From: Streptomyces pseudovenezuelae | GTDB taxonomy: Bacteria > Actinomycetota > Actinomycetes > Streptomycetales > Streptomycetaceae | Reading direction: 5' to 3' | Assembly: GCF_001513955.1 (NCBI RefSeq) | Contig: NZ_KQ948144.1 | Coordinates: 378,853-442,852, forward strand | Length of the DNA stretch: 64,000 bases | Part shown: positions 1-64,000 of the stretch, in pieces | Position numbering within the stretch: the stretch's first letter is position 1 | Layout of the letters: every line of letters begins with the position of its first letter | Made by a program: the position numbers and the translations under genes | Notes under the pieces: model-generated | The model's database searches: none | What the model was told of the DNA's origin: nothing | Seen by the model: the letters and a program-made list of their open reading frames with translations, nothing else

Positions 1-461
1 CCCCAGCGCCTGAGCCGGTCGGCGACGGTGGGGGAGACGGCGACGGTGGCACGGCCGAGCCGTTCACTGGCCAGGTACAGCGCCCGTACCCCCGGGGTGA
101 GCCTGCGCCCCTCCATCTGCGAGTCACCGAGGGAGTGTTCGGTGGCCACCACCGCCCGGACGCCCGCGAGGCGCGCGGCGAGCCGGCCGTAGACACAGGC
201 CCGGTAGAGGTGGGTGTGCACGAGGTCGTAGTGGCCCCGGCGGATGAGCCGGACCAGCCGGGGCAGCGCGGCCAGGTCACGGTTGCCGGCCATGCCGAGG
301 TGCGTGACCCGCACCCCGTCCGCGACGAGCCCGTCGGCGACCGCGCCCGGGTTGGTGAGCGTCACGACCTCGCAGTCGACCGGCAGGTGGCGCAGCAGGA
401 GCCGCAGTTGCTGCTCGGCGCCGCCGACGCCGAGGCCGGTGATGATGTGCAGGGCCCGCAT
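1..461 (-). CDS. GT-B glycosyltransferase, N-terminal part (runs off the left edge)
   Basis: The ATG at 461-459 lies one base after the TGA of the deacetylase gene upstream, so the two are probably co-translated. About 153 residues are visible. They open with a beta strand and the loop GLGVGGAEQQL, the nucleotide-sugar-fold start typical of GT4-family transferases, and later carry HTHLYRACVYGR and VATEHSLGD, which fit the acceptor half of such enzymes. The C-terminal donor-binding half lies outside the window. The context (deacetylase, flippase, polymerase, priming transferase) indicates assembly of a cell-surface polysaccharide. The sugar specificity cannot be told. Confidence 0.85.
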   Translation of the reverse strand, partial: MRALHIITGLGVGGAEQQLRLLLRHLPVDCEVVTLTNPGAVADGLVADGVRVTHLGMAGNRDLAALPRLVRLIRRGHYDLVHTHLYRACVYGRLAARLAGVRAVVATEHSLGDSQMEGRRLTPGVRALYLASERLGRATVAVSPTVADRLRRW

Positions 462-462
462 G

Positions 463-1215
463 TCACAGCCCCTTCACGGGCCGGCGCCGCAGCCGGTGCA
501 GCCGGTACTTGAGGAACAGGCGTACGGCGTCGTCGTTCTGTCCGATGTGCAGCCGGGGGAGGGCGAACGGGCCGGTGAGCGGACCGGGGTCGATGGCGCA
601 GGCGTAGCGGTACCCGGCGCTCCGTACGGCCTCGACGGTCCGTCGGTCGAGCGTGCCGTAGGGGTAGCAGAAGCCGTTCACCGGTGCGCCGAGCAGGTCC
701 TCCAGGGCGGCCCGGCTCTCGACGACCTCGGCCTTCAGCCGGAGGTCGTCCTCGGTCGTCAGGTCGACGTGGGTCAGCCCGTGCGAGCCGATCTCGATCC
801 CCGCCCGTGCCGCCCGCCGGATGCCGTCGGCCGACAGGAGCGGCTTGCGCGGGCCCAGCGGGTCCCAGGCGTTGTCGCCGCCGAGCCGGCCGGGCAGGAC
901 GAACAGGGTGGCGCCGAAGTCCAGCCGGCGCAGCACGGGCAGGGCGTGGTCGACGAAGTCGGCGTAGCCGTCGTCGAAGGTGAGCCCCGCCAGCCGCCGG
1001 CCCTCGCCGCGCGCGCGTGCGGCCAGCAGTTCGGCCATGGACACGCCCCGCACGCCCCGCACGGCGAGCCATCTCAGCTGCCGTTCCAGCCGGTCGGGGG
1101 TGACGGTGATCCGGTACGGGTCGTCCGGGCAGTCCGTCACCGAGTGGTACATCGCCACCCAGGGAGCGGGGCCGGGGCGGGGCGCCGTGCGGGCGCCTGC
1201 GGAGTCAACGGCCAT
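463..1215 (-). CDS. polysaccharide deacetylase (NodB homology domain, CE4)
   Basis: The 250-residue protein has the CE4 metal-site motifs: TFDDGY at residues 79-84 (catalytic Asp and metal Asp), SHGLTH at 144-149 with the two metal His, and the FCYPYG segment at 182-187. No signal peptide is visible, so it may act on a lipid-linked or cytoplasmic substrate. The ATG at 1215 overlaps the last 11 bases of the flippase gene. Known CE4 enzymes remove N-acetyl or O-acetyl groups from sugar polymers. Here it probably trims the polysaccharide made by the surrounding cluster; the substrate is inferred from neighbours only. Confidence 0.85.
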   Translation of the reverse strand: MAVDSAGARTAPRPGPAPWVAMYHSVTDCPDDPYRITVTPDRLERQLRWLAVRGVRGVSMAELLAARARGEGRRLAGLTFDDGYADFVDHALPVLRRLDFGATLFVLPGRLGGDNAWDPLGPRKPLLSADGIRRAARAGIEIGSHGLTHVDLTTEDDLRLKAEVVESRAALEDLLGAPVNGFCYPYGTLDRRTVEAVRSAGYRYACAIDPGPLTGPFALPRLHIGQNDDAVRLFLKYRLHRLRRRPVKGL

Positions 1216-3385
1216 GCGTGAGCCTTCGGGTGAAGGTACGGGCGGCGACCCGTACGGAACGGAGGGCGGGTGCGAAACCCTGGGCGCCCAGGGCCAGGCC
1301 GAGCAGGACGAACACGGCGGCCACGGTCGCCGCCCCCGCCAGGAGTCCCGGCAGCGGCTGACCGGTCCGGCCGGCGACGAGCCAGCCCGCCGGCGTCGCG
1401 ACCGCGGCCGCGCACACCGGCCGGCTCAGCTCCGCGAGCACCTGCCGGGTGCGCACGGGGACGCCGCGCGGGACGCCCCGGTGCCTCGTCCCCATGCCGG
1501 CGAGCAGCAGTGACGCCGTCACGGTGATCCCGGCGGCGTTGGCGGCGGCGATCCCGGACACGCCCCAGGGGCCCACCGCCCAGGCGCCTGACCACGAGGT
1601 GACGAGGATGCCCGCGGCCATCGCGCAGACCGGGTACCAGGTGGGGCGGCCCGCCGAGAAGTACGAGCGGATCAGCACGCCGACCAGGGTCTGACCGAGC
1701 AGCCCGAGGGCGTACACGCGCATCACGCCCGCCGTGGCCGCCGTGTCGGAGGCGGTGAACGCACCCCGCTGGAAGAGGAGTTCGATGATCTGCGGGGCGC
1801 ACGCGATGACCGTGGCCGCCCCGAGCAGCACCGTGCAGGCGGCCAGCGCCAGATCCCGCTCGACGCGGGTACGGGCCCGCTCGGTGTCGCCGTCGGCCAG
1901 TGCCCGCGCGACCACCGGGAAGGTGACCGTGCACAGCATCAGCGACAGGGTCATCGGGATCTGGGCCACCTTCTGCGCGTAGTTCAGGTGCGAGATGGCC
2001 CCGGCGGGGAGGGGGGAGGCGAGGAAGCGCTCGACGAGGACCTGGGACTGCCGGCACAGCGCGAAGAGCAGGACGGTGGCGACGAGCGTCAGGGCCACCG
2101 CCCGGTCCGGTGTCTCGGCGGGCTCCTCCCGGCGCACCGGGGAGCGACGCAACTGGCGCCACACCGCGGGGAGTTGGACCGCCACCATCAGGGCGCCGCC
2201 CGCCGCGACCCCCACGGCGGCCGACCGCACCCCCCAGTCGCCGCCCAGGACGAACATCGCCGTGATGATGCCGGCGTTGTACGCCATGTAGATCGCGCCC
2301 GGCATCAGGAACCGCCGGTGCGCCCGCAGCGCCGCGCTGCAGTACCCGGCGAGCCCGAAGCTCAGCACACAGGTCGCGGTGAGCCGGGTGCAGTCCACGG
2401 CCAGGGCGGGGTCGGGCAGGCCCGGCGCCAGCGCCTCGACCAGGTAGGGGGCGGTGGCGACGATCAGCGCGGACACGGCGACGAAGACCAGGGTCAGGCG
2501 GGGCAGGGTGGCGGCTACGAGGGCACGGACCGGGTCGCCGGGGGCGCCCTGGGCACGCCGGGCCAGGGCCAGGCTGAACGCCGGGATCAGTACGAAGGCC
2601 AGCCCGTCCTCGATGAGCAGCGTGGACGCGAACTCCGGCACGGTCCACGCCACCAGGAAGGCGTCCGTCCCGCTGCCGGCCCCGAACAGCCGGGCCAGCG
2701 ACTGGTCCCGCACCAGCCCGAGCAGCGCCCCGGCGACGGACAGGGCGGCGGTGACGGCGGTGGCCTTGGCGAGGAAACGACGGGAGACGGCGGGGAGTTC
2801 GGGAATGCCGCCGGGCTGGTCGGCGGAGCCGCGGGCCGGGGGGACGGGAATCGGAACGCCGGCGCGGCGGGGCGCGGAGGCGGAGCTGGATTCGGGCGCG
2901 GAGGTGAGGCCGGGGGTAGAGCCGGAGCCGGAGTCGGTGGGCCCGGAGGGGAGACCGGAGCCGGAGTCGGAGTCGGTGGGCCAGGAGGGGAGACCGGAGC
3001 CGGAGCCGGAGTCGGTGGGCCCGGAGAGGAGGCCGGGGGCGGAGCTGGATTCGGGCGCGGAGGTGAGGCCGGGGGTAAAGCCGGAGCCGGAGTCGGTGGG
3101 CCCGGAGAGGAGGCCGGGGGCGGAGCCGGAGTCGGTGGGCCCGGAGAGGTGGCCGGGGGCGGAGCTGGAGTCCGGCACGGAGGTGAGGCCGGGGGCGGAG
3201 CCGGAGCCGGAGTCGGTGGGCCCGGAGAGGAGGCCGGGGGATCCCGAAGCCGGGCCGGGGGCGGAGCTGGAGGGGGACCCCGATGCCGGGCCGGCGGCGG
3301 AGCCCGAGGCAGCCGATCCTGAAGCTCGGCCGAGGGCGGAGCCCGCTCCGGTCGAGCCCGAGGCGTGTGGAGGTGTCACCGTCAT
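1205..3385 (-). CDS. MurJ/MviN-family lipid-linked glycan flippase with long low-complexity N-terminus
   Basis: Residues 200-726 form a polytopic MOP-superfamily core of about 14 helices, starting at SRRFLAKATAVTAALSVAGA and containing RDQSLARLFGAGSGTDAFL, the MurJ/MviN signature region. MOP proteins flip lipid-linked saccharides across the membrane. I place the start at the ATG at 3385-3383, which forms an ATGA overlap with the stop of the O-antigen-ligase gene; the reading frame continues open for 89 further codons upstream. Residues 1-195 are unusual: Ser/Gly/Pro/Asp-rich, with PTDSGSG-type repeats and no predicted fold. This looks like a cluster-specific Wzx/MurJ relative, not the essential housekeeping MurJ, but sequence alone cannot decide. 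Confidence 0.85.
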   Translation of the reverse strand: MTVTPPHASGSTGAGSALGRASGSAASGSAAGPASGSPSSSAPGPASGSPGLLSGPTDSGSGSAPGLTSVPDSSSAPGHLSGPTDSGSAPGLLSGPTDSGSGFTPGLTSAPESSSAPGLLSGPTDSGSGSGLPSWPTDSDSGSGLPSGPTDSGSGSTPGLTSAPESSSASAPRRAGVPIPVPPARGSADQPGGIPELPAVSRRFLAKATAVTAALSVAGALLGLVRDQSLARLFGAGSGTDAFLVAWTVPEFASTLLIEDGLAFVLIPAFSLALARRAQGAPGDPVRALVAATLPRLTLVFVAVSALIVATAPYLVEALAPGLPDPALAVDCTRLTATCVLSFGLAGYCSAALRAHRRFLMPGAIYMAYNAGIITAMFVLGGDWGVRSAAVGVAAGGALMVAVQLPAVWRQLRRSPVRREEPAETPDRAVALTLVATVLLFALCRQSQVLVERFLASPLPAGAISHLNYAQKVAQIPMTLSLMLCTVTFPVVARALADGDTERARTRVERDLALAACTVLLGAATVIACAPQIIELLFQRGAFTASDTAATAGVMRVYALGLLGQTLVGVLIRSYFSAGRPTWYPVCAMAAGILVTSWSGAWAVGPWGVSGIAAANAAGITVTASLLLAGMGTRHRGVPRGVPVRTRQVLAELSRPVCAAAVATPAGWLVAGRTGQPLPGLLAGAATVAAVFVLLGLALGAQGFAPALRSVRVAARTFTRRLTHGR
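2882..3238 (-). repeat. degenerate tandem repeat inside the flippase gene
   Basis: The DNA encoding residues 50-168 of the flippase consists of imperfect copies of a unit coding LLSGPTDSGSGSTPGLTSAPESSSAPG. The PTDSGSG-like motif occurs six times and SAPESSSA-like units recur. The units vary by point changes and by loss of whole blocks, as expected of slipped-strand expansion. The same DNA is open on the opposite strand, which is a composition effect. Confidence 0.8.
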
Positions 3386-4749
3386 CGGGTTTCGGCCTCC
3401 TCCGCCTCGCCGACGGCCCCGGCCCGTGCCGTCGTGGAACCGGCTCCGCCCCGCTCCGGCACGGCATCGCTGCCGACCAGCGCCCACCACGCCACCACCC
3501 CGAAGCACACCGCCGTCAGCACCGTCGAGGGGCCGCCGATGTCCGCGTACGCGAAGTCCGTCAGCTGCCACACCAGCAGCCCGCAGCCGACCAGCGCGCA
3601 GTCGAGCCCCCGCCCGGACCCGCGCGCCCGCACCAGCCCGCGCAGTCCGCACACCAGCAGCGCCAGCCAGCTGCCCGCGAGGGCGAGCAGGCCGATCAGG
3701 CCCTGTTCGGCGAGCACGAGGAGATACATGTTGTGCGGGGACAGCAGCGGCTGCCGGCGGAAGGCCGCTCCCGCGCCCTCCGTGTCACTGCCGGCGGACA
3801 GGGCCAGCGAGGCGTGCCCGTCCCGCTGTTCGGGAAAGCCCTTCAACCCCACGCCGGTCAGCGGCTGTTCGCGCCACATGCCGACGGCCGCCGCCCACAT
3901 GGTGTACCGGTCGGTCACGGACTGGTCGGGGGCGTCGGTCACCTGCGTGATGCTGCTGATCCGCTCCTGCAGCTGCGCCGAACCGACCCCGAACCCGCCC
4001 ACCAGGACCACGCCGACGGCGGCCACCACGGCACCCACCACCAGCGCCCGCCGCAGCCCGGCCAGCACCAGCTGCACCGAGCAGGTCACGGCCGTGGCGA
4101 TCCACGCGCCCCGGCTGAAGGACAGCGCGAGCGGCATGAGCAGCGCGAGCGCGCACCCGGCGGCGACCATGCGCTGCCGTACGGACGCCCGGCCGAGCGC
4201 CAGCCCGAGCGCGCACACCAGCCCGAAGGAGACCACGGTCGCCATCCCCATCACGTCCGACGCCCCGAAGGTGCCGACGGCCCGGATGTCCTCGCCCTGG
4301 TAGGAGGCGCCGGTCCCGGTCGTGTACTGGTGCACGCCGAGCGCGCCCTGCCACCCGGCGAGGGCCACCAGCGACCAGGCCAGCAGCCGGAAGTCGCGCC
4401 GGTCGCGGACCAGCAGCAGCACGGCCGCCGGGACGAGCACGAAGACCTGGAGGTAGCGGCCCATGCCGGTGAGCCCGGCGGCCGGCGAGGACGCGCCCAC
4501 CGCGGCGACCGCCAGCCCCGCCACCGGCAGACCGAGGAGGACGGCCGCCGTCCGCGACAGGGGGCGCCGCCGCTCCCGCAGCAGCCGGACCACGCAGTAC
4601 AGCACCACCAGTGCGGAGACCGCGTCGGCCGGTCCCGCACCGCTCTCGGCGGTCGGCGACACCGGCAGCGCCAGCAGGGTGACCACGGCCACCACCGGCA
4701 GGACGGGAGACAACTCCCGTACCCGCGGCAGGCTCAGTGCGAGACTCAT
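3382..4749 (-). CDS. O-antigen ligase / Wzy-type polymerase family membrane protein
   Basis: This 455-residue protein has about 11-12 hydrophobic segments. Between two of them, at roughly residues 250-330, lies a long extracellular loop containing DRYTMWAAAVGMWREQPLTG and PHNMYLLVLAEQGLIG; W..A..M..E.P..G followed by (P)HN.YL is the hallmark of the Wzy_C/WaaL family. Members polymerise or ligate lipid-linked repeat units at the outer face of the membrane. It lies between the priming transferase and the flippase genes and overlaps the latter by four bases. Polymerase seems more likely than ligase in a Gram-positive. Confidence 0.85.
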   Translation of the reverse strand: MSLALSLPRVRELSPVLPVVAVVTLLALPVSPTAESGAGPADAVSALVVLYCVVRLLRERRRPLSRTAAVLLGLPVAGLAVAAVGASSPAAGLTGMGRYLQVFVLVPAAVLLLVRDRRDFRLLAWSLVALAGWQGALGVHQYTTGTGASYQGEDIRAVGTFGASDVMGMATVVSFGLVCALGLALGRASVRQRMVAAGCALALLMPLALSFSRGAWIATAVTCSVQLVLAGLRRALVVGAVVAAVGVVLVGGFGVGSAQLQERISSITQVTDAPDQSVTDRYTMWAAAVGMWREQPLTGVGLKGFPEQRDGHASLALSAGSDTEGAGAAFRRQPLLSPHNMYLLVLAEQGLIGLLALAGSWLALLVCGLRGLVRARGSGRGLDCALVGCGLLVWQLTDFAYADIGGPSTVLTAVCFGVVAWWALVGSDAVPERGGAGSTTARAGAVGEAEEAETR

Positions 4750-4755
4750 GCGCGC

Positions 4756-6180
4756 TCAGCTCCCTGTCGGACGCACGAGCGCGGCCGCGGTGCGCAGCAG
4801 GATGCAGATGTCCTGCCACAGCGACCAGTTGTCGATGTAGGCGTTGTCGAACCGGCAGCGGTCCTCGATCGAGGTGTCACCGCGCAGCCCGTGGATCTGG
4901 GCGAGCCCGGTGATGCCGGTCCGCATCCGGTGGCGGGCCGCGTAACCGGGGTAGGTCTGGCTGAACTTCGTGACGAAGTAGGGGCGTTCGGGCCGCGGAC
5001 CGACCAGGCTCATGTCGCCCCGCAGGACGTTCCACAGCTGGAGCAGCTCGTCCATCGAGGTGCGTCGCATGAAGCGGCACAGCCACGGCATGCGGTGCTC
5101 GTTCGCCACGCTCCAGCGCGTCGCCGCCTCGTGCGCGTCGACCGGCCGGTGGGTGCGGAACTTCAGCAGCGTGAACGGCTTCCCGTCCTTGCCGATCCGC
5201 TCCTGCCGGAACACCACGCCCGGACCGCCGCTCAGCCGCAGGGCCACCGCGCACACCAGCAGCAGCGGGCTGACCAGCAACAGCAGCACCCCGGACACGG
5301 CCACGTCCAGCGCCCGCTTCCCGGCGCTGCCCCGCCGCCGCGACCCCATCACCAGACGCCGGCAGGAGAACCCGGCCAGCTGCTCCCGCATCTCGTACGA
5401 CGGCGAGTCCGCGTCGATCTCCCACACCGTGCAGCCCGACTCCGCGAGCGCCCGCAGCAGCGGCCCCTGCCGGGACCGTACGGACGGATGCACGGTCAGG
5501 ACGTCCCGTACGCCGTTCTGGATGAGCGCCCGCTCGACCTCCTCGCCGGTCGTCAGCACGGGCAGCCCCTCGCCGCCGTCGGGCTGCTCGGTCACGACCC
5601 CCACCGGCCTTACCCCGCAGCCCGGATGGCGCAGTACGGCGGCGGCCACGCGCTGCGCGGTCGCCGCGGGGCCGATGACGAGGGCGGCGCGCGGACGGGC
5701 CAGCAGGGCCACGCGCTGCCAGCGGCGCACGGTGCCGCGGCCCGCGCACGCCGTCACCGACTGGAGCAGGAAGCCGACGGCCAGGGTGGTCGCGGGCAGC
5801 GCCCGGTCCACGTCGTACGAGGCCACCGCGGCGGCGAGGAGCAGCCAGGCGACCGCGATCCTGCCGCAGACGGCGGGCAGTTCGTCGAGGACACCGGCCA
5901 CCCGGCGCGGCGGGTGCGGGCGCAGCAGCATCGACGCGGCCACCAGCAGCGCCGCGAGCAGCGGCCGCCACTGGGCGCCGCTGAAGGCGAGCGCCCCCAC
6001 GAGAGCGGCGACGAGGTCCGCGGTGAGCAGCGGGACCGGGGAGGCGGGACGGGCCGGGGGCCGGCGGGCGGGGAACCTGAAGCCCGCTCCGGGGCCGCGC
6101 GGCGGCATGATCGAGACGGAGGGGAATCCGAAGTCCCGGGCCTGTCCGCCGGGGGAGGGGACGGTGCTTTCCGCGGTCAC
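4756..6180 (-). CDS. polyprenyl glycosylphosphotransferase (WbaP/WcaJ-type priming transferase)
   Basis: The N-terminal third of this 474-residue protein holds about four transmembrane helices and a Rossmann-like CoA-binding-type domain. From about residue 275 comes the bacterial sugar transferase domain, beginning KRALDVAVSGVLLLLVSPLL with one membrane re-entrant helix. It continues with VVFRQERIGKDGKPF, LLKFRTHR, RRTSMDELLQLWNVLRGDMS and GPRPERPYFV, all family hallmarks. It transfers a sugar-1-phosphate to undecaprenyl phosphate, the first step of exopolysaccharide synthesis. The start is GTG at 6180, overlapping the TGA of the upstream glycosyltransferase as GTGA. Confidence 0.9.
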   Translation of the reverse strand: MTAESTVPSPGGQARDFGFPSVSIMPPRGPGAGFRFPARRPPARPASPVPLLTADLVAALVGALAFSGAQWRPLLAALLVAASMLLRPHPPRRVAGVLDELPAVCGRIAVAWLLLAAAVASYDVDRALPATTLAVGFLLQSVTACAGRGTVRRWQRVALLARPRAALVIGPAATAQRVAAAVLRHPGCGVRPVGVVTEQPDGGEGLPVLTTGEEVERALIQNGVRDVLTVHPSVRSRQGPLLRALAESGCTVWEIDADSPSYEMREQLAGFSCRRLVMGSRRRGSAGKRALDVAVSGVLLLLVSPLLLVCAVALRLSGGPGVVFRQERIGKDGKPFTLLKFRTHRPVDAHEAATRWSVANEHRMPWLCRFMRRTSMDELLQLWNVLRGDMSLVGPRPERPYFVTKFSQTYPGYAARHRMRTGITGLAQIHGLRGDTSIEDRCRFDNAYIDNWSLWQDICILLRTAAALVRPTGS

Positions 6181-7352
6181 GAGTGGATGGGCTCCCTGTA
6201 CTCGGTGGGCGCGACGCGCGCGGCGGGCTCGGCGTCGAGCAGGTCGCGGTACAGGCCCGCCACCGCCTCGGACGTGCGCCGCACGTCATGCGTGGTCAGG
6301 ACGTGACGGCGCCCCTGGAGGCCGAGCGACTCGCGCAGCGGCGGGTCGAGCAGCAGTGCGGCGACGGCGTCGGCCAGTGCCGCCGGGTTCTCCGTGGGCG
6401 CCAGGCAGCGCGGCGCGAGCTCGGGCGGCAGGCTCTCCCGGGCGCCGTCCACGTCCGTCATCACCACCGGCCGCCCGCAGGCCATGGCCTCCAGCGGGGC
6501 GAGCGCCATGCCCTCCCAGCGCGAGGGCAGGACGACCAGATCGGCGGCCTGGTACCAGGGCACCGCGTCGGCGACGGCCCCCGCGAAGAGCACGGACCGC
6601 GGGGCCCGTTCGCGCAGCGCGTCCCGCTCCGGCCCGTCCCCGACCAGCACCAGCCGGGCCTCCGGCACCCGTCGCAGCACCGCGTCCCACGCCCGCAGCA
6701 GGACGTCCTGCCCCTTCTGCCGGCACAGCCGCCCCACGCACACCACGAGCGGGGCCGCCGGATCGGCCTCGGGCACGAGCCTCGCCCGTACGGTGTCCGC
6801 CGCGGCGGGACGAAAGCGTCCGGTGTCGATCCCGTTGGGGATCACCCGCCACCGTCCCGCGATCCCGGCCCGCAGCCCGGTCCGGCGCTCCGCCTCGCTG
6901 ACGCACACCGTCCGCGCGGACCAGCGCGCGCCACGCCGCTCCCAGCCGAGCGCGAGGGCGGCGGTGACGCCGCCGACCGCCTCGAACGACCAGGCGTGCG
7001 GCTGGAACACGGTCGGGATCCGTCCCCGTACGGCGATCCGCCCGGCCAGTCCGGCCTTCGCGCTGTGCGCGTGCACCAGATCCGGCCGCACCTGCTCGAT
7101 CACCCGGGTGAGCCGCCGGACCTCGCCGACGAGTGCGGGACCCGGCGAGCGCGTCGCCTCCCACCGCCGTACGTCGGCGCCCAGGGTCCGCAGGTTCGCG
7201 GTGAGGGGACCGTCCGGGCAGGCGACCGTGACGTCCAGGCCTTCGGCGACCTGGGCCCGCACCAGGTCCGTCACCACCCGGGCGACCCCGCCGTCCACGG
7301 GTTGCGTGAGGTGCAGGACCCGCGGCCTGGGGTCGGTTGCTGACTGGTGCAT
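6177..7352 (-). CDS. GT4-family glycosyltransferase
   Basis: The 391-residue GT-B enzyme begins at the ATG at 7352 (MHQSATDPRPRVLHLTQPVD), preceded by GAGGAAAC; the frame stays open further upstream but that part has no homology-like features. The N-terminal domain has QPVDGGVARVV and VHAHSAKAGLAGR. The C-terminal donor-binding domain has VVCVGRLCRQKGQDVLL, DLVVLPSRWEGMALAPLEAMACGRPVV and the E-x7-E type motif (EGMALAPLE), all typical of GT4 retaining transferases. It is the first gene of the left-hand polysaccharide run and probably adds a sugar to the growing lipid-linked unit. Donor and acceptor are unknown. Confidence 0.88.
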   Translation of the reverse strand: MHQSATDPRPRVLHLTQPVDGGVARVVTDLVRAQVAEGLDVTVACPDGPLTANLRTLGADVRRWEATRSPGPALVGEVRRLTRVIEQVRPDLVHAHSAKAGLAGRIAVRGRIPTVFQPHAWSFEAVGGVTAALALGWERRGARWSARTVCVSEAERRTGLRAGIAGRWRVIPNGIDTGRFRPAAADTVRARLVPEADPAAPLVVCVGRLCRQKGQDVLLRAWDAVLRRVPEARLVLVGDGPERDALRERAPRSVLFAGAVADAVPWYQAADLVVLPSRWEGMALAPLEAMACGRPVVMTDVDGARESLPPELAPRCLAPTENPAALADAVAALLLDPPLRESLGLQGRRHVLTTHDVRRTSEAVAGLYRDLLDAEPAARVAPTEYREPIHS

Positions 7353-7401
7353 TGCGCGGTTTCCTCGCTCACGGACGGGCTCGGGACGGGCCGGAACGCG
7401 C

Positions 7402-8502
7402 CTACTGCCGGGCGTCGACTGCGACGAAGAGCGCACCGGCCCACGCCGCGTCCCGGTGGGAAACGAGCCGGAAGGCCAGGTGGTCACCGCCGTGCCGCAG
7501 AGCGTTTCCGAGTTCGAACACGTCCGAGTCGTAACCGAGGGTGTGCGCGTACGAGGGCACACGCTCCGGCGCGGGCGCCCCCGCCTCGGAGATCGTCGAG
7601 TTCAGTACGTCGTCCCGGGGGTCGGCGGGACCGGCGAGCACGGTGTTCGAACCGCGGCCGGTCGAAACGGTGAACGAATCACCCGTACGGCCGCGGTCGC
7701 CGTTGTACGCGACGAGCCCCGCCCGGCCGGTGCCGTTCCTCGCCAGGCGCAACCCGCTCAGGCGGATCTCCTGGGCGGTACGGGAGCCCAGGGCGTCGAA
7801 GCCGTCCCGGACGGAGAGGTGCCGCAGCGGCTGGTCCGGGTTCTCGTACGCCACCACCAGCGTCCAGCCGCCCCACGCCCCGGCCTTCGACCTGCCCATC
7901 GCCACGTCGACCTGCGCCACCGTGTACAGGCCCGAACCGCTGTCCCGGACCAGCTTCGTGACGTCGGCCGAGGCCTGGAAGGCGTCCGCGCCCTGCGCCA
8001 CACGGTGGCCCACCACGGTGTCCGCGAGGAGCGCCTTGTACTGGCCGCCGGGCTCGGCGATCAGCACCCGCCCGTCGTCCTTCGGCGGTTTCTGCTCACC
8101 CACCCGCAGGTTGCCGCCCCAGTACAGCCGCGCGTACGTCACCCGGGAGCCCTCCGGCAGCCGGACCTCGGCGCGGGAGGAGTTGTAGGTGTTGGGGTCG
8201 CTGTCGACGTCGACGTAGAACATGTCGAAGTCGCCGTTGGCGCCCTTCCCGCCCGCGCGTACGGCCGGGCAGGCGGACGCGGCCCGGGGGCCGGTGGCAC
8301 GGCAGCTGATGGAGGTGTTGGCCGCGCGGACGATGCCGCCGTGCTGGGTCGCGCGGTACCGCTCGGCGAAGGGGAGCCGCTGCGCCTCCGCGGAAGGCGG
8401 GGCGGGCGCCGCCGCCTCGGCGCAGACCGGCGTGCACAGGGCCGCGAGCGAGAGCGCACCGGCCATCGCACGGCGCAGCAGGGGGCCCGGGGAATTACGC
8501 AT
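7402..8502 (-). CDS. secreted beta-rich protein of unknown function
   Basis: I start this 366-residue protein at the ATG at 8502 because it gives a clean signal peptide (arginines, then MAGALSLAALCTPVCA followed by EAAAP) and is preceded by GAAAGGG. The mature part is rich in beta-strand sequence, with VTYARLYWGGNL, WTLVVAYENPDQPLR and a C-terminal FELGNALRHGGDHLAFRL. The RLYWGG motif followed by a sandwich-like repeat is seen in several bacterial extracellular proteins of unknown role (DUF3344-like), but I cannot assign it firmly. It is divergent from chpF and separated from the polysaccharide genes by only 49 bases. Confidence 0.8.
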   Translation of the reverse strand: MRNSPGPLLRRAMAGALSLAALCTPVCAEAAAPAPPSAEAQRLPFAERYRATQHGGIVRAANTSISCRATGPRAASACPAVRAGGKGANGDFDMFYVDVDSDPNTYNSSRAEVRLPEGSRVTYARLYWGGNLRVGEQKPPKDDGRVLIAEPGGQYKALLADTVVGHRVAQGADAFQASADVTKLVRDSGSGLYTVAQVDVAMGRSKAGAWGGWTLVVAYENPDQPLRHLSVRDGFDALGSRTAQEIRLSGLRLARNGTGRAGLVAYNGDRGRTGDSFTVSTGRGSNTVLAGPADPRDDVLNSTISEAGAPAPERVPSYAHTLGYDSDVFELGNALRHGGDHLAFRLVSHRDAAWAGALFVAVDARQ

Positions 8503-8670
8503 GACCGGCGTTGCCCTTTCGGGAAAGTGCGGCCCCGTGCGTGCGACGTGCTGTCGGTGGGGGCCTCGGGAGGTCCGCAACTCTAGCCAGGATCGGGACT
8601 ATTACTGGCAAATCAGTCAACCGTGTCGGCGTCGCACACCCGCGGTCCTCGTAGATCACCCCTTTGGCCG

Positions 8671-8698
8671 CACAACCCGCGAGGGCGCCACGCGTTGA
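8671..8698 (+). promoter_or_regulatory. BldN-like promoter of chpF
   Basis: CACAAC at 8671-8676, a 16-base spacer and CGTTGA at 8693-8698 match the sigma-BldN consensus (CGTAAC-N16/17-CGTTGA, as known for chaplin and rodlin genes) at 4 of 6 and 6 of 6 positions. The -10 end lies 58 bases before the chpF ATG. A 6-bp GC hairpin (CCGGGC/GCCCGG, 8706-8722) follows in the leader. Assignment is by motif only. Confidence 0.6.
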
Positions 8699-8756
8699 CA
8701 CAGCGCCGGGCATCCCGCCCGGGTGTTTTGTGTCAACCCCCAAGGAGCAACTCTCC

Positions 8757-8996
8757 ATGTCGCGTATCGCGAAGGGCCTGGCCCTGACCACCGTTGCCGC
8801 CGCGGCCGTCGCCGGTGGTGCGGGCATCGCCGCTGCCGACAGTGGCGCGCAGGCCGCCGCCGCTCACTCCCCGGGTGTGCTGTCGGGCAACGTCGTCCAG
8901 GTTCCGGTTCACGTTCCGGTCAACGTCTGCGGCAACACCGTCGACGTCATCGCCCTGCTGAACCCGGCGTTCGGCAACCAGTGCGGCAACGACTGA
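8757..8996 (+). CDS. chpF: short chaplin
   Basis: The 79-residue protein has a Sec signal peptide (residues 1-27, ending GIAAADS) and one chaplin domain. The domain has SPGVLSGNVVQVPVHVPVNV, the two conserved Cys at 58 and 76 (NVCGN, NQCGN) and the NPAFGN motif. Short chaplins are surface-active peptides that assemble into amyloid fibrils coating aerial hyphae and spores, and the Cys pair forms an intramolecular disulfide. The ATG at 8757 is preceded by AAGGAG. No sorting signal is present. The symbol is given by my memory of synteny (chaplin, secreted proteins, tyrosinase, second chaplin) and is less certain than the family. Confidence 0.9.
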   Translation: MSRIAKGLALTTVAAAAVAGGAGIAAADSGAQAAAAHSPGVLSGNVVQVPVHVPVNVCGNTVDVIALLNPAFGNQCGND

Positions 8997-9020
8997 CGTT
9001 CGCACGCCACTCCGTCGGCC

Positions 9021-9056
9021 GGCCGCCCTCCCGTGTTCCTGCGCGGGAGAGCGGCC
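9021..9056 (+). terminator. hairpin downstream of chpF
   Basis: GGCCGCCCTCCCG (9021-9033) pairs with CGGGAGAGCGGCC (9044-9056) across a 10-base loop with one mismatch. It lies 25 bases after the chpF stop. No T-run follows, as is usual for Streptomyces terminators. Confidence 0.6.
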
Positions 9057-9152
9057 GGTCTGCGCTGCCCCCGAACGGGGGCGACGGGTTGCGAGGTGCG
9101 GCGGGTGAATTCACGGTGAGCACAGATCCGATGCTCATCGAAAGGAACACCC

Positions 9153-9815
9153 ATGCGTGGTCTGCCCGCACGGCGTATCGCGTCCACCGCACTGTGCGCC
9201 GCCCTCCTGGCCGGCGCGGCCGGTCCGTCCGCCGTCGCCGCCGACTCGGCCCGGGATCACACCCACGCGGCGTCCCGTGCGCCCCTGCCCGACGCGGACA
9301 CGCTCCTCGCCCAGGTCAAGAGTCTGGGTGACCTCGGCGGCGTACTCACCCCGGTCACCGATCTGCTCAACGCCGTCCTCAAGGCCGACGACGGCCGGCT
9401 CTCCGCCGACGAGGCGACCAAGCTGGGCACCGCGGTGAAGGACGCCATCGCCAAGGCCACCTCGGCAACCCCGACGACCCCGGTCACGCCGACGACTCCC
9501 GTGACGCCGACGACCCCTGCCCTCCCGACCGCCCCCGCGCCGGCCACTACGCTGCCCGCGCCCACGAGAAGCGGTGGCGCCACCGAGGCGGCCCCCGCCG
9601 ATGTCATCGGCGACGCGCTGGCCGCGCTGCAGAAGGCGATCGACGAGCTGATCAAGGCGGTGACCTCGGGTGACCCCGCTCAGGTGGCCACGGCGGTGAC
9701 CAACTCGTTGGCGAGTCTCGTCAACACCGTGGCCGCGACTCTGCTGGGCGGCAAGCTGCCCGCACCGAGCCTGCCCGGCCCGCCGAGCCTGCCGACAGCG
9801 GGCCTGTCGAGCTAG
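9153..9815 (+). CDS. secreted Ala/Thr/Pro-rich protein of unknown function
   Basis: This 220-residue protein has a signal peptide (MRGLPARRIASTALCAALLA, cleavage near AVAADS), a helical N-domain (ADTLLAQVKSLGDLGGVLTP), a threonine/proline linker with TPTTPV repeats at about residues 105-135, and a second helical domain with ALQKAIDELIKAVTSGDP. It ends in a proline-rich tail. No catalytic motif is visible. The ATG at 9153 follows AAAGGAA. The linker-plus-helix design and the location between chaplins suggest an extracellular or wall-associated protein of aerial growth; that role is inference. Confidence 0.8.
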   Translation: MRGLPARRIASTALCAALLAGAAGPSAVAADSARDHTHAASRAPLPDADTLLAQVKSLGDLGGVLTPVTDLLNAVLKADDGRLSADEATKLGTAVKDAIAKATSATPTTPVTPTTPVTPTTPALPTAPAPATTLPAPTRSGGATEAAPADVIGDALAALQKAIDELIKAVTSGDPAQVATAVTNSLASLVNTVAATLLGGKLPAPSLPGPPSLPTAGLSS

Positions 9816-9929
9816 TCGGCGGGATTTCATATGAGGACTCACAGGAAGGGTTTCCGCTCAGGTCGCAACTCGTTGGACACGGCGTCAGAATTTCCTCTGG
9901 CGACATGAGTTGCCGAAGAAAGGAACACG

Positions 9930-10211
9930 ATGAAGTCCCTGAAGGCCGCTGCTGTCGTTGCCGGTTCCCTGGTCCTCGCCGGTGCCGCAGCGCCCGCGTT
10001 CGCCTACAACAGCGCCGACCTCACGCCCACCAGCCTGAACGGCGCCGTGAACGCGCTCACCAGGGGTCCCATCGACGTGATGCCCCTGCAGCACCAGTCG
10101 GACGCGCTCGACACCGAGAACAAGGACTCCGTGCTCAACACCGTGAAGGGCGCGACCCGGGACCTGAACCGCGACGGCGGAATTGTCGGCGCTCTTCCCA
10201 TGGGCGGCTGA
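9930..10211 (+). CDS. small secreted protein of unknown function
   Basis: The 93-residue product has a clear signal peptide (MKSLKAAAVVAGSLVLAGAA, cleavage after AFA) and a mature part of about 70 residues with LTPTSLNGAVNAL, DVMPLQHQSDALDTENKDS and a Gly-rich end. There is no cysteine and no chaplin or rodlin motif. The ATG follows AAAGGAAC. It sits in the chaplin/tyrosinase block and is followed by a strong terminator, so it is probably monocistronic. I recall similar small exported proteins in other streptomycetes but know no function. Confidence 0.8.
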   Translation: MKSLKAAAVVAGSLVLAGAAAPAFAYNSADLTPTSLNGAVNALTRGPIDVMPLQHQSDALDTENKDSVLNTVKGATRDLNRDGGIVGALPMGG

Positions 10212-10244
10212 ATCCGCATTTCCCGAACCGGAGACATCCGGGAA

Positions 10245-10291
10245 AAGGGCCGATTCCGTGGTGGCCGTCCAGGGCCATGGAATCGGCCCTT
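10245..10291 (+). terminator. strong hairpin terminator
   Basis: AAGGGCCGATTCC (10245-10257) and GGAATCGGCCCTT (10279-10291) form a perfect 13-bp stem with a 21-base loop, 33 bases past the stop of the small secreted gene. Confidence 0.8.
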
Positions 10292-10396
10292 CGCTGTTCG
10301 AGCCCGTCCCTCGTTCGTGTGGACGCGCCGCGGCCCGTCGCCCGCTCGGGTGAGAACGCGTCAGGCGGCCGTCCGGAGCGTCGATATGGTCGCCCG

Positions 10397-10897
10397 GTGA
10401 CCTCAACCTCAAGCGAAACCCGGCCCTTGCGCTCCGCCGACCTGGGCACCGTCGTCGTACTGCCCTGGAGCGGGGAGAACGCCGACGGCGTCGACATCCC
10501 CCACCTCCTGGTCTGCTCCCTCGGGAACGCCGAGGGCGGTCCGCAGGCGGCGTCCGCCGCGGTCGAGCGGCTGCTGACGGACAACGGCCTGCCGGTCGGC
10601 AGGGAGCTGGTCGACGGCATCGCACGGCCCAGTCTCCCGGTCGGGCTGCTCGTCGTCGCGGGCCAGGCCGTCCTCACCATGCCGCGGCTCAGCGTCCAGT
10701 GCACCGTGCCCCCGGAGTGGCTGGCGGCCGTCGAGGCCCGCGGCTTCGCCTACCTGATCTTCACCACCCGCGCCTGGACCGAGGCCGAACCGGGCGCGAC
10801 CGTCGACCCGGAGGCGCTCGCCGAGTTCGTCAACGCCGACGAGACCCTGGACGCCGCCGCGCACATCGTGCTGCCGGCCCGCAGCCTGCGCGCCTGA
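10397..10897 (+). CDS. DUF5949-family conserved protein
   Basis: The 166-residue soluble protein starts at the GTG at 10397. Its sequence (ADLGTVVVLPWSGENADG, GLPVGRELVDG, VPPEWLAAVEARGFAYLIFT, AAHIVLPARS) matches what I remember of the DUF5949 family, which is widespread in Streptomyces and has no known function. There is no signal peptide, membrane segment or cysteine pattern. Its stop is 4 bases before the GTG of the VKOR-like gene, so the two are probably one transcript and may be functionally linked. Confidence 0.75.
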   Translation: MTSTSSETRPLRSADLGTVVVLPWSGENADGVDIPHLLVCSLGNAEGGPQAASAAVERLLTDNGLPVGRELVDGIARPSLPVGLLVVAGQAVLTMPRLSVQCTVPPEWLAAVEARGFAYLIFTTRAWTEAEPGATVDPEALAEFVNADETLDAAAHIVLPARSLRA

Positions 10898-10901
10898 CGC
10901 C

Positions 10902-11507
10902 GTGGCCGCCCCGGGGCAGCACCCGCGAGAACCCGCGGGCGCGGGGCGCGCCCTCGCCCTCCTGCTGGTGGTCACGGGGGCGGCCGGGCTGCTGGCCTCC
11001 TGGGTGATCACGCTCGACAAGTTCAAGCTGCTCAAGGACCCGGACTTCACCCCCGGCTGCAGCCTCAACCCGGTGGTGTCCTGCGGCAGCGTCATGAAGA
11101 GCGACCAGGCCTCGGCCTTCGGATTCCCCAACCCGATGCTGGGCCTGGTCGCCTACGGCATCGTGATCTGCGTCGGCATGAGCCTGCTCGCCGGCGCCCG
11201 CTTCCCCCGCTGGTACTGGCTGCTCTTCGGTGCCGGCTGCCTGTTCGGCGTCGGGTTCGTGTCGTGGCTGCAGTTCCAGTCGCTGTACCGGATCAACGCG
11301 CTGTGCCTGTGGTGCTGTCTGGCGTGGGTCGCCACGATCCTGCTGTTCTGGTACGTCCTCTCGCACCTCGTACGCCACCGGTTCCTGCCCGCGCCGGCCC
11401 CGGTGAGGGCGTTCCTCGGCGAGTTCGCCTGGGTGCCCCCGGTGCTGCACACCGGGATCGTCGGGATGCTGGTCCTGACCCGCTGGTGGGACTTCTGGAC
11501 CGGCTGA
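10902..11507 (+). CDS. vitamin K epoxide reductase (VKOR) family membrane protein
   Basis: The 201-residue protein has five hydrophobic helices. It carries the VKOR residues: a loop cysteine pair (Cys53 and Cys61, in GCSLNPVVSCGSV) and the membrane CxxC redox centre CLWC at 135-138. Bacterial VKORs reoxidise DsbA-like thioredoxins using quinone and so drive disulfide formation outside the cell. No thioredoxin domain is fused and none is encoded nearby. The start is GTG at 10902, 4 bases after the previous stop. Next to chaplins, which need one disulfide each, a role in their oxidative folding is attractive but unproven. Confidence 0.85.
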   Translation: MAAPGQHPREPAGAGRALALLLVVTGAAGLLASWVITLDKFKLLKDPDFTPGCSLNPVVSCGSVMKSDQASAFGFPNPMLGLVAYGIVICVGMSLLAGARFPRWYWLLFGAGCLFGVGFVSWLQFQSLYRINALCLWCCLAWVATILLFWYVLSHLVRHRFLPAPAPVRAFLGEFAWVPPVLHTGIVGMLVLTRWWDFWTG

Positions 11508-11631
11508 CCTGCCGTTGTCGGCTCGTCGTACTACTACGGCAGCCGGGGGATTCTTGCGCTGGTGACGGCCCCAGGATCGTTACGCGGTAAGGACGTTGAG
11601 CCCCCGAACCCTGAAAGGGACCGCACCTGCC

Positions 11632-12147
11632 ATGAAGTCGACCACCCGAAGGACCCTTGCCGCCGTCGTCACGGGCGTCGCGGCCGCCGTGGGTGCCGCC
11701 GCCGCGCCCGCCGCCGCGGTCGGCACGGTCCCCGTCCCGGTGCCCCTGGAAGGCGCCGAGAAGGCCCTCAACATGGAGCTGCCCAGCCTGAGCGGCGAGA
11801 TCCCGCTGCCGAAGCCCGGAAAGCCGGACGGACCGCAGTTCGTCGCGGGCCGGCTCCTCCCGGCGCGGACCGTCCCCCAGCTGCCGGTCACCGGCGGCCT
11901 GCCCGGCGCGGGCCTGCGCGCGCCCGTGCCCCACGTCCTCGGGACGGACTTCGACCACGTCGGTGCCGACGTGCCCGCCTCCGACCTGCGCACCCTGTCG
12001 CCCGGCCTGAGCGTGGACGCCCCGCTGACCCGGCCCAACCCCGACCACCTCGGCCTGCCGGACACGAAGCTCCCGCAGGCGGGCATCCTCGCCCCGGTCC
12101 TCCAGACGGTGCCCGGCGCGAACCTGGGCATGGGGCCGGGCCTGTAG
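11632..12147 (+). CDS. secreted Pro/Gly/Leu-rich protein of unknown function
   Basis: I start this 171-residue protein at the ATG at 11632 (MKSTTRRTLAAVVTGVAAAV), which gives a signal peptide ending near PAAAVG and has GAAAGGGA upstream. The mature chain is low in complexity, with LPVTGGLPGAGLRAPVPHVL, DLRTLSPGL and LPDTKLPQAGILAPVLQTVP, and no cysteines or catalytic motifs. The L-P-x-T-G at LPVTG is internal and has no following membrane helix, so it is not a sorting signal. Its position ahead of the tyrosinase genes suggests an exported surface protein. Confidence 0.75.
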   Translation: MKSTTRRTLAAVVTGVAAAVGAAAAPAAAVGTVPVPVPLEGAEKALNMELPSLSGEIPLPKPGKPDGPQFVAGRLLPARTVPQLPVTGGLPGAGLRAPVPHVLGTDFDHVGADVPASDLRTLSPGLSVDAPLTRPNPDHLGLPDTKLPQAGILAPVLQTVPGANLGMGPGL

Positions 12148-12293
12148 GACCCGCGCCGCGGGACCGCGCCGACGCGGCGAGCTCGGCACGAGGGCCACCG
12201 CCTCTCCGTGGGACCGTCCGGACCGCGGGAGTGACCACGGGGGCCCTCGGGCGGTTACGGCTGTGTACATCGCAACCGGACGAGGAGTGCACG

Positions 12294-12773
12294 ATGGTCG
12301 TCAGCGTCGGTGGGGGAGTGGCGAGCGCCGAAACAGGGGCGGTGAGACCCGGGCCGGTGCGCACCGCGCGGCGGGACGCGCTGCGCGGGCTGCTCGTCGC
12401 GGCCGTGGCCATGGCGCTGGCCCCCGTCGTCGCGGCCTCCCGGCCGGCGCACCGGGCCGCGCGACCGGCGGACCCGGCCTTCGAGTTCGACGAGACCTAT
12501 CGCGGACGGCGTCTGCGCGGCTCGCGGATGATCGCCGCCGGGCACTCCGCCGGCGCCGCCCCGTGGCACGTCACCGTGGACGGCCGACCGCTGCACCTCA
12601 TGCGCCGCGCCGACGGCGGCTGGCTGAGCATGGTCGACCACTACCGCTCGTACCCGACCCCCCTGGCGGCGGCCCGCGCGGCCGTCGACGAACTGGGGCC
12701 GGGACAGCGGCTGCGCGAGACCACCACGGCCGATCAGACGCACATGGGGGGACACCATGGTGTACACGCGTAA
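12294..12773 (+). CDS. melC1: tyrosinase cofactor/caddie protein MelC1-like
   Basis: The 159-residue protein has a twin-arginine-like leader (RTARRDALRGLL at about residues 24-35, then a hydrophobic stretch ending VVAA) and the MelC1 core FDETYRGRRLRG, WHVTVDGRPLHLMRRADGGW and YPTPLAAARAAVDEL. MelC1 proteins deliver copper to apotyrosinase and carry it through the Tat pathway. The ATG at 12294 follows GAGGAG. The C-terminus ends THMGGHHGVHA, a His-rich tail that could handle copper. It overlaps the tyrosinase gene by 17 bases. It could equally be the melD1-type paralogue. Confidence 0.85.
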   Translation: MVVSVGGGVASAETGAVRPGPVRTARRDALRGLLVAAVAMALAPVVAASRPAHRAARPADPAFEFDETYRGRRLRGSRMIAAGHSAGAAPWHVTVDGRPLHLMRRADGGWLSMVDHYRSYPTPLAAARAAVDELGPGQRLRETTTADQTHMGGHHGVHA

Positions 12774-13623
12774 GGACGTCAGCACCCTGACCGCCGCCGA
12801 GAAGCGGCGGTTCGTGAAGGCGATGCTGGAGCTCAAACAGCGCGGCGAGTACGACGAGTTCGTGCGCACGCACATCCAGTACTACGTCTCCGACGGCGAG
12901 GACGGGCTGCGGACGGCCCACATGGCCCCCTCCTTCCTGCCCTGGCACCGCCGCTTCCTGCTGGACCTGGAGCGGGCGCTGCGCCGGGTGGACTCCTCGG
13001 TGACGGTGCCGTACTGGGACTGGACCCGGGACCGTACGACCACGTCCGCGCCCTGGACGAAGGACCTGCTCGGCGGCAACGGCCGGCGCTCGGACCGCCA
13101 GGTGATGACCGGGCCGTTCGCCTACGCGAGCGGCAACTGGACCCTCACGGAGGGCGTCACCGACGGGGAGTTCCTCACCCGGGATCTCGGGCGCGCCGCC
13201 GCTCCCCTCGCGCTGCCGACCAGGAGCGAGCTGGAGGGGGCGCTCGCCGACCCCGTCTACGACGTCTCGCCCTGGAACTCGACGGTGACCAAGGGCTTCC
13301 GCAACAAGCTGGAGGGGTGGGGGAGCGGCCGGGGCAGTGCCGCCTGGCGCAACCACAACCGGGTGCACCGCTGGGTCGGCGGTGCCATGGTCGGCGGCGC
13401 CTCCGTCAACGACCCCGTCTTCTGGATGCACCACGCCTTCATCGACCTGTGCTGGTACCGCTGGCAGCGGCGGCACGGCGGCGCCCGCTACCAGCCCGCC
13501 AGGCCGCCCGGTCCGGCCAGCGACCAGTACGAGCGGGTCGTGGCCCGCCACGAGAAGCTGCCGCCCTGGGACGTGACGCCGGATCAGCTGGAGGACGTCA
13601 GCCGGATCTATCGGTACGCCTGA
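12757..13623 (+). CDS. melC2: tyrosinase (monophenol monooxygenase, type-3 copper)
   Basis: The 288-residue protein has all six copper ligands: CuA His39, His55 and His64 (RTAHMAPSFLPWHRRF) and CuB His200, His204 and His226 (NHNRVHRWVGG, FWMHHAF). It has no signal peptide, as usual for tyrosinases exported with their caddie. It oxidises tyrosine and DOPA to quinones, giving melanin. The ATG at 12757 lies inside the caddie gene with GGGGGG five bases upstream. Details such as THIQYYVSDGEDGLRTAHMA make me favour the MelD2 branch over the classical MelC2 branch; a tree would settle it. Confidence 0.93.
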   Translation: MVYTRKDVSTLTAAEKRRFVKAMLELKQRGEYDEFVRTHIQYYVSDGEDGLRTAHMAPSFLPWHRRFLLDLERALRRVDSSVTVPYWDWTRDRTTTSAPWTKDLLGGNGRRSDRQVMTGPFAYASGNWTLTEGVTDGEFLTRDLGRAAAPLALPTRSELEGALADPVYDVSPWNSTVTKGFRNKLEGWGSGRGSAAWRNHNRVHRWVGGAMVGGASVNDPVFWMHHAFIDLCWYRWQRRHGGARYQPARPPGPASDQYERVVARHEKLPPWDVTPDQLEDVSRIYRYA

Positions 13624-13660
13624 GACCCGCGGGCGGTTCGCGGACGGCGGACCGGACAGG

Positions 13661-13695
13661 CAAGAGCCCCGGCGCTCGAGGTGCCGGGGCTCTTG
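13661..13695. terminator. bidirectional terminator between tyrosinase and chpG
   Basis: CAAGAGCCCCGGC (13661-13673) and GCCGGGGCTCTTG (13683-13695) form a perfect 13-bp stem with a 9-base loop. It lies between two convergent genes, so it can serve both. Confidence 0.85.
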
Positions 13696-13708
13696 TGCGT
13701 ACGGACGA

Positions 13709-14002
13709 TCAGCCGCCGTAGCCGCCGTGTCCACCCGGGCCCGGGTGGCCCTTGTGGCCGTCGCTGATGTTGGCGCAGCTGTTGCCGAAGGCCGGGTTCA
13801 GCAGACCGATCACGTTGACGGTGTTCCCGCACACGTTGACCGGGATGTGGATCGGGACCTGGACGACGTTGCCGGACAGGACGCCGGGCGAGCCGACGGC
13901 GGTGCCGTCGGCACCCGCGTCCGCCAGGGCCAGGCCGGCGCCACCGATGACCACGGCACCGGTGCCGAGGGCGACACCAGCTGCCTTCGCGATGCGAGAC
14001 AT
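13709..14002 (-). CDS. chpG: short chaplin with His/Gly-rich tail
   Basis: The 97-residue protein has a signal peptide (to about residue 28, GLALADA) and a chaplin domain nearly identical to that of the chaplin at 8757: SPGVLSGNVVQVPIHIPVNV, Cys58 and Cys76, NPAFGN. A 19-residue tail (SDGHKGHPGPGGHGGYGG) extends beyond the domain. I choose the ATG at 14002, six bases after AAGGAG; a GTG directly in front is too close to it. The protein should be secreted and assembled into the hydrophobic hyphal sheath. The symbol rests on remembered synteny. Confidence 0.9.
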   Translation of the reverse strand: MSRIAKAAGVALGTGAVVIGGAGLALADAGADGTAVGSPGVLSGNVVQVPIHIPVNVCGNTVNVIGLLNPAFGNSCANISDGHKGHPGPGGHGGYGG

Positions 14003-14020
14003 CACGTACTCCTTCTGATC

Positions 14021-14057
14021 GGTAAGTGCGGCGGCAGGACGAGCCGTCGCACTTACC
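14021..14057 (-). promoter_or_regulatory. inverted repeat in the chpG leader
   Basis: On the coding strand GGTAAGTGCG and CGCACTTACC form a perfect 10-bp inverted repeat. The 17-base interior contains a further CGGC/GCCG stem after one A-C mismatch. It spans the expected transcription start and ends just before the ribosome site, so it could be an operator or an RNA hairpin. Confidence 0.5.
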
Positions 14058-14059
14058 CT

Positions 14060-14087
14060 TCAACGCGAAGGTTCACTCCTGGTAACG
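14060..14087 (-). promoter_or_regulatory. BldN-like promoter of chpG
   Basis: Read on the minus strand, CGTTAC (14087-14082), a 16-base spacer and CGTTGA (14065-14060) match the known BldN consensus at 5 of 6 and 6 of 6 positions. The spacer length is the same as at chpF. Confidence 0.65.
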
Positions 14088-14140
14088 GCGTTCATGTGCG
14101 GATCACCCTTGTTGAAGCGGAGGGTCGGATACCGCACGTC

Positions 14141-15100
14141 TCAGGGAAGCCGTCGTACGGGCGCGCCCGCCAGGTAGGCCTGGATGTTCTCGACGGCCTG
14201 GCCGTAGTAGGTCGCGTAGTTGGCCCGCGAGACATAGCCGAGGTGAGGGGTGGCGAGCAGCCGCGGTGCCGTGCGCATGGGGTGGTCGGCGGGGAGGGGC
14301 TCGGTGTCGAAGACGTCGACGCCCGCTCCGGCGATCCGGCCCTCGTGCAGGGCGGCGAGGAGCGCGTCCTGGTCGACGATCGCCGCGCGCGAGGTGTTGA
14401 CCAGATAGGCGGTGGGCTTGAGGAGGGCGAATTCGGCGGGGCCGAGCAGGCCTCGGGTGCGGTCGCCGAGGGCGAGGTGGACGGAGACGAAGTCGCTTTC
14501 CGCCAGCAGCTCTTCCCTGGACGCGGCCAGGTGCACGCCCACCTCGTCGGCGCGCTCCTGGGTGAGGTTCTGGCTCCAGGCGCTCACGTGCATCCCGAAG
14601 GCGAGCCCCACCTGCGCCACCCGGCCGCCGATCTTCCCGAGGCCGAGCAGCCCGAGCCGGCGGCCGTGCAGGTCGGCGCCGACGGTGGACTGCCAGGGCC
14701 CCTTCTGGCGGAGGGCGTTGCTCTCCTCGACGATCCCGCGGGCCAGGCCCAGCAGCAGCGCCCAGGTCAGCTCGACGGGCGGGGTCGACGAACTCGCCGT
14801 ACCGCAGACGGTGACGCCGTGCGCCTCGGCGGCCGCGTAGTCGATGACGGAGTTGCGCATGCCGGAGGCGATGAGCAGCTTGAGCCGGGGCAGCCGGGCG
14901 ATGAGGGACGCCGGGAAGGGGACCCGCTCGCGCAGGGTGACCACGATGTCGGCGTCGGCGAGGGCGGCGGCCAGGGCGTCCTCGTCGGCGAAGTGGTCGG
15001 CGTAGGAGACGACGTCGACCCGGTCCGCGAGCGGTGACCAGTCGGCGAGCTCGGTCGCCGCCCGCTGGAAGTCGTCGAGCACGGCACAGCGCAGACGCAT
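14141..15100 (-). CDS. D-isomer-specific 2-hydroxyacid dehydrogenase
   Basis: The 319-residue enzyme has the family order: an N-terminal flavodoxin-like half, then the NAD-binding motif LGLLGLGKIGGRVAQVGLAF at about 145-164, DFVSVHLALGDRTRGLL, AYLVNTSRAAIVDQDAL with the substrate Arg, AGAGVDVFDTEPLP with the catalytic Glu, and TPHLGYVSRANY with the catalytic His. It interconverts 2-oxo and 2-hydroxy acids with NAD(P)H. The start is the ATG at 15100, after GGAAGGA. It is unlinked to its neighbours and the substrate cannot be told. Confidence 0.9.
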   Translation of the reverse strand: MRLRCAVLDDFQRAATELADWSPLADRVDVVSYADHFADEDALAAALADADIVVTLRERVPFPASLIARLPRLKLLIASGMRNSVIDYAAAEAHGVTVCGTASSSTPPVELTWALLLGLARGIVEESNALRQKGPWQSTVGADLHGRRLGLLGLGKIGGRVAQVGLAFGMHVSAWSQNLTQERADEVGVHLAASREELLAESDFVSVHLALGDRTRGLLGPAEFALLKPTAYLVNTSRAAIVDQDALLAALHEGRIAGAGVDVFDTEPLPADHPMRTAPRLLATPHLGYVSRANYATYYGQAVENIQAYLAGAPVRRLP

Positions 15101-15469
15101 GTCGGTCCTTCCCCGCTTGATCAGGCCAGGATGCTCAGGATGATCGACTCTACGCCGCCGCACTGTCAGTAGTGGTCGCGCACGATAGTCGGACACGGTT
15201 CACCCTGCTCTTCCTCACCGAGGACGGCAGCGCGCTCGCGGCCTGCGCTAGCTGGCCGCTGCCGCTGGGCGCCAGGACGCCATCGCTTTAGGGGTGAGGC
15301 AGGGTGACTCGCAGCGTGACCTGCGGGTTCACCGCCTTGAGTGCAGTCCGGTGGCACGCGTCTCGGTGCACCCCGATTCCCCGTGACTCTCCGCCCGTTG
15401 TGGCATGGATCTGGCGCGACCGCTCTTCGTCCGGGAGCGCACGCGGGGCGCGAGCGTTTTGTCGCCCTG
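15101..15469. other. intergenic region without a convincing gene
   Basis: This region between the dehydrogenase start and the orphan gene holds only short open frames with poor codon bias. It is less GC-rich than its surroundings and contains no clear hairpin. Together with the decayed recombinase to its right, it may be residue of an integrated element. Confidence 0.4.
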
Positions 15470-15919
15470 TCACCGCGGGTCGACACCCCATATCTTGATG
15501 GGCTCATACGCCCCATCGCGGAAGTGGAAGACAGTCACTTCGGTGTCGGATATGTGGCGGAAGTGGCCCCCATAGCCGGGCTGCGCGATGTGCGGGGCGA
15601 GTAGGTCCAACAGGCCCCGGAGGTAAAGCATGGAGTCGTCGACCCAGTGGTTGCGTGCGAAAAGTTCCCACTCGTACCTCTCCCCGGAACTCGTGAACTC
15701 CTGCACCTCGCGACGCAGGGACACGACGTCTCCCCCGGGCACCCGGCGGTTGGCGTAGTTGTCGGGGACGAGCAGGGGGTACAGATACTCGTCTTGGTCG
15801 TCGAGACCTTCGGGGAACTCGGCGACCATGCCCAAGTGCCACCGCAAGGCGGTCATGACCCATTCGGGGGTGTCGTCGCGCAAGTAGCAGGAAAAGACGA
15901 CCTCATAGCGCTCACTCAT
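15470..15919 (-). CDS. conserved hypothetical protein
   Basis: The 149-residue protein begins MSERYEVVFSCYLRDDTPEW and contains LLVPDNYANRRVPGGDVVSL, WELFARNHWVDDSMLYLRGL, YGGHFRHISD and ends IKIWGVDPR. It is rich in aromatic and acidic residues, cytoplasmic, with no motif I recognise. The ATG at 15919 has no obvious ribosome site; ATG at 15928 is an alternative. Its codon use is less biased than its neighbours, and it sits between the dehydrogenase and an integrase remnant, so it may be cargo of a former integrated element. Confidence 0.6.
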   Translation of the reverse strand: MSERYEVVFSCYLRDDTPEWVMTALRWHLGMVAEFPEGLDDQDEYLYPLLVPDNYANRRVPGGDVVSLRREVQEFTSSGERYEWELFARNHWVDDSMLYLRGLLDLLAPHIAQPGYGGHFRHISDTEVTVFHFRDGAYEPIKIWGVDPR

Positions 15920-15975
15920 GGACGGCATTGTGTACGGCAGGACTGACACCGCCACGACGGTGGTGCTTCCACATG

Positions 15976-16101
15976 CTCGCCGGCAACAGCGTCCCCGTGC
16001 TGCTCGCCACCTACGCCCGGTGCGTCAACGGGCAACTGCCGGACCTGAAGAAGTGACTTGAAGCCGCCGGAGGCCTCCCCGAGCCGCCCGGCCCTGGTTG
16101 A
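15976..16101 (+). pseudogene. 3' remnant of a tyrosine recombinase (integrase)
   Basis: The frame starting at 15970 reads HMLAGNSVPVLLATYARCVN then GQLPDLKK, a stop at 16054, and LEAAGGLPEPPGPG to a second stop at 16099. AGNSVxVLLxxYARC is the C-terminal box of Streptomyces element integrases (pSAM2-like), with the catalytic Tyr in TYARC. Nothing upstream in any frame continues the protein, so only the last 30-45 codons survive and the tail is interrupted by a TGA. It points at the 3' end of tRNA-Arg, the usual arrangement for these integrases and their attachment site. Confidence 0.75.
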
Positions 16102-16245
16102 TCTTCGGCCAAAGAACTTCGACACGCATTCGACACGGCCACCCGCAAAAACCCGGTGAGAGCCGGACAGTCCCGGAGCTCTCCCTTGATCGTCAGGGGG
16201 AGGGGCCGGGGCTTCGTCGTGCCGAGCGATACCCGCTCTGAACAG

Positions 16246-16271
16246 CAAAAACGCTCTCCCGAAGGAGAGCG
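16246..16271 (-). terminator. terminator of the tRNA-Arg gene
   Basis: On the minus strand CGCTCTCC, the tetraloop TTCG and GGAGAGCG are followed by TTTTT. This is a textbook intrinsic terminator starting 10 bases after the tRNA 3' end. Confidence 0.9.
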
Positions 16272-16280
16272 AGGAAAGAG

Positions 16281-16353
16281 CGCCCCCGGCAGGACTCGAA
16301 CCTGCGGCCAAGCGCTTAGAAGGCGCCTGCTCTATCCACTGAGCTACGGGGGC
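16281..16353 (-). tRNA. tRNA-Arg (anticodon UCU)
   Basis: The 73-base cloverleaf folds completely: acceptor GCCCCCG/CGGGGGC with discriminator G, D-stem GCTC/GAGC, anticodon stem GGCGC/GCGCT with loop CTTCTAA (anticodon TCT, reading AGA), a 5-base variable loop and T-stem GCAGG/CCTGC with TTCGAGT. The CCA end is not encoded. AGA is a rare codon in such GC-rich DNA. The 3' end faces the integrase remnant, so this tRNA is the likely attB of a lost element. Confidence 0.97.
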
Positions 16354-16675
16354 CGGGTGTGGTGGCCTCTGTCTTGGGTGCCCGGGTGTGGGCCGTTCCG
16401 TGACGTTGCCGGGGACAAGGATAGGGCTCCCACGACCTTGTCCCTGTTGCTTCGCCTCCGTGGCTCGATGTGGAGGTTCAGTGAAGCGGTCCTGATAATC
16501 GCAGGCAGGTACGAATCGTGCATCGCTTTTGGCGCCTCGCGCACCGGGTGTTGTGCACTCGTTATGCCTGGACTGTGCCTCCGTCCCAGTCATCCCTTCC
16601 GTCCCTTACGTCCTGTCGGCGCGCAGACATGCTCATATGCTTCAGAATTCCCCTAAAATTGGGCATTCTTCACAT
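16354..16675. other. intergenic region between tRNA-Arg and the GTPase operon
   Basis: It must hold the tRNA promoter (minus strand) and the promoter of the GTPase operon. An AT-rich patch at about 16630-16672 (including CTAAAATTGGGCATTCTTC) directly precedes the GTG start and is the best candidate for the latter. No gene is evident; short open frames lack codon bias. Confidence 0.5.
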
Positions 16676-18283
16676 GTGGTGACCTTGGACGTACGGCCTC
16701 AGCTGCTCGACGCACTTTCCGCCCTGCGCGACCGTGTCGCCGCCGCACGCTTCCCGCTGCCCCTGGCGGGGGCCCCACGCGCGCGTGCCAACCGCGACGA
16801 ACTGCTCGCCCAGCTCGACGACTATCTGGTGCCCCGGTTGAGGGACCCCGAAGCGCCGCTGCTGGCCGTGGTGGGCGGTTCCACCGGGGCCGGCAAGTCG
16901 ACCCTCGTCAACTCCCTTGTGGGGCGGCGGGTGAGCGAGGCGGGCGTGCTGCGGCCGACCACCCGGACGCCGGTGCTGGTCTGCCATCCGGAGGACCATC
17001 ACTGGTTCAGCGGAATGCGCGTACTGCCCGACCTCACGCGCGTGTGGGTGCCCCACCACGATCCGGGCGACGACGTCCTGCTCCCCGGCGAGAACCCCGC
17101 GCGCGTGCTGCGCGTCGAGACCGCCGACACCGTCCCGCGGGGCCTCGCGCTCCTGGACGCGCCCGACGTCGACTCCCTGGTCGCCGACAACCGCACGCTC
17201 GCCGCCGAACTGATCTGCGCCGCCGATGTCTGGATCATGGTGACCACGGCCGCCCGCTACGCCGACGCCGTCCCCTGGCATCTCCTGCGCACCGCCAAGG
17301 AGTACGACGCCACGCTCGTGACCGTCCTCGACCGGGTGCCGCACCAGGTCGTCTCCGAGGTCTCGCGCCAGTACGGCGCCCTGCTCACCAAGGCGGGCCT
17401 CGGCGACGTGCCCCGGTTCACGGTGCCGGAGCTGCCCGAATCGGCCTGGGGCGGGGGGCTGTTGCCGGCCACCGCCGTGGCGTCGCTGCGGACCTGGCTC
17501 GTCCATCAGGTGCAGGACCCCGCGGCCCGGCAGCACGCCGTCGCCCGTACGGCCCACGGCGTCCTCGCCTCCCTCAAGTCCCGGATGCCCGAACTGGCCG
17601 GCGCGGCCGCCGCCCAGTACGCGGCCGCGCTGCGGCTCACCACCGCCGTCGAAGGGGCGTACGACAGCGAGTACGCGCGCGTGCGGGGGCGGCTCCAGGC
17701 CGGCGCCGTGCTCGCCGGTGACGCCCTCAAGCGCTGGCGGGCCTTCCCCCTCGACTGCACCGCCGCGGAGCTCCTGGACGCCCTGGTGGAGAGCCTGGCA
17801 GCCCTCCTGCTGTGCGCGGTCACCGCGGCCGACGAGCGCGTCGACGAGGCCTGGCGGCGCGAACCGGCCGCGGCCGCACCGGAACTGACGAACCGCGATC
17901 CGACCGCGGAGAGCGCCGAACACCGGATCGGGATGGCCGTACGGCGCTGGCGGCGGGAGCTGGAGGAGTACGCCGAGGAGGAGATCCGCGACCTCGACCG
18001 CGGGGTCGCGCCCGACCCGGAGACGGTCGCCGCCCTGGTCGCCACCGCGCTGCTGGGCGGACGCCGGGCGCGGGTCGCCGGTGAGGGGCTCGCCGAGCGG
18101 ATTGGCGCCCACGGTGCCCTGCGGCTGCGCGACCGGGGCGGGCGGCTGCTCGCCGAGCACCTCGACCGGGTCGTGCACACCGAACGCGAGCGCCGGCTCG
18201 CCCCGCTCGACGCACTCGACGTACACCCCGAACCCCAGGCCGAACTCATCGCCGCGCTGTCCGTACTGCAGAAGGAGAGGTGA
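16676..18283 (+). CDS. dynamin-like GTPase, first of a pair
   Basis: The 535-residue protein starts at GTG 16676 (GTG 16679 is possible). It has a P-loop [11 protein letters not shown] from residue 67, a switch region PTTRTPVLV, the G3-like [10 protein letters not shown] and the G4-like VTVLDRV. A long helical C-terminal half follows, including [20 protein letters not shown]. This is the layout of the Streptomyces DynA/DynB proteins, which stabilise FtsZ ladders during sporulation septation. No transmembrane helix is seen, so it is likely peripheral and recruited by its membrane-bound partner encoded 3 bases downstream. Confidence 0.82.
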
Positions 18284-18286
18284 CCG

Positions 18287-20221
18287 ATGACCGCCGTCAC
18301 GGATCAGGACCACACGGACCAGGCGGGGGACGCCGGATCGGAGAACCGGGAGGGGCCGGTCGAGGAACCCGTGGGGGGCGACGCGGACAGGGGCGGGAAG
18401 GACGGGCACACGCGTGTGGAGAGCGCCAAGGGCGGTCCCGCGCGGGCGGAGGCCGGGCCGGGGCGCGCGCGGGAGGAGGCCGGACCCGCCCGCGGAGAGA
18501 CCGTGGAGACCGCCGAGGGGCCGGCCGACGCCGACTCCGCGGGCGGCTGGGACGACGGGCTCATCGCGCGCCGGGTCACCGCCGAGACCGAGCAGGCCGC
18601 CGCCGTGGAGGTCCGCGGGCCCAACGCCCCGCCCGCGGCCCCGCTCGCCTACGACGCCCCCCTGCACTCCCGTCTGGACGCCCTGCGGGAACTCGTAGGG
18701 CTCTCGCGGGCCCGGCTCGACAGCCGGACGCTCGCCGAGGCCGGGCAGGTCCTGGACGAGGCGGCCGCCCGGCGCAGGCTCTCCGGGCAGCACACCGTCG
18801 TCGCCATCGCCGGGGCCACGGGCAGCGGGAAGTCGCAGCTGTTCAACGCGCTCGCCGGAGTGGCGATCTCGGAGACCGGGGTGCGCCGGCCCACCACGGC
18901 CGCGCCGATCGCGTGCAGTTGGAGCGACGGGTCGGCGAGTCTCATCGAACGGCTCGGCATCCCGCCCCGGTTGCGGCGGCGCCCGCTGCAGAGTGCCGAG
19001 TCGGAGGCCCAGTTGCGCGGGCTCGTTCTGGTCGACCTGCCGGACCACGACTCTGCGGCCGTCCAGCACCGCGAGCACGTGGACCGGATCCTGGCGCTCG
19101 TCGACGCCGTCATCTGGGTCGTCGACCCCGAGAAGTACGCCGACGCGATGCTGCACGAGCGCTATCTGCGTCCCATGGCGGGCCACGCGGAGGTCATGTT
19201 CGTCGTCCTCAACCAGATCGACCGGCTGCCCGGAGAGGCCGCCGAGCAGGTCCTCGACGATCTGCGGCGGCTGCTGGACGAGGACGGGATCGCCCTCGGC
19301 GAGTACGGCGAACCGGGCGCGACCGTGCTCGCGCTGTCGGCGCTCACCGGGGACGGCATCGGCGAACTGCGGGAGGCGCTCGGTCAGTTCGTGGCGGAGC
19401 GCGGGGCTCCGGCGCGGCGGATCGCGGCCGACGTGGACGCGGCGGCCTGGCGGCTGCGGCCCGTCTACGCGACGGGCCGGCGCACCGGGCTGAGCGAGGA
19501 GGCGCGCGACGACTTCGCCGCCCGGCTCGCGGACGCGGTGGGCGCCACCGCGGCGGGCGAGGCGGCCGAACGCGCCTGGCTGCGCAACGCCAACCGCGCC
19601 TGCGGCACGCCGTGGCTGCGGCTGTGGCGCTGGTACCAGGACCGGCGCGAACCTCCCACCGGGCGGCTGCCGTTGCGTGCCCACCCCGAAGAGGAGGCGA
19701 CCGCGCGGCAGCGTGTCGAGCAGGCCGTACGGACGCTCGCCGACCGGGCCTCGGCGGGACTGCCCGCGCCGTGGGCGCAGGCGGTGCGCGAGGCGGCCGT
19801 ACGGGGCTCCCAGGGGCTGCCGGAGGCGCTGGACGAGCTGACGGCCCGGGCCGGGCTGCCACCGGGCCGTCCGCCGCGCCCGGGCTGGTGGCCGGCGGCC
19901 GTGCTGGCACAGGCGTCCATGACGCTCCTTCAAATCGTCGGCGGGCTATGGCTGGTGGGCCAGATCGTGGGGGTCATGGCACCGAACCTGGGGGTTCCGG
20001 TGCTGCTGATGGTGGCCGGCATCATCGGCGGCCCGCTCGTCGAGTGGAGCTGCCGGATGGCGGCACGCGGGCCCGCGCGACGGTACGGCGTGGAGGCGGA
20101 GCGTCGGCTGCGGGAGGCGGCGTCCGGGTGCGGGCGGGCGCGGGTGCTGGATCCGGTGGCGGCGGAGCTGCTGCGCTACCGGGAGGTCCGGGAGCAGTAC
20201 AGCAGGGTCGTCGGAGTGTGA
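18287..20221 (+). CDS. dynamin-like GTPase with C-terminal membrane hairpin, second of a pair
   Basis: The 644-residue protein begins with about 110 residues of charged, disordered sequence, then a GTPase domain with P-loop GATGSGKS (176-183), RRPTTAAPIACSW, the G3 motif LVDLPDHDS and the G4 motif VLNQIDRLPG. Near the C-terminus two hydrophobic helices (ASMTLLQIVGGLWLVGQIVG and VPVLLMVAGIIGGPLV) form a membrane hairpin, as in bacterial dynamin/YfjP proteins. The ATG follows the previous stop by 3 bases. With its partner it should act at division or sporulation septa. Which of the two is DynA and which is DynB I cannot say. Confidence 0.85.
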   Translation: MTAVTDQDHTDQAGDAGSENREGPVEEPVGGDADRGGKDGHTRVESAKGGPARAEAGPGRAREEAGPARGETVETAEGPADADSAGGWDDGLIARRVTAETEQAAAVEVRGPNAPPAAPLAYDAPLHSRLDALRELVGLSRARLDSRTLAEAGQVLDEAAARRRLSGQHTVVAIAGATGSGKSQLFNALAGVAISETGVRRPTTAAPIACSWSDGSASLIERLGIPPRLRRRPLQSAESEAQLRGLVLVDLPDHDSAAVQHREHVDRILALVDAVIWVVDPEKYADAMLHERYLRPMAGHAEVMFVVLNQIDRLPGEAAEQVLDDLRRLLDEDGIALGEYGEPGATVLALSALTGDGIGELREALGQFVAERGAPARRIAADVDAAAWRLRPVYATGRRTGLSEEARDDFAARLADAVGATAAGEAAERAWLRNANRACGTPWLRLWRWYQDRREPPTGRLPLRAHPEEEATARQRVEQAVRTLADRASAGLPAPWAQAVREAAVRGSQGLPEALDELTARAGLPPGRPPRPGWWPAAVLAQASMTLLQIVGGLWLVGQIVGVMAPNLGVPVLLMVAGIIGGPLVEWSCRMAARGPARRYGVEAERRLREAASGCGRARVLDPVAAELLRYREVREQYSRVVGV

Positions 20222-20419
20222 CGGAGCGGTCCTGTGGGCCGGGTGCCCCGTTCGGGTGGCGGAGTTTTCCACAACCCGGGGACGGTCCACAGGGCGCAGC
20301 GGGCTCGGCCCGGCGGAGGCAGTCTGGCTTCGCGGCGATCGCGGTGACGCGGTCGGCACGCAGACAGCAGCAGCCGTACGGGACGGGCCCGTACGCATGT
20401 CCGAAAGGGGATCCCGGCG

Positions 20420-20881
20420 ATGAACGAGACCATGATCTGCGCGGTGGGCAACGTGGCGACACAGCCGGTGTACCGGGAGTTGGCGACGGGCGCGTCGGTG
20501 CGGTTCCGGCTGGCGGCGACGGCGCGCTATCTGGACCGCGAGAAGAACGAGTGGACGGACGGGCACACCAACTTCTTCACGGTGTGGGCCAATCGCCAGC
20601 TCGCCACGAACGTGGCGGGGTCGATCAACGTGGGTGATCCGGTGGTCGTCCAGGGCCGGTTGAAGGTGCGTTCGGAGATGCGCGAGGGGCAGCCGGCCTG
20701 GACCTCGGCCGACATCGACGCGGTGGCGATCGGCCATGACCTCGCGCGCGGCACCTCGGCCTTCCGGCGCACCCAGCGACTGGAGAGCGGCGCCGCGGGG
20801 CCGTCCGCGCAGCCGGAGCCCGCCTGGGAGACACCGTCGGACGAGACCGCGGACCGGAAGGAGCCCGTCGCGGTGACATGA
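20420..20881 (+). CDS. ssbB: single-stranded DNA-binding protein, SsbB paralogue
   Basis: The 153-residue protein has an OB fold starting MNETMICAVGNVATQPVYRE with FFTVWANRQLATNV and GDPVVVQGRLKVRSE, followed by a 45-residue tail. The tail ends EPVAVT instead of the acidic DDxPF partner-binding tip of the essential SSB. This matches SsbB, the second SSB of Streptomyces, known to affect chromosome segregation during sporulation. The start is the ATG at 20420. Its position after two septation-type GTPases fits a sporulation neighbourhood, though a 198-base gap suggests its own promoter. Confidence 0.9.
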   Translation: MNETMICAVGNVATQPVYRELATGASVRFRLAATARYLDREKNEWTDGHTNFFTVWANRQLATNVAGSINVGDPVVVQGRLKVRSEMREGQPAWTSADIDAVAIGHDLARGTSAFRRTQRLESGAAGPSAQPEPAWETPSDETADRKEPVAVT

Positions 20882-20943
20882 CATGACGTGACGTCGGACG
20901 AGGACGCGGCGGATCCGACCCGGTTCCCTCCCTGCCCCAAGTG

Positions 20944-20997
20944 TGGCTTATCGGCTGATGCGTTACGGATGACTGCGATCGATTTGTCGATAAGCCA
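20944..20997 (+). promoter_or_regulatory. inverted repeat upstream of the thioester surface protein
   Basis: TGGCTTATCG (20944-20953) and CGATAAGCCA (20988-20997) are a perfect 10-bp inverted repeat around 34 bases. The segment is clearly less GC-rich than its surroundings. It lies 180 bases before the gene at 21176 and 63 bases after ssbB. It could terminate ssbB or be a regulator site. Confidence 0.45.
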
Positions 20998-21175
20998 TGC
21001 GGGTGGAAGGCCCTGGCGATAACGATTCCGAGTCGGATCGATCTTCCGACCGCATCCCCGGGAAGAGGGGGGCGGCCGCGTCCCTAGGATGCCGAACACA
21101 GCTCCCGGGGCTACTGATTCTGCTGGTGGGACCGCCAGCCCGCTCGACAACGGGTCCTGCTCGAAGGGGAATTCC

Positions 21176-22588
21176 GTGTTTTCTGCGTTCTCTGCGCTGT
21201 CCGTGCGCGGACGGGGGGCGGCTCGCCTCGCGGCCGTCACGTTCGTCTCCGGCCTGCTCGCCGCCGGTGCGACGGTGGCCGCCGCCGACACGGCGTCGGC
21301 GGACGAGGCGGCGCAGAACCAGAGAGGGGCGACCGCCACCATAGGGGGCCTGAAGACCTACGGTGACGCGGTCATACACGGGACCGACGGCGATCTCCAG
21401 GTGTCGGCGGGGCTGTTCGAGATGTCCGTCGAGGGCGGCGGAACGCTCCAGACGTACTGCGTCGACCTCTACAACCCGACGCAGAAGGACGCCAAGTACC
21501 ACGAGACCGACTGGAGCGGCACCTCGCTCGGCGCCAACAAGGGTGCCGGCAAGATCCGTTGGATCCTGGAGAACTCCTATCCCCAGGTCAACGATCTCGC
21601 GGCGCTGGCCGCCAAGGCCGGTATCACCGCCGGACTGACCGAGCAGGACGCGGCGGCCGGCACCCAGGTGGCGATCTGGCGCTACTCGGACGCCGCCGAC
21701 GTCGACGCCGCCGACCCGCAGGCCGAGAGGCTCGCGGACTACCTGGAGAAGAGCGCCCGTGACATCGCGGAGCCGGCGGCGTCGCTGACGCTCGACCCGC
21801 CCGCGGTCTCCGGCCACCCCGGTGAGCTGCTCGGCCCGGTGACGGTCCACACCAACGCGGGCGGCGTCACGGTCAGCCCGCCGGCGGACGCGGCCACGAG
21901 CGGGGTGCGGATCGTCGGCAAGGACGGCAGGCCGGTGACCTCCGCGAGCAACGGCAGCGAGCTCTACTTCGAGGTCCCCGAGGACGCGGCGGCGGGCTCG
22001 GCCGACCTCACCGTGCAGGCCTCGACCACCGTGCCGGTCGGCCGTGCGTTCGCCTCCGAGAGCCGGAGCCAGACCCAGATCCTCGCCGGCTCCAGCGAGT
22101 CGACGGTCTCGGCCACGGCGAGCGCGACCTGGGCGAAGGAGGGTGCCGTACCGGCCCTCTCCGCGGCGCGGAACTGCGCCGAGGGCGGCCTGGACATCAA
22201 GGCGGTCAACCAGGGCGACGAGGAGTTCGCGTTCGAGCTGATGGGCACGGAGTACGCCATCGCGGCGGGCGAGTCCCGCACGGTGACCGTCCCGCTCCAG
22301 GAGGACCAGGCGTACGACTTCACGATCACCGGCAACGACGGACTCGCCGAGCGCTTCACCGGCGTCCTCGACTGCCGCACCCGCAGCAGCGAGACGGGCG
22401 CCACGACCCAGACCCTGAGCGAGCCCAGCCCCGCCACGGTGGCCGTCCCCACCACCGACGTCAACCTCGCCGAGACGGGCGGCTCCGCCACCACCCCGCT
22501 GATCACCGGTACCGCCATCGCCCTGGTCGTGATCGGGGGCGCCGCCCTTGTTCTCACCGGCAGGAAGCAGAACCGGGCACAGGACTGA
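21176..22588 (+). CDS. LAxTG-anchored surface protein with Cys-Gln thioester domain
   Basis: This 470-residue protein starts at GTG 21176 after AAGGGGA. It has a signal peptide (to about residue 38), a thioester domain with the reactive Cys95 in TLQTYCVDLYNP and Gln164 in AGTQVAIWRYSD, then two beta-sandwich-like stretches. It ends with the sorting signal LAETGG (431-436), a membrane helix (about 441-459) and the basic tail GRKQNRAQD. Thioester domains in Gram-positive surface proteins form a Cys-Gln bond that can react covalently with host or surface amines. Sortase should attach it to peptidoglycan; LAxTG is the form used by Streptomyces class E sortases. Confidence 0.9.
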   Translation: MFSAFSALSVRGRGAARLAAVTFVSGLLAAGATVAAADTASADEAAQNQRGATATIGGLKTYGDAVIHGTDGDLQVSAGLFEMSVEGGGTLQTYCVDLYNPTQKDAKYHETDWSGTSLGANKGAGKIRWILENSYPQVNDLAALAAKAGITAGLTEQDAAAGTQVAIWRYSDAADVDAADPQAERLADYLEKSARDIAEPAASLTLDPPAVSGHPGELLGPVTVHTNAGGVTVSPPADAATSGVRIVGKDGRPVTSASNGSELYFEVPEDAAAGSADLTVQASTTVPVGRAFASESRSQTQILAGSSESTVSATASATWAKEGAVPALSAARNCAEGGLDIKAVNQGDEEFAFELMGTEYAIAAGESRTVTVPLQEDQAYDFTITGNDGLAERFTGVLDCRTRSSETGATTQTLSEPSPATVAVPTTDVNLAETGGSATTPLITGTAIALVVIGGAALVLTGRKQNRAQD

Positions 22589-22619
22589 CCGGGCGCGTCG
22601 GTGACGGCAGAATGACGTC

Positions 22620-22973
22620 ATGACCAAGTCATCCGCATCGCCGGCGCGTCACCGCTCATCCGACTCGGTGCTGTCCCTGTGGTCCCAGGACTCGGTGCTG
22701 TCGATCGGCTCGGTGGGCTCGGTGCTGTCCATCGGTTCCGTGGGCTCGGCCCTCTCGGTCGGCTCGATCGGCAGCGCCCTGTCCGTGGGCTCGATCGGTT
22801 CGGCCCTGTCCCTGATCTCGGCGGGTTCATGGCTGAGCACCGGGTCCCTGCTGTCGGCGCAGTCGAAGTGGTCGGTGCTCTCGTGGCGCTCGTCCCAGGG
22901 GCTGATGCGGTCCGCGGGAGCGGTGGCCGTGGGCGCGGCCGTGCTGCTGGCGGTGCGCAGGGCGGCCGACTGA
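22620..22973 (+). CDS. serine-triplet repeat protein with C-terminal membrane helix
   Basis: In this 117-residue protein serine occupies every third position without a break from residue 16 to residue 91 (26 serines), mostly as the 9-residue unit SVLSIGSVG or SALSVGSIG. The chain ends with a hydrophobic helix (about 96-112) and RRAAD. Strict period-3 order with small or hydrophobic residues between suggests a solenoid or triple-helix-like rod on a membrane anchor. The opposite strand is also open here (22649-23083) with shared third positions. I prefer this strand because it has a compact ATG-to-stop frame and a plausible anchor. The function is unknown. Confidence 0.65.
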   Translation: MTKSSASPARHRSSDSVLSLWSQDSVLSIGSVGSVLSIGSVGSALSVGSIGSALSVGSIGSALSLISAGSWLSTGSLLSAQSKWSVLSWRSSQGLMRSAGAVAVGAAVLLAVRRAAD

Positions 22974-23755
22974 GCCGACGTGCCGGTCCGGGAGGTCGGC
23001 GTGGTCGCGGCTCTGGGCGGAGGCGTTGCGGTGGTGCTCCCCGGGCCGGAAGGGGTCGGCGTCGACCAGCTGGTCGTGAACACCGCTGATCTCGTCGTGC
23101 ACGACCGGGTGGCGAGCTCGGGGTCCGTATGCCCGCCGTGAGGGGAGAGGCGAGTTGATCGTCACCGGTGGGCCGCGGCGCCGATCGGCAGGGCTGTGCG
23201 GATGCGGCGAGGTGCGGGCCTCGTCGAGGACCGGCGGCGTCCAGCGCTGAGGTGACCGGGTTGCGGCCGGGCGAGGCGCAGCGTGCGTACAGGGGGCCGG
23301 CCTCGGCTGCCGCCCCGAGTGTCCTCCGGTGCGGCGGCAGAGCGCTGCGCATCCGATGGGCCCACCCGGGCGGGCCCACGGCCGTACCGCCCTCGCTCGG
23401 TGACCAGGGGTTCCCGCACCGCGACCTCCGTCCGGTGCCGGAGACGCTGCGCAGTGCACACCATCCCGCGCGCGGCCTCCGGCTCGGCGGGCATGGCTTC
23501 GGTAAGTCGGAGGAGTGTGAGGGGGAGGGGAGGGGCGGGAGCCGTCACCAGCGGCGGCAGTGAAGGTCCAGGTTGCGGTCAGGGCGGGCGAGGGTGGCCG
23601 GTGGTGATCGGCAGTGGCCGCCGAGCCCGCGCCGAAGGCCGCGAACCCCCAGGTCACAGCCCCCCGACCAAACGGGTTACCACCCGAGGGTGGACCTCAG
23701 GCAAGATGGGGTGTATCTGCCCACTGCCAGATTTCAAGCTGCCGGACGGTTTCTC
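22974..23755. other. long region without a convincing gene, upstream of ettA
   Basis: About 780 bases lie between the repeat protein and ettA. Frames are open on both strands but none has a start with a ribosome site, a recognisable domain, or codon bias better than chance. Its last 100 bases should hold the ettA promoter and leader. A decayed gene or a leader RNA are both possible. Confidence 0.4.
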
Positions 23756-25420
<1,665 letters not shown>

Positions 25421-25426
25421 TCGATC

Positions 25427-25837
25427 TTGCGTCACCTCTACCGCTGCCCGCTGCGCTGGTCCGACATGGACGCCTACGGACATGTCAACAACGCCGTCTT
25501 CATCCGCTATCTGGAGGAAGCCCGGATCGACTTCCTCTTCCGGCCGGAGAAGGACTTCAAGCAGGGGTCCGTGGTGGCACGCCATGAGATCGACTACAAG
25601 CGGCAGCTCGTCCACCGGCACCACCCGGTCGACATCGAGCTGTGGGTCTCGCAGATCAGAGCGGCGTCCTTCACCATCAGCTACGAGGTGAAGGACGACG
25701 ACCTGGTCTACGTAAGGGCCTCGACGGTGGTCGTGCCGTTCGACTTCGAGGCACAGCGGCCGCGCCGGATCACCGAAGAGGAACGGGAGTTCCTGGAGGG
25801 GTTCCGCGACGACGAGGACGAGGCCGTCGCCGCATGA
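25427..25837 (+). CDS. hotdog-fold acyl-CoA thioesterase (4HBT family)
   Basis: This 136-residue protein starts at TTG 25427. It has the hotdog signature RWSDMDAYGHVNNAVFIRYL with the catalytic Asp, then EEARIDFLF, VARHEIDYKRQLVH and SFTISYEVKDDDLVYVRAST. Family members hydrolyse acyl-CoA thioesters. The protein is single-domain and cytoplasmic. It is transcribed with ettA and the next gene, which overlaps it by four bases (ATGA). The acyl substrate cannot be told from sequence. Confidence 0.88.
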   Translation: MRHLYRCPLRWSDMDAYGHVNNAVFIRYLEEARIDFLFRPEKDFKQGSVVARHEIDYKRQLVHRHHPVDIELWVSQIRAASFTISYEVKDDDLVYVRASTVVVPFDFEAQRPRRITEEEREFLEGFRDDEDEAVAA

Positions 25838-26502
25838 CGGTGCTCCACCTGGCCGACGAGGGGGAGGCCGCGGATCTCGCCGCCTTCCTCTCCCGGCTGC
25901 TCCGCTACGACCGCTCGGCCGCGGTACGCCTCCAGGGCACCGGAACCGCGCTCGCCGTCTTCGGGCGCCCGCCCTCCTTCGAAGTGCTGGCGATCCGCGC
26001 GGTACGCCTCGCCAAGCCGTACGAGAACGGGCTCGACGTCACGCTCGACGTGACCGTGTCCGCGGGTGAGCTCCTGGAGTCCGTCGACGAGGGCGCGGTC
26101 ACGGCCGTCGTGCCGACGGCGGTGACCGGTCCGCCGTGGGCCGGAGTGCTGCCGCCGCGCGGCGGATGGCAGGCGGTGCCCGGGCTGCCGGAGCCTCAGG
26201 CGCTGCGGGCGCTCGTCCACTCAGGGGTCACCGAATTCCGGTCCCGTACCGAGGAGTTGGCGCCCGAGGCGCGTACGCGGGCCGAACTCGACCGGATCGG
26301 GCGGGAGATCTGGTCCCGGACCGTGGGGGACACCCGGCTGCCCGTGCGGGCCGTGCACGCCGCCCAGTCGCTCGGGTTCCTGCGGCCCGGCGGGGAGGTG
26401 GCGCTCGTCGCGTCGGGGGCGTGGCTGCGGCTGCGCACCCCGTACGGCTCGATCGCCGTACGGCAAGGGGGACTCGGGATGCTCGGCGTCAGCGTGCGCT
26501 GA
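25834..26502 (+). CDS. conserved actinobacterial protein of unknown function
   Basis: This 222-residue soluble protein begins MTVLHLADEGEAADLAAFLS and contains RLLRYDRSAAVRLQGTGTAL, VFGRPPSFEVLAIRAVRL, a W-rich middle (GPPWAGVLPPRGGWQAVPGL) and a C-terminal VRAVHAAQSLGFLRPGGEVA. No known catalytic motif is visible. The ATG at 25834 overlaps the thioesterase stop. I recall comparable genes next to this thioesterase in other streptomycetes, so a joint role is likely, but no function is known to me. Confidence 0.75.
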   Translation: MTVLHLADEGEAADLAAFLSRLLRYDRSAAVRLQGTGTALAVFGRPPSFEVLAIRAVRLAKPYENGLDVTLDVTVSAGELLESVDEGAVTAVVPTAVTGPPWAGVLPPRGGWQAVPGLPEPQALRALVHSGVTEFRSRTEELAPEARTRAELDRIGREIWSRTVGDTRLPVRAVHAAQSLGFLRPGGEVALVASGAWLRLRTPYGSIAVRQGGLGMLGVSVR

Positions 26503-26509
26503 GCGGCCG

Positions 26510-27466
26510 TCAGTCCTGCTCGCTGTCGTCCGGCCAGACGCCGATGTGGTCGGGCTCCAGTTCCAGCGCGACCCTGTCACGCATGCCCAGCGCCTCGGTG
26601 TACTCCTTCGGGAGCTGGAGCCGGCCGGCCCGGTCGAGCATCGCGTACTCCCGCGCCACCAGGGTCTCGTGGCCCGTCGTCGCGTCCACCTCGCTGCGGC
26701 GCAGGACCTCCGTGGAGGTACGGCCGTCCCTGATGGCCACCGTACGGCGGACCTCTCCCGCCACCGCCTGGTCGTGGGTGACGATGACGATCGTCGTGCC
26801 GAGCCGTTCGTTGGCGGTGCGGAACGCGGCGAAGATCTGCTCCGCGGTGTGGGAGTCGAGCTCGCCGGTCGGTTCGTCGGCCAGCAGGACCGCCGGGTTG
26901 TTGGCCAGCGCCACCGCTATCGCCACACGTTGCTGCTGGCCGCCCGACATCTGATGCGGACGGCGGTTGCGGCAGTCGGCCACCTCCAGCAACTCCAGGA
27001 GTTCCAGGGCGCGTTCGGTGTGGGCGCGACGGGGTGTCCGGGAGCCGGAGAGCTGGATGGGGAGGGTGATGTTCTGGGCCGCGGTGAGGTAGGGCAGCAG
27101 GTTGCGGGAGGTCTGCTGCCAGACGAAGCCGACCGTCCTGCGCCGGTAGGCCAGGCGGTCCTTCGCGGTCATGGTGAGGAGGTCGTGGCCCGCGACCCTC
27201 GCGGCCCCGGCGGTGGGGGTGTCCAGCCCGGCGAGGATGTTCATGAGGGTGGACTTGCCGCTGCCGGACGCGCCCACGAGGGCGAGGAGTTCGCCCTCCC
27301 GGACGAGCAGGTCGAGACCCTGGAGGGCCTGCACCTCCACACCGTCCGTGGTGAAGACACGGACGAGCCGGTCGCAGGTGATCAGGGCGTCGTGGCCGTA
27401 GGCGGGGTGGGAGCGGGCCGCGGTCGCCTTGCGGGCGAGGTCGGTGAGGGTGGGGTTCGTGGTCAC
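26510..27466 (-). CDS. ABC transporter ATPase (MacB/LolD type) with C-terminal AbrB-like domain
   Basis: The 318-residue protein starts at GTG 27466, after AGGAGACGG. The ATPase has Walker A ALVGASGSGKSTLMNILAG, the signature MSGGQQQRVAIAVALANNP, Walker B VLLADEPTGELD and the switch VTHD. This is the LolD/MacB family that serves FtsX-type permeases such as the two upstream. The last 42 residues (277-318) read LDRAGRLQLPKEYTEALGMR then DRVALELEPDHIGVWP, a swapped-hairpin AbrB/SpoVT-like element that is not part of the ATPase fold. It might bind DNA or dimerise the ATPase. Confidence 0.88.
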   Translation of the reverse strand: MTTNPTLTDLARKATAARSHPAYGHDALITCDRLVRVFTTDGVEVQALQGLDLLVREGELLALVGASGSGKSTLMNILAGLDTPTAGAARVAGHDLLTMTAKDRLAYRRRTVGFVWQQTSRNLLPYLTAAQNITLPIQLSGSRTPRRAHTERALELLELLEVADCRNRRPHQMSGGQQQRVAIAVALANNPAVLLADEPTGELDSHTAEQIFAAFRTANERLGTTIVIVTHDQAVAGEVRRTVAIRDGRTSTEVLRRSEVDATTGHETLVAREYAMLDRAGRLQLPKEYTEALGMRDRVALELEPDHIGVWPDDSEQD

Positions 27467-27590
27467 TGGCCGTCTCCTGTGGGGGCGCCTGTCGATGTGC
27501 CTCGCTGTGCCGTGGGTCGGGTGCCGCTCCGCGCCGGCGGGGAGGCGCCGCCGGGGTTCCACCGACCGCGGCCGGGGGCGACGAAGCCGC

Positions 27591-30362
27591 TCATCTCGCG
27601 TCCCCCGCTCTCAACTCCCGCACCGAGCCCCGTCTGCCCGACCACCACGCCTGCCCGATCCCCATCGCCACCGCCAGCAGCAGCACGGCCGCCGCCGGTA
27701 TCGCCAGCGACAGGGCGTCCGTGCGCAACTGCGCCCCGGCCGAGGCGGTTTCGCCCGTGGGGACGGCGATGGCTGTCAGGTCGATGCCCGGGGACAGCAG
27801 GCGGATGGTGGCCCAGCCCGTGAGGGTGCCGCCCAGGGCGGCCAGGATCGCCTGCGGCAGGGACTCCAGGATCAGCAGGCGGCGGCCCGCCGCCCGGGTC
27901 AGGCCCATCGTGCGCAGGCGCGCCAGCAGGGCCGCGCGTTCGGGAGCCGCGCGCAGGAGGGACAGCAGAAGAGCCAGAACCGCGTATCCGGTGCCGGCCG
28001 CCACCGCCGTCGCGTAGACGCCTTCCGCGCCGGTCTGCAGGGGGGAGCCGACGTAGCGTGCCCGTTCCTCGGACCGCAGATGCACGGACGCCGCCTTGGG
28101 GGCCGCCTTCCGCAGAGCGGACCCGTCCAGGCCCTGCCCCGTCAGCAGGAGGGTCGTCGGCCGCGCCTGCGCCGGGCTCAGCGCCTCGCGGTCCACGACC
28201 AGGAAGTCCGAGCCGAGCACCGCCGGCGTGCGCTCCACCACCGTGGTGATGCGGACGGTGAGCGAGCTGCCGTCCGGCAGGAGGACCCGGAAGGGGCGGG
28301 TGCCGTAGGTCCGGGCGGTGGCCGTGGAGGCCAGGGCCGGGGTCGTGCCCGCGCTGCTCCCCGCCCGCAGCCTGGCCGCCGCGAAGGCGCCGATGTCCGT
28401 CCGGGACGACAGGGCCGCGTAGTCCGCGGGGTGCACGCCGACCAGGGGCAGCGACGCGGCTCCGTTCAACGGCATCGCGTTGTCGGTGACGCTCACCGCG
28501 GACAGGCCGCTCACCCCGGGCGACCGGCGCAGCCGGTCCGGCAGCCCCGACGGGAGCGGTGTCGCCGTGTCCACGCGCGCGTCGGCGCCGACCGCGAGGA
28601 GGGACGCGTGGTCGCGGGCCTCCCGTACGCCCGCGAGGACCGAGCCGCCGAAGGCCGCGGTGGTCAGGGCGGTCAGCAGGGCGAGCAGGGGCAGGACGGC
28701 GGAGGCCGAGGTGCGGCCCGCCCGGGCCAGGGACAGATGGGCGAGGGCTCCGCGCAGGCGGGCGGCCGGGCGGGCCAGGCCCCGCAGCGGCAGCGGGTAC
28801 AGGCGGACCAGCACCAGGGCGGCGATCACGCCCACCAGCACGGGTGCCAGGGAGACGAGGTCGTCGGAGGCGCCCGAGGTGCCGCGGCGCCGCAGCGACT
28901 CCACCGCCGCGGCCGCCAGGACCAGCAGGGTCAGTTCGGCGACCGTGCGGCGCCGGGACGGTCGTACGGCCGAGACGTCCTCGCGGCCGGTGTGGACGCG
29001 GACCACGCGGTGGGCGGCCGCCGCGCGCAGGGGGAGGGCCGCGCAGGTGACGGCGGTGACCGCCGCGGCGGCCGCGAGCGCGTACCGGAAGCGGCCCTCG
29101 GGGACCGCGACCAGCGCGGCGGCCAGACCCAGGGCGCCCGCCGGGACGGCGACGACCGCCGTCTCGGCGAACAGGCGGCCCGTCAGACCGCGCAGGGAGG
29201 CGCCCCGGGCGCGCAGCAGGGCGAGTTCGCCGCGGCGGCGGTCGGCGGTGAGGCCGCCCGCCATCAGGAGCACGACGGCGGCGACCGCGCCGGTGCCGAC
29301 CGCGCCGACCGCGACGAGCGGGGCGACCGACGCACGGACCCGGCGGTAGGTGAGGAGGACCTCGTCGAGGTCGGTGAGGATGTCGGTCTGGCCGGTGATC
29401 TCCGTCAGCTCGGTCACCGGACCGTCGATCCTCAGGCGCACCTTCCGCAGGGCGGGACCCGCCTCCAGGGAGGCGAGCGCGGACTGCAGGGCGGGGGTGT
29501 CGCGGGCCCGGAGGGACTCTTCGGCGGGCGCCAACTGCCAGTAGCGTTCCGGGCGTCCCGGGGTGGCCAGCAGGGCCGGGGCCCCCTCGGGGGCGATGAG
29601 CAGGGCGCCGAGCCAGTGCATGTCCACGGACGGCGCGGGCTCGCGGATCAGGGCCGGGGTGCGCAGGATGGACCGGGTGGACCAGTAGGCGCCGTGGGGG
29701 TCGTGCGGGGTCACGATGCCCGTGACACGGACCGGGAGGGCGCCCGCCCTGGCGGGAACGTGGAGCACCGAACCGACCTTGATGTGGAGCGACTTGGCGG
29801 TCTCGGCGGTGACCGCGGCCTCCAGCTCCGGTGCGGCGGCCGTCACGTTCCGCGCCGCGCGCGGCAGGCGCCCCCGGGCGACCGTGGCATGGGCGCCGAG
29901 GCCCGCCTGGGCGACCAGGGTCACCTCCGTGGGCTTGCCGGTCGGCCTGGGCAGCCACGGGTCGGGTACCGCGAGGTCCAGGGTGGTGCGCACGCCGTAC
30001 GTCGACTGGTCCGGGTCGAGGACGAGCGCGCGCGGGACCTCGGCGCGGACCTGGGCGTACTGCCCGGCCAGCAGGGCGGGGCGCAGGACGTCCTCCTGCT
30101 CGTGCGGTGTCAGCATCGGGGACGGCGGCGGGGCGAACACCTCGACGCTGGTCCGGTCGGGACGGGCCTGCTCGGCGGCGCGGCGCAGTCCGGCGTCCTC
30201 GTAGCGGTCGACCGCCCGCGGGAACGCGGCCGCGAGGCAGGCTGTCAGCGCGACCAGCAGCGCGAGCCAGAACGCGGTCCCGGGCGCGGTGCGCAGCCGG
30301 GTGCGCACCCAGGGCGCGGTCGTGCCGGGGACTCCCGGCTCGGCGGTCCCGAAGAACCTCAC
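27591..30362 (-). CDS. large FtsX-type ABC transporter permease
   Basis: The protein has 923 residues if started at GTG 30362, which lies two bases after the stop of the previous gene and has GGGAGG upstream; GTG 30371 and GTG 30380 are alternatives. It has an N-terminal helix (AFWLALLVALTACLAAAFPR), a large extracytoplasmic domain, a central cluster of helices with the FtsX motif TADRRRGELALLRARGASLR, and a second set near the C-terminus with RLRTMGLTRAAGRRLLILES. The duplicated FtsX layout is that of 10-helix MacB-like permeases. The cargo is unknown; export of lipids, peptides or surface components is possible. Confidence 0.85.
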   Translation of the reverse strand: MRFFGTAEPGVPGTTAPWVRTRLRTAPGTAFWLALLVALTACLAAAFPRAVDRYEDAGLRRAAEQARPDRTSVEVFAPPPSPMLTPHEQEDVLRPALLAGQYAQVRAEVPRALVLDPDQSTYGVRTTLDLAVPDPWLPRPTGKPTEVTLVAQAGLGAHATVARGRLPRAARNVTAAAPELEAAVTAETAKSLHIKVGSVLHVPARAGALPVRVTGIVTPHDPHGAYWSTRSILRTPALIREPAPSVDMHWLGALLIAPEGAPALLATPGRPERYWQLAPAEESLRARDTPALQSALASLEAGPALRKVRLRIDGPVTELTEITGQTDILTDLDEVLLTYRRVRASVAPLVAVGAVGTGAVAAVVLLMAGGLTADRRRGELALLRARGASLRGLTGRLFAETAVVAVPAGALGLAAALVAVPEGRFRYALAAAAAVTAVTCAALPLRAAAAHRVVRVHTGREDVSAVRPSRRRTVAELTLLVLAAAAVESLRRRGTSGASDDLVSLAPVLVGVIAALVLVRLYPLPLRGLARPAARLRGALAHLSLARAGRTSASAVLPLLALLTALTTAAFGGSVLAGVREARDHASLLAVGADARVDTATPLPSGLPDRLRRSPGVSGLSAVSVTDNAMPLNGAASLPLVGVHPADYAALSSRTDIGAFAAARLRAGSSAGTTPALASTATARTYGTRPFRVLLPDGSSLTVRITTVVERTPAVLGSDFLVVDREALSPAQARPTTLLLTGQGLDGSALRKAAPKAASVHLRSEERARYVGSPLQTGAEGVYATAVAAGTGYAVLALLLSLLRAAPERAALLARLRTMGLTRAAGRRLLILESLPQAILAALGGTLTGWATIRLLSPGIDLTAIAVPTGETASAGAQLRTDALSLAIPAAAVLLLAVAMGIGQAWWSGRRGSVRELRAGDAR

Positions 30363-30363
30363 C

Positions 30364-33300
30364 TCACTCACCTCCCTCACGCAGCGCCCGCGCCGGATCC
30401 GCCCGCCGCAGCGCCAGCGCCGCGGTGACCAGGAGCGGGACGAGGGCCACCGCCGCCAGCAGCGCGGCCGCCTGGGGGAGCGGGAGCCGGACCAGGACCG
30501 ACGGGACCGGTCTGGCCGCCGCGCCGGTCAGCACGATCAGCGGGACCACCGCCCGGGTCAACGCCGTGCCCAGCAGCGCGCCCACCAGCAGCGCGAGCAC
30601 CACCAGGACGCCCTGTTCCACGGCGACCGCGCGGGCCAGCCGCCGCCTCGGGGCCCCCAGGGCGCGCAGTACGGCGAACTCCGCGCCGCGCTCCCGCAGC
30701 GACCCCGCCGCACTGACCGCGAAGCCGACCGCGGCCAGCGCCGCCGCCACTCCGGCCGCCGCGGCGAACGCGGCCTCGGGGCCCGCTCCGAACGGATCGT
30801 CGCGCAGCTGCCCGGCGAGTTCGTCCCGCACCACGACCTGCGCGGGGTCCATGTCGGGCCGGGCCCGCAGCGCCGCCGCGACCTTGTCCGACGCGCCCGG
30901 GTCCGTCGACAGCCACCATTCGGTCGGCTCCACACCGCGGCCGCTCTGCGCCTGCAGCCTCCGGTTCACGGTCCGCAGATCGAGCAGCAGGGCCCCTCCG
31001 CTGTCCGAGGCGGTGGGCAACTCCCGTATGGAGCGCACGATCCGCACCGAGACCGTCTCGCCGTCCAGGGGCACGTCCAGACTGTCCCCGACGGCCGCTC
31101 CCGCCGAGGTGAGGAAGCGCTCGGTGGCGACAGCCGTGATCCGGGCGGGCACCGGCTGCGGGGCCTCCAACCGGACTGTCAGCGTCCCCGAGCCGGAGGT
31201 GTCGTCCCACCGGGCGGTCCCGGTGCGGTAGTCCACGCGCAGCAGCCCGGGTTCGGGACTCAGACGCGGTGCGCTGGGCCCGGCCTCGGGATCCGAAGCC
31301 GAACTCGCCCCGTCGCTCAGCGACTTGGCCGTCCAGTCGGTCGGCAACGGCAGCTGTCGTACCGCCCCGTCGGTGCCCGTGGCCGCCAGCTCGCTCACCG
31401 TGAAGCGCTGTCGGTCGGACGTGTCGGCCGGGACGGGGACGGCCAGTTCCAGGGCGGTGAGGATCAGCGGGCCCCCGGACAGGTGGACGTCCAGGGTGTG
31501 GGCCCGGCCGTCGCCGGGGAGTTGACCGGCCGGGACCCGGAAGGGGGTGCCGTAGCCGTCCACCACAGTGACGGCGACGCCCGTCGTGCTCCGGTTCCCA
31601 CTGCGCAGGGTCGCCGTCAGCCGCAGCCCGGCCGTGCCGGTGGGGACCTTCACCCCCGCGATCCCACCCACCGGGGCGAGGCCCTGGAGGAACGGTCCGG
31701 AGTGCAGGTCGGGGCGGATCAGCATGGAGGCGCGTGTGGTGTCCAGCGCCAGCACCGTCGCCGACCGGCCGCCGGACAGCGGCAGTTCGGACCGGGTGGC
31801 GGGAGCGATCTGCCGTACGCCCGCGACGGCCGCGTACTGCTCGGTGCGGCCGGGACCCGGCTCCCCGGGGGTCAGCACCCGCACCGGTGCCCCGGCCCGG
31901 AAGTCCGCCTGGTCGGACTGCGAACGGCTCCAGGAGGCGCCCTGCCCGATCGCCAGCATGCCCAGCGCCATCGCGAGGACCAGCAGCAGCACCGGGGCCG
32001 CCCCGCGCATCGGGCGACGGGCGATCTGCCAGCCCGCCAGGGCCGCGGTCAGCCCGCGCCCGCCGGTCGCCCGTCGTTCGGCGAGCCGGGCCAGCGGGGG
32101 CAGCAGCCGCAGCGTCAGGACGGTCCCGGCCAGCAGCGCGAGCGCGGGCGCCGCCACCAGCAGCGGATCCACGCCCAGCGTGCCGGAGACGTCGTCGGAC
32201 ACGGCCCCTGAGGTCTGCCGGCTGAGCTGGAAGTACGCCACCCCGGCCACGGCCAGCAGCCCGAGATCCGCCCCCGAGCGCACCGCACCGGGCAGCGCCC
32301 GGGCCCGGCCGCGCGCGAACGAGGAGGTCAGCGCGGGCAGGGTCACCGCCAGCGCACACCCGAACGCCACCGACCCCGCCACCAGCCACACCTCGGGCCG
32401 CCCGGCCGACGGCACCTGAAGGTGCAGCCCGATCCGGGCCAGGGGACCCCGACCGGCCAGCAGCCGGGTCAGCGGGCCCGCCAGCAGCGGCGCGCACAGC
32501 AGCGCGGGCACCGCGAGCAGCGTCCCCTCCAGCGCGGCGAGGCCCGCGATCCGGGCACGGGAGGCGCCGCGCGCCAGCAGCAGCCGGCTCTCGCCCGTGC
32601 GCTCACTGCTCAGCAGCCCCGCCACCAGCAACAGGGTGCAGCCCGCGAGGAGCACCAGTTGCAGGGCGACGATCAGCAGGGTCGAGCGGGAGACGAGCAG
32701 GGAGCGGTCGGTGCGGTCGAGGACCTCGGGCAGTGCGGTCGAGGCGGTCGTGGCGCCGCCGAAAGCGGCCTCCTTGCGCAGCACCGCGTTCCCCGCCTCG
32801 GCCGACTTGCGCAGCGTGTCCGAGCGCGCGGTCGTCACCGTCGCGAAGTCGGCCGACGCCACCCACCCCGACGTCCCCACGCTCACCGTCCCGTCGGTCA
32901 GGACCGCGGGATCGGCGAGCAGCGGGCCGTAGGTCGTGAAGTCGAGCTTGTTGATGCCCCGCCCGTGCAGGTCGTCGAGGAGCCAGTACGAGTCGTCCGT
33001 GCGGACGGGCCGGTACAGGCCGGTCACCGTGACGCGCACGGCGGGGCCGCGCAGCCGGTCGGTGAGGGTGAAACGGGCCCCCGGGCCCAGACGCAGGACG
33101 CGGGCGGCGGCCTGCGGGAGCGCCACCTCGACCAGCCCCTCGGCCGGCCGGGGCGCCCGCCCCTCGACCAGCCGCAGCCGGCTGCGGTCCAGCGCCGCGA
33201 AGTGGGTCAGATCCGGATCCCCGGACCGCGCCGACTCGGGCTGCAGAGACCGCGGCAGCGCGTACGGGCCCGACCGCAGGAAGGTCCGCACGGTCACCGG

Positions 33301-33585
33301 CAGCCCGTCGAAGGTCTGCCGCGCCACCTTGCGTACGGTGGCGTCGGCGGCCGTACGGCGGTCCGCGGGTACGTCGGCCTTGACGAACAGCGCGGTGTCG
33401 GCGGCGTTGTGCGGATCGTCCAGGGAGTGGCGCAGGGCCGCGTCACCGATCGCGCCGGAGTAGGCGGTGAGGGTCGCGAGGACCGCCGTGGTGAGCAGGA
33501 CCGTGAGCAACGCGGCGGCGAGCAGCAGCCGGTGCGCCCGCGCACGCAGGAACCCGAGACGTGCGATTCCCCCGAACCCCGTCAC
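30364..33585 (-). CDS. large FtsX-type ABC transporter permease
   Basis: The 1073-residue protein begins at GTG 33585 (VTGFGGIARLGFLRARAHRL), preceded by a G-rich ribosome site. It has an N-terminal membrane anchor, an extracytoplasmic domain of about 270 residues, helices with LLSSERTGESRLLLARGASR, a second external domain, and a C-terminal permease block with LRERGAEFAVLRALGAPRRR. Organisation and size match the permease immediately downstream, so the two probably form a heterodimer served by the ATPase at 26510. It shares no close sequence identity with its partner beyond the FtsX motifs. Confidence 0.85.
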   Translation of the reverse strand: MTGFGGIARLGFLRARAHRLLLAAALLTVLLTTAVLATLTAYSGAIGDAALRHSLDDPHNAADTALFVKADVPADRRTAADATVRKVARQTFDGLPVTVRTFLRSGPYALPRSLQPESARSGDPDLTHFAALDRSRLRLVEGRAPRPAEGLVEVALPQAAARVLRLGPGARFTLTDRLRGPAVRVTVTGLYRPVRTDDSYWLLDDLHGRGINKLDFTTYGPLLADPAVLTDGTVSVGTSGWVASADFATVTTARSDTLRKSAEAGNAVLRKEAAFGGATTASTALPEVLDRTDRSLLVSRSTLLIVALQLVLLAGCTLLLVAGLLSSERTGESRLLLARGASRARIAGLAALEGTLLAVPALLCAPLLAGPLTRLLAGRGPLARIGLHLQVPSAGRPEVWLVAGSVAFGCALAVTLPALTSSFARGRARALPGAVRSGADLGLLAVAGVAYFQLSRQTSGAVSDDVSGTLGVDPLLVAAPALALLAGTVLTLRLLPPLARLAERRATGGRGLTAALAGWQIARRPMRGAAPVLLLVLAMALGMLAIGQGASWSRSQSDQADFRAGAPVRVLTPGEPGPGRTEQYAAVAGVRQIAPATRSELPLSGGRSATVLALDTTRASMLIRPDLHSGPFLQGLAPVGGIAGVKVPTGTAGLRLTATLRSGNRSTTGVAVTVVDGYGTPFRVPAGQLPGDGRAHTLDVHLSGGPLILTALELAVPVPADTSDRQRFTVSELAATGTDGAVRQLPLPTDWTAKSLSDGASSASDPEAGPSAPRLSPEPGLLRVDYRTGTARWDDTSGSGTLTVRLEAPQPVPARITAVATERFLTSAGAAVGDSLDVPLDGETVSVRIVRSIRELPTASDSGGALLLDLRTVNRRLQAQSGRGVEPTEWWLSTDPGASDKVAAALRARPDMDPAQVVVRDELAGQLRDDPFGAGPEAAFAAAAGVAAALAAVGFAVSAAGSLRERGAEFAVLRALGAPRRRLARAVAVEQGVLVVLALLVGALLGTALTRAVVPLIVLTGAAARPVPSVLVRLPLPQAAALLAAVALVPLLVTAALALRRADPARALREGGE

Positions 33586-33668
33586 CCGGCCCCCCGCCGT
33601 GTCGTGGCAGATCTCCGGCGAGGATGTCAGAGGGCACGGCCACGAGTAAGCGCTTGTAGCCCGGGCTT

Positions 33669-33694
33669 GACCGGATTGTGACCGCAATCCGGTC
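33669..33694. terminator. perfect inverted repeat between haemoglobin and ABC genes
   Basis: GACCGGATTG (33669-33678) and CAATCCGGTC (33685-33694) form a 10-bp stem with a 6-base loop, and a third arm-like copy GACCGGAATCCGG follows at 33701. It sits after the haemoglobin stop and about 85 bases before the ABC operon start, so it may be a terminator or an operator. Confidence 0.5.
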
Positions 33695-33744
33695 CCGCGT
33701 GACCGGAATCCGGCAATCAGTGAACAACGGTCACTGAGTGGTGA

Positions 33745-34158
33745 TCAGTCGGCGGTGTTCACCATCGAAGCTGCCGCGTACGTCAGGTAGTTCCACAGCT
33801 GGGTCTCGTGCTCCTCGGACAGACCGAGTTCGTCGACGGCGTCGCGCATGTGCCGCAGCCACGCGTCGTGCGCCTCGCGGTTGACGACGAAGGGGGCGTG
33901 ACGCATGCGCAGCCGGGGGTGGCCGCGGTTGTCGCTGTACGTGGTGGGGCCGCCCCAGTACTGCATCAGGAACAGCGTGAGGCGCTCCTCGGCCGGACCG
34001 AGGTCCTCCTCGGGATACATGGGCCGCAGGACCGGGTCCTCCGCCACCCCCTCGTAGAAACGGTGGACGAGGCGGCGGAAGGTCTCCTCCCCGCCGACCT
34101 GCTCGTAGAAGGTCTGCGTCTGAAGCGTGCCGCGCCGGATCTCTTTCACGTCAACCAT
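33745..34158 (-). CDS. group II truncated haemoglobin (GlbO-like)
   Basis: The 137-residue 2-over-2 globin has TFYEQVGGEETFRRLVHRFY at the start, LFLMQYWGGPTTYSDNRGHP with the TrHbII aromatic residues, and MRHAPFVVNREAHDAWLRHM with the proximal His (about residue 87) and the conserved Trp. Group II proteins bind oxygen, NO or peroxide and are common in actinobacteria. The ATG at 34158 is preceded by a purine-rich stretch. It is divergent from the methyltransferase gene. No dedicated reductase is encoded beside it. Confidence 0.92.
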   Translation of the reverse strand: MVDVKEIRRGTLQTQTFYEQVGGEETFRRLVHRFYEGVAEDPVLRPMYPEEDLGPAEERLTLFLMQYWGGPTTYSDNRGHPRLRMRHAPFVVNREAHDAWLRHMRDAVDELGLSEEHETQLWNYLTYAAASMVNTAD

Positions 34159-34226
34159 GGTCTCAGACGGGGTGGAGGAGGACTCAAGGCTTAGGACCTC
34201 CCGTACGCAGGGTGCAGAGTGGAGGT

Positions 34227-35207
34227 ATGGGCGCGCACGCTCTCCACAGGGATCTCGCCGAACTCGCCGCCGCCGCGCGGACCGCGCTGGTGCGGGAGAT
34301 CGACGCGAGCGGGGCGTGGGCCGCCGACCCGGGATGGCGGGCGGCCTTCGAGGCGGTGCCCCGGCATCTGTTCGTGCCCTACTACTACGTCGGCGTCATG
34401 GGGGCCTACGAGCGGCGCTGGGGCGAGAGCCGGGACCCGCGCACCCGGGAGAAGTGGGTCCGCGGGGCCTACGCCGACGCCCCGCTGGCCACCCGGCTGC
34501 GCGACGGCGAACTCCTCTCCTCCAGCAGCCAGCCCTCGCTGATGGCGATGATGCTGGCCGAGCTGCGGGTACGGGACGGCGACCGGGTCCTGGAGATCGG
34601 GGCGGGCACCGGCTACAACGCGGCCCTGCTCGCGCACCGGCTCGGCGACGACCGAGTCACCACGGTCGATCTGGAGCCGGAGATCACCGAGGCGGCGCGC
34701 AGGCATCTGGCCGCCGCCGGGTACCACCCCGTCGTCGTCACCGGCGACGGCGCGCGCGGGGTGCCCGAACGCGCCCCCTTCGACCGGATCATCGCCACCT
34801 GCACGCTGGCCTCGGTCCCGACGGCCTGGCTCGCCCAGTGCCGCCCCGGCGCGCGCATCCTGAGCCCGCTCGCCACCGGCCTGATCGTCCTGACCGTGCG
34901 GGACGCCGGCCACGCCGAGGGGCGGTTCCTGCACACGCCCGCCTACTTCGTGCCGCTGCGCGGCGCCGGCCGGCCGGACGAGGAGTCCGCGGACCTGGAG
35001 GGACTCCCGCGCCGGGCCCGGGAGAGCGAGCTGTTCCGGTTCCTGCTGGTCCTGAGCCGCGGCAGCCTCGAACCGCAGGAGGCGTACGCGCTGTGGGAGC
35101 GCGAGGGGCAGCCGAGTCGGGAGCGCTACGGCATCACGGTCGGCGCGGACCGGGAGTGGGCGTGGCTGGACGACCCGGAGGGACCGTATGCCTGGCCCCT
35201 CCGGTGA
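34227..35207 (+). CDS. protein-L-isoaspartate O-methyltransferase-like SAM methyltransferase
   Basis: The protein has about 326 residues from the ATG at 34227. Its GGAGG is only two bases away, so GTG 34212 is a real alternative start. The SAM-binding motif I is DRVLEIGAGTGYNAALLAHR and is followed by VTTVDLEPEITEAARRHL and the PCMT-like FDRIIATCTLASVPTAWLAQ. SSSSQPSLMAMMLAEL before motif I corresponds to the PCMT substrate loop. The C-terminal 100 residues are an extension not found in PCMT. True isoaspartyl repair is possible; a specialised O-methyltransferase is equally so. Confidence 0.82.
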   Translation: MGAHALHRDLAELAAAARTALVREIDASGAWAADPGWRAAFEAVPRHLFVPYYYVGVMGAYERRWGESRDPRTREKWVRGAYADAPLATRLRDGELLSSSSQPSLMAMMLAELRVRDGDRVLEIGAGTGYNAALLAHRLGDDRVTTVDLEPEITEAARRHLAAAGYHPVVVTGDGARGVPERAPFDRIIATCTLASVPTAWLAQCRPGARILSPLATGLIVLTVRDAGHAEGRFLHTPAYFVPLRGAGRPDEESADLEGLPRRARESELFRFLLVLSRGSLEPQEAYALWEREGQPSRERYGITVGADREWAWLDDPEGPYAWPLR

Positions 35208-35219
35208 CGTGGCCGTTCG

Positions 35220-36995
35220 TCAGCCGCGGCGGATCGTGATCGTCGTCCAGGCGCCGACGTGCACCCGGTCGCCGTCCTGGAGAGGCACCGGCACGAACGG
35301 CGTGATGGGCTCCTCGGCGCCGTTGACCGTGGTGCCGTTCGTCGAGTTCTGGTCGACGACCGCCCAGGAGCCGTCCGGCTGCTGGACCAGCACCGCGTGC
35401 TGGTGCGAGACGCCCGGGTCCTCCGGCGGCACCGACAGGTCGACGTCGGGGGTGTCGCCGGTGGAGTGCCGGCGGCGGCCGATGGTGACCTGGTTGCCGG
35501 TGAGCGCGCGCTGCTGCTCGGGGGAGTACGCGGGCAGGTTCAGGCCCGCGGCCTCGGGGCCGGAGCGCTGCATCATCGCCATGAAATAGTCGCGGTCCGG
35601 GCCGATGGTCGCCGTCCAGGTCGCCGGCTGCTGCGGGAAGGACGGGCCGGGGGGCGCGGGCGGGGCCTGGGTGGAGCCGGGCTGCGGGTAGCCGTAACCG
35701 CCGGGGCCGGGGTTGTTCCCGGGACCACCGGGACCACCGGGGGCGGTGGAGGACGGCGGGGAGATGACCCAGTCGTCGGCGCCACCGCCGCCGAAGGGCC
35801 CGCCACCCGGCTGGGGCCGGTTGGTCTCCTGCGGGAAGGCGGGCGGGGCCGACGCGCCCTGCGCCTGGAAGCCCTGCGGGGCACCGCTCGTGGCTCCGGG
35901 GCCGGGGGGCGGCGGGACCGGGTGGGAGGGGTCCGCACCGAAGTTCGGCGGACCGCCGGGAGCACCGGGGCCGCCGGGGCCGCCGGGGCGGGACGGGTCA
36001 CCGGGGAAGCCCTGCGGGCCCCCTGAGCCGCCGGGGCCGGGCTGGGTGGGGGGTCCGCCGAAGCCCTGGGGGCCACCGGGGCCGCCGGGACCGGAAGGGG
36101 CTTGTGGCGAGCCCGGCTGGGGGTAGCCGTAACCGCCGGGGCCGCCGGGGCCGCCGGGGCCACCCGGGCCGGACTGGCCGGGGTAACCGGAGGGGCCGGG
36201 GCCGCCGGGTGCACCGGGGCCGCCGGGATAACCGGAGGGGTTGGGTGCGCCAGGACGCCCGGGGTCACCCGGGAAGCCCTGCTGGCCACCGGGACCACCC
36301 GGGCCGGAAGGACCGGGACCGCCGGGGTAACCGGAGGGGCCGGGGCCGCCAGGTGCTCCGGGGCCGCCCGGGAAACCGGAGGGACCAGGACCGCCGGGAC
36401 CACCGGGGCCGCCGGGACGGGACGGGTCACCGGGGAAGCCCTGCGAACCGCCGGGACCGCCAGGACCGCCGGGGCCACCCTGCCCACCCGGACCACCGCC
36501 GGGACCACCCGGACCCGAGCGGCCCGACGGCTCCGAGCCGAAGGGGATCGGTTCCGCGGGGCGGTTCACCTGTGACGGGCGCGAGCCCTGGTATTCGTAC
36601 GAGTCACCGCCGCCGCCGAAGGACGGACCGGGCCCGGCCTGCTGCTGGAAGTGCGAGGGCGGACCGCCGGAGCCGGCCGGCGGGCGCGGGGCGGCCGGGG
36701 TGTACGAGGTCGCCGTGTTCGTCAGGAAGTTCCACCGGCACTCCTCGCAGAAGGGCGCACCGCCCTCACGGGGCGTACGGCACTGCGGGCAGAGCTCCGG
36801 CTCGGGGTCCGGTACGGAGGACAGATGGGGACGTCCACCGGGCTGGCCCCCGGGACCACCGGGCGGCGGGAAGCCGTAGCCGCCACCCGGACCGGGCGGC
36901 GGAGGGGGCGGAGGTACGGCACCGGCCATGCGGTGACCGCAGACCTCGCACCAGTCGTCGGAACCCGACTGGTGTCCGTTCGGGCAGGTCGGCAT
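35220..36995 (-). CDS. zinc-ribbon / collagen-like / FHA-domain protein
   Basis: The 591-residue protein has two N-terminal zinc ribbons (CPNGHQSGSDDWCEVCG and CPQCRTPREGGAPFCEECRW), about 350 residues of Gly/Pro-rich GPGGPGG-type sequence, and a C-terminal FHA domain. The FHA domain has VTIGRRRHS, GVSHQHAVLV and NSTNGTTVNG, the phosphothreonine-binding residues. FHA domains read phosphothreonine marks. As last gene of the kinase-phosphatase run it is the likely reader or effector. It lacks the ETTS phosphorylation motif of GarA/OdhI, so it is not a simple GarA equivalent. Confidence 0.85.
   Translation of the reverse strand: MPTCPNGHQSGSDDWCEVCGHRMAGAVPPPPPPPGPGGGYGFPPPGGPGGQPGGRPHLSSVPDPEPELCPQCRTPREGGAPFCEECRWNFLTNTATSYTPAAPRPPAGSGGPPSHFQQQAGPGPSFGGGGDSYEYQGSRPSQVNRPAEPIPFGSEPSGRSGPGGPGGGPGGQGGPGGPGGPGGSQGFPGDPSRPGGPGGPGGPGPSGFPGGPGAPGGPGPSGYPGGPGPSGPGGPGGQQGFPGDPGRPGAPNPSGYPGGPGAPGGPGPSGYPGQSGPGGPGGPGGPGGYGYPQPGSPQAPSGPGGPGGPQGFGGPPTQPGPGGSGGPQGFPGDPSRPGGPGGPGAPGGPPNFGADPSHPVPPPPGPGATSGAPQGFQAQGASAPPAFPQETNRPQPGGGPFGGGGADDWVISPPSSTAPGGPGGPGNNPGPGGYGYPQPGSTQAPPAPPGPSFPQQPATWTATIGPDRDYFMAMMQRSGPEAAGLNLPAYSPEQQRALTGNQVTIGRRRHSTGDTPDVDLSVPPEDPGVSHQHAVLVQQPDGSWAVVDQNSTNGTTVNGAEEPITPFVPVPLQDGDRVHVGAWTTITIRRG
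35900..36530 (-). repeat. Gly/Pro-rich minisatellite inside the FHA gene
   Basis: The DNA consists of imperfect repeats of units encoding GPGGPGG, GPSGYPGGPGAPG and QGFPGDPSRPGGPGG. The longer unit occurs several times in slightly changed form. The array is in frame throughout and so length changes would keep the FHA domain intact. Confidence 0.85.
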
Positions 36996-37033
36996 GTCGG
37001 CGCTTCCCCCTCTCGGATCAGGGAACTTCTACG

Positions 37034-38380
37034 TCACTTCTTTACACGAACAGTCTTTGTCGACCGGGTCTCGAGAGTCATCTCGTCGGCCTCCTCGACC
37101 TTCGCCTTCAGTCGCACAGTACCTGTCGTGGCGTCGACCACGTCGACCACCTTCGAAAGCAGTTTCGCAGTATCGGCGTTCCCCGAGTTGTTCGCGAGCT
37201 GAACGGCCCGGCCCAGTTTGGCCGTTGCTCCATCGATATCGCCCGCTTTGCGAAGATCGAGCCCTTGTTGGATGGCCTGTGCCAGTTCGGCCTGGCCGGT
37301 GTAGTGGGCGACTTGGGGGTTGATCGACGTCGAGGCGACCATGTCGTCGGTCCACACGGCCCGGACGAGACCCTGGGCGCCCAGGTTCTGCGGGGTGCCG
37401 TCGGGCTGCGGGACGACCAGGGAGACCCGGGCGGCGAGCATCTCCTGGCCGATGTTCGCGGCCGGGACCTCGACGCAGACGTGGTAGTCACGGGACTCGT
37501 CTCCCCAGGAGCCGGTGGGGTAGTCGCCGGCCCGCGGACCGGCCTCGGTGCGTCGGTCGGTGAGCTCCTCGACGGTGGGCGCGACCTGTTTGACGAACTT
37601 GATCGTGGTGCCGACCGGGGTCCACACCCTGAGGGCGACGTCCGCGACCTCCTTGCCCATGGCCGCCTCCATCATCTGCGTGAAGTCGGCGGCGAGGGCG
37701 GCCGGGTCGGCGACGATGTCGGCCGTGCCGAGCAGCGCGGAGGCGATCCCTGTGACTTCTTTCACTTCCCAGTCGGTGCCCACGCCCCGGGCGTCGCAGG
37801 TGAAACGCCCCGCGCAGGAGTCGAGGGCGGCCTTGAGGTCCTCCGGTGACTCGTGTTCGTTGCGGCCGTCGGTGAGCAGGATGCCGTGGCGGATGGCGAC
37901 GTCCGCCGAGGACAGCAGGCGGTCGGCCAGGCGCAGCCAGGTCCCGATGGCCGTACCGCCGCCCGCGCTGAGCTTGCGCAGGGCCTGTTTGGCCTGGTCA
38001 CGGGTGGTGGCGTCGGCGACCGCGAGGCCGCCGCCGCCCGGATACACCTCCTTGGCCACATGGGTGCCGCCGATCACCGCGAAGTGCACACCGTCGCGCA
38101 GGGTGTCGATCGCGGCGGCCGTGGCGTCGCGGGCGTTGCGCATCTTGGTCGGCGGGTAGTCCATGGAGCCCGAGCAGTCGACCATGAGCGCGACCGCGGC
38201 CGAGGGGCCCTGCCCGGCCGACCACAGGTGCGGGGCGGCGACCGCGCTTCCGATCGTGCCGCCGCCGGTCGAGGTCACCGTGACGATCGCGTTGACCTCG
38301 CGGCCGCCCTCGGGCAGGTACTCGTTCTGGTAGACGTCCATCGCGAACTGCGGCACGTTCGACTTCGAGAAATTGGCCAT
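37034..38380 (-). CDS. von Willebrand factor A domain protein
   Basis: This 448-residue cytoplasmic protein has a vWA domain with a complete MIDAS start, MVDCSGSMD (68-72 DCSGS), GGGTAIGTWLRLAD (the second metal Thr) and ILLTDGRNEHESPED (the third motif). A beta-rich region follows, and a helical C-terminal region has AQAIQQGLDLRKAGDIDGAT, a TPR-like hairpin. MIDAS proteins bind partners through a divalent metal. In this cluster it may act as a scaffold for the kinase or FHA protein. The ATG at 38380 is followed by MANFSKSNVPQFAMDVYQNE. Confidence 0.85.
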   Translation of the reverse strand: MANFSKSNVPQFAMDVYQNEYLPEGGREVNAIVTVTSTGGGTIGSAVAAPHLWSAGQGPSAAVALMVDCSGSMDYPPTKMRNARDATAAAIDTLRDGVHFAVIGGTHVAKEVYPGGGGLAVADATTRDQAKQALRKLSAGGGTAIGTWLRLADRLLSSADVAIRHGILLTDGRNEHESPEDLKAALDSCAGRFTCDARGVGTDWEVKEVTGIASALLGTADIVADPAALAADFTQMMEAAMGKEVADVALRVWTPVGTTIKFVKQVAPTVEELTDRRTEAGPRAGDYPTGSWGDESRDYHVCVEVPAANIGQEMLAARVSLVVPQPDGTPQNLGAQGLVRAVWTDDMVASTSINPQVAHYTGQAELAQAIQQGLDLRKAGDIDGATAKLGRAVQLANNSGNADTAKLLSKVVDVVDATTGTVRLKAKVEEADEMTLETRSTKTVRVKK

Positions 38381-38477
38381 GCCTACTCAAATCCCCCTCG
38401 CGAACCCCACGTTCATGGGGCGATGACTGATCGCGGACCGGTCCCCTCCGGTCCGCCGGGCCTCCCCGTGTACGGCC

Positions 38478-39797
38478 TCAGGCCGATCCTGCCCCCTGCG
38501 CAGGGATCGGGAACGGCACGACGGCCACTGTTACGTTGTCGTGGCCCCCGCCGTCCAGGGCGTGACCGACCAGCACCCGGGCGGTGTGCAGCGGGCGCGC
38601 GGCGGCGTCGGCCGGCACGGCCTGAGCCATCTCCTCGGCCGCCTCCGCGTAGTTCCACAGGCCGTCGGTGCACACCACCACCACACCAGGCCGGTCCGGC
38701 TTGAAGGAAGCGGTGTGCGGGTCGAGTTCGTAGGCGTCCGCGCCGAGCCAGCCGGTGATCGCGTGGGCGCGCTCGTCGGCGTACGCCTCGGCCTCGTTCA
38801 TCAGGCCCGCGGCGACCATCTGCGCGGCCCAGGAGTCGTCCTCGGTGAGCCGGGCCGGGGGTGCGCCGCGGTCCGTGGGCACCCAGTAGACGCGGCTGTC
38901 GCCGACCCAGCCGACGACCAGCAGGCTCGGGGTGACGACCGATCCGACGATCGTGCACGCGGGGGCGTTCTGGTGCGGCTGGTGCTCGCGGGCCGTGGCG
39001 GGCTCCCCGGCGAGCGAGTTGACCGCGCGGGAGGCGGCGACGATCGCCTCGTGCAGGGCCTGCTGGGGGTGGGTGCCCTGCGGCAGCGTGGCCAGCAGCG
39101 CGTCGGCCGCGGCCCGGGAGGCGGCCAGGGAGGCGTCGTCGGGGCGGGTCGCGGAGGACACACCGTCGCAGACGACCGCGAAGGTGGCCGGTGAGCCGTC
39201 GGGCAGCACGCTGGTGCCCAGCGTGAAGGCGTCCTCGTTGCGGTGGTGGCGCAGGCCGCGGTCGCTGACGGCGGCGATCGGGCCGATCTCCTGCTCCATG
39301 TGGTCGCGCTCACGCGGCTGGGCGTGCCCGCAGTTCTCGCAGTAGCCGTCGTCGTCGACCCGGCCGGCACGACAGGCCACGCACACCTTGGTCCCTTCGG
39401 CAGGGGTGGCCGGTCCCGCGGCCACGCGCGGGTCGGGCGCCTGAAGGACGTACTCGTCGGGCTCCGGCGGCCGGTCGAAGCGCACGCCGGAGGCGGGGGA
39501 GACCGGCGACCCGAGCACCGGCCCCGACTGGGGCGGCACCGGCGGCAGTTCGTGCTCGCCCGACGCGGAGGCCCGCAGGTCGGTCGGCAGATGGAGCTCC
39601 GCCGGGGGGTGCGGGGCCGTCGGCCAGGGACCGCCCGGGGGCGCGCCGTTCACGGCGACGGTCGGACTGTCGTCCGGCCGGGCCGGGACGGCGGACAGGT
39701 CGTATCCGCACGCACCGCAGAAACGGTCGCCCGACTCGACGGGTTCCTCGCAGCTCGGACACCTCGAAAGGGCGGTCTGCTGGGGCATCTGCGACAT
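38478..39797 (-). CDS. PP2C-family Ser/Thr phosphatase with two zinc ribbons
   Basis: The 439-residue protein has an N-terminal zinc ribbon (CPSCEEPVESGDRFCGACG), a proline-rich linker, a second ribbon (CVACRAGRVDDDGYCENCG at about 139-157) and a PP2C domain. The PP2C metal motifs are SDRGLRHHRNEDAF (178-191), VVCDGVSS (with the DG pair), VGDSRVYW, VCTDGLWNY and GGGHDNVTVAVV. It should dephosphorylate substrates of the adjacent kinase. The ATG at 39797 lies just after the kinase stop, with a TTG directly in front, so the two are translationally coupled. Confidence 0.9.
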   Translation of the reverse strand: MSQMPQQTALSRCPSCEEPVESGDRFCGACGYDLSAVPARPDDSPTVAVNGAPPGGPWPTAPHPPAELHLPTDLRASASGEHELPPVPPQSGPVLGSPVSPASGVRFDRPPEPDEYVLQAPDPRVAAGPATPAEGTKVCVACRAGRVDDDGYCENCGHAQPRERDHMEQEIGPIAAVSDRGLRHHRNEDAFTLGTSVLPDGSPATFAVVCDGVSSATRPDDASLAASRAAADALLATLPQGTHPQQALHEAIVAASRAVNSLAGEPATAREHQPHQNAPACTIVGSVVTPSLLVVGWVGDSRVYWVPTDRGAPPARLTEDDSWAAQMVAAGLMNEAEAYADERAHAITGWLGADAYELDPHTASFKPDRPGVVVVCTDGLWNYAEAAEEMAQAVPADAAARPLHTARVLVGHALDGGGHDNVTVAVVPFPIPAQGAGSA

Positions 39798-39800
39798 CAA

Positions 39801-42326
39801 CTACACCCACGTCCGGGGGCGGTAACGGTTGGCTCGTTCCACCAGGTCGATCCTCTCCTCGCCGCCCTGCGCGAGCCGGGCCAGCGCGCGGTACGAACGC
39901 TCCAGGCCGAAGCGCAGTCCGCGCTCGTCCAGTCCGCTGCCGAGCAGTGCCCGTCCCCCGGGGGCGGGGGCGACGGAGTCCTGGCCACCGGAGAGTATCC
40001 AGTCCAGGGCCGCGCCCAGCACCTCGGCCGACAACTGCTCGCGACGCGCCGGATCCAGTCCGTACGCGTCCAGCGCCTCGACCTGCCCGGCGGCGGCGGT
40101 CAGGTCGTCCAGGAAGGGTACGTCGCCCGCGGTCGCGGTGCGTCCACGCAGCCGCGCGCGGACGGCCGCCACCCGGGCGCCGGTGTAGTGGATGGAGGAC
40201 TCCGGCACCGACTCCAGGGTCCGCACCGCGCTACGGCGGTCCCCGGTCGCCAGCTGCACGCGCGCGAGGCCGAACGCGGAGCTCACATAGCTCGGGTCGG
40301 TCGACCACACCAGCCCGTAGTACTCGGCGGCGTTGTCGAGCTGGCCCAGCACCTCCGCGCACAGGCCGAGGGCGAGCTTGGGGGCGGGTTCGCCGGGGAA
40401 GGCGTCGTAGATCGCGTCGAAGGCGAGCGCGGCGGCCTCGTGGTCGCCGGTCACCAGCGCGGCCACGCCCCGGTACCAGACCACCCGCCAGTCGTCGGGC
40501 CGCTCCTCCTCAAGGCGCCGCAGCGCCTCGTCCGCGGTGTGCGCGTCGCCGTTCTCCAGCCAGGCGCGGATCTGCCGGAGCCGGGACTCCGCCGACGGCG
40601 CCGGCGCGGCCGCGAGGGCGCCGAGCAGCTCGGCGGGCGCGGTGGCCATGAGCCCGGCGAGGAAACCGGCGTTGGGGTCGGAGGGGTCCACGTGGGGGAC
40701 GGGGAGCGCGAGGGCGGCGACGGGAGCGTTCGCCGGCTTGACGAGGGACCGGGGGGTGCCGAGGGCTCCGGCGCCCGGCCGCTCGGCGGCACCCGGGGCG
40801 CCCGCCTGGCCGGCAGACTTCCGGGCGGGCAGCGCCCGTCCCCCCAGCCGTGACACCTCCCCGTCCAGCTTCGGGAACAACTCCGCGTCCGTGACCCGCA
40901 CTTCGGGGCCGAAGAGGGTCGACAGGGCGGGTCTGGCGCGGCCCGTCTGCAGGGAGACGACCTCGCGCAGGACGCCCGTCAGCTGTTCCGACATCTCCTG
41001 CGCGGAGGCGAAACGGCGGGCCGGGTCGGGGTCGGTCGCGCGGACCAGCAGCCGGTAGAAGGACTCGTACCGGCGGAAGACCTCGATGTTGTCCGGGTCG
41101 GGCAGCGAGTCGACGAAGACGTTGGTGTAGCCCTGGAAGTCGAAGGTCAGCACGGCCAGGGTGCGGCCGACCGTGTACAGGTCGGAGGCGACCGAGGGGC
41201 CCACGTCCGCGACCTCCGGCGCCTGGTAGCCCACCGTGCCGTAGATGGCCGACTCCTCGTCGTCCATCCTGCGCACCGCGCCCATGTCGATCAGCTTGAG
41301 CTGGTCCTCGGTCTGGATGGCGTTGTCGACCTTGAAGTCGCAGTACAGGAGGTTGCGGCTGTGCAGATGGCCGAGCGCCTCCAAGGCCTCGATGCCGTAG
41401 GCGCACGCCTGCTCCACCGGCAGTGGGTCCCGCTTGCCGTCGGCCGAACGGCGGCCGTTGGCGATCTCCTTGAGCGACTTGCCGCCGACGTACTCCATGA
41501 CGATGTAGCCGTCGAGCGAACCGGTGCGCTGGTCCAGGTGCTCCACGAAGTTGTAGATCCGCACGATGTTGGCGTGCTCGATCTCCGCGAGGAAGCGCCG
41601 CTCGGAGATCGCGGCGGCCATCGCGTCCTGGTCGCCGGTGTCCAGGAGACCCTTGAGGACCACCCAGCGGTCGGACACCGCGCGGTCCACGGCGAGATAG
41701 ACCCAGCCGAGACCGCCGTGCGCGAGGCAGCCCGCGACCTCGTACTGGCCGTGCACGATGTCGCCGGACTTCAGCTTCGGCACGAACGAGTACGGGTGGC
41801 CGCACTTGGTGCAGAAACCCTCGGTGCGCCCGGACTTCTCCCCGCGCGAACGCCCCACCGGGGCACCGCAGTCGGAGCGCGAGCAGAACCGCTTGCGCTC
41901 GGGCACCTCGGGGTTCTCCAGGACCATCTCGCGCGGGTCGGGCCGCGGCACCCCGGGCACCTCGACGAGCCCCGCGCCGATCCGGCCGCGCCCGGTCGAA
42001 CCGGCGGAGGAGCCGGAGCCGCGCACCGACACCGAACGGCCCGTGGACTTGCCCGAGACCGAACGCGAGAGCCGGCCCGACACCGAGCGCCGCGACTTCG
42101 ACGAGTGCGAGGACGTCCGTGAGGAACCGCGGCCGGTGGCGCGCGCACTCGCGCTGCCCTGCGAGTCCCCGCCGCCGTCGGTGCCGGCGGGCACCGACCC
42201 CGAGCGGCCGGTCCCCGCGACGACCGGCGCCAGGCCGCAGGTGTCGCAGTACAGCTCGCCGCCGCCCATGTCCTCGTACCTGCCCTCGCAGCCGGGCCGC
42301 TGACAGGGCTGCTGTTCCTGACTCAT
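39801..42326 (-). CDS. pknG: PknG-like Ser/Thr protein kinase (rubredoxin, kinase, TPR)
   Basis: The 841 residues contain, in order: a zinc ribbon (8-30), a Ser/Arg-rich disordered stretch (50-105), a rubredoxin-like double CxxC knuckle (CSRSDCG at 148, FCTKCG at 171), a kinase domain (about 195-460) and a TPR-like C-terminal half. The kinase has AHGGLGWVYLA, VVLKG with Lys225, the catalytic loop YCDFKVDN (328-335) and the metal motif DMG (347-349). YCDFK instead of HRD and DMG instead of DFG are PknG hallmarks. PknG controls glutamate metabolism through GarA-type FHA proteins. The start is ATG 42326, overlapping the previous stop. Confidence 0.92.
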   Translation of the reverse strand: MSQEQQPCQRPGCEGRYEDMGGGELYCDTCGLAPVVAGTGRSGSVPAGTDGGGDSQGSASARATGRGSSRTSSHSSKSRRSVSGRLSRSVSGKSTGRSVSVRGSGSSAGSTGRGRIGAGLVEVPGVPRPDPREMVLENPEVPERKRFCSRSDCGAPVGRSRGEKSGRTEGFCTKCGHPYSFVPKLKSGDIVHGQYEVAGCLAHGGLGWVYLAVDRAVSDRWVVLKGLLDTGDQDAMAAAISERRFLAEIEHANIVRIYNFVEHLDQRTGSLDGYIVMEYVGGKSLKEIANGRRSADGKRDPLPVEQACAYGIEALEALGHLHSRNLLYCDFKVDNAIQTEDQLKLIDMGAVRRMDDEESAIYGTVGYQAPEVADVGPSVASDLYTVGRTLAVLTFDFQGYTNVFVDSLPDPDNIEVFRRYESFYRLLVRATDPDPARRFASAQEMSEQLTGVLREVVSLQTGRARPALSTLFGPEVRVTDAELFPKLDGEVSRLGGRALPARKSAGQAGAPGAAERPGAGALGTPRSLVKPANAPVAALALPVPHVDPSDPNAGFLAGLMATAPAELLGALAAAPAPSAESRLRQIRAWLENGDAHTADEALRRLEEERPDDWRVVWYRGVAALVTGDHEAAALAFDAIYDAFPGEPAPKLALGLCAEVLGQLDNAAEYYGLVWSTDPSYVSSAFGLARVQLATGDRRSAVRTLESVPESSIHYTGARVAAVRARLRGRTATAGDVPFLDDLTAAAGQVEALDAYGLDPARREQLSAEVLGAALDWILSGGQDSVAPAPGGRALLGSGLDERGLRFGLERSYRALARLAQGGEERIDLVERANRYRPRTWV

Positions 42327-43654
42327 GACGACGACTCCCCCCTACGGTCCTCGGGCCCGCTCTGCGGCACCCGCGGGGCGGTCAGCAGTTCGGCGACCGC
42401 GTGCTGATAGCGCAACACGGCCTGGTCGGCGACCCGCAGGTCGCAGGGCGCGCTCCACAGCATCCGCCGGGCCGCGTCGTACCGCTCGATCAGGAACGGG
42501 TCCTCGGCCAGACCGTGCCGGGCGACCTTCGCCTTGTACGCGTCGAGCCGGCCGCGCAGCTCCGCGCGGACGGCGAGCGGCGCGGTGACCGCGGTCAGCG
42601 ACTCGCGGGCGCGCAGCAGTTCGTCCTCCGCCTTCTGCTCCAGGGACTCCAGGAGCGGGGACAGGCGGTGCCACTGGGCGTGTCTGCGGTACTCGGCGGC
42701 GGTCGCCAGCTGCTCCTGGAGAGCGGTCGGCGGTCCGCTGACGACCGGCACCTCCGTGGCCGCGATCTTCGCGAGGACCTCGCCGCGCGCGATGCGGGCC
42801 TCGGCGAGCGTGCGGTCCGCGCGGGAGAGCACGTCCCGCAGCTTGACCAGCCGGGCCTCGGCGTCCTGGCGGACGGTGAGCACCGCGTCGATCTCCCGGC
42901 GCACGTCCTCCAGGGCGCGCGCCTCACGGTCGTACGCCGTGGTGTCCGGCCGTCCGCCGCCGGGGGCCGAACTGCCCGGCGTGGGCTGCCAGAAGGCGAG
43001 CGGGTCGGAGATCACCTGCTCGCGCAGCGAGGTGAGGGTGCGGGTGATGCGCTCCAGGTCGTCGCCCGACGGGTGCTCCCCGGGGCGTACGCCGACGGAG
43101 TGCGCGAGCCGGCGGGTGCGCTGGAGTTCGGCGGACAGCAGGTCTATCCGGGCGGGCAGCGCCGACCACACCGCGTCGGCGGCGACGACCATGTCCAGGC
43201 TCGTCGCGTACAGCTCGTTCATCCGCTCCACGAGCGTCACCAGCGAGAACCGCTCGCTGAGTTTGCCCGCATTGCCGTGCAGGGTGGGCGCGTTGGCCGT
43301 GGCGGTCGCCGAGCCCGCGACCGTGACCGACTCGCCGCGCAGCAGCTCGGTCAGCTCCACCAGGTCCTCGCGGCTGGACCAGCGGCGGCGGGAGCGGATC
43401 TCGCGGGCCGAGCGCAGCGCGTCCGCGTACGCGTCGAAGTACGCCCACAGCAGGGTGATCGACGCGTCGGCGGACTCCCAGCGCTCCTTGGTCACCCCGG
43501 TGAGCTCGGCGCCTTCCAGCAGCCTGCGGCCCGCGTGGTCCTGGAGGGCGAGGAGGGAGGTCTCGATCGCCTCGTGCTCCGCGCCGAGCCGCGCCAGCGC
43601 ACGGTCCACCTCGTCCCGGTCCATCACCGGCCCGGGGGGTCCCGTGACGCCCAT
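42323..43654 (-). CDS. helical/coiled-coil protein of unknown function in the PknG cluster
   Basis: The 443 residues are almost wholly alpha-helical, with long heptad-like stretches (MDRDEVDRALARLGAEHEAI, REIDAVLTVRQDAEARLVKL, LESLEQKAEDELLRARESL) and no signal peptide or membrane helix. I know no named family for it. It overlaps the kinase gene by four bases (ATGA) and follows the binding-protein gene after 69 bases, so it is part of the operon. Its place between sensor and kinase genes suggests an adaptor carrying the signal inside the cell; that is inference. Confidence 0.75.
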   Translation of the reverse strand: MGVTGPPGPVMDRDEVDRALARLGAEHEAIETSLLALQDHAGRRLLEGAELTGVTKERWESADASITLLWAYFDAYADALRSAREIRSRRRWSSREDLVELTELLRGESVTVAGSATATANAPTLHGNAGKLSERFSLVTLVERMNELYATSLDMVVAADAVWSALPARIDLLSAELQRTRRLAHSVGVRPGEHPSGDDLERITRTLTSLREQVISDPLAFWQPTPGSSAPGGGRPDTTAYDREARALEDVRREIDAVLTVRQDAEARLVKLRDVLSRADRTLAEARIARGEVLAKIAATEVPVVSGPPTALQEQLATAAEYRRHAQWHRLSPLLESLEQKAEDELLRARESLTAVTAPLAVRAELRGRLDAYKAKVARHGLAEDPFLIERYDAARRMLWSAPCDLRVADQAVLRYQHAVAELLTAPRVPQSGPEDRRGESSS

Positions 43655-43723
43655 CGATCACCTCTCGCTGCTGAAGGGTTGCTGTGGGTGGTTGTCGTCC
43701 GTTGCGGTCGTCCGTGGTGGTCG

Positions 43724-44788
43724 TCAGCTCGTGCGCAGGTACTGCGGTGGCGGCGGCTCCGACTTCGCCGAGTCCTTGGCCAGTGTGGCGGACAGCCACC
43801 TGTCGTACGACGCCTGCCAGCCGTCGGTGGTGTCCTTGCGGTAGTCCACCAGGATCTGGTTGACCCGGCGTACCAGATCGTCGGCGTCGCTCTTCATCGC
43901 CACGCCGTAGTACTCGGTGGTGAAGGGGGTCCCTTTCAGTTCGACCGTGGGGTCCTGCGCGGCCTGGCTGGCGGCGAGCGCGCCGTCGGTGACCACGGCG
44001 TCGACCTCGCCGAGCTGCAGCCTCACCAGGCAGTCGAGTTGGTTGGGAACCGTGGTCGTGATGTCGGCGGAGGCGACGAGCCTGCCCGCCTTCTTGTCGT
44101 CGTCCAGCTTGCTGAAGGCGGTCGAACCCTCCGCCGTGCAGATCTTCTTGTGCGCCAGGGTGTCGCCGTAGCCCTCGATAGCGGAGGACTTGGGGGCGAG
44201 GACCTGCTGGCCGGTCTTGAAGTACGGCGCGGAGAACGCCACTTGGCCCACGCGCGTGCAGTTGATCGTCATCGTGCGGACGACCATGTCGACCCGGCCC
44301 TTCTGTATGGCCGGGATGCGCTGGTTGGTGGGGATCGCCTTGAACTGGACGGCGTTCGGGTCACCGAGGATGTCCTGGGCGATCCTGTGCACCAGGTCGA
44401 TGTCGAAGCCCTCCAGGTCGGCCTTCGGCCCGCCGTTGGGGTTGCGGTAGCCCCAGCGGTAGCTGTTCTGGTCGACGCCGACGATCAGCTTGCGCTTCTC
44501 GCCCTCGCGGGCCTTGATCTTCTCGATGGTCGGGCCGTCCGCGCTCGACGGGGACAGCGTCTGCTTCTCCGGGGCCGACTTGATCGCCGGGTCCAGACAG
44601 GGATCGTCGTCGGCCGCCTGCCGCGCGTACACCACGCCGGGCCCGCCGGTCTCCGTGCCGCCGTCGCCGTGCGACTGGGTCAGCGGCAGCAGCAGGACGA
44701 AGGCGAGCGCCAGGGCGCAGACGACCGCCATCGCCCCGACCCCGCCCCAGCCCCTGAGACCGGTCCGCACCCGCCCGCGCATCCGCAT
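43724..44788 (-). CDS. family-3 amino-acid-binding protein, GlnH-like, membrane-anchored
   Basis: The 354-residue protein starts at ATG 44788 (GTG 44806 possible), has one hydrophobic helix (about 17-35) and then a family-3 solute-binding domain. The domain has KLIVGVDQNSYRWGYRN, DLEGFDIDLVHRIAQDIL, GRVDMVVRTMTINCTRVGQV and FSAPYFKTGQQVL. It lacks a lipobox, so it is either cleaved and released or held by its helix. No permease or transport ATPase lies beside it. In M. tuberculosis GlnH binds aspartate or glutamate and signals through GlnX to PknG; the same layout here argues for sensing, not uptake. Confidence 0.87.
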   Translation of the reverse strand: MRMRGRVRTGLRGWGGVGAMAVVCALALAFVLLLPLTQSHGDGGTETGGPGVVYARQAADDDPCLDPAIKSAPEKQTLSPSSADGPTIEKIKAREGEKRKLIVGVDQNSYRWGYRNPNGGPKADLEGFDIDLVHRIAQDILGDPNAVQFKAIPTNQRIPAIQKGRVDMVVRTMTINCTRVGQVAFSAPYFKTGQQVLAPKSSAIEGYGDTLAHKKICTAEGSTAFSKLDDDKKAGRLVASADITTTVPNQLDCLVRLQLGEVDAVVTDGALAASQAAQDPTVELKGTPFTTEYYGVAMKSDADDLVRRVNQILVDYRKDTTDGWQASYDRWLSATLAKDSAKSEPPPPQYLRTS

Positions 44789-44802
44789 CGTCACGCCCCC
44801 TC

Positions 44803-46272
44803 TCACCGGTACTCCGACAGCCTGCGCCCGATGCCCAGCACCGCGCCGGCCGCGCCCAGGACGGCCAGCACGGCGGCGCCCACCGGCAGTCCGGTCATCG
44901 CGCCCAGACCGTCACCGGCCGAACGCCTGAACTCGGCCTCCTCGTGGGTCAGGGCCTTGGCGAGGTTGTCGTCGACGCTGTCGAAGCACTCGCCCGTCGC
45001 GCCCTTGGGGCCTATGACCCGCTTCAGCGCCTCTTCGTAGTTGCCGTTGTCGTCCTGCTCCCGGGCCGCGGTGTGGCGCTGCTTCCACACCGCCATGTTG
45101 CCCTCGGCCGCGGTCACCGGCTGCTTGCCGCTGCTGTCGTCGGCGAGCTTCGACGCCTGGGCCAGCCCCTTGCCGAGGGTGTCCATGTCCTTGTCGAAGT
45201 CGTAGTCGTAGGCGTCGTAGGTGACGTCCTCGCCCTGGGCGTTCTTCTTGACGACCGTCTCCGCGCCGCGCGCCACCAGCGTGAGGTTCTCGTTGCCGCG
45301 CGCCTTCAGGGAGGCGATCCGGGCGTCGTGCAGCACGTTGAGAGAGAGGACACCGTGGTCGTAGGAGTCGTTGAGGCCCGCGCGCGCGACGGTGTGGCCG
45401 ACGACCAGCCACAGCAGCACCACGGTGGCCGTCGCGGTGGCCGCGACCAGGCCGTGGTTGAGGACCCGGTTGGTGCGCCGGTAGTTGCGGTGCTGGGCCC
45501 AGGCGAGACCGGCGAGCGCCAGCACGCCGAGGCCGATCGCGGCCCACGGGTAGGGCGTGGCGTCGCCGTAGTCGGCGCGCAGCCGCTGGTTCTCGCTCGT
45601 GTAGAGGTTCTGCGCCTTCGGGAGCATCTCCTCCTGCATCTTCTCGTTGGCGTAGCGCAGATAGGCGCCGCCGACCGGGAAGCCCTGGCGGTTGTACGTA
45701 CGGGCCCGCTCCACCAGGCCCTTGTACTCCGGCAGCAGGGTGTTGAGCTCGGCCACGGTCCTCGCTGCCGGGGAGTCCGGGTCGGAGTTCGAGGCGGCCC
45801 TGACCAGGCCGGCCGCGGCCAGGTCGATGTCCTTCTCGTACAGCTCGCGGGAGGCGGCCGTCTCCTGGCCGCCGGCGAGGAAGCCGCTGGAGGCGGCGGT
45901 GTTGGCGTCGGCCAGATAGCGGTAGATGTCGGCGGCGGCGCTGCTGAGCGGCTGGCTCTTGTGCAGCACGTCGTCCGCGGCGGCGGCCCGGTCGTTGGTC
46001 TGCCAGGCGGTCACCGCGCCGAAGAGGACGACGAGCAGGGCGAGCGCGGCACCGATGATGCGCAGCCGGCCCGGCTCGGTGGTGGCGGCCGCGCGCACCT
46101 GGTCGAAACCCTCCGCGAAGGCGGTACGGCGCGCGGGTGCCCGCTCCGGCGCGACGGCGGGCGGGGGTGCCTGCGGGGCCGGGGCCACAGGGCCCGGCTG
46201 CGGCGGCACGGCCGGCATCGTGGGCACCCCGGAACCCGGTGCCGCCGCGCTGCTCTTCGGCGGGTGTGTCAC
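44803..46272 (-). CDS. GlnX-like four-helix membrane sensor
   Basis: The 489-residue protein starts at GTG 46272 (after GGGAGG). After a proline-rich cytoplasmic N-terminus it has membrane helices at about 71-90, 243-260, 275-293 and 455-475. The two large external loops are helical, as in four-helix-bundle sensors. I see no kinase, HAMP or catalytic motif. Topology and gene order (membrane protein, family-3 binding protein, then PknG) match the mycobacterial glnX-glnH-pknG locus, where GlnX passes the ligand signal to the kinase. First gene of the seven-gene run. Confidence 0.78.
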   Translation of the reverse strand: MTHPPKSSAAAPGSGVPTMPAVPPQPGPVAPAPQAPPPAVAPERAPARRTAFAEGFDQVRAAATTEPGRLRIIGAALALLVVLFGAVTAWQTNDRAAAADDVLHKSQPLSSAAADIYRYLADANTAASSGFLAGGQETAASRELYEKDIDLAAAGLVRAASNSDPDSPAARTVAELNTLLPEYKGLVERARTYNRQGFPVGGAYLRYANEKMQEEMLPKAQNLYTSENQRLRADYGDATPYPWAAIGLGVLALAGLAWAQHRNYRRTNRVLNHGLVAATATATVVLLWLVVGHTVARAGLNDSYDHGVLSLNVLHDARIASLKARGNENLTLVARGAETVVKKNAQGEDVTYDAYDYDFDKDMDTLGKGLAQASKLADDSSGKQPVTAAEGNMAVWKQRHTAAREQDDNGNYEEALKRVIGPKGATGECFDSVDDNLAKALTHEEAEFRRSAGDGLGAMTGLPVGAAVLAVLGAAGAVLGIGRRLSEYR

Positions 46273-46468
46273 TGTTTGACCTCCCCCATGGTCATCCCTC
46301 GCCGCAAGTATCGCTGCCGGGACCGACATCCGCACCGGGCTTCACTCGATCTTGATCGGATCGCAGCGGATCGCCCCCGGCGGCTCCGCGTTCTGCACCA
46401 CCCCTTGCCCATGAATACGCCCCCGGAATCGGTTCGGTTCCCCCGGGGGAGCGCGTAGGGTCGCCGTC

Positions 46469-47059
46469 GTGCGCGGGGTGCGAGTGGTGATGATCGGCGG
46501 AACGTCGAATACCGGTAAGTCCACGGTCGCCGGGGCGGTCGCGGACCGCCTCGGCTTCACGCATCGCTCGACGGACCTGCTGGCGAGACACCCGGGGCGG
46601 CCCTGGCGCACGCCGGAGCGGGAGGTGCCGCCGCATGTGGCCGAGCACTACGCGACGCTCGGCGTCGACGAGTTGATCGACTCGGTCCTCGCCCACTACG
46701 AGCGGCTCTGGCCCCGCATCGAGGAGCTGGTCGCGGCGCACGCCACCGGGCCGGGCCTGGTCCTGGAGGGCTCCGCGCTGTGGCCGGAGCGGGTTGCCGC
46801 ACTGGACGCCCCGCACACGGCCGCCGTATGGCTCACCGCCGGCGAGGACGTCGTACGCGCCCGGATCCGTGCGGGCGGGCGCTATGACGAGGCGTCCGAG
46901 GGGGAGCGCGCGCTGATGGACAAGTTCCTGGCCCGGAGCGTGCGCTATCAGGAGCTCATGGTGGAGGCGGTCGACCGGCTGGGACTGCCCCGCGTCGACG
47001 TCGGAAACGGCAGGTCCGTCTCCGACGTGGCCGACGCGGTGCTCGCTCAGGCCTCGTAG
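46469..47059 (+). CDS. P-loop kinase-like nucleotide-binding protein
   Basis: The 196-residue single-domain protein starts at GTG 46469. It has a Walker A GGTSNTGKST near the N-terminus, a helical lid and LVLEGSALWPERVAAL, AAVWLTAGEDVVRARIRAGG, as in 2-phosphoglycerate kinase/AAA-type small-molecule kinases. No other domain is present. It is divergent from the GlnX-like gene and its last 13 bases overlap the 3' end of the sugar kinase gene on the other strand. The substrate is unknown. Confidence 0.75.
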   Translation: MRGVRVVMIGGTSNTGKSTVAGAVADRLGFTHRSTDLLARHPGRPWRTPEREVPPHVAEHYATLGVDELIDSVLAHYERLWPRIEELVAAHATGPGLVLEGSALWPERVAALDAPHTAAVWLTAGEDVVRARIRAGGRYDEASEGERALMDKFLARSVRYQELMVEAVDRLGLPRVDVGNGRSVSDVADAVLAQAS

Positions 47060-48018
47060 AACGCCCGCACCCTCTCCTGCACCCGCGGTGAGGCCCCCGC
47101 GCGGTCCAGGCCGAGGAGCGCCGCGCCCAGGACCGGACGCGCCGTCACCACCTGGGGTACGGCCTTGGGGGCGCGGGCCGCCAGGAGTTCCCGCACCCCG
47201 TCGTCCAGTTGGGGGTGCCGGGCGGCCAGGACGCTGCCGCCGAGCAGGACCGGGGTCTCCTCGTCGAGGAGGTCGAGGCGGGTCAGGGCCACCGTCGCCA
47301 TGGACACCACCTCGTCGGCCAGGCGGTCGACGAGCGAGCGGGCCACGGTGTCACCGGCGGCGGCCGCGGCGAAGAGCACCGGGGTCAGTTCGTGACGGCG
47401 GGCCGGGGCGATCTCCTCCAGGTGCAGGGCCTCGATGAGGGCGTACATGGACGCCAGCCCGAAGTGCCGCGGGAGCACGCGCGCGAGGTCGGTGTCGACG
47501 CCCCGCCCGTCCTCCGCGCGGGCGGCGTGCCACAGGGCCTCCTCGGCGAGCCCCCAGCCGCCGCCCCAGTCGCCGGAGATCCGGCCGAGCGCGGGGAAGC
47601 GGGCGGTGCGGCCGTCGGGGCGCATGCCGACGCAGTTGATGCCCGCGCCGCACACCACGGCGACCCCGCGCGGTTCGGTGATCCCGGCCCGCAGGATCGC
47701 GAAGGTGTCGTTGCGGACCTCCACGTCCGGGCCCCACCCGCGCGTGTGCAGCGCGGCGGCCAACTGCCGCTCCTCCACGGGGAAGTCGGCGTTGGCCAGG
47801 CACGCCGAGACGTGCTGCACCGACGTCACCCCGGCCGCCGCGAAGGCCCGTCCGACCGCGTCGGCGACGGTGTCCACCGCCGTCTCGACGCCCACCACCG
47901 GCGGCCGGAACCCGCCGCCGCGAGCCGTGGCGAGGACGTTTCCGTCGGCCGCCACGACCGCGACGTCGGTCTTGCTGTTGCCCGCGTCGACGGCGAGGAC
48001 GCATGCGGTCAGGCCCAC
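47047..48018 (-). CDS. csnK: amino-sugar kinase of the BadF/BadG (N-acetylglucosamine kinase-like) family, CsnK
   Basis: The 323-residue ASKHA-fold kinase begins with the phosphate-1 motif VLAVDAGNSKTDVAVVAADG, has VVCGAGINCVGMRPDGRTAR with the phosphate-2 loop, GRISGDWGGGWGLAEEALWH, and the adenosine loop VLLGGSVLAARHPQL. It phosphorylates a sugar or amino sugar after import. It is the last gene of a ROK-SBP-permease-permease-GH4-kinase run, the order I remember for csnR-csnK, the chitosan-oligosaccharide operon of S. coelicolor. The glucosamine-oligosaccharide substrate follows from that parallel. Confidence 0.82.
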   Translation of the reverse strand: MGLTACVLAVDAGNSKTDVAVVAADGNVLATARGGGFRPPVVGVETAVDTVADAVGRAFAAAGVTSVQHVSACLANADFPVEERQLAAALHTRGWGPDVEVRNDTFAILRAGITEPRGVAVVCGAGINCVGMRPDGRTARFPALGRISGDWGGGWGLAEEALWHAARAEDGRGVDTDLARVLPRHFGLASMYALIEALHLEEIAPARRHELTPVLFAAAAAGDTVARSLVDRLADEVVSMATVALTRLDLLDEETPVLLGGSVLAARHPQLDDGVRELLAARAPKAVPQVVTARPVLGAALLGLDRAGASPRVQERVRAFYEA

Positions 48019-49274
48019 GCGAGATGCTCCCGGTTGTGTGCGATCAGTCGGTCGGTGAGGCCCTCGGCGTACGCGTACTGGCCGACGAGGGGGTGGGCGA
48101 GCAGCGCCTTGAAGACCCGGTCCCGGCCGCCCCGCAGGGCCGCCGCCAGCGCCAGGTCCTCGTACGCCGTCACGTGCGCCATAAGGCCCGCGAACAGCGG
48201 GTCCACGGCCGGCACCGCCAGCGGGGCCGGCCCGTTCGGGCCCACCGCCGCCTGCACCTCGATCACCGCGTCGCCGGGCAGGAAGGGCAGCGTGCCCCGG
48301 TTGAGGGTGTTGACCACCTGGTAGGGGCTGCCGCCCCCGCCGAGCAGTGCGGCGGCGAGGTCCACGGCCGCCTCCGAGTAGTAGGCGCCGCCCCGCCTGG
48401 CGAGCAGCTCCGGCTTCTCGTCCAGGGCCGGGTCGCCGTACATCTGGAGCAACTCCCGCTCCATGGCCGCCACTTCGGCGGCCCGGGACGGCTTGGTGCC
48501 CAGTTCGCGCACGACCTCGTCGTGCGCGTAGAAGTAGCGCAGGTAGTACGACGGGACCACGCCGAGCCGGTCAAGGAGCGGGCGCGGCAGGTGCAGGTCG
48601 GCGGCGATGGTGTCGCCGTGCCCGGTGAGCAGCTTGGGCAGGACGTCCTCCCCCTCGGGACCGCCGAGCCGTACCCCGGTCTCCCAGGTGAGGTGGTTGA
48701 GGCCCACGTGGTCGAGGTGGACGTCGGCGGGCGTGACGCCGAGCAGCGCGGCGAACTTCCGCTGGAAGCCGATCGCCACGTTGCACAGCCCGACCGCCTT
48801 GTGCCCGGCCTGCAGCAGGGCGCGGGTGACGATCCCGACCGGGTTGGTGAAGTCGATGATCCAGGCGTCCGGGTTGGTGCGGCGGACCCGTTCGGCGATG
48901 TCGAGGACCACCGGGACCGTGCGCAGCGCCTTGGCGAGGCCGCCGGCCCCGGTCGTCTCCTGGCCGACGCAGCCGCACTCCAGGGGCCAGGTCTCGTCCT
49001 GCTGACGAGCCGCCTGGCCGCCGACCCGCAGTTGCAGCAGCACGGCGTCGGCGCCGTCCACGCCCGCGTCCAGGTCGGTCGTGGTGACGATACGGCCGTC
49101 GTGGCCCTGCTTGGCGAAGATGCGCCGGGCGAGACCGCCGACCAGCTCCAGGCGGTCCTCGGCCGGGTCGACGAGGACGAGTTCCTCGACGGGCAGGGTG
49201 TCGCGCAGGCGGGCGAAGCCGTCGACGAGTTCGGGGGTGTAGGTCGAGCCGCCGCCGACCACGGTGAGTTTCAT
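48009..49274 (-). CDS. csnH: GH4 6-phospho-beta-glycosidase, CsnH
   Basis: The 421-residue NAD- and metal-dependent glycosidase starts KLTVVGGGSTYTPELVDGFA (the dinucleotide-binding loop), then has WIIDFTNPVGIVTRALLQAG, the metal-site segment GLCNVAIGFQ and the metal His in HVGLNHLTWE. Members of GH4 cleave phosphorylated disaccharides by an oxidation-elimination mechanism. In this operon it would cut the phosphorylated (GlcN)n made by the adjacent kinase, whose gene it overlaps by 10 bases. It has no signal peptide, consistent with a cytoplasmic enzyme. Confidence 0.88.
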   Translation of the reverse strand: MKLTVVGGGSTYTPELVDGFARLRDTLPVEELVLVDPAEDRLELVGGLARRIFAKQGHDGRIVTTTDLDAGVDGADAVLLQLRVGGQAARQQDETWPLECGCVGQETTGAGGLAKALRTVPVVLDIAERVRRTNPDAWIIDFTNPVGIVTRALLQAGHKAVGLCNVAIGFQRKFAALLGVTPADVHLDHVGLNHLTWETGVRLGGPEGEDVLPKLLTGHGDTIAADLHLPRPLLDRLGVVPSYYLRYFYAHDEVVRELGTKPSRAAEVAAMERELLQMYGDPALDEKPELLARRGGAYYSEAAVDLAAALLGGGGSPYQVVNTLNRGTLPFLPGDAVIEVQAAVGPNGPAPLAVPAVDPLFAGLMAHVTAYEDLALAAALRGGRDRVFKALLAHPLVGQYAYAEGLTDRLIAHNREHLAWA

Positions 49275-49280
49275 GTGTGG

Positions 49281-50174
49281 TTAACCCTTCACTCCGGTCA
49301 GCGTGACGCCCTCGACGAATGCCTTCTGCGCGAAGAAGAACACGAGGATCACGGGGGCCATGACCAGTACGGTCGCGGCCATGGTGAGGTTCCAGTCGGT
49401 GTGGTGCATGCCCTTGAAGGACTCCAGGCCGTAGCTGAGCGTCCAGGCGTTCTGGTTCTCCGAGGCGTAGATCTGCGGGCCGAAGTAGTCGTTCCAGGCA
49501 TAGAAGAACTGGAAGAGGGCCACCGCGGCGATCCCGGGCTTGGCCATGGGGATGACGACCCGTACGAGGGTGCGGAAGTCGCCGCAGCCGTCGACCTTGG
49601 CCGCGTCCACGTACTCGTTGGGGATCGTCATCAGGAACTGCCTGAGCAGGAAGATCGAGAACGCGTCCCCGAACGCCATCGGGATGATCAGCGGCCACAG
49701 GGTGCCGGACAGGCCGAGCTGCTTCGCCCAGAACAGGTACATCGGGATGATGACCACCTGGGGCGGCAGCATCATCATCGAGATGACCAGCATCAGGGAG
49801 AGGTTGCGGCCCCGGAAGCGGAACTTGGCGAGCGCGTACGCCACGGGGATCGACGACACGACCGTAAGGACTGTTCCCAGTCCCGCGTAGACCAGCGTGT
49901 TGCGCCACCAGGTCAGGAAACCCGGGGTGTCGAAGACCCGCCGGTAGTTGCCCCACTCCCAGGTGTGCGGGATCAGGTCGCGGCTGAGGGCCTGGCTGTC
50001 GCTCATCAGCGAGGTCAGGAACACGAACACGAAGGGCAGCGTGAAGAAGAGGGCGGCGGCGATGCCGAGGGAGTGGATCGCCACCCATTCGAGGAGTGCC
50101 CTGCGCCGGGCGGTGCGCTCGGCGGGCGAGACCGGGGTCTTCAACTCCACCGGCCGGTCCAGTACTTGGGTCAT
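49281..50174 (-). CDS. csnG: carbohydrate ABC transporter permease (MalG type), CsnG
   Basis: The 297-residue permease has six membrane helices and the EAA loop EYVDAAKVDGCGDFRTLVRV then VIPMAKPGIAAVAL, which docks the ATPase. The MalG-type C-terminus ends QKAFVEGVTLTGVKG. No ATPase gene lies in the operon, as usual in Streptomyces, where the shared MsiK energises sugar importers. It pairs with the permease two bases upstream. Confidence 0.9.
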   Translation of the reverse strand: MTQVLDRPVELKTPVSPAERTARRRALLEWVAIHSLGIAAALFFTLPFVFVFLTSLMSDSQALSRDLIPHTWEWGNYRRVFDTPGFLTWWRNTLVYAGLGTVLTVVSSIPVAYALAKFRFRGRNLSLMLVISMMMLPPQVVIIPMYLFWAKQLGLSGTLWPLIIPMAFGDAFSIFLLRQFLMTIPNEYVDAAKVDGCGDFRTLVRVVIPMAKPGIAAVALFQFFYAWNDYFGPQIYASENQNAWTLSYGLESFKGMHHTDWNLTMAATVLVMAPVILVFFFAQKAFVEGVTLTGVKG

Positions 50175-50176
50175 GG

Positions 50177-51118
50177 TCAGTCACCTGCCTGGATGAGACC
50201 GCCCCGGCGCCGCATCAGGAACGCGGTGAACACCATCGACAGGGCGAAGAGGACGAGGGCGACGACACACGCGGAGCCGTAGTCGAAGCGCTGGAAGCCG
50301 AGGTTGTAGACGAGCTGGGGGAGGGTCAGCGTGGACTTGTCCGGGTAGCCGGGCTCGAACTGCGTGCCCGCGCCCTGGATCACGCCCGAGGCGACCTTCC
50401 CCGCGATGAGCGGCTGGGTGTAGTACTGCATCGTCTGGATGACACCGGTGACCACGGCGAACATCACGATCGGCGAGATGTTGGGAAGGGTGACGAACCG
50501 GAACCGCTGCCACGCCGACGCCCCGTCCAGCTCCGCGGCCTCGTACTGCTCCTGGGGCACATCAAGCAGCGCGGCCATGAAGATGACCATCAGGTCGCCG
50601 ATGCCCCACAGGGCGAGCAGGGTGAGGGCCGGCTTCGACCAGGTGGGGTCGTTGAACCAGCCCGGGGCCGGGATGCCGACCTTCTCCAGGATCGAGTTGA
50701 CCGGGCCCGTACCGGGGTTGAGCAGGAAGGCGAAGGCCATCGTGGCGGCCACCGGCGGGGCCAGGTAGGGCAGGTAGAAGAGCGTCCGGAAGACGCCCGT
50801 GCCCGTCTTGATCTTCGTGATGAGCATGCCGACGCCCAGTCCGAAGACGACCCGCAACGACACCATCACCACGACCAGCCACAGGGTGTTGCGCAGGGCG
50901 GGCCAGAAGAAGGGGTAGTCCTTGAAGACGTAGGTCCAGTTCTTCGTCCCGCTCCAGGTCGGCGGCTTGAAGCCGTCGTAGTGCATGAACGAGAAGTAGA
51001 CCGTGGAGAGCAGCGGGTAGGCGAAGAAGACCGTGAAGCCGATCAGCCAGGGCGACATGAAGGCGATCGTGCGAAGCGCCGACCGGCGGCGCTTCGACGC
51101 CAGGGTGACGGTTGCCAT
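50177..51118 (-). CDS. csnF: carbohydrate ABC transporter permease (MalF type), CsnF
   Basis: The 313-residue permease starts at ATG 51118, whose A is shared with the TAA of the binding-protein gene. It has six helices (for example RTIAFMSPWLIGFTVFFAYP) and the EAA loop EQYEAAELDGASAWQRFRFV then TLPNISPIVMFAV. It is the partner of the MalG-type permease downstream. Confidence 0.9.
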   Translation of the reverse strand: MATVTLASKRRRSALRTIAFMSPWLIGFTVFFAYPLLSTVYFSFMHYDGFKPPTWSGTKNWTYVFKDYPFFWPALRNTLWLVVVMVSLRVVFGLGVGMLITKIKTGTGVFRTLFYLPYLAPPVAATMAFAFLLNPGTGPVNSILEKVGIPAPGWFNDPTWSKPALTLLALWGIGDLMVIFMAALLDVPQEQYEAAELDGASAWQRFRFVTLPNISPIVMFAVVTGVIQTMQYYTQPLIAGKVASGVIQGAGTQFEPGYPDKSTLTLPQLVYNLGFQRFDYGSACVVALVLFALSMVFTAFLMRRRGGLIQAGD

Positions 51119-52461
51119 TACTTCGCCTGCGCGATGTCCGTGTCGATCTGCTTGGCCGCGTCGGCGAGGCCCTTCTTCAGGTCGGTGACCTTGCCGCTCT
51201 CGTAGGCGTAGCCGAGGTCCTGAATGGTGGTGAGGTACACGCCGCCGTTGATCGAGGACGGGGCGGTCGTCGAGTTCGGGTTCGCGGCGATGTCCAGGAA
51301 GGTCTTGAAGCGCGGGTCGTACTTGAGCTTCGGGGACTTCAGGGCCGCGAGCGTCGAGGGCACGTTGTGGATGGCGTTGGAGAAGCCGACCACCGCGTCG
51401 GTGTCCGTGGTGATGTACTTCAGGAACTCCCAGGCCGCGTTCTGCTTGCTGCTGTTGGCGGCGATGCCGGCGATGGTGCCGGTGATGTAGCCCTTGCCGT
51501 ACTGGTCGGCCTGGTCGTCGGGCACGGGGAGCGGGGCGACGCCGATGTCGAAGCCGGGCTTGGCGTCCACGGCCATGCCGAGCCGCCACTCGCCGTCGAG
51601 CTGCATGGCGACCTGGCCGGTCTGGAAGGGGTGCTTGGGACCCCACTCGTCGCCGAGCCCCGCCCGGTACTTCTCCAGCTTCTGGTAGCCGCCGAGTTCG
51701 TCGACGAGCTTCTTCTGGAGGGTGAAGGCGGCGGCGACGGCAGGGTCGGTGGCGACCGTGGACTTGCCCGCCTTGTCGAAGTAGGTGGGCGAGAACTGGC
51801 CCATGTAGTGCTCGGTCGTGGTCTCCCAGCCGTGGTAGTCCGGCATGAAACCGAGCTGCTTGTACGAGTCGCCCTGGGCGATCGTCAGCTTCTTGGCGTC
51901 GGCCTCGAACTCGGTCCACGTCTTGGGCGGCGCGCTGATGCCGGCCTTCTCGAAGGCCGTCTTGTTGTAGTAGAGCCCGTACGCGTCACCGAGGAGCGGC
52001 GCCGCGCACCGGTCGCCGTCGAACTGCGTGTACTGGTTCATCGCGGCCGGGAAGGTGGTGTCCGGGTCGATCCCCGACTTCTTGAAGAAGGGGTTGAGGT
52101 CGACCAGCGCGCCCGAGGAGCAGAACTTGCCCACGTTGTTCGTGGTGAACGACGAGATGACGTCCGGGGCCTTGGCGCCGCCCGTGCGCAGTGCCTGGTT
52201 GATCTTGTCGTCGGTCATGTTGCCGACGACGTTGACGTGGATGTTGGGGTGGGCCTTCTCGAACCCGGCGACCAGCGCCTTCACCCCGGCCACCTCGGAG
52301 TCCGCGCTCCAGGCGTGCCAGAAGTTGATGGTCGTCTCCTTGGACGCGTCGTCGTCGGCGCCGGAGGAGGACTGGCCGGTACAGGCGGTGGTGAGGAGCG
52401 CGGCGGACACGGTCAGGGCAAATGCCGCTTTCCGGGCGGCTGAGGGTATGGCTGTGCGCAT
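51118..52461 (-). CDS. csnE: extracellular sugar-binding lipoprotein, CsnE
   Basis: This 447-residue family-1 binding protein has a lipoprotein signal (SAALLTTACTGQSSSGADDD, lipobox LTTAC with Cys27) and the family features TINFWHAWSADSEVAGVKAL and FEKAHPNIHVNVVGNM. It should capture oligosaccharides at the outer membrane face and pass them to the two permeases. By operon order it corresponds to CsnE, the chitosan-oligosaccharide receptor. Confidence 0.9.
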   Translation of the reverse strand: MRTAIPSAARKAAFALTVSAALLTTACTGQSSSGADDDASKETTINFWHAWSADSEVAGVKALVAGFEKAHPNIHVNVVGNMTDDKINQALRTGGAKAPDVISSFTTNNVGKFCSSGALVDLNPFFKKSGIDPDTTFPAAMNQYTQFDGDRCAAPLLGDAYGLYYNKTAFEKAGISAPPKTWTEFEADAKKLTIAQGDSYKQLGFMPDYHGWETTTEHYMGQFSPTYFDKAGKSTVATDPAVAAAFTLQKKLVDELGGYQKLEKYRAGLGDEWGPKHPFQTGQVAMQLDGEWRLGMAVDAKPGFDIGVAPLPVPDDQADQYGKGYITGTIAGIAANSSKQNAAWEFLKYITTDTDAVVGFSNAIHNVPSTLAALKSPKLKYDPRFKTFLDIAANPNSTTAPSSINGGVYLTTIQDLGYAYESGKVTDLKKGLADAAKQIDTDIAQAK

Positions 52462-52515
52462 GACGAGGTCTCCCAGGGACGGGCGGTGAGATGAGGGTGT
52501 GGGGGAGTACGGGGG

Positions 52516-53709
52516 TCAGCGCGAGGTGTCGAAGACCTCGTCGCGGGTGGCCGCCAGCGCGCTCTCCAGCGCGCCGCGCAGCACGGGGTGTTCGTGGACG
52601 GCGCCGACGACCAGGCGGGGCCGGGAGGCTGCCAGTTCCTCCAGTTCGGCCTGGACGAGGGCGCGCAGGGTGTCGCCGCCGGCGGTGAGCGAGGCACCGC
52701 TGAGGACGACGAGTTCGGGGTCGAGGACGGAGACGAGGGAGGCGAGACCGGTGGCCAGACGGGTGGCGTAGGTCTCCAGGAGCAGCCGGTGCAGGACGGT
52801 GTCCTCGGTGGCGGCCCGCTCGACGAGGGCGGCGGCGACCTCGGCGTACGGCCCCGACGGGATGTCCGTCATGCCGAGCTCGCGGGCGAGGCCCGGGATC
52901 GCCTGGGAGCCCGCGAGCTCCTGATAGCCGCCACTGTTGGCTTTGGTCACCTGCCGCACCAGGGGCGCTCCGGGAACCGGCAGGAAACCCACCTCTCCCG
53001 CGCCGCCGGTCCAGCCGCGGTGCAGCCGGCCGCCGAGGACCAGGGCGGCTCCGAGGCCGCCCTCGTTCCACAGCAGCACGAAGTCCTCGTGTCCGCGGGC
53101 CGCCCCGAGCCGCTGTTCGGCCACGGCGACGAGGTTGACGTCGTTCTCGTACTCGACCGGCATCGGCAGCGCGGCGGCGATCTCGTCGAGGAGGGTCGGG
53201 GTGTGCCAGCCGGGGAGGTGGGAGGCGTAGCGCAGCCGGCCCGTGCCCGGGTCGAAGGCGCCCGGGGTGCCGATGACGAGCCGGTGGACGTCGGCGCGGG
53301 CGAGCCCGGCCGCCTTCACCGCCCCGTCGAGGGCGTCGGTGACCTGCCGGACGACGGGCTGGGCGGGTCGCCTGCCCGGGGTCGGCAGTTCGAAGGAGCC
53401 CACCGTGCGGCCGGTGATGTCGGCGACCGCGGCGAGGACGCGCTCGGGGGTGACGTCGAGCCCGGCGGCGTACGCGGCACTCGGGTCGACCTCGTACAGC
53501 TGGGCGTTGGGGCCCGGCCTGCCCTCGCTGGTGCCGGTCGCGAGGACGAGCCCCGACGCCTCCAGGCGGGCCAGGAGCTGGGACGCGGTCGGCTTGGACA
53601 GGCCGGTGAGCTTGCCGATCCGCGTACGGGAGAGGGGGCCGTGCTCCAGCAGGAGGTCGAGCGCGGCACGGTCGTTCATGGCGCGGAGTGTGCGTGGTGT
53701 GCCTGCCAT
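52516..53709 (-). CDS. csnR: ROK-family transcriptional repressor, CsnR
   Basis: The 397-residue protein has a winged helix-turn-helix (residues 14-60, GPLSRTRIGKLTGLSKPTAS, QLLARLEASGLVL) and a ROK sugar-binding domain with LVIGTPGAFDPG, EYENDVNLVAVAEQRLGAAR and GWTGGAGEVGFLP. The ROK zinc box CxCGxxGC is absent: the corresponding stretch after GEVGFLP reads LVRQVTKANSGGYQELAGSQ, as in other Streptomyces ROK regulators that lack the metal site. It probably represses its own operon from the palindrome about 50 bases upstream, released by an amino-sugar oligomer. Confidence 0.88.
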   Translation of the reverse strand: MAGTPRTLRAMNDRAALDLLLEHGPLSRTRIGKLTGLSKPTASQLLARLEASGLVLATGTSEGRPGPNAQLYEVDPSAAYAAGLDVTPERVLAAVADITGRTVGSFELPTPGRRPAQPVVRQVTDALDGAVKAAGLARADVHRLVIGTPGAFDPGTGRLRYASHLPGWHTPTLLDEIAAALPMPVEYENDVNLVAVAEQRLGAARGHEDFVLLWNEGGLGAALVLGGRLHRGWTGGAGEVGFLPVPGAPLVRQVTKANSGGYQELAGSQAIPGLARELGMTDIPSGPYAEVAAALVERAATEDTVLHRLLLETYATRLATGLASLVSVLDPELVVLSGASLTAGGDTLRALVQAELEELAASRPRLVVGAVHEHPVLRGALESALAATRDEVFDTSR

Positions 53710-53758
53710 GGGTGCCCCTCTCCGTGACTGCCGGACGACTGTACTGTCCGGTGACTGT

Positions 53759-53773
53759 TAGGAAGGTTTCCTA
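53759..53773. promoter_or_regulatory. ROK/CsnR operator
   Basis: TAGGAAGGTTTCCTA is a perfect 6-bp inverted repeat around 3 bases, 50 bases upstream of the csnR start. It matches the TTAGGAAA-x-TTTCCTAA-type operators known for Streptomyces ROK regulators, including the csnR operon as I recall it. Confidence 0.75.
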
Positions 53774-53828
53774 TCGGATGCACGGAACATAGGTCTGGAC
53801 CACCTTTCCGTCAAGAGGGGAACGCCAA

Positions 53829-53870
53829 ACCGCCCCGGCAGGAAACGGAGTCGTTACCTGCCGGGGCGGT
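53829..53870 (-). terminator. terminator downstream of the MscS gene
   Basis: ACCGCCCCGGCAGG (53829-53842) pairs with CCTGCCGGGGCGGT (53857-53870), a perfect 14-bp stem with a 14-base loop. It starts 17 bases after the MscS-family stop on the minus strand. Confidence 0.85.
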
Positions 53871-53886
53871 CTCGCGGGAGGGGGTC

Positions 53887-54993
53887 CTACTTCGGCGCCG
53901 GGCCGCGCTGGGCCGGGGCCGACACGAGCGGGGAGGCCGCCGCCGACTGCGGGGACTCGGAGTTGGAGAAGACCGACGGGGCCGCGACCGCGGCGGCCGG
54001 GTCGGCGGGGTCCTCGTCGGCGGGGACGGTCGCGCCGCCGACGATGCGGATGTCGGCCGCGTCGAAGGCGCGCTTGATGCGCCAGCGCAGCTCGCGCTCG
54101 ACCGTGAGGGACTTGCCGGGCATGGTCTTGGCGGAGACCCGCACGACCATGGAGTCCAGCAGGACGCTGTCCAGGCCGAGGACCTCGATCGGGCTCCACA
54201 GGAGCTCGTTCCAGGGCTCTTCCTTGCTCATCTTCTCGGCGACCTCGCCCAGCACCCGCTTGACCTTGTCGAGGTCCTCGGAGGCCCTCACGGTCACGTC
54301 CACGCCGGCCGTCGCCCAGCCCTGGGAGAGGTTGCCGATGCGCTTGACCTCGCCGTTGCGGACGTACCAGATCTCGCCGCTGTCGCCGCGCAGCTTGGTC
54401 ACCCTGAGGCCGACCTCGATGACCTCGCCGGAGGCCACACCCGCGTCGATGGTGTCGCCGACGCCGTACTGGTCCTCCAGGATCATGAAGACGCCCGAGA
54501 GGAAGTCCGTGACGAGGTTGCGGGCGCCGAAACCGATCGCCACACCCGCGACACCGGCCGACGCGAGCAGCGGGGCCAGGTTGATCTCGAAGGCGCCCAG
54601 CACCATCAGGGCGGCGGTGCCCAGGATGGCGAAGCTGGCCACCGAACGCAGCACCGAGCCGATGGCCTGGGAGCGCTGGTGACGGCGCTCGTTGTTGACG
54701 AGCAGACCGCCGATCGAGGTGCCGTCGACCGCCTGGGCGGTGCGGTTCATCCGGTCGATCAGCTTGGTGATGGCCCGCCGCACGACCATTCTCAGCACGG
54801 CGGCGATCACCAGGATCAGCAGGACCCGCAGACCGATCGCCAGCCAGGTCGACCAGTTCTGCTCCACCCAGCTCGCGGCGTTCGTCGCGCTCTCCTGGGC
54901 GTCCTGGAGACTCGGCACGGCCGGCGTCGGGGTGTCCGAGGGGGACGGCGACGGCGACGGACTCGCGGCCAGTAGGACGGCGGACAAGGACAC
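53887..54993 (-). CDS. mechanosensitive channel of small conductance (MscS family)
   Basis: The 368-residue protein has an N-terminal helix, a second segment (WLAIGLRVLLILVIAAVLRM) and the pore helix region ASAGVAGVAIGFGARNLVTD, FLSGVFMILEDQYGVGDTID. This Gly/Ala-rich TM3 followed by the MscS beta domain is diagnostic. The C-terminal cytoplasmic domain ends in a Ser/Pro/Ala-rich tail. It would release ions and solutes on hypo-osmotic shock. The start ATG at 54993 is not near another gene; it is divergent from the HNH gene. Confidence 0.92.
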   Translation of the reverse strand: MSLSAVLLAASPSPSPSPSDTPTPAVPSLQDAQESATNAASWVEQNWSTWLAIGLRVLLILVIAAVLRMVVRRAITKLIDRMNRTAQAVDGTSIGGLLVNNERRHQRSQAIGSVLRSVASFAILGTAALMVLGAFEINLAPLLASAGVAGVAIGFGARNLVTDFLSGVFMILEDQYGVGDTIDAGVASGEVIEVGLRVTKLRGDSGEIWYVRNGEVKRIGNLSQGWATAGVDVTVRASEDLDKVKRVLGEVAEKMSKEEPWNELLWSPIEVLGLDSVLLDSMVVRVSAKTMPGKSLTVERELRWRIKRAFDAADIRIVGGATVPADEDPADPAAAVAAPSVFSNSESPQSAAASPLVSAPAQRGPAPK

Positions 54994-55275
54994 GGCAGGT
55001 ACCTCCAGGTGCTGCGTCTGCCTTCCGGTACGGCGGTCAAGGTCACGAAAAGGTCACCGGTAAAGCAGGCTCACCACACTAACGGTGCATCGTGTGTGGA
55101 TCGTTGCAATGTTCGGGGGAGAGACGGCTCTCACCTGGGGATGAAGAAAGGTGTGGTCGAAAACACTCCCAGCCCGTTACCGGGACATGGTGGCGTTTCT
55201 CCCGGCCGAGAGGGGAGACTGACCTCAGTTCGTCCCGGCACGAGCCACGTGCCGCCGACGCCCAAGGAGGCATCC
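54994..55275. other. divergent intergenic region between MscS and HNH genes
   Basis: It holds both promoters. No ORF has support. The stretch at about 55085-55200, next to the HNH start, is less GC-rich than its surroundings and could be a leader. I see no known riboswitch pattern. Confidence 0.4.
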
Positions 55276-55812
55276 GTGCCGCATGTCCTGGTACTCAACG
55301 CGTCGTACGAGCCCCTCGGCGTCGTACCGCTCCGCCGCGCGCTCGTCCTCGTCCTGGAGAACAAAGCGGTCTCCCTGGAGGAATCCGGCGCCTTCATGCA
55401 CAGCGCGACCGTCACAGTCCCCGCACCCAGCGTGGTCCGGCTCAAGCGATTCGTCCGGGTTCCCTATCGGGGGCCCGTTCCTCTCACCCGCAGGGCGCTC
55501 TTCGCCCGCGACGGGGGCCGGTGCATGTACTGCGGTGGCGTCGCAACCAGCGTCGACCACGTCATCCCGCGCAGCCGCGGGGGCAAGCACGTCTGGGACA
55601 ACGTGGTGGCGTCCTGTCGCCGGTGCAACCACGTCAAAGCCGACCGGCACCTGTTCGAGATCGGCTGGCGGCTGCGCCACAAACCCGCCCCACCCACCGG
55701 TCTGGCCTGGCGCATCATCGGCACCGGGCACAGGGACCCGCGCTGGCTGCCGTACTTGCAACCGTACGGCGCGGAGGACGCCATGGCCCGGATCGACGGC
55801 ATCTCAGCCTGA
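55276..55812 (+). CDS. HNH endonuclease-family protein
   Basis: The 178-residue protein starts at GTG 55276, 5 bases after AAGGAGG. It begins PHVLVLNASYEPLGVVPLRR and has the McrA-like HNH core: CMYCG (first zinc Cys pair), ATSVDHVIPRSRGGKHVWDN with the HNH Asp-His and Asn, and SCRRCNHVKADR (second Cys pair). The N-terminal NASYEPL segment marks a widespread stand-alone HNH family in actinobacteria and other bacteria whose substrate is unknown. It lies alone between the MscS and ABC genes, so I see no restriction or phage context. Confidence 0.88.
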   Translation: MPHVLVLNASYEPLGVVPLRRALVLVLENKAVSLEESGAFMHSATVTVPAPSVVRLKRFVRVPYRGPVPLTRRALFARDGGRCMYCGGVATSVDHVIPRSRGGKHVWDNVVASCRRCNHVKADRHLFEIGWRLRHKPAPPTGLAWRIIGTGHRDPRWLPYLQPYGAEDAMARIDGISA

Positions 55813-55902
55813 CGACGATCCGGGCCTTCGTGTTGCCGCACCCGGCGGCCCGGGTCCGGTCCCGGAGGTCCCCCGTGCCTCCGGGACCGGACGATCAGTG
55901 GG

Positions 55903-57285
55903 TCACGCGTGCCTGAGTTCCGCCGGGCGGACCGAGCGGCGCAGCAGCGGCAGGGAGGTCGCGGCGGCCAGCAGACAGGCCGCGTACACCGCGACGGGGA
56001 CCAGCAGGGCGGCGTACGGCAGTCCCGTCCCCGTCCCGTGCGCGGCCAGCGAGGCGTACCAGAACCCGATCGCCGTACCGCCCAGGCCCGCCACCGCGAC
56101 CGCGGGAGCCAGCGGCAGCGCGGTCTCCAGGAGCAGCGCCCGGGCCAGCACCCGGTGCGGCACCCCGGCGGCGACCTGGGCGGCCAGGCCCCGGCGCCGA
56201 GTGGCGAGGGATTCGACGGTGCCCACGGCCAGCCCCGTCACGGTCAGCGCGAGGGCGACCAGGATCGCGGCGGCCGTCAGGTCGATGCCGGTCGTGTAGT
56301 ACGCCATGTCCGTGCCCAGCGTCCCCTCGCGGCGCATGGTGTGCAGGGTCTCCAGCAGGACCTGACGCACGCCCACGAAGCCCGCTCCCACGACCGTCAC
56401 CAGCAGCACCGCGGCATGGGTGCGAGCGGCCGCCCACGGGTCGTCCCGCAGCCGTTCCGCCGCGATCAGCAGCGCGGGACTCTGGGCCCGGGACGCCAGG
56501 GCCCCGCCCAGCCGCCGGGCCGCCGTACCGGTCAGTGACACCGTCGCGAACCCGACGAGCAGGACGACGACGAACAGCGCGGGCGGGCCGAGGGTAAGAC
56601 GGACCGGACCGCCGGTGAACGCCGACAGGCCGGCGAGCAGCCCCGCGACCCCGAGCAGCCCGCTCACCGCCCGCAGGGTCCGCCCCGGGCCCCACACGGG
56701 CCGTACCCGCCGGACCCAGCCCAGCGGCGAGGCCACCACGCGCCGCAGCGACAGCGCGCCCACGGCCGCGCCCAGCACCGGCACGGCCACGGCGACCAGG
56801 GCGATCCCGGTCCAGGTGAGCACGGTGGGACGGGCCCACAGGTGCAGCAGCAGCGGTACGCCCAGGGCCGTGGCGGTCAGTGAACCCGCCAGACAGGCCG
56901 GTCCCGACTCCAGTGCCGCGATCCGCCGCACCTGCCAGGGGCCGGCCCCCGCCAGCCGCAGCGCGGCCAGCCGTCGGTCCCGGTGCACCGCGCCGACGCG
57001 CGCGCACTGCCCGAGGAACCCGAGCACCGGGACGAGCAGCAGCCCCATGACGAGACTCACGTTCCGCCGGTCGCTCGCGGAATCGAGCAGTCCGGACCCG
57101 AAGGACACGGAGTGGTACCCGTCCAGGGAGTTCAGCACGGCGATCGCCAGCCCGATCCCCGTCGCGAGCGCCGCCCCGAAGGCGGTGAGCCCGATCCGCC
57201 ACCACTCCCGCCGGTCGGAACCGCGGGTCAGCAGCCAGGCCATCCGGAGATCGGCCCCCGGACGCGCTGCGGTGCCGGTGGTCAT
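55903..57285 (-). CDS. FtsX-type ABC transporter permease
   Basis: The 460-residue protein has about eight to ten membrane helices in two sets. FtsX-like loops are QCARVGAVHRDRRLAALRLA and TVESLATRRRGLAAQVAAGV. The start ATG at 57285 overlaps the stop of the ATPase gene (ATGA). With the ATPase and a PadR regulator it forms a three-gene operon read from 58510 leftward. The compact size and linked PadR suggest efflux of a toxic compound or antimicrobial peptide; the substrate is unknown. Confidence 0.85.
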   Translation of the reverse strand: MTTGTAARPGADLRMAWLLTRGSDRREWWRIGLTAFGAALATGIGLAIAVLNSLDGYHSVSFGSGLLDSASDRRNVSLVMGLLLVPVLGFLGQCARVGAVHRDRRLAALRLAGAGPWQVRRIAALESGPACLAGSLTATALGVPLLLHLWARPTVLTWTGIALVAVAVPVLGAAVGALSLRRVVASPLGWVRRVRPVWGPGRTLRAVSGLLGVAGLLAGLSAFTGGPVRLTLGPPALFVVVLLVGFATVSLTGTAARRLGGALASRAQSPALLIAAERLRDDPWAAARTHAAVLLVTVVGAGFVGVRQVLLETLHTMRREGTLGTDMAYYTTGIDLTAAAILVALALTVTGLAVGTVESLATRRRGLAAQVAAGVPHRVLARALLLETALPLAPAVAVAGLGGTAIGFWYASLAAHGTGTGLPYAALLVPVAVYAACLLAAATSLPLLRRSVRPAELRHA

Positions 57286-57980
57286 GCCGTCACCCCCACC
57301 GGCACGACGGCCCCGTCGGCCATCCGTGCCTCGCCGTCCGCGTAAGCGGCCACCTGGGCGTCATGGGTGATCAGCAGGACCGCCGTGCCCGACTCGCGGG
57401 CCGTGCGGACCAGGGCCGTCATGACCTGCTCGCTCGCCAGGGAGTCCAGCGCGCCGGTCGGCTCGTCCGCGAAGACGATCCTCGGTCCGGTGACCAGGGC
57501 GCGGGCCAGCGCGGTGCGCTGGGCCTGCCCGCCGCTCATCTCGCCGGGCCGCAGCCCGGCCTGGCCGCGCACCCCGAACCGCTCCAGCCACTCACCGGCC
57601 CGAGCGTGGGCGTCGGTGCGGGGCAGGCCCGCGAGCAGCAGCGGCAGCGCCACGTTGTCGATCGCCGTCAGCTCGGGGATGAGCTGCCCGAACTGGAAGA
57701 CCACGCCGAACTCCGTACGGCGCAGCTCGCTGAGCCGCTTCTCGGACAGGTGGTCGAGGCGCTCACCGCCGTAGGACACCGAACCCGCGTCCGGAGCGAC
57801 GATCCCGGCCAGGCAGTGCAGCAGCGTCGACTTCCCGCTGCCGCTGGTCCCGGTGACGGCGAGGATCTCGCCCGCGTCCAGCCGGACCGAGGCGCCGCGC
57901 AGGGCCTTCGTCGGGCCGTACGCCTTGACGAGCCCGAGCCCTTCGAGAAGTGGCACCGTGGGGTCCCCCTTGATGGTCAT
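57282..57980 (-). CDS. ABC transporter ATPase (LolD/MacB type)
   Basis: The 232-residue ATPase starts at ATG 57980, overlapping the regulator stop as ATGA. It has Walker A VTGTSGSGKSTLLHCLAG, the signature MSGGQAQRTALARALVTGP, Walker B IVFADEPTGALD and the switch His in LLITHDAQVA. It energises the FtsX-type permease encoded next. Confidence 0.92.
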   Translation of the reverse strand: MTIKGDPTVPLLEGLGLVKAYGPTKALRGASVRLDAGEILAVTGTSGSGKSTLLHCLAGIVAPDAGSVSYGGERLDHLSEKRLSELRRTEFGVVFQFGQLIPELTAIDNVALPLLLAGLPRTDAHARAGEWLERFGVRGQAGLRPGEMSGGQAQRTALARALVTGPRIVFADEPTGALDSLASEQVMTALVRTARESGTAVLLITHDAQVAAYADGEARMADGAVVPVGVTA

Positions 57981-58510
57981 GCGGAGTCGACCTCCGCGGT
58001 CAAAGTGGTGAGCCGGGCCGCCGTGGTGGTCATCCAGCGGAGGTCGGCGTCGAGGTGGTTGAGGGCGTAGTCCGCCGAGAGCACGCTCGCGAGGTCGGCG
58101 CCCTTGGCGGTCTTGACCGCCGTGAGCTCCCGCATCCGCGTCATGTGGGCGGCGCGCTGCGCCCGCAGATAGGCGTCCGGGTCGCCGCCGGACAGGATCG
58201 AGACGACGACCTTGGCGAAGATCTCGTTGGTCACGAAGGGTGCGGGCGGGGCGATCTGCCCGGCCCACTCGGCCAGTTCACGCGTGCCCGCCTCGGTCGA
58301 GCGGTACCTGGTGCGCTCCGGGCCGCCGTCGGAGTCCGTGCCCTCGACCTCGGCGAGACCGTCCCGGACCAGGCGCTGGAGGGTCGTGTAGACCTGCCCG
58401 TAGGCCAGCGGACGGGCCTCGGGGAAACGGTCGTCGTGGCGTCGCTTGAGGTCGTAGCCGTGGCTCGGCCCTCCGGCGAGCAGCCCCAGCAGGATGTGGC
58501 GGATGCTCAT
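57977..58510 (-). CDS. PadR-family transcriptional regulator
   Basis: The 177-residue protein starts at ATG 58510: MSIRHILLGLLAGGPSHGYD followed by LKRRHDD and the wing VYTTLQRLVRDGLAEVEG. This is the PadR winged-helix domain; residues from about 90 form the helical dimerisation domain (ELAEWAGQIAPPAPFVTNEI). PadR proteins usually repress a linked transporter or detoxification gene and are released by its substrate. It is first in the operon, so it is probably autoregulated through the palindrome just upstream. Confidence 0.9.
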   Translation of the reverse strand: MSIRHILLGLLAGGPSHGYDLKRRHDDRFPEARPLAYGQVYTTLQRLVRDGLAEVEGTDSDGGPERTRYRSTEAGTRELAEWAGQIAPPAPFVTNEIFAKVVVSILSGGDPDAYLRAQRAAHMTRMRELTAVKTAKGADLASVLSADYALNHLDADLRWMTTTAARLTTLTAEVDSA

Positions 58511-58529
58511 GGCGATCAGTATGCACCAC

Positions 58530-58539
58530 GTACATGTAC
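58530..58539. promoter_or_regulatory. candidate PadR operator
   Basis: GTACATGTAC is a perfect 10-bp palindrome 20 bases before the PadR start, containing the ATGT/ACAT elements typical of PadR sites. Its position over the probable promoter suits repression. Confidence 0.55.
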
Positions 58540-58686
58540 TGAGTGAATAGTGATCAGCGGTGGACGGGAACGGCGAAGCCACGGAACATGACGAAAAGCA
58601 CGTTCTCCCCTCCGGTACGTCTGTCGTCGCGTCCTGTGGGTAGGGCTGCGGTAACCCCCGTCGTCGTACTCGACAAGGAGGCCCCC

Positions 58687-58899
58687 GTGGCCGCATCGGC
58701 ACCCCTTCTGCTTCCGCCCCTGTCCAAACCCGAGGCGCCCGCTGAACACTTCTGTGTCTTCAGCGCCGAGGGCGCCTGCACCGAGACCCCGCTCACCAGC
58801 GAACCACCCCTGCCCGACGCCGAGCCCCTCACCAGCGAGCCGCCGCTCGCCGACGCCGCCCCCCTGACCAGCGAGTCCGACGCTTACCTGGAGCCGTAG
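58687..58899 (+). CDS. small proline/glutamate-rich repeat protein upstream of malQ
   Basis: This 70-residue protein starts at GTG 58687, six bases after AAGGAGG; the frame is open further upstream to 58543 but has no better start. The second half is three imperfect copies of a 12-residue unit (PLTSEPPLPDAE, PLTSEPPLADAA, PLTSESDAYLEP). It has two cysteines, no signal peptide and no membrane helix. Its TAG touches the malQ ATG, so they are co-translated. I do not recognise it. It could be a small regulator, a RiPP-like precursor or a disordered partner of malQ. Confidence 0.65.
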   Translation: MAASAPLLLPPLSKPEAPAEHFCVFSAEGACTETPLTSEPPLPDAEPLTSEPPLADAAPLTSESDAYLEP

Positions 58900-60954
58900 A
58901 TGGTGGCGCCCCCCGGTCCGGAGCTCTCCCGGCTCGCCGAGTCCTACGGCGTGGCCACCTCCTACCAGCCCTCCCCGGACCGTTCGGTCGCCGCCTCCGC
59001 CACCGCCGTCACCCTGGCCCTGGCCGCCCTCGGCGTCGACGCGGGCGACCCCGCAGCCGCCCTCGCGGCCCGGGAGCGCGAACTGCGCGCCCGCCTGCTG
59101 CCGCCGACCGTGGTGTGCTGGAGCGGCGGCCCGGCCGCCTTCCTCGCCGACCTGCCCGCGGGCACCCGGCTGCGCATCACGACCGAACAGGGCGAGACCC
59201 GCGCCGCCGCCGACCAACTCCCGCCCGGCGTCCACCGGCTGACCGCCACCGCGCCCGACGGCCGCACCGGCGACGCCCACCTGATCGTGGCCCCGCCGCG
59301 ACTGCCGGCGCCGCCGGGGCGGTCGTACGGCCTCCTCGTCCAGCTCTACTCCCTGCTCTCGCACCGCTCCTGGGGCATGGGCGACCTCGGCGACCTCGCC
59401 GAACTGACCTCCTGGGCGGGACGCGCGCTCGGCGCCGGCTTCGTCCAGGTCAACCCGCTGCACGCGGCCGTGCCCGGCGCCCCCACCGACCCGTCCCCCT
59501 ACCGGCCGTCCTCGCGCCGCTTCCCCGACCCGGTGCACCTGCGCATCGAGGACATCCCCGAGTACGCCCAGGTCGCGGACCACGACCGGCTGCGGACCCT
59601 GCGCGAGCGGGCCGGGCGGCTGCGGGAGACCGTGCTGGAGAAGGGCGCGCTGATCGACCGCGACGCGGTGTGGGAGCTGAAGCGGGAGGCGCTCGAACTC
59701 GTCCGCGAGGTCCCCCTCGGACCCGGCCGCCGCGCCGCCTACGCCGACTATCTCGCCGAGGGCGGCCAGGCGCTGGAGGACCACGCCACCTGGTGCGCGC
59801 TGGCCGAGGTGCACGGCTCGGACTGGCGCGGCTGGCCCGTCGGCCTCCGCGACCCGCGATCCGCCGAAACCGCCCGCGCGCGCGGCGAGTTGATGGACCG
59901 CGTCGACTTCTGGTGCCGCCTCGCCTGGCTCACCGAGAGCCAGCTCGGCGCCGCCCAGCGCACCGCACGGGAGGCGGGGATGCCGTTGGGCGTCGTCCAC
60001 GACCTCGCGGTGGGCGTGCATCCCGAGGGCGCGGACGCGTGGGCCCAGCAGGCGTACTTCGCGGCCGGGATGTCCGTGGGGGCGCCTCCGGACGCCTTCA
60101 ACGCCCGCGGCCAGGACTGGGGCCTGCCGCCCTGGCGCCCGGACCGGCTGGCGGAGTCCGGCTACGCGCCGTACCGCCAGCTGCTGCGGGCCCTCTTCCA
60201 ATACGCCGGCGCGCTGCGCATCGACCACGTCATGGGTCTGTTCCGGCTGTGGTGGGTCCCGCAGGGGCGGCCGCCGACGGAGGGCACCTACGTCCGCTAC
60301 GACGCGGAGGCGATGCTCGCCGTGCTCGTCCTGGAGGCCTCGCGGGCCGGGACCGTGGTGATCGGCGAGGACCTCGGCACGGTCGAACCCGGCGTGCGGG
60401 AGGCCCTGCGCGAGCGGGGGGTGCTGGGGACGTCGGTGCTGTGGTTCGAGCGGGACTGGGAGGGCGACGGGCGTCCGCTGCCGCCGGAGAAGTGGCGCGC
60501 CGACTGTCTGGCGACGGCGACCACGCACGACCTGCCGCCCACGGCCGCACGGCTCACCGGGGAACACGTCGAACTCCGGGACGGCCTCGGCCTGCTGACC
60601 CGGCCGCTGGACGAGGAACGCGCGGAGGCCGCCGCGGACACGGCGGAGTGGCTGGAACTGCTGGCCCGGCTCGGCCTGCTGCACGGCACCGGCGGCGGCG
60701 CCGACCCCTCCTCCGAGGAGGCCCAGATCCAGGCCGTCCACCGGTACCTGCTGAACACCCCGGCCCGCATGGTCGGCGTCTGGCTGCCGGACACGGTGGG
60801 GGACCGCCGGCCGCAGAACCTGCCGGGGACGTGGGACCAGTACCCGAACTGGCGGTTGCCGATCGCGGACGGGGAGGGGCGCGCGATGACACTGGAGGAC
60901 CTGGCGGGCTCGGCCCGTCTGCACGCCCTGGTGGAGGTGCTGCGGGCGCCGTAG
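58900..60954 (+). CDS. malQ: 4-alpha-glucanotransferase (amylomaltase)
   Basis: The 684-residue GH77 enzyme has a variable N-terminal domain of about 110 residues followed by the TIM barrel. The barrel has SWGMGDLGDLAEL, QVNPLHAAVPGAPTDPSPYR, ALRIDHVMGLFRLWWVP with the nucleophile Asp, VVIGEDLGTVEPGVREALRE with the acid/base Glu, and ATTHDLPPTAARLTG with the third carboxylate. It transfers alpha-1,4-glucans between maltodextrins, in glycogen and maltose metabolism. The long N-terminus is typical of actinobacterial MalQ. No other mal gene is adjacent. Confidence 0.95.
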   Translation: MVAPPGPELSRLAESYGVATSYQPSPDRSVAASATAVTLALAALGVDAGDPAAALAARERELRARLLPPTVVCWSGGPAAFLADLPAGTRLRITTEQGETRAAADQLPPGVHRLTATAPDGRTGDAHLIVAPPRLPAPPGRSYGLLVQLYSLLSHRSWGMGDLGDLAELTSWAGRALGAGFVQVNPLHAAVPGAPTDPSPYRPSSRRFPDPVHLRIEDIPEYAQVADHDRLRTLRERAGRLRETVLEKGALIDRDAVWELKREALELVREVPLGPGRRAAYADYLAEGGQALEDHATWCALAEVHGSDWRGWPVGLRDPRSAETARARGELMDRVDFWCRLAWLTESQLGAAQRTAREAGMPLGVVHDLAVGVHPEGADAWAQQAYFAAGMSVGAPPDAFNARGQDWGLPPWRPDRLAESGYAPYRQLLRALFQYAGALRIDHVMGLFRLWWVPQGRPPTEGTYVRYDAEAMLAVLVLEASRAGTVVIGEDLGTVEPGVREALRERGVLGTSVLWFERDWEGDGRPLPPEKWRADCLATATTHDLPPTAARLTGEHVELRDGLGLLTRPLDEERAEAAADTAEWLELLARLGLLHGTGGGADPSSEEAQIQAVHRYLLNTPARMVGVWLPDTVGDRRPQNLPGTWDQYPNWRLPIADGEGRAMTLEDLAGSARLHALVEVLRAP

Positions 60955-61058
60955 GGGCGGACGCCCGCGGGGCCGGGCGAGGGGCGGGGCAAGGTCCGGG
61001 GCGGCGCATACGGCACCCCGGACGCGCGGCCCCGACCGCCGTTGGATACTTTGGCTCC

Positions 61059-61355
61059 GTGGACAAGAAGAACGCCCTGCGCGCCGGCGCCCTGGTGGCC
61101 GGTACGACGCTGATGATGCTGCTCATGTCGTCCCCCGCCTCCGCGCTGACGCCCGACGACGGCGACGACCCCGGCACGGGCCTGAGCGTCATCGAGACGC
61201 TGGGCCTCTTCGTGGTGGCCCCGCTCGTGCTGTTCGGGGTCATCGCCGGTCTGGTGATGGTCCTGGACAAGTCCAAGGAAGAGCACCGGGTGACCAGCCG
61301 CAACATCAGGACCAAGCCCGCCGAGGCCGAGGCCAAGGCCGGCTCGAAGGCCTGA
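61059..61355 (+). CDS. small membrane protein of unknown function
   Basis: The 98-residue protein starts at GTG 61059. It has an N-terminal signal-like helix (NALRAGALVAGTTLMMLLMS, SPASA), a short acidic segment (TPDDGDDPGTG), one membrane helix (about 45-65, TLGLFVVAPLVLFGVIAGLV) and a basic, lysine-rich cytoplasmic tail. This architecture is seen in many short actinobacterial membrane proteins, none with a known role to me. A strong terminator follows. Confidence 0.75.
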   Translation: MDKKNALRAGALVAGTTLMMLLMSSPASALTPDDGDDPGTGLSVIETLGLFVVAPLVLFGVIAGLVMVLDKSKEEHRVTSRNIRTKPAEAEAKAGSKA

Positions 61356-61390
61356 CCCCACCCTTTCCGGGGCGCCGACCGCGCCCTTCC

Positions 61391-61452
61391 CGGGGCGCCG
61401 GCCCCGCCGCACGTACGCGCCCGAGCCGTACGTGGGCGAGGCCGGCGCCCCG
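61391..61452. terminator. bidirectional terminator
   Basis: CGGGGCGCCGGCC (61391-61403) and GGCCGGCGCCCCG (61440-61452) form a perfect 13-bp stem. The interior holds a second 8-bp stem, CACGTACG/CGTACGTG. It lies between the convergent small membrane gene and the TetR gene. Confidence 0.8.
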
Positions 61453-61460
61453 GTGCGTTC

Positions 61461-62027
61461 TCAGGGGCTCGGCGCGGTGAGGTACCGCTGCACCGTGGGC
61501 GCCAGCCACGCCACGATCTCCTCGCGCGTCAGCGCCACGGTCGGCGGGAACCGCAGTACGTACCGGGTCAGCGCGAGCCCCAGCAGTTGCGTGGCGGCCA
61601 GCGCGGCCCGCGCGGGGGCCTGCTCCGGGTCCGGGCACACCCGCAGGGCCACCGGCATCACCTGCTCCCGGAAGATGCCCTGCATCCGCTCCGCCCCCGC
61701 CTGATTGGTCGCCCCGACCCGCAGCAGCGCGGTGAGCACCTCGTTCTCCTCCCACAGGTCGAGGAAGCGCGACACGAGTGCGCGGCCGATGTCGTGCCGG
61801 GGCAGCGAGGCGGGCTCCGGCAGTCCCAGGTCCACGGAGACGGCCGCCGCGAACAGGCCCTCCTTGTTGCCGTAGTAGCGCATCACCATCGAGGGATCGA
61901 TGCGCGCGTCCTTGGCGATGGCCCGGATGGTGGCCCGCTCGTAGCCGTCGGCGGCGAAGCGCTCGCGGGCCGCGGCGAGGATCGCGTCGCGGGTGTCGTC
62001 GGAGCGGCGACGGGGGGATTCGTTCAT
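61461..62027 (-). CDS. TetR-family transcriptional regulator
   Basis: This protein has 188 residues from ATG 62027 (ATG 62036 adds three). The DNA-binding domain is DDTRDAILAAARERFAADGY, ATIRAIAKDARIDPSMVMRY, YGNKEGLF, a typical TetR helix-turn-helix. The C-terminal ligand domain contains DLWEENEVLTALLRVGATNQ and ATQLLGLALTRYVLRFPPTV, matching the common TetR_C ligand domain. It is divergent from the FAD monooxygenase gene, and the gap contains a perfect 30-bp palindrome and iterons, so it should repress both genes and respond to an aromatic substrate. Confidence 0.92.
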   Translation of the reverse strand: MNESPRRRSDDTRDAILAAARERFAADGYERATIRAIAKDARIDPSMVMRYYGNKEGLFAAAVSVDLGLPEPASLPRHDIGRALVSRFLDLWEENEVLTALLRVGATNQAGAERMQGIFREQVMPVALRVCPDPEQAPARAALAATQLLGLALTRYVLRFPPTVALTREEIVAWLAPTVQRYLTAPSP

Positions 62028-62041
62028 GACGGCCATCGTAG

Positions 62042-62071
62042 GTCAACGCTTGTTGGCCAACAAGCGTTGAC
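62042..62071. promoter_or_regulatory. perfect 30-bp palindrome, likely TetR operator
   Basis: Centred at 62056/62057, the sequence reads the same on both strands over 30 bases, with the core TTGTTGGCCAACAA. It starts 15 bases in front of the TetR ATG at 62027. Confidence 0.85.
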
Positions 62072-62101
62072 GCCGGGTCTCCGCAGCGCTACCTTCGTCA
62101 A

Positions 62102-62157
62102 CAGGCGTTGGCCAACAACCGTTGGCAATCAGGCGTCGGCGAACAAGTGTTGGCAAC
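62102..62157 (+). repeat. four 14-bp tandem iterons before the monooxygenase gene
   Basis: Four adjacent 14-base units: CAGGCGTTGGCCAA, CAACCGTTGGCAAT, CAGGCGTCGGCGAA and CAAGTGTTGGCAAC. Each carries a TTGGC(C)AA-like core, the same core as the 30-bp palindrome. The last unit runs into the ribosome site CAGGAGG of the monooxygenase gene. Confidence 0.8.
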
Positions 62158-62168
62158 AGGAGGCCACC

Positions 62169-63632
62169 ATGAACGGCACCCCCGGGCACGGCACGCCCAC
62201 CGTGATCGTCGTCGGTTCCGGCCCCACCGGCCTGCTCCTGGCCGGTGACCTGGCCGTCGCCGGCGTCCCCGTGACCCTCGTCGAGAGGCGCCCGCACCGG
62301 ATCAGCAACCTCTCCCGCGCCTTCGTCCTGCACGCCCGCACACTCGAACAGCTGGACGCCCGCGGTCTCGCCGACGGCCTGGAGGCGGCAGGGCAGCGCC
62401 TGGACAAGCTGCGCCTGTTCGGCGACCTGACCATCGGCCTCGACACCCTCCCCTCCCGCTTCCGCCACCTCCTGGTCCTGCCGCAGTACGAGGTCGAGCA
62501 GGCCCTGGAGCGACGGGCCGTGGCGGCGGGCGTCGACTTCCGGTACGAGACCGAGGTGACGGGTCTGTCCCAGGACGAGAACGGCGTGACGGTGCGGGTC
62601 AAGGGGCCGGGAGGGGGCGCGGGGGCGCTGCGTGCCGAGTACCTCGTGGGTGCCGACGGCATGCGCAGCGCCGTGCGTGACGCGATCGGGCTGCCGTTCC
62701 CCGGCCGCTCGGTGATCCGCTCGGTGGTCCTGGCGGACGTCCGCCTCGCCGAGCCGCCCGAGACCCTGCTCACCGTCCACGCCGTGGGCGACGCCTTCGC
62801 CTTCATCGCCCCCTTCGGCGACGGCTACCACCGGGTCATCGCCTGGAACCGCGCCCATGACGTCGCCGACAGCGAGCCCCTCGACCTCGACGAGATCAAG
62901 GAGGTCACCCGTCTCGCCCTGGGCCGCGACTTCGGGATGCACGACGCCCGCTGGATGTCCCGCTTCCACAGCGACGAGCGCCAGGCCCCCGCCTACCGGG
63001 TGGGCCGGGTCTTCCTGGCCGGCGACGCCGCCCACGTCCACACCCCGGCCGGCGGCCAGGGCATGAACACCGGCCTCCAGGACGCGGCGAACCTGAGCTG
63101 GAAGCTGGCCCAGGTGGCGGGCGGCCACGCGGGCCCCGCGCTCCTGGACACCTACCAGGCGGAGCGGCACCCCGTCGGCAGGGCGGTCCTGCGCAGCAGC
63201 GGCGGCATCGTCCGCCTCGCGATGGCCAAGCGCCCCTGGGAACTGGCCCTGCGCACCGCCCTCACCACCGTCCTCGACCACGTCGGCCCGGCCCGCCGCC
63301 GCATGCTCGGCCAACTCACCGGCATCGGCTACAAGTACGCCGCCCCGCGCGGCTCCCATCCCCTCACCGGCACCCGCGCCCCCGACGTCTCCCTCGCGGG
63401 CGGCGGCCGCCTCTACGAGTCCCTGCGCGGCGGCAGGTTCGTCCTCATCACCCCCGAGCCCGAGGCCTACGGCGACGGGGGCGCCCACAAGGACCGCCTC
63501 GCCGTGGAACGCTGGGCGACCTCCCGCCGTACGACCGTCCTGGTGCGGCCCGACGGGTACGTGGGGTGGGCGGCGGACGGGGCGGACGCGAGGGCGGTGG
63601 GGGCGGCGCTGGCCGCACAGGTGGGCCGCTAG
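62169..63632 (+). CDS. FAD-dependent aromatic monooxygenase (PHBH / rifampicin-monooxygenase-like)
   Basis: The 487-residue flavoprotein has the FAD motif VIVVGSGPTGLLLAGDLAVA, the NADPH/FAD DG motif YLVGADGMRSAVRDA, and GRVFLAGDAAHVHTPAGGQG followed by MNTGLQDAANLSWKL, the class A hydroxylase GD and helix motifs. A C-terminal thioredoxin-like region follows. Such enzymes hydroxylate phenolic rings, including antibiotics such as tetracyclines and rifamycins. The ATG at 62169 follows CAGGAGG. Divergence from a TetR gene fits inducible detoxification. The stop overlaps the stop of the MarR gene on the other strand by three bases. Confidence 0.92.
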   Translation: MNGTPGHGTPTVIVVGSGPTGLLLAGDLAVAGVPVTLVERRPHRISNLSRAFVLHARTLEQLDARGLADGLEAAGQRLDKLRLFGDLTIGLDTLPSRFRHLLVLPQYEVEQALERRAVAAGVDFRYETEVTGLSQDENGVTVRVKGPGGGAGALRAEYLVGADGMRSAVRDAIGLPFPGRSVIRSVVLADVRLAEPPETLLTVHAVGDAFAFIAPFGDGYHRVIAWNRAHDVADSEPLDLDEIKEVTRLALGRDFGMHDARWMSRFHSDERQAPAYRVGRVFLAGDAAHVHTPAGGQGMNTGLQDAANLSWKLAQVAGGHAGPALLDTYQAERHPVGRAVLRSSGGIVRLAMAKRPWELALRTALTTVLDHVGPARRRMLGQLTGIGYKYAAPRGSHPLTGTRAPDVSLAGGGRLYESLRGGRFVLITPEPEAYGDGGAHKDRLAVERWATSRRTTVLVRPDGYVGWAADGADARAVGAALAAQVGR

Positions 63633-64000
63633 TGCGCTGAGTCCTGGGTGCCCGCGAGCAAGGTCCGCAACAGGTCGGCCAGTTGGCCGGCCTGTTCGTC
63701 GTCCAGGGCGGACAGGGCCGCCGTCTGGGCGGCCAGGCCCGCTCCCACCGCCTCGTCGATGACGGCCAGCCCCTTCTCCGTCAGGGTCACCTGGAGGCCC
63801 CGGCGGTCGTGGGGGTCGGGGGAGCGGCGCAGCAGGGCGGCGCGTTCCAGCTTGTCGAGGCGGCCCGTCATGCCGCCCGTGGTGAGCATCAGCGTCGAGG
63901 AGAGCAGGCGGGGGGAGAGGGTGTACGGCTCGCCGGCGCGGCGCAGGGTGGCGAGGACGTCGAACTCGCCGCGGGAGATGCCGTAGGGGGCGTAGACCTT
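63629..64000 (-). CDS. MarR-family transcriptional regulator, 5' end outside the window
   Basis: The 123 visible residues begin KVYAPYGISRGEFDVLATLR and continue LSPRLLSSTLMLTTGGMTGR then LDKLERAALLRRSPDPHDRR, with the wing ahead of GLQVTLTEKG. This is the MarR winged-helix domain, and the last 40 residues are the dimerisation helix. The N-terminal helix and start codon lie beyond 64000. It is convergent with the monooxygenase gene. Position suggests it controls a gene outside the window. Confidence 0.85.
   Translation of the reverse strand, partial: KVYAPYGISRGEFDVLATLRRAGEPYTLSPRLLSSTLMLTTGGMTGRLDKLERAALLRRSPDPHDRRGLQVTLTEKGLAVIDEAVGAGLAAQTAALSALDDEQAGQLADLLRTLLAGTQDSAH

What the first reader, a model, noticed from the sequence alone, without database searches (positions are those of the whole stretch)
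35220..46272. Seven-gene GlnX-GlnH-PknG-type amino-acid sensing system with its own phosphatase, vWA protein and FHA reader
All seven genes lie on one strand with short gaps or overlaps: four-helix membrane protein, family-3 binding protein without permease or ATPase, coiled-coil protein, PknG-like kinase (YCDFK/DMG motifs seen), PP2C phosphatase, MIDAS vWA protein, FHA protein. In mycobacteria GlnX, GlnH and PknG form a known aspartate/glutamate-sensing path acting on an FHA protein. Here the core is the same but it is joined to a dedicated phosphatase, a phosphothreonine reader, a vWA protein and an unnamed helical protein. That suggests a full sense-write-erase-read circuit in Streptomyces, possibly with outputs other than 2-oxoglutarate dehydrogenase.
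Basis: partly seen in the sequence, partly recalled or inferred. Interest (0 to 1): 0.78.

Follow-up and report, generated by a model that had tools for sequence, protein, structure and literature searches.

The report
Seven-gene amino-acid sensing kinase operon
Next to a known amino-acid sensing kinase, this Streptomyces-type genome carries a conserved set of partner genes predicted to remove, read and scaffold the kinase's marks, and the same seven-gene set recurs across many actinobacterial families, so the well-studied three-gene version of mycobacteria is likely a cut-down form and a possible dedicated link to glutamate breakdown becomes testable.

Summary
Seven same-strand genes (35220-46335) encode GlnX, GlnH, an unnamed helical protein (CC), PknG, a PP2C phosphatase, a vWA protein and an FHA protein, with gaps of -4 to 97 bp. 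The GlnX-GlnH-PknG core is known, and its conservation in Streptomyces is in print. The other four genes are not described in the papers I could search, yet travel with PknG: 10 of 10 other same-genus loci have the seven in order, and 61 of 80 named loci, from Kineosporia and Nocardioides to an Acidimicrobiaceae MAG, have all seven. The mycobacteria-like family (9 genomes) has only the core and forms one clade nested in the PknG tree, so it looks reduced. Active-site residues are kept in nearly every row. The FHA protein is not GarA, whose ortholog lies elsewhere in this genome. In one genome an FHA-ATPase-TPR-NAD-glutamate dehydrogenase fusion holds the FHA position; 13 listed protein clusters combine FHA and this dehydrogenase, and their FHA part matches the operon FHA far better than GarA. 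I read a self-contained sense-write-erase-read module, likely acting on glutamate catabolism. Ligand, targets and complex formation are untested. New variant of a known kind.

The parts
44803..46335 (-). GlnX: membrane signal transducer with four hydrophobic segments and two extracytoplasmic stretches (start codon uncertain: 46335, 46329 or 46272)
   Evidence: NF058618 505 bits over residues 85-510; translation; start candidates
43724..44806 (-). GlnH: family-3 solute-binding protein behind an N-terminal hydrophobic segment, no lipobox found
   Evidence: SBP_bac_3 1e-24; best solved relative M. tuberculosis GlnH 6h1u, E 6e-41; lipobox pattern not found
42323..43654 (-). CC: conserved all-helical protein of unknown family, inferred scaffold/adaptor; first gene of the cytosolic block
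   Evidence: no Pfam/NCBIfam family over cut-off; AlphaFold2 mean pLDDT 91.2, pTM 0.74, mostly long helices; co-occurs with PknG
39801..42326 (-). PknG-type Ser/Thr kinase: N-terminal four-Cys zinc-ribbon-like motif, rubredoxin, kinase, TPR
   Evidence: PknG_TPR 4e-87, PknG_rubred 4e-30, Pkinase 8e-26; PDB 2pzi E 2e-171; catalytic K225, D330, N335, D347 kept in 114 of 114 rows
38478..39800 (-). PP2C-type phosphatase with N-terminal zinc ribbons (start probably ATG 39797)
   Evidence: PP2C_2 1.5e-13, Stp1-type 8e-28, Zn ribbon 3e-07; motif residues kept in 97-98 of 98 rows
37034..38380 (-). vWA protein with intact MIDAS motif and VWA_3_C domain
   Evidence: VWA_3_C 2e-22, VWA_3 2e-09; D68, S70, S72, T143, D171 kept in 98 of 98 rows
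35220..36995 (-). FHA protein: N-terminal Cys motifs (zinc-ribbon-like), Gly/Pro-rich linker, C-terminal FHA domain
   Evidence: FHA 2e-16 at 503-581; Arg507, Ser530, Asn553 kept in 66 of 66 rows

Best explanation
This is a seven-gene cluster, likely one operon, for an extended GlnX-GlnH-PknG system in which the binding protein GlnH and the membrane protein GlnX are predicted to tell the kinase PknG that amino acids (likely acidic ones) are present outside, and a co-encoded PP2C phosphatase, FHA protein, vWA protein and helical protein likely erase, read and scaffold the phosphorylation that follows. Shown here: the genes, their domains, intact active-site residues, co-occurrence and mostly fixed order across many families, and a separate GarA gene in the same genome. 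Inferred: ligand-bound GlnH docks on GlnX and activates PknG through its TPR domain, as proposed for mycobacteria and C. glutamicum. PknG phosphorylates itself, GarA and probably the operon FHA protein or its partners. The PP2C, not a general phosphatase alone, resets the signal. Zinc ribbons, the helical protein and the vWA hold the cytosolic parts together. The FHA protein carries the signal to a glutamate-catabolism enzyme, most likely NAD-glutamate dehydrogenase, beside the GarA-oxoglutarate dehydrogenase branch.
For: Domains and GlnX/PknG family assignment. Same seven genes in the same order in 10 of 10 other same-genus loci and all seven in 61 of 80 named loci. Among 148 genomes of the class, 39 have PknG_TPR over its cut-off; CC is found at E<1e-10 in 27, all 27 among the 39; a vWA of this type over 400 bits in 25, all among those 27. 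The set survives rearrangement: CC-PknG-PP2C-vWA-FHA-GlnX-GlnH in family f17 and in three Actinomadura loci, and two convergent blocks in a genome of another class. Active sites nearly invariant. Four extra N-terminal Cys of PknG are present in 100, 100, 99 and 95 of the 105 rows that are not three-gene type (mostly extended type, a few paralogs), while the first is a gap in 9 of 9 three-gene rows. FHA-glutamate dehydrogenase fusion at the FHA position of a PknG-PP2C-vWA-like cluster and 13 listed protein clusters with both domains; the window FHA matches their FHA parts at E 1e-19 to 1e-27, GarA only at 1e-5 to 1e-10. GlnH keeps the equivalents of Arg147, Thr162, Arg169 and Asp250. PknG-GlnX-GlnH function elsewhere: PMC6069109, PMC9769921, PMC8546545 (passages).
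Against: No expression, binding or phosphorylation data for this cluster. The fusion was seen in its PknG neighbourhood in one genome only; a sample of 396 genomes of the phylum held no further fusion (15 genomes matched, open frames up to 972 aa), so it is rare, and the same proteins also carry ATPase/TPR parts, so the dehydrogenase link may be lineage-specific. That genome's vWA-like gene matches only the C-terminal part of the model. NAD-glutamate dehydrogenase is far from the cluster here (C1:26013). GarA-like matches occur in 148 of 148 genomes, PknG or not, and the strict ETTS-type pattern was found in only 4 of the 16 GarA rows printed, so GarA may serve other kinases. In the pocket Trp232 is Gln and Ser164 is Thr, and the Thr162 position is N or A in 41 of 101 rows outside the three-gene group, so the ligand may not be Asp/Glu. 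No structural match explains CC.
Confidence: 0.52

Rival explanations
1. A general kinase-PP2C-vWA stress module of the kind seen with TelA/TerY-like genes, to which the GlnX-GlnH sensor is attached; the output would be stress or envelope remodelling rather than glutamate metabolism.
For: Three gene clusters recur upstream of GlnX, mostly on the same strand: one in 46 of 80 named loci (the member typed is TelA), one in 38 (member typed: AAA+ ATPase, best models SpoVK/CbbX/EccA, all under their cut-offs) and one in 32 (small, no family). Kinase with zinc ribbon plus PP2C plus stand-alone vWA is described for actinobacterial GTPase systems (PMC7159879, passages). The cytosolic block occurs without GlnX-GlnH in one Acidimicrobiales MAG (L172).
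Against: The three genes are not in the window's cluster, and this genome's TelA lies on another contig; only 5 of 11 same-genus genomes have TelA at all. The sensor genes stay with the block in most loci examined. The kinase is PknG proper (rubredoxin plus PknG_TPR), whose tested role elsewhere is glutamate metabolism.
Confidence: 0.2
2. Only the known GlnH-GlnX-PknG-GarA-oxoglutarate dehydrogenase pathway works here; the four extra genes are linked for expression but have their own unrelated jobs.
For: GarA ortholog with an ETTST motif present in the genome; the three-gene form suffices in mycobacteria and C. glutamicum (PMC6069109, PMC9769921, passages).
Against: At the cut-offs used (E<1e-10; 400 bits) CC and the vWA were found in 0 of the 109 genomes without PknG (each search scored only the best candidates per genome), and the set stays together through permutation and block inversion.
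Confidence: 0.15
3. The same circuit, but GlnH senses a ligand other than Asp/Glu in the extended systems (for example another polar amino acid).
For: The Trp232 position is W in 9 of 9 three-gene rows but H 40, Q 24, Y 10 and others among 101 other rows; the Thr162 position is T in 55, N in 27 and A in 14 of these 101.
Against: The equivalent of Arg147, which contacts the ligand side-chain carboxylate (PMC6069109, passages), is kept in 100 of 101; Thr162 is kept in the window.
Confidence: 0.3
4. GlnH is an orphan transporter binding protein that merely sits next to a kinase operon.
For: Its NCBIfam matches are mostly ABC amino-acid binding proteins, all under their cut-offs.
Against: Its best solved relative is the PknG-linked M. 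tuberculosis GlnH; no amino-acid ABC permease or ATPase was found among the neighbours typed; glnH overlaps glnX by 4 bp and keeps company with it across families.
Confidence: 0.04

Closest known systems
GlnH-GlnX-PknG-GarA/OdhI pathway of Mycobacterium and Corynebacterium (PMC6069109, PMC9769921, PMC8546545; passages seen)
   Same: Related sensor, transducer and kinase in the same order; PknG with rubredoxin and TPR; a GarA ortholog in the genome.
   Different: Four extra co-encoded genes (CC, PP2C, vWA, FHA); extra N-terminal zinc-ribbon-like Cys motif on PknG; changed GlnH pocket residues; no GlnH lipobox found in this strain.
Actinobacterial zinc-ribbon kinase - PP2C - stand-alone vWA gene sets in GAP1-N2 GTPase systems (PMC7159879, passages)
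   Same: Kinase, PP2C and single vWA protein encoded together; zinc ribbons.
   Different: Here the kinase is PknG, with GlnX-GlnH sensing and an FHA protein; no GTPase component was found in the cluster.
TerY-P triad (vWA TerY, PP2C, kinase) linked to Ter/TelA genes (recalled; searches returned no paper)
   Same: vWA-PP2C-kinase trio; in many relatives outside Streptomyces a TelA gene is upstream.
   Different: No TerD/TerC genes among the proteins typed in and beside the window's cluster; sensor and PknG TPR/rubredoxin parts are extra.
GarA/OdhI
   Same: FHA protein; zinc ribbon shared with this genome's GarA; PknG-pathway context.
   Different: The operon FHA scores 19.8 bits on the OdhI model against a cut-off of 200, has a long Gly/Pro linker and a C-terminal FHA; the GarA ortholog is at C4:6135.

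Membership tests
GlnX-GlnH-PknG signalling system | GlnX family membrane protein encoded with a family-3 binding protein and PknG | tested here: met
   NF058618 505 bits; SBP_bac_3; PknG_TPR/PknG_rubred
GlnX-GlnH-PknG signalling system | PknG domain order rubredoxin-kinase-TPR with catalytic residues | tested here: met
GlnX-GlnH-PknG signalling system | GlnH pocket residues that bind Asp/Glu (Arg147, Thr162, Ser164, Arg169, Trp232, Asp250 of M. tuberculosis) | tested here: inconclusive
   R147, T162, R169, D250 kept; S164 to T; W232 to Q (alignment, numbering counted by hand; residue list from PMC6069109 passages)
GlnX-GlnH-PknG signalling system | GarA/OdhI substrate in the genome | tested here: met
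   189 bits at C4:6135-6470 (under the equivalog cut-off of 200) with ETTST motif
GlnX-GlnH-PknG signalling system | amino-acid-dependent activation of PknG | not testable with these tools
   needs biochemistry
kinGactiv_GlnX equivalog (NF041460) | score over the equivalog cut-off of 780 bits | tested here: not met
   181 bits; the protein belongs to the wider GlnX subfamily instead
OdhI/GarA (for the operon FHA protein) | score over cut-off and N-terminal ETTS-type phospho-motif next to the FHA | tested here: not met
   19.8 bits against 200; no ETTS motif in the translation
Functional FHA reader | phosphothreonine-contact Arg, Ser, Asn | tested here: met
   window and 66 of 66 rows
PP2C phosphatase | motif Asp/Gly/Asn residues of the metal site | tested here: met
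   97-98 of 98 rows
TerY-P triad / Ter stress system | vWA, PP2C and kinase together with TerD/TerC-type genes (definition recalled) | tested here: inconclusive
   trio present; TelA only in other families' loci; TerD/TerC not searched genome-wide
Anti-phage defence kinase systems (PADLOC) | specific match to a defence model beyond the kinase domain | tested here: not met
   PknG matches 28 models, the 25 shown by the kinase region only; the other six proteins match none at 1e-5

The most novel reading that the evidence does not exclude
The textbook GlnH-GlnX-PknG pathway of mycobacteria and corynebacteria is the stripped remnant of an ancestral, phylum-wide self-contained sense-write-erase-read complex (in some lineages ten genes with TelA and an AAA+ ATPase), whose own FHA reader, not GarA alone, docks on and controls NAD-glutamate dehydrogenase; in some actinobacteria reader and enzyme have become one protein.
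Probability: 0.35. Interest if true: 0.8.

Novelty: new variant of a known kind. Interest (0 to 1): 0.62.

Why it matters
How PknG signals are switched off and read, and what PknG does outside mycobacteria and corynebacteria, are open questions. A fixed partner set (phosphatase, FHA reader, vWA, helical adaptor) gives named, deletable candidates in harmless antibiotic producers. It would also change the evolutionary picture, making the mycobacterial pathway a reduced form. The FHA-glutamate dehydrogenase fusions name one enzyme to test first. Altering GarA raised erythromycin yield in Saccharopolyspora erythraea (PMC12321487, passages), so this switch is of practical interest too.

Tried and rejected
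Rejected: GlnH as part of a transporter (no permease/ATPase of that type among the neighbours typed); the operon FHA as GarA; the cluster as an anti-phage system; Streptomyces-specific invention. The zinc ribbon on GarA as a marker of the extended system failed: it also occurs in genomes without PknG (a pattern-based look at 21 loci, 16 of which printed).

Counts: the 80 named loci were the best 80 of 593 by similarity to an extended-type PknG, so they under-sample mycobacteria and must not be read as frequencies. Of the 19 loci without all seven, 13 have missing genes at a contig end by my reading of locus lengths (L174, one of these, also lacks GlnH inside); L136, L147, L153, L162, L172 and L173 do not. 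The 40 loci were chosen from the stronger GlnX matches; weaker matches were left out. The tree used 32 of the 80 named loci.
Full report
WHAT IS THERE. Seven ORFs on the - strand, 35220-46335, follow each other with gaps of -4, 69, -4, 0, 97 and 38 bp in the order glnX, glnH, CC, pknG, PP2C, vWA, FHA. Profile searches name six of them: GlnX family (NF058618, 505 bits), SBP_bac_3, PknG (rubredoxin, kinase, PknG_TPR), PP2C with zinc ribbons, VWA_3/VWA_3_C, and FHA with N-terminal Cys motifs. The 443-aa CC protein matches no family over its cut-off. The nearest solved relatives are M. tuberculosis GlnH (6h1u, E 6e-41) and PknG (2pzi, E 2e-171). The neighbours look unrelated: a methyltransferase gene on the + strand and a globin gene below, an AAA gene on the + strand and a sugar-uptake type cluster above.

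ARE THE PARTS WORKING PARTS? Using ORFs from the loci fetched, the kinase residues K225, D330, N335 and D347 are kept in 114 of 114 rows, the PP2C motif residues in 97-98 of 98, the vWA MIDAS in 98 of 98, and the FHA Arg/Ser/Asn in 66 of 66 (rows passed score thresholds set in that script, and the FHA rows come from the named loci only). The kinase has an N-terminal four-Cys motif (C8, C13, C27, C30) ahead of the rubredoxin: Cys in 100, 100, 99 and 95 of the 105 rows that are not three-gene type (mostly extended type, a few paralogs). In the 9 three-gene rows the first column is a gap in all 9, and the second and third are Cys in 1 of 9 each (for the fourth the printed list was cut). PP2C and FHA proteins of the named loci also carry Cys-pair ribbons (73 of 73 and 65 of 66 by a loose pattern).

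GENE SET ACROSS GENOMES. In 148 genomes of the class, GlnX is matched in 47 (33 over cut-off) and PknG_TPR over cut-off in 39. CC at E<1e-10 occurs in 27, all within the 39; three more hits at 7e-4 to 4e-7 I regard as noise (all three have stops inside; two are in genomes without PknG, one in a three-gene genome away from PknG). A vWA of this type over 400 bits occurs in 25, all within the 27. These searches score only the best first-look candidates of each genome. The 12 PknG genomes without CC are the nine of family f4 plus G027, G088 and G121 (PknG of the last lies at a contig start). f4 has GlnX-GlnH-PknG only; its PknG is very close to the M. tuberculosis structure (L051 against 2pzi, 1405 bits). 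Same-genus loci: 10 of 10 have all seven in order. Named loci: 61 of 80 have all seven, among them Kineosporiaceae, Cellulomonadaceae, Kribbellaceae, Promicromonosporaceae, Nocardioidaceae, Intrasporangiaceae, Micromonosporaceae, Streptomycetaceae, Thermomonosporaceae and one Acidimicrobiaceae MAG. These 80 were the best of 593 candidates by similarity to an extended-type PknG, so the fraction is not a frequency.

MODULES. The order is permuted to CC-PknG-PP2C-vWA-FHA-GlnX-GlnH in family f17 (L083, L084; L082 with a short vWA) and in three Actinomadura loci (L157, L161, L175). In G321, of another class, GlnX-GlnH and the CC-to-FHA block face each other. One Acidimicrobiales MAG has the block without GlnX or GlnH (L172). 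So there is a two-gene sensor block and a five-gene cytosolic block, and CC belongs to the latter. In many families three more gene clusters precede GlnX, mostly on the same strand: TelA (46 of 80 loci), a small unnamed gene (32) and an AAA+ ATPase nearest to SpoVK/CbbX/EccA models (38) (one member of each was typed). Among Streptomycetaceae loci they were seen only in L105, a record titled Streptomyces whose operon resembles Kribbella's. In the window's genome TelA sits on another contig beside a different vWA protein.

WHICH FORM IS OLDER? In a 77-row PknG tree the nine three-gene rows plus two f4 second copies form one clade (SH-aLRT 100) inside a supported group (97) with Streptomyces and the permuted clusters; the other rows are extended-type, paralogs, or single partial cases (L055, L087, L147, L174) (quick method, no bootstrap, rooted on long-branched Streptomyces paralogs, with the tool's long-branch warning). 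One loss in the mycobacteria-like family is the simplest reading; a root on that branch would reverse it, but the spread to other classes argues against that.

OUTPUT. A GarA ortholog lies at C4:6135-6470 (189 bits, ETTST motif), so the operon FHA (19.8 bits on that model) is another protein. In G027 the order PknG-PP2C-vWA-like is followed by a 2316-aa ORF: FHA, STAND-type ATPase, TPR, NAD-glutamate dehydrogenase (Bac_GDH_CD 2e-229). Its vWA-like gene lacks the MIDAS part. A database search lists 13 protein clusters (one identical to the query) with FHA plus this dehydrogenase, three of them also with a kinase domain (140 hits, 120 listed). Their FHA parts match the window FHA at 38-54% identity (E 1e-19 to 1e-27) and GarA only at 1e-5 to 1e-10. 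Some also share the N-terminal ribbon (P0131: 52% over 23 residues). Used as a query, the G027 FHA segment found only the operon FHA in this genome at E<=1e-8 (9 of 34 first-look candidates scored). Against this, the same search found no further fusion in 396 genomes of the phylum (15 matched, open frames up to 972 aa), so fusions are rare. This fusion logic points to NAD-glutamate dehydrogenase, which this genome encodes at C1:26013. Two Propionibacteriaceae MAGs also have a dehydrogenase gene a few kb from the cluster, on the other strand (L118, L121).

SIGNAL. PMC6069109 (passages) gives the Asp pocket of M. tuberculosis GlnH. Here Arg147, Thr162, Arg169 and Asp250 are kept, Ser164 is Thr, Lys161 is Arg and Trp232 is Gln. 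Across 101 rows outside the three-gene group Arg147 is kept in 100, but Trp232 is H 40, Q 24, Y 10 or others. An amino acid with a negatively charged side chain remains the best guess, not more.

CC. AlphaFold2 on 57 sequences gives a confident all-helical model (pLDDT 91.2, pTM 0.74) without a telling structural match. An adaptor between membrane and kinase is inference from position and shape only.

LITERATURE. The sensor, kinase and effector were already said to be conserved in Streptomyces (PMC6069109, abstract and passages). Searches of the open-access library for PknG with GlnX/GlnH, with Streptomyces/FHA/PP2C/von Willebrand, with GarA, with glutamate dehydrogenase/FHA/fusion, with von Willebrand factor, and with phosphatase/operon listed no paper that, by title and abstract start, describes the PP2C-vWA-FHA-CC partners or the fusions; I saw passages of five papers only, and subscription journals are mostly not in the library.

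VERDICT. Observation confirmed; interpretation partly supported and widened. A new, widespread variant of a known system, with a testable output.

Noticed in passing
L087:2413-9363 (G027:C50): 2316-aa FHA-STAND ATPase-TPR-NAD-glutamate dehydrogenase fusion next to PknG-PP2C-vWA-like genes; relatives include three with an added kinase domain (2565-2567 aa).
   Followed up: partly
L033:9138-13594 (G000:C4, own genome): A second PknG-like kinase (1111 aa, no rubredoxin match) overlapping a GlnX-like 405-aa gene; other streptomycetes have different second systems: PknG-like with a vWA of this type in L092-L094, in L092 beside a trypsin-like gene and with a zinc ribbon on the vWA.
   Followed up: partly
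L100-L156, upstream of GlnX: TelA, a small unnamed gene and an AAA+ ATPase recur upstream of GlnX, suggesting an operon of up to ten genes outside Streptomyces.
   Followed up: partly
L074:1318-1854: The GarA of this genome has an N-terminal zinc ribbon; so do five of the six printed GarA rows from genomes without PknG, while the two f4 rows lack it; the strict ETTS-type pattern appears in only 4 of 16 printed rows.
   Followed up: partly
window 43724-44806: GlnH has a long hydrophobic N-terminal segment and no lipobox found, unlike the lipoprotein-like N-termini of f4, Nocardioidaceae and Micromonosporaceae rows.
   Followed up: partly
L221:7320-10048 (G000:C2): TelA overlapping a 725-aa ORF with a solute-binding (SBP_bac_11) and a vWA domain, near PEP carboxykinase.
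   Followed up: no
L118:20108-22486 and L121:11558-13396: NAD-glutamate dehydrogenase gene a few kb downstream of the FHA gene on the opposite strand in two Propionibacteriaceae MAGs.
   Followed up: partly
L105: A record titled Streptomyces sp. SID13031 whose ten-gene-type operon and PknG resemble Kribbella rather than Streptomyces; possibly a mislabelled genome.
   Followed up: no
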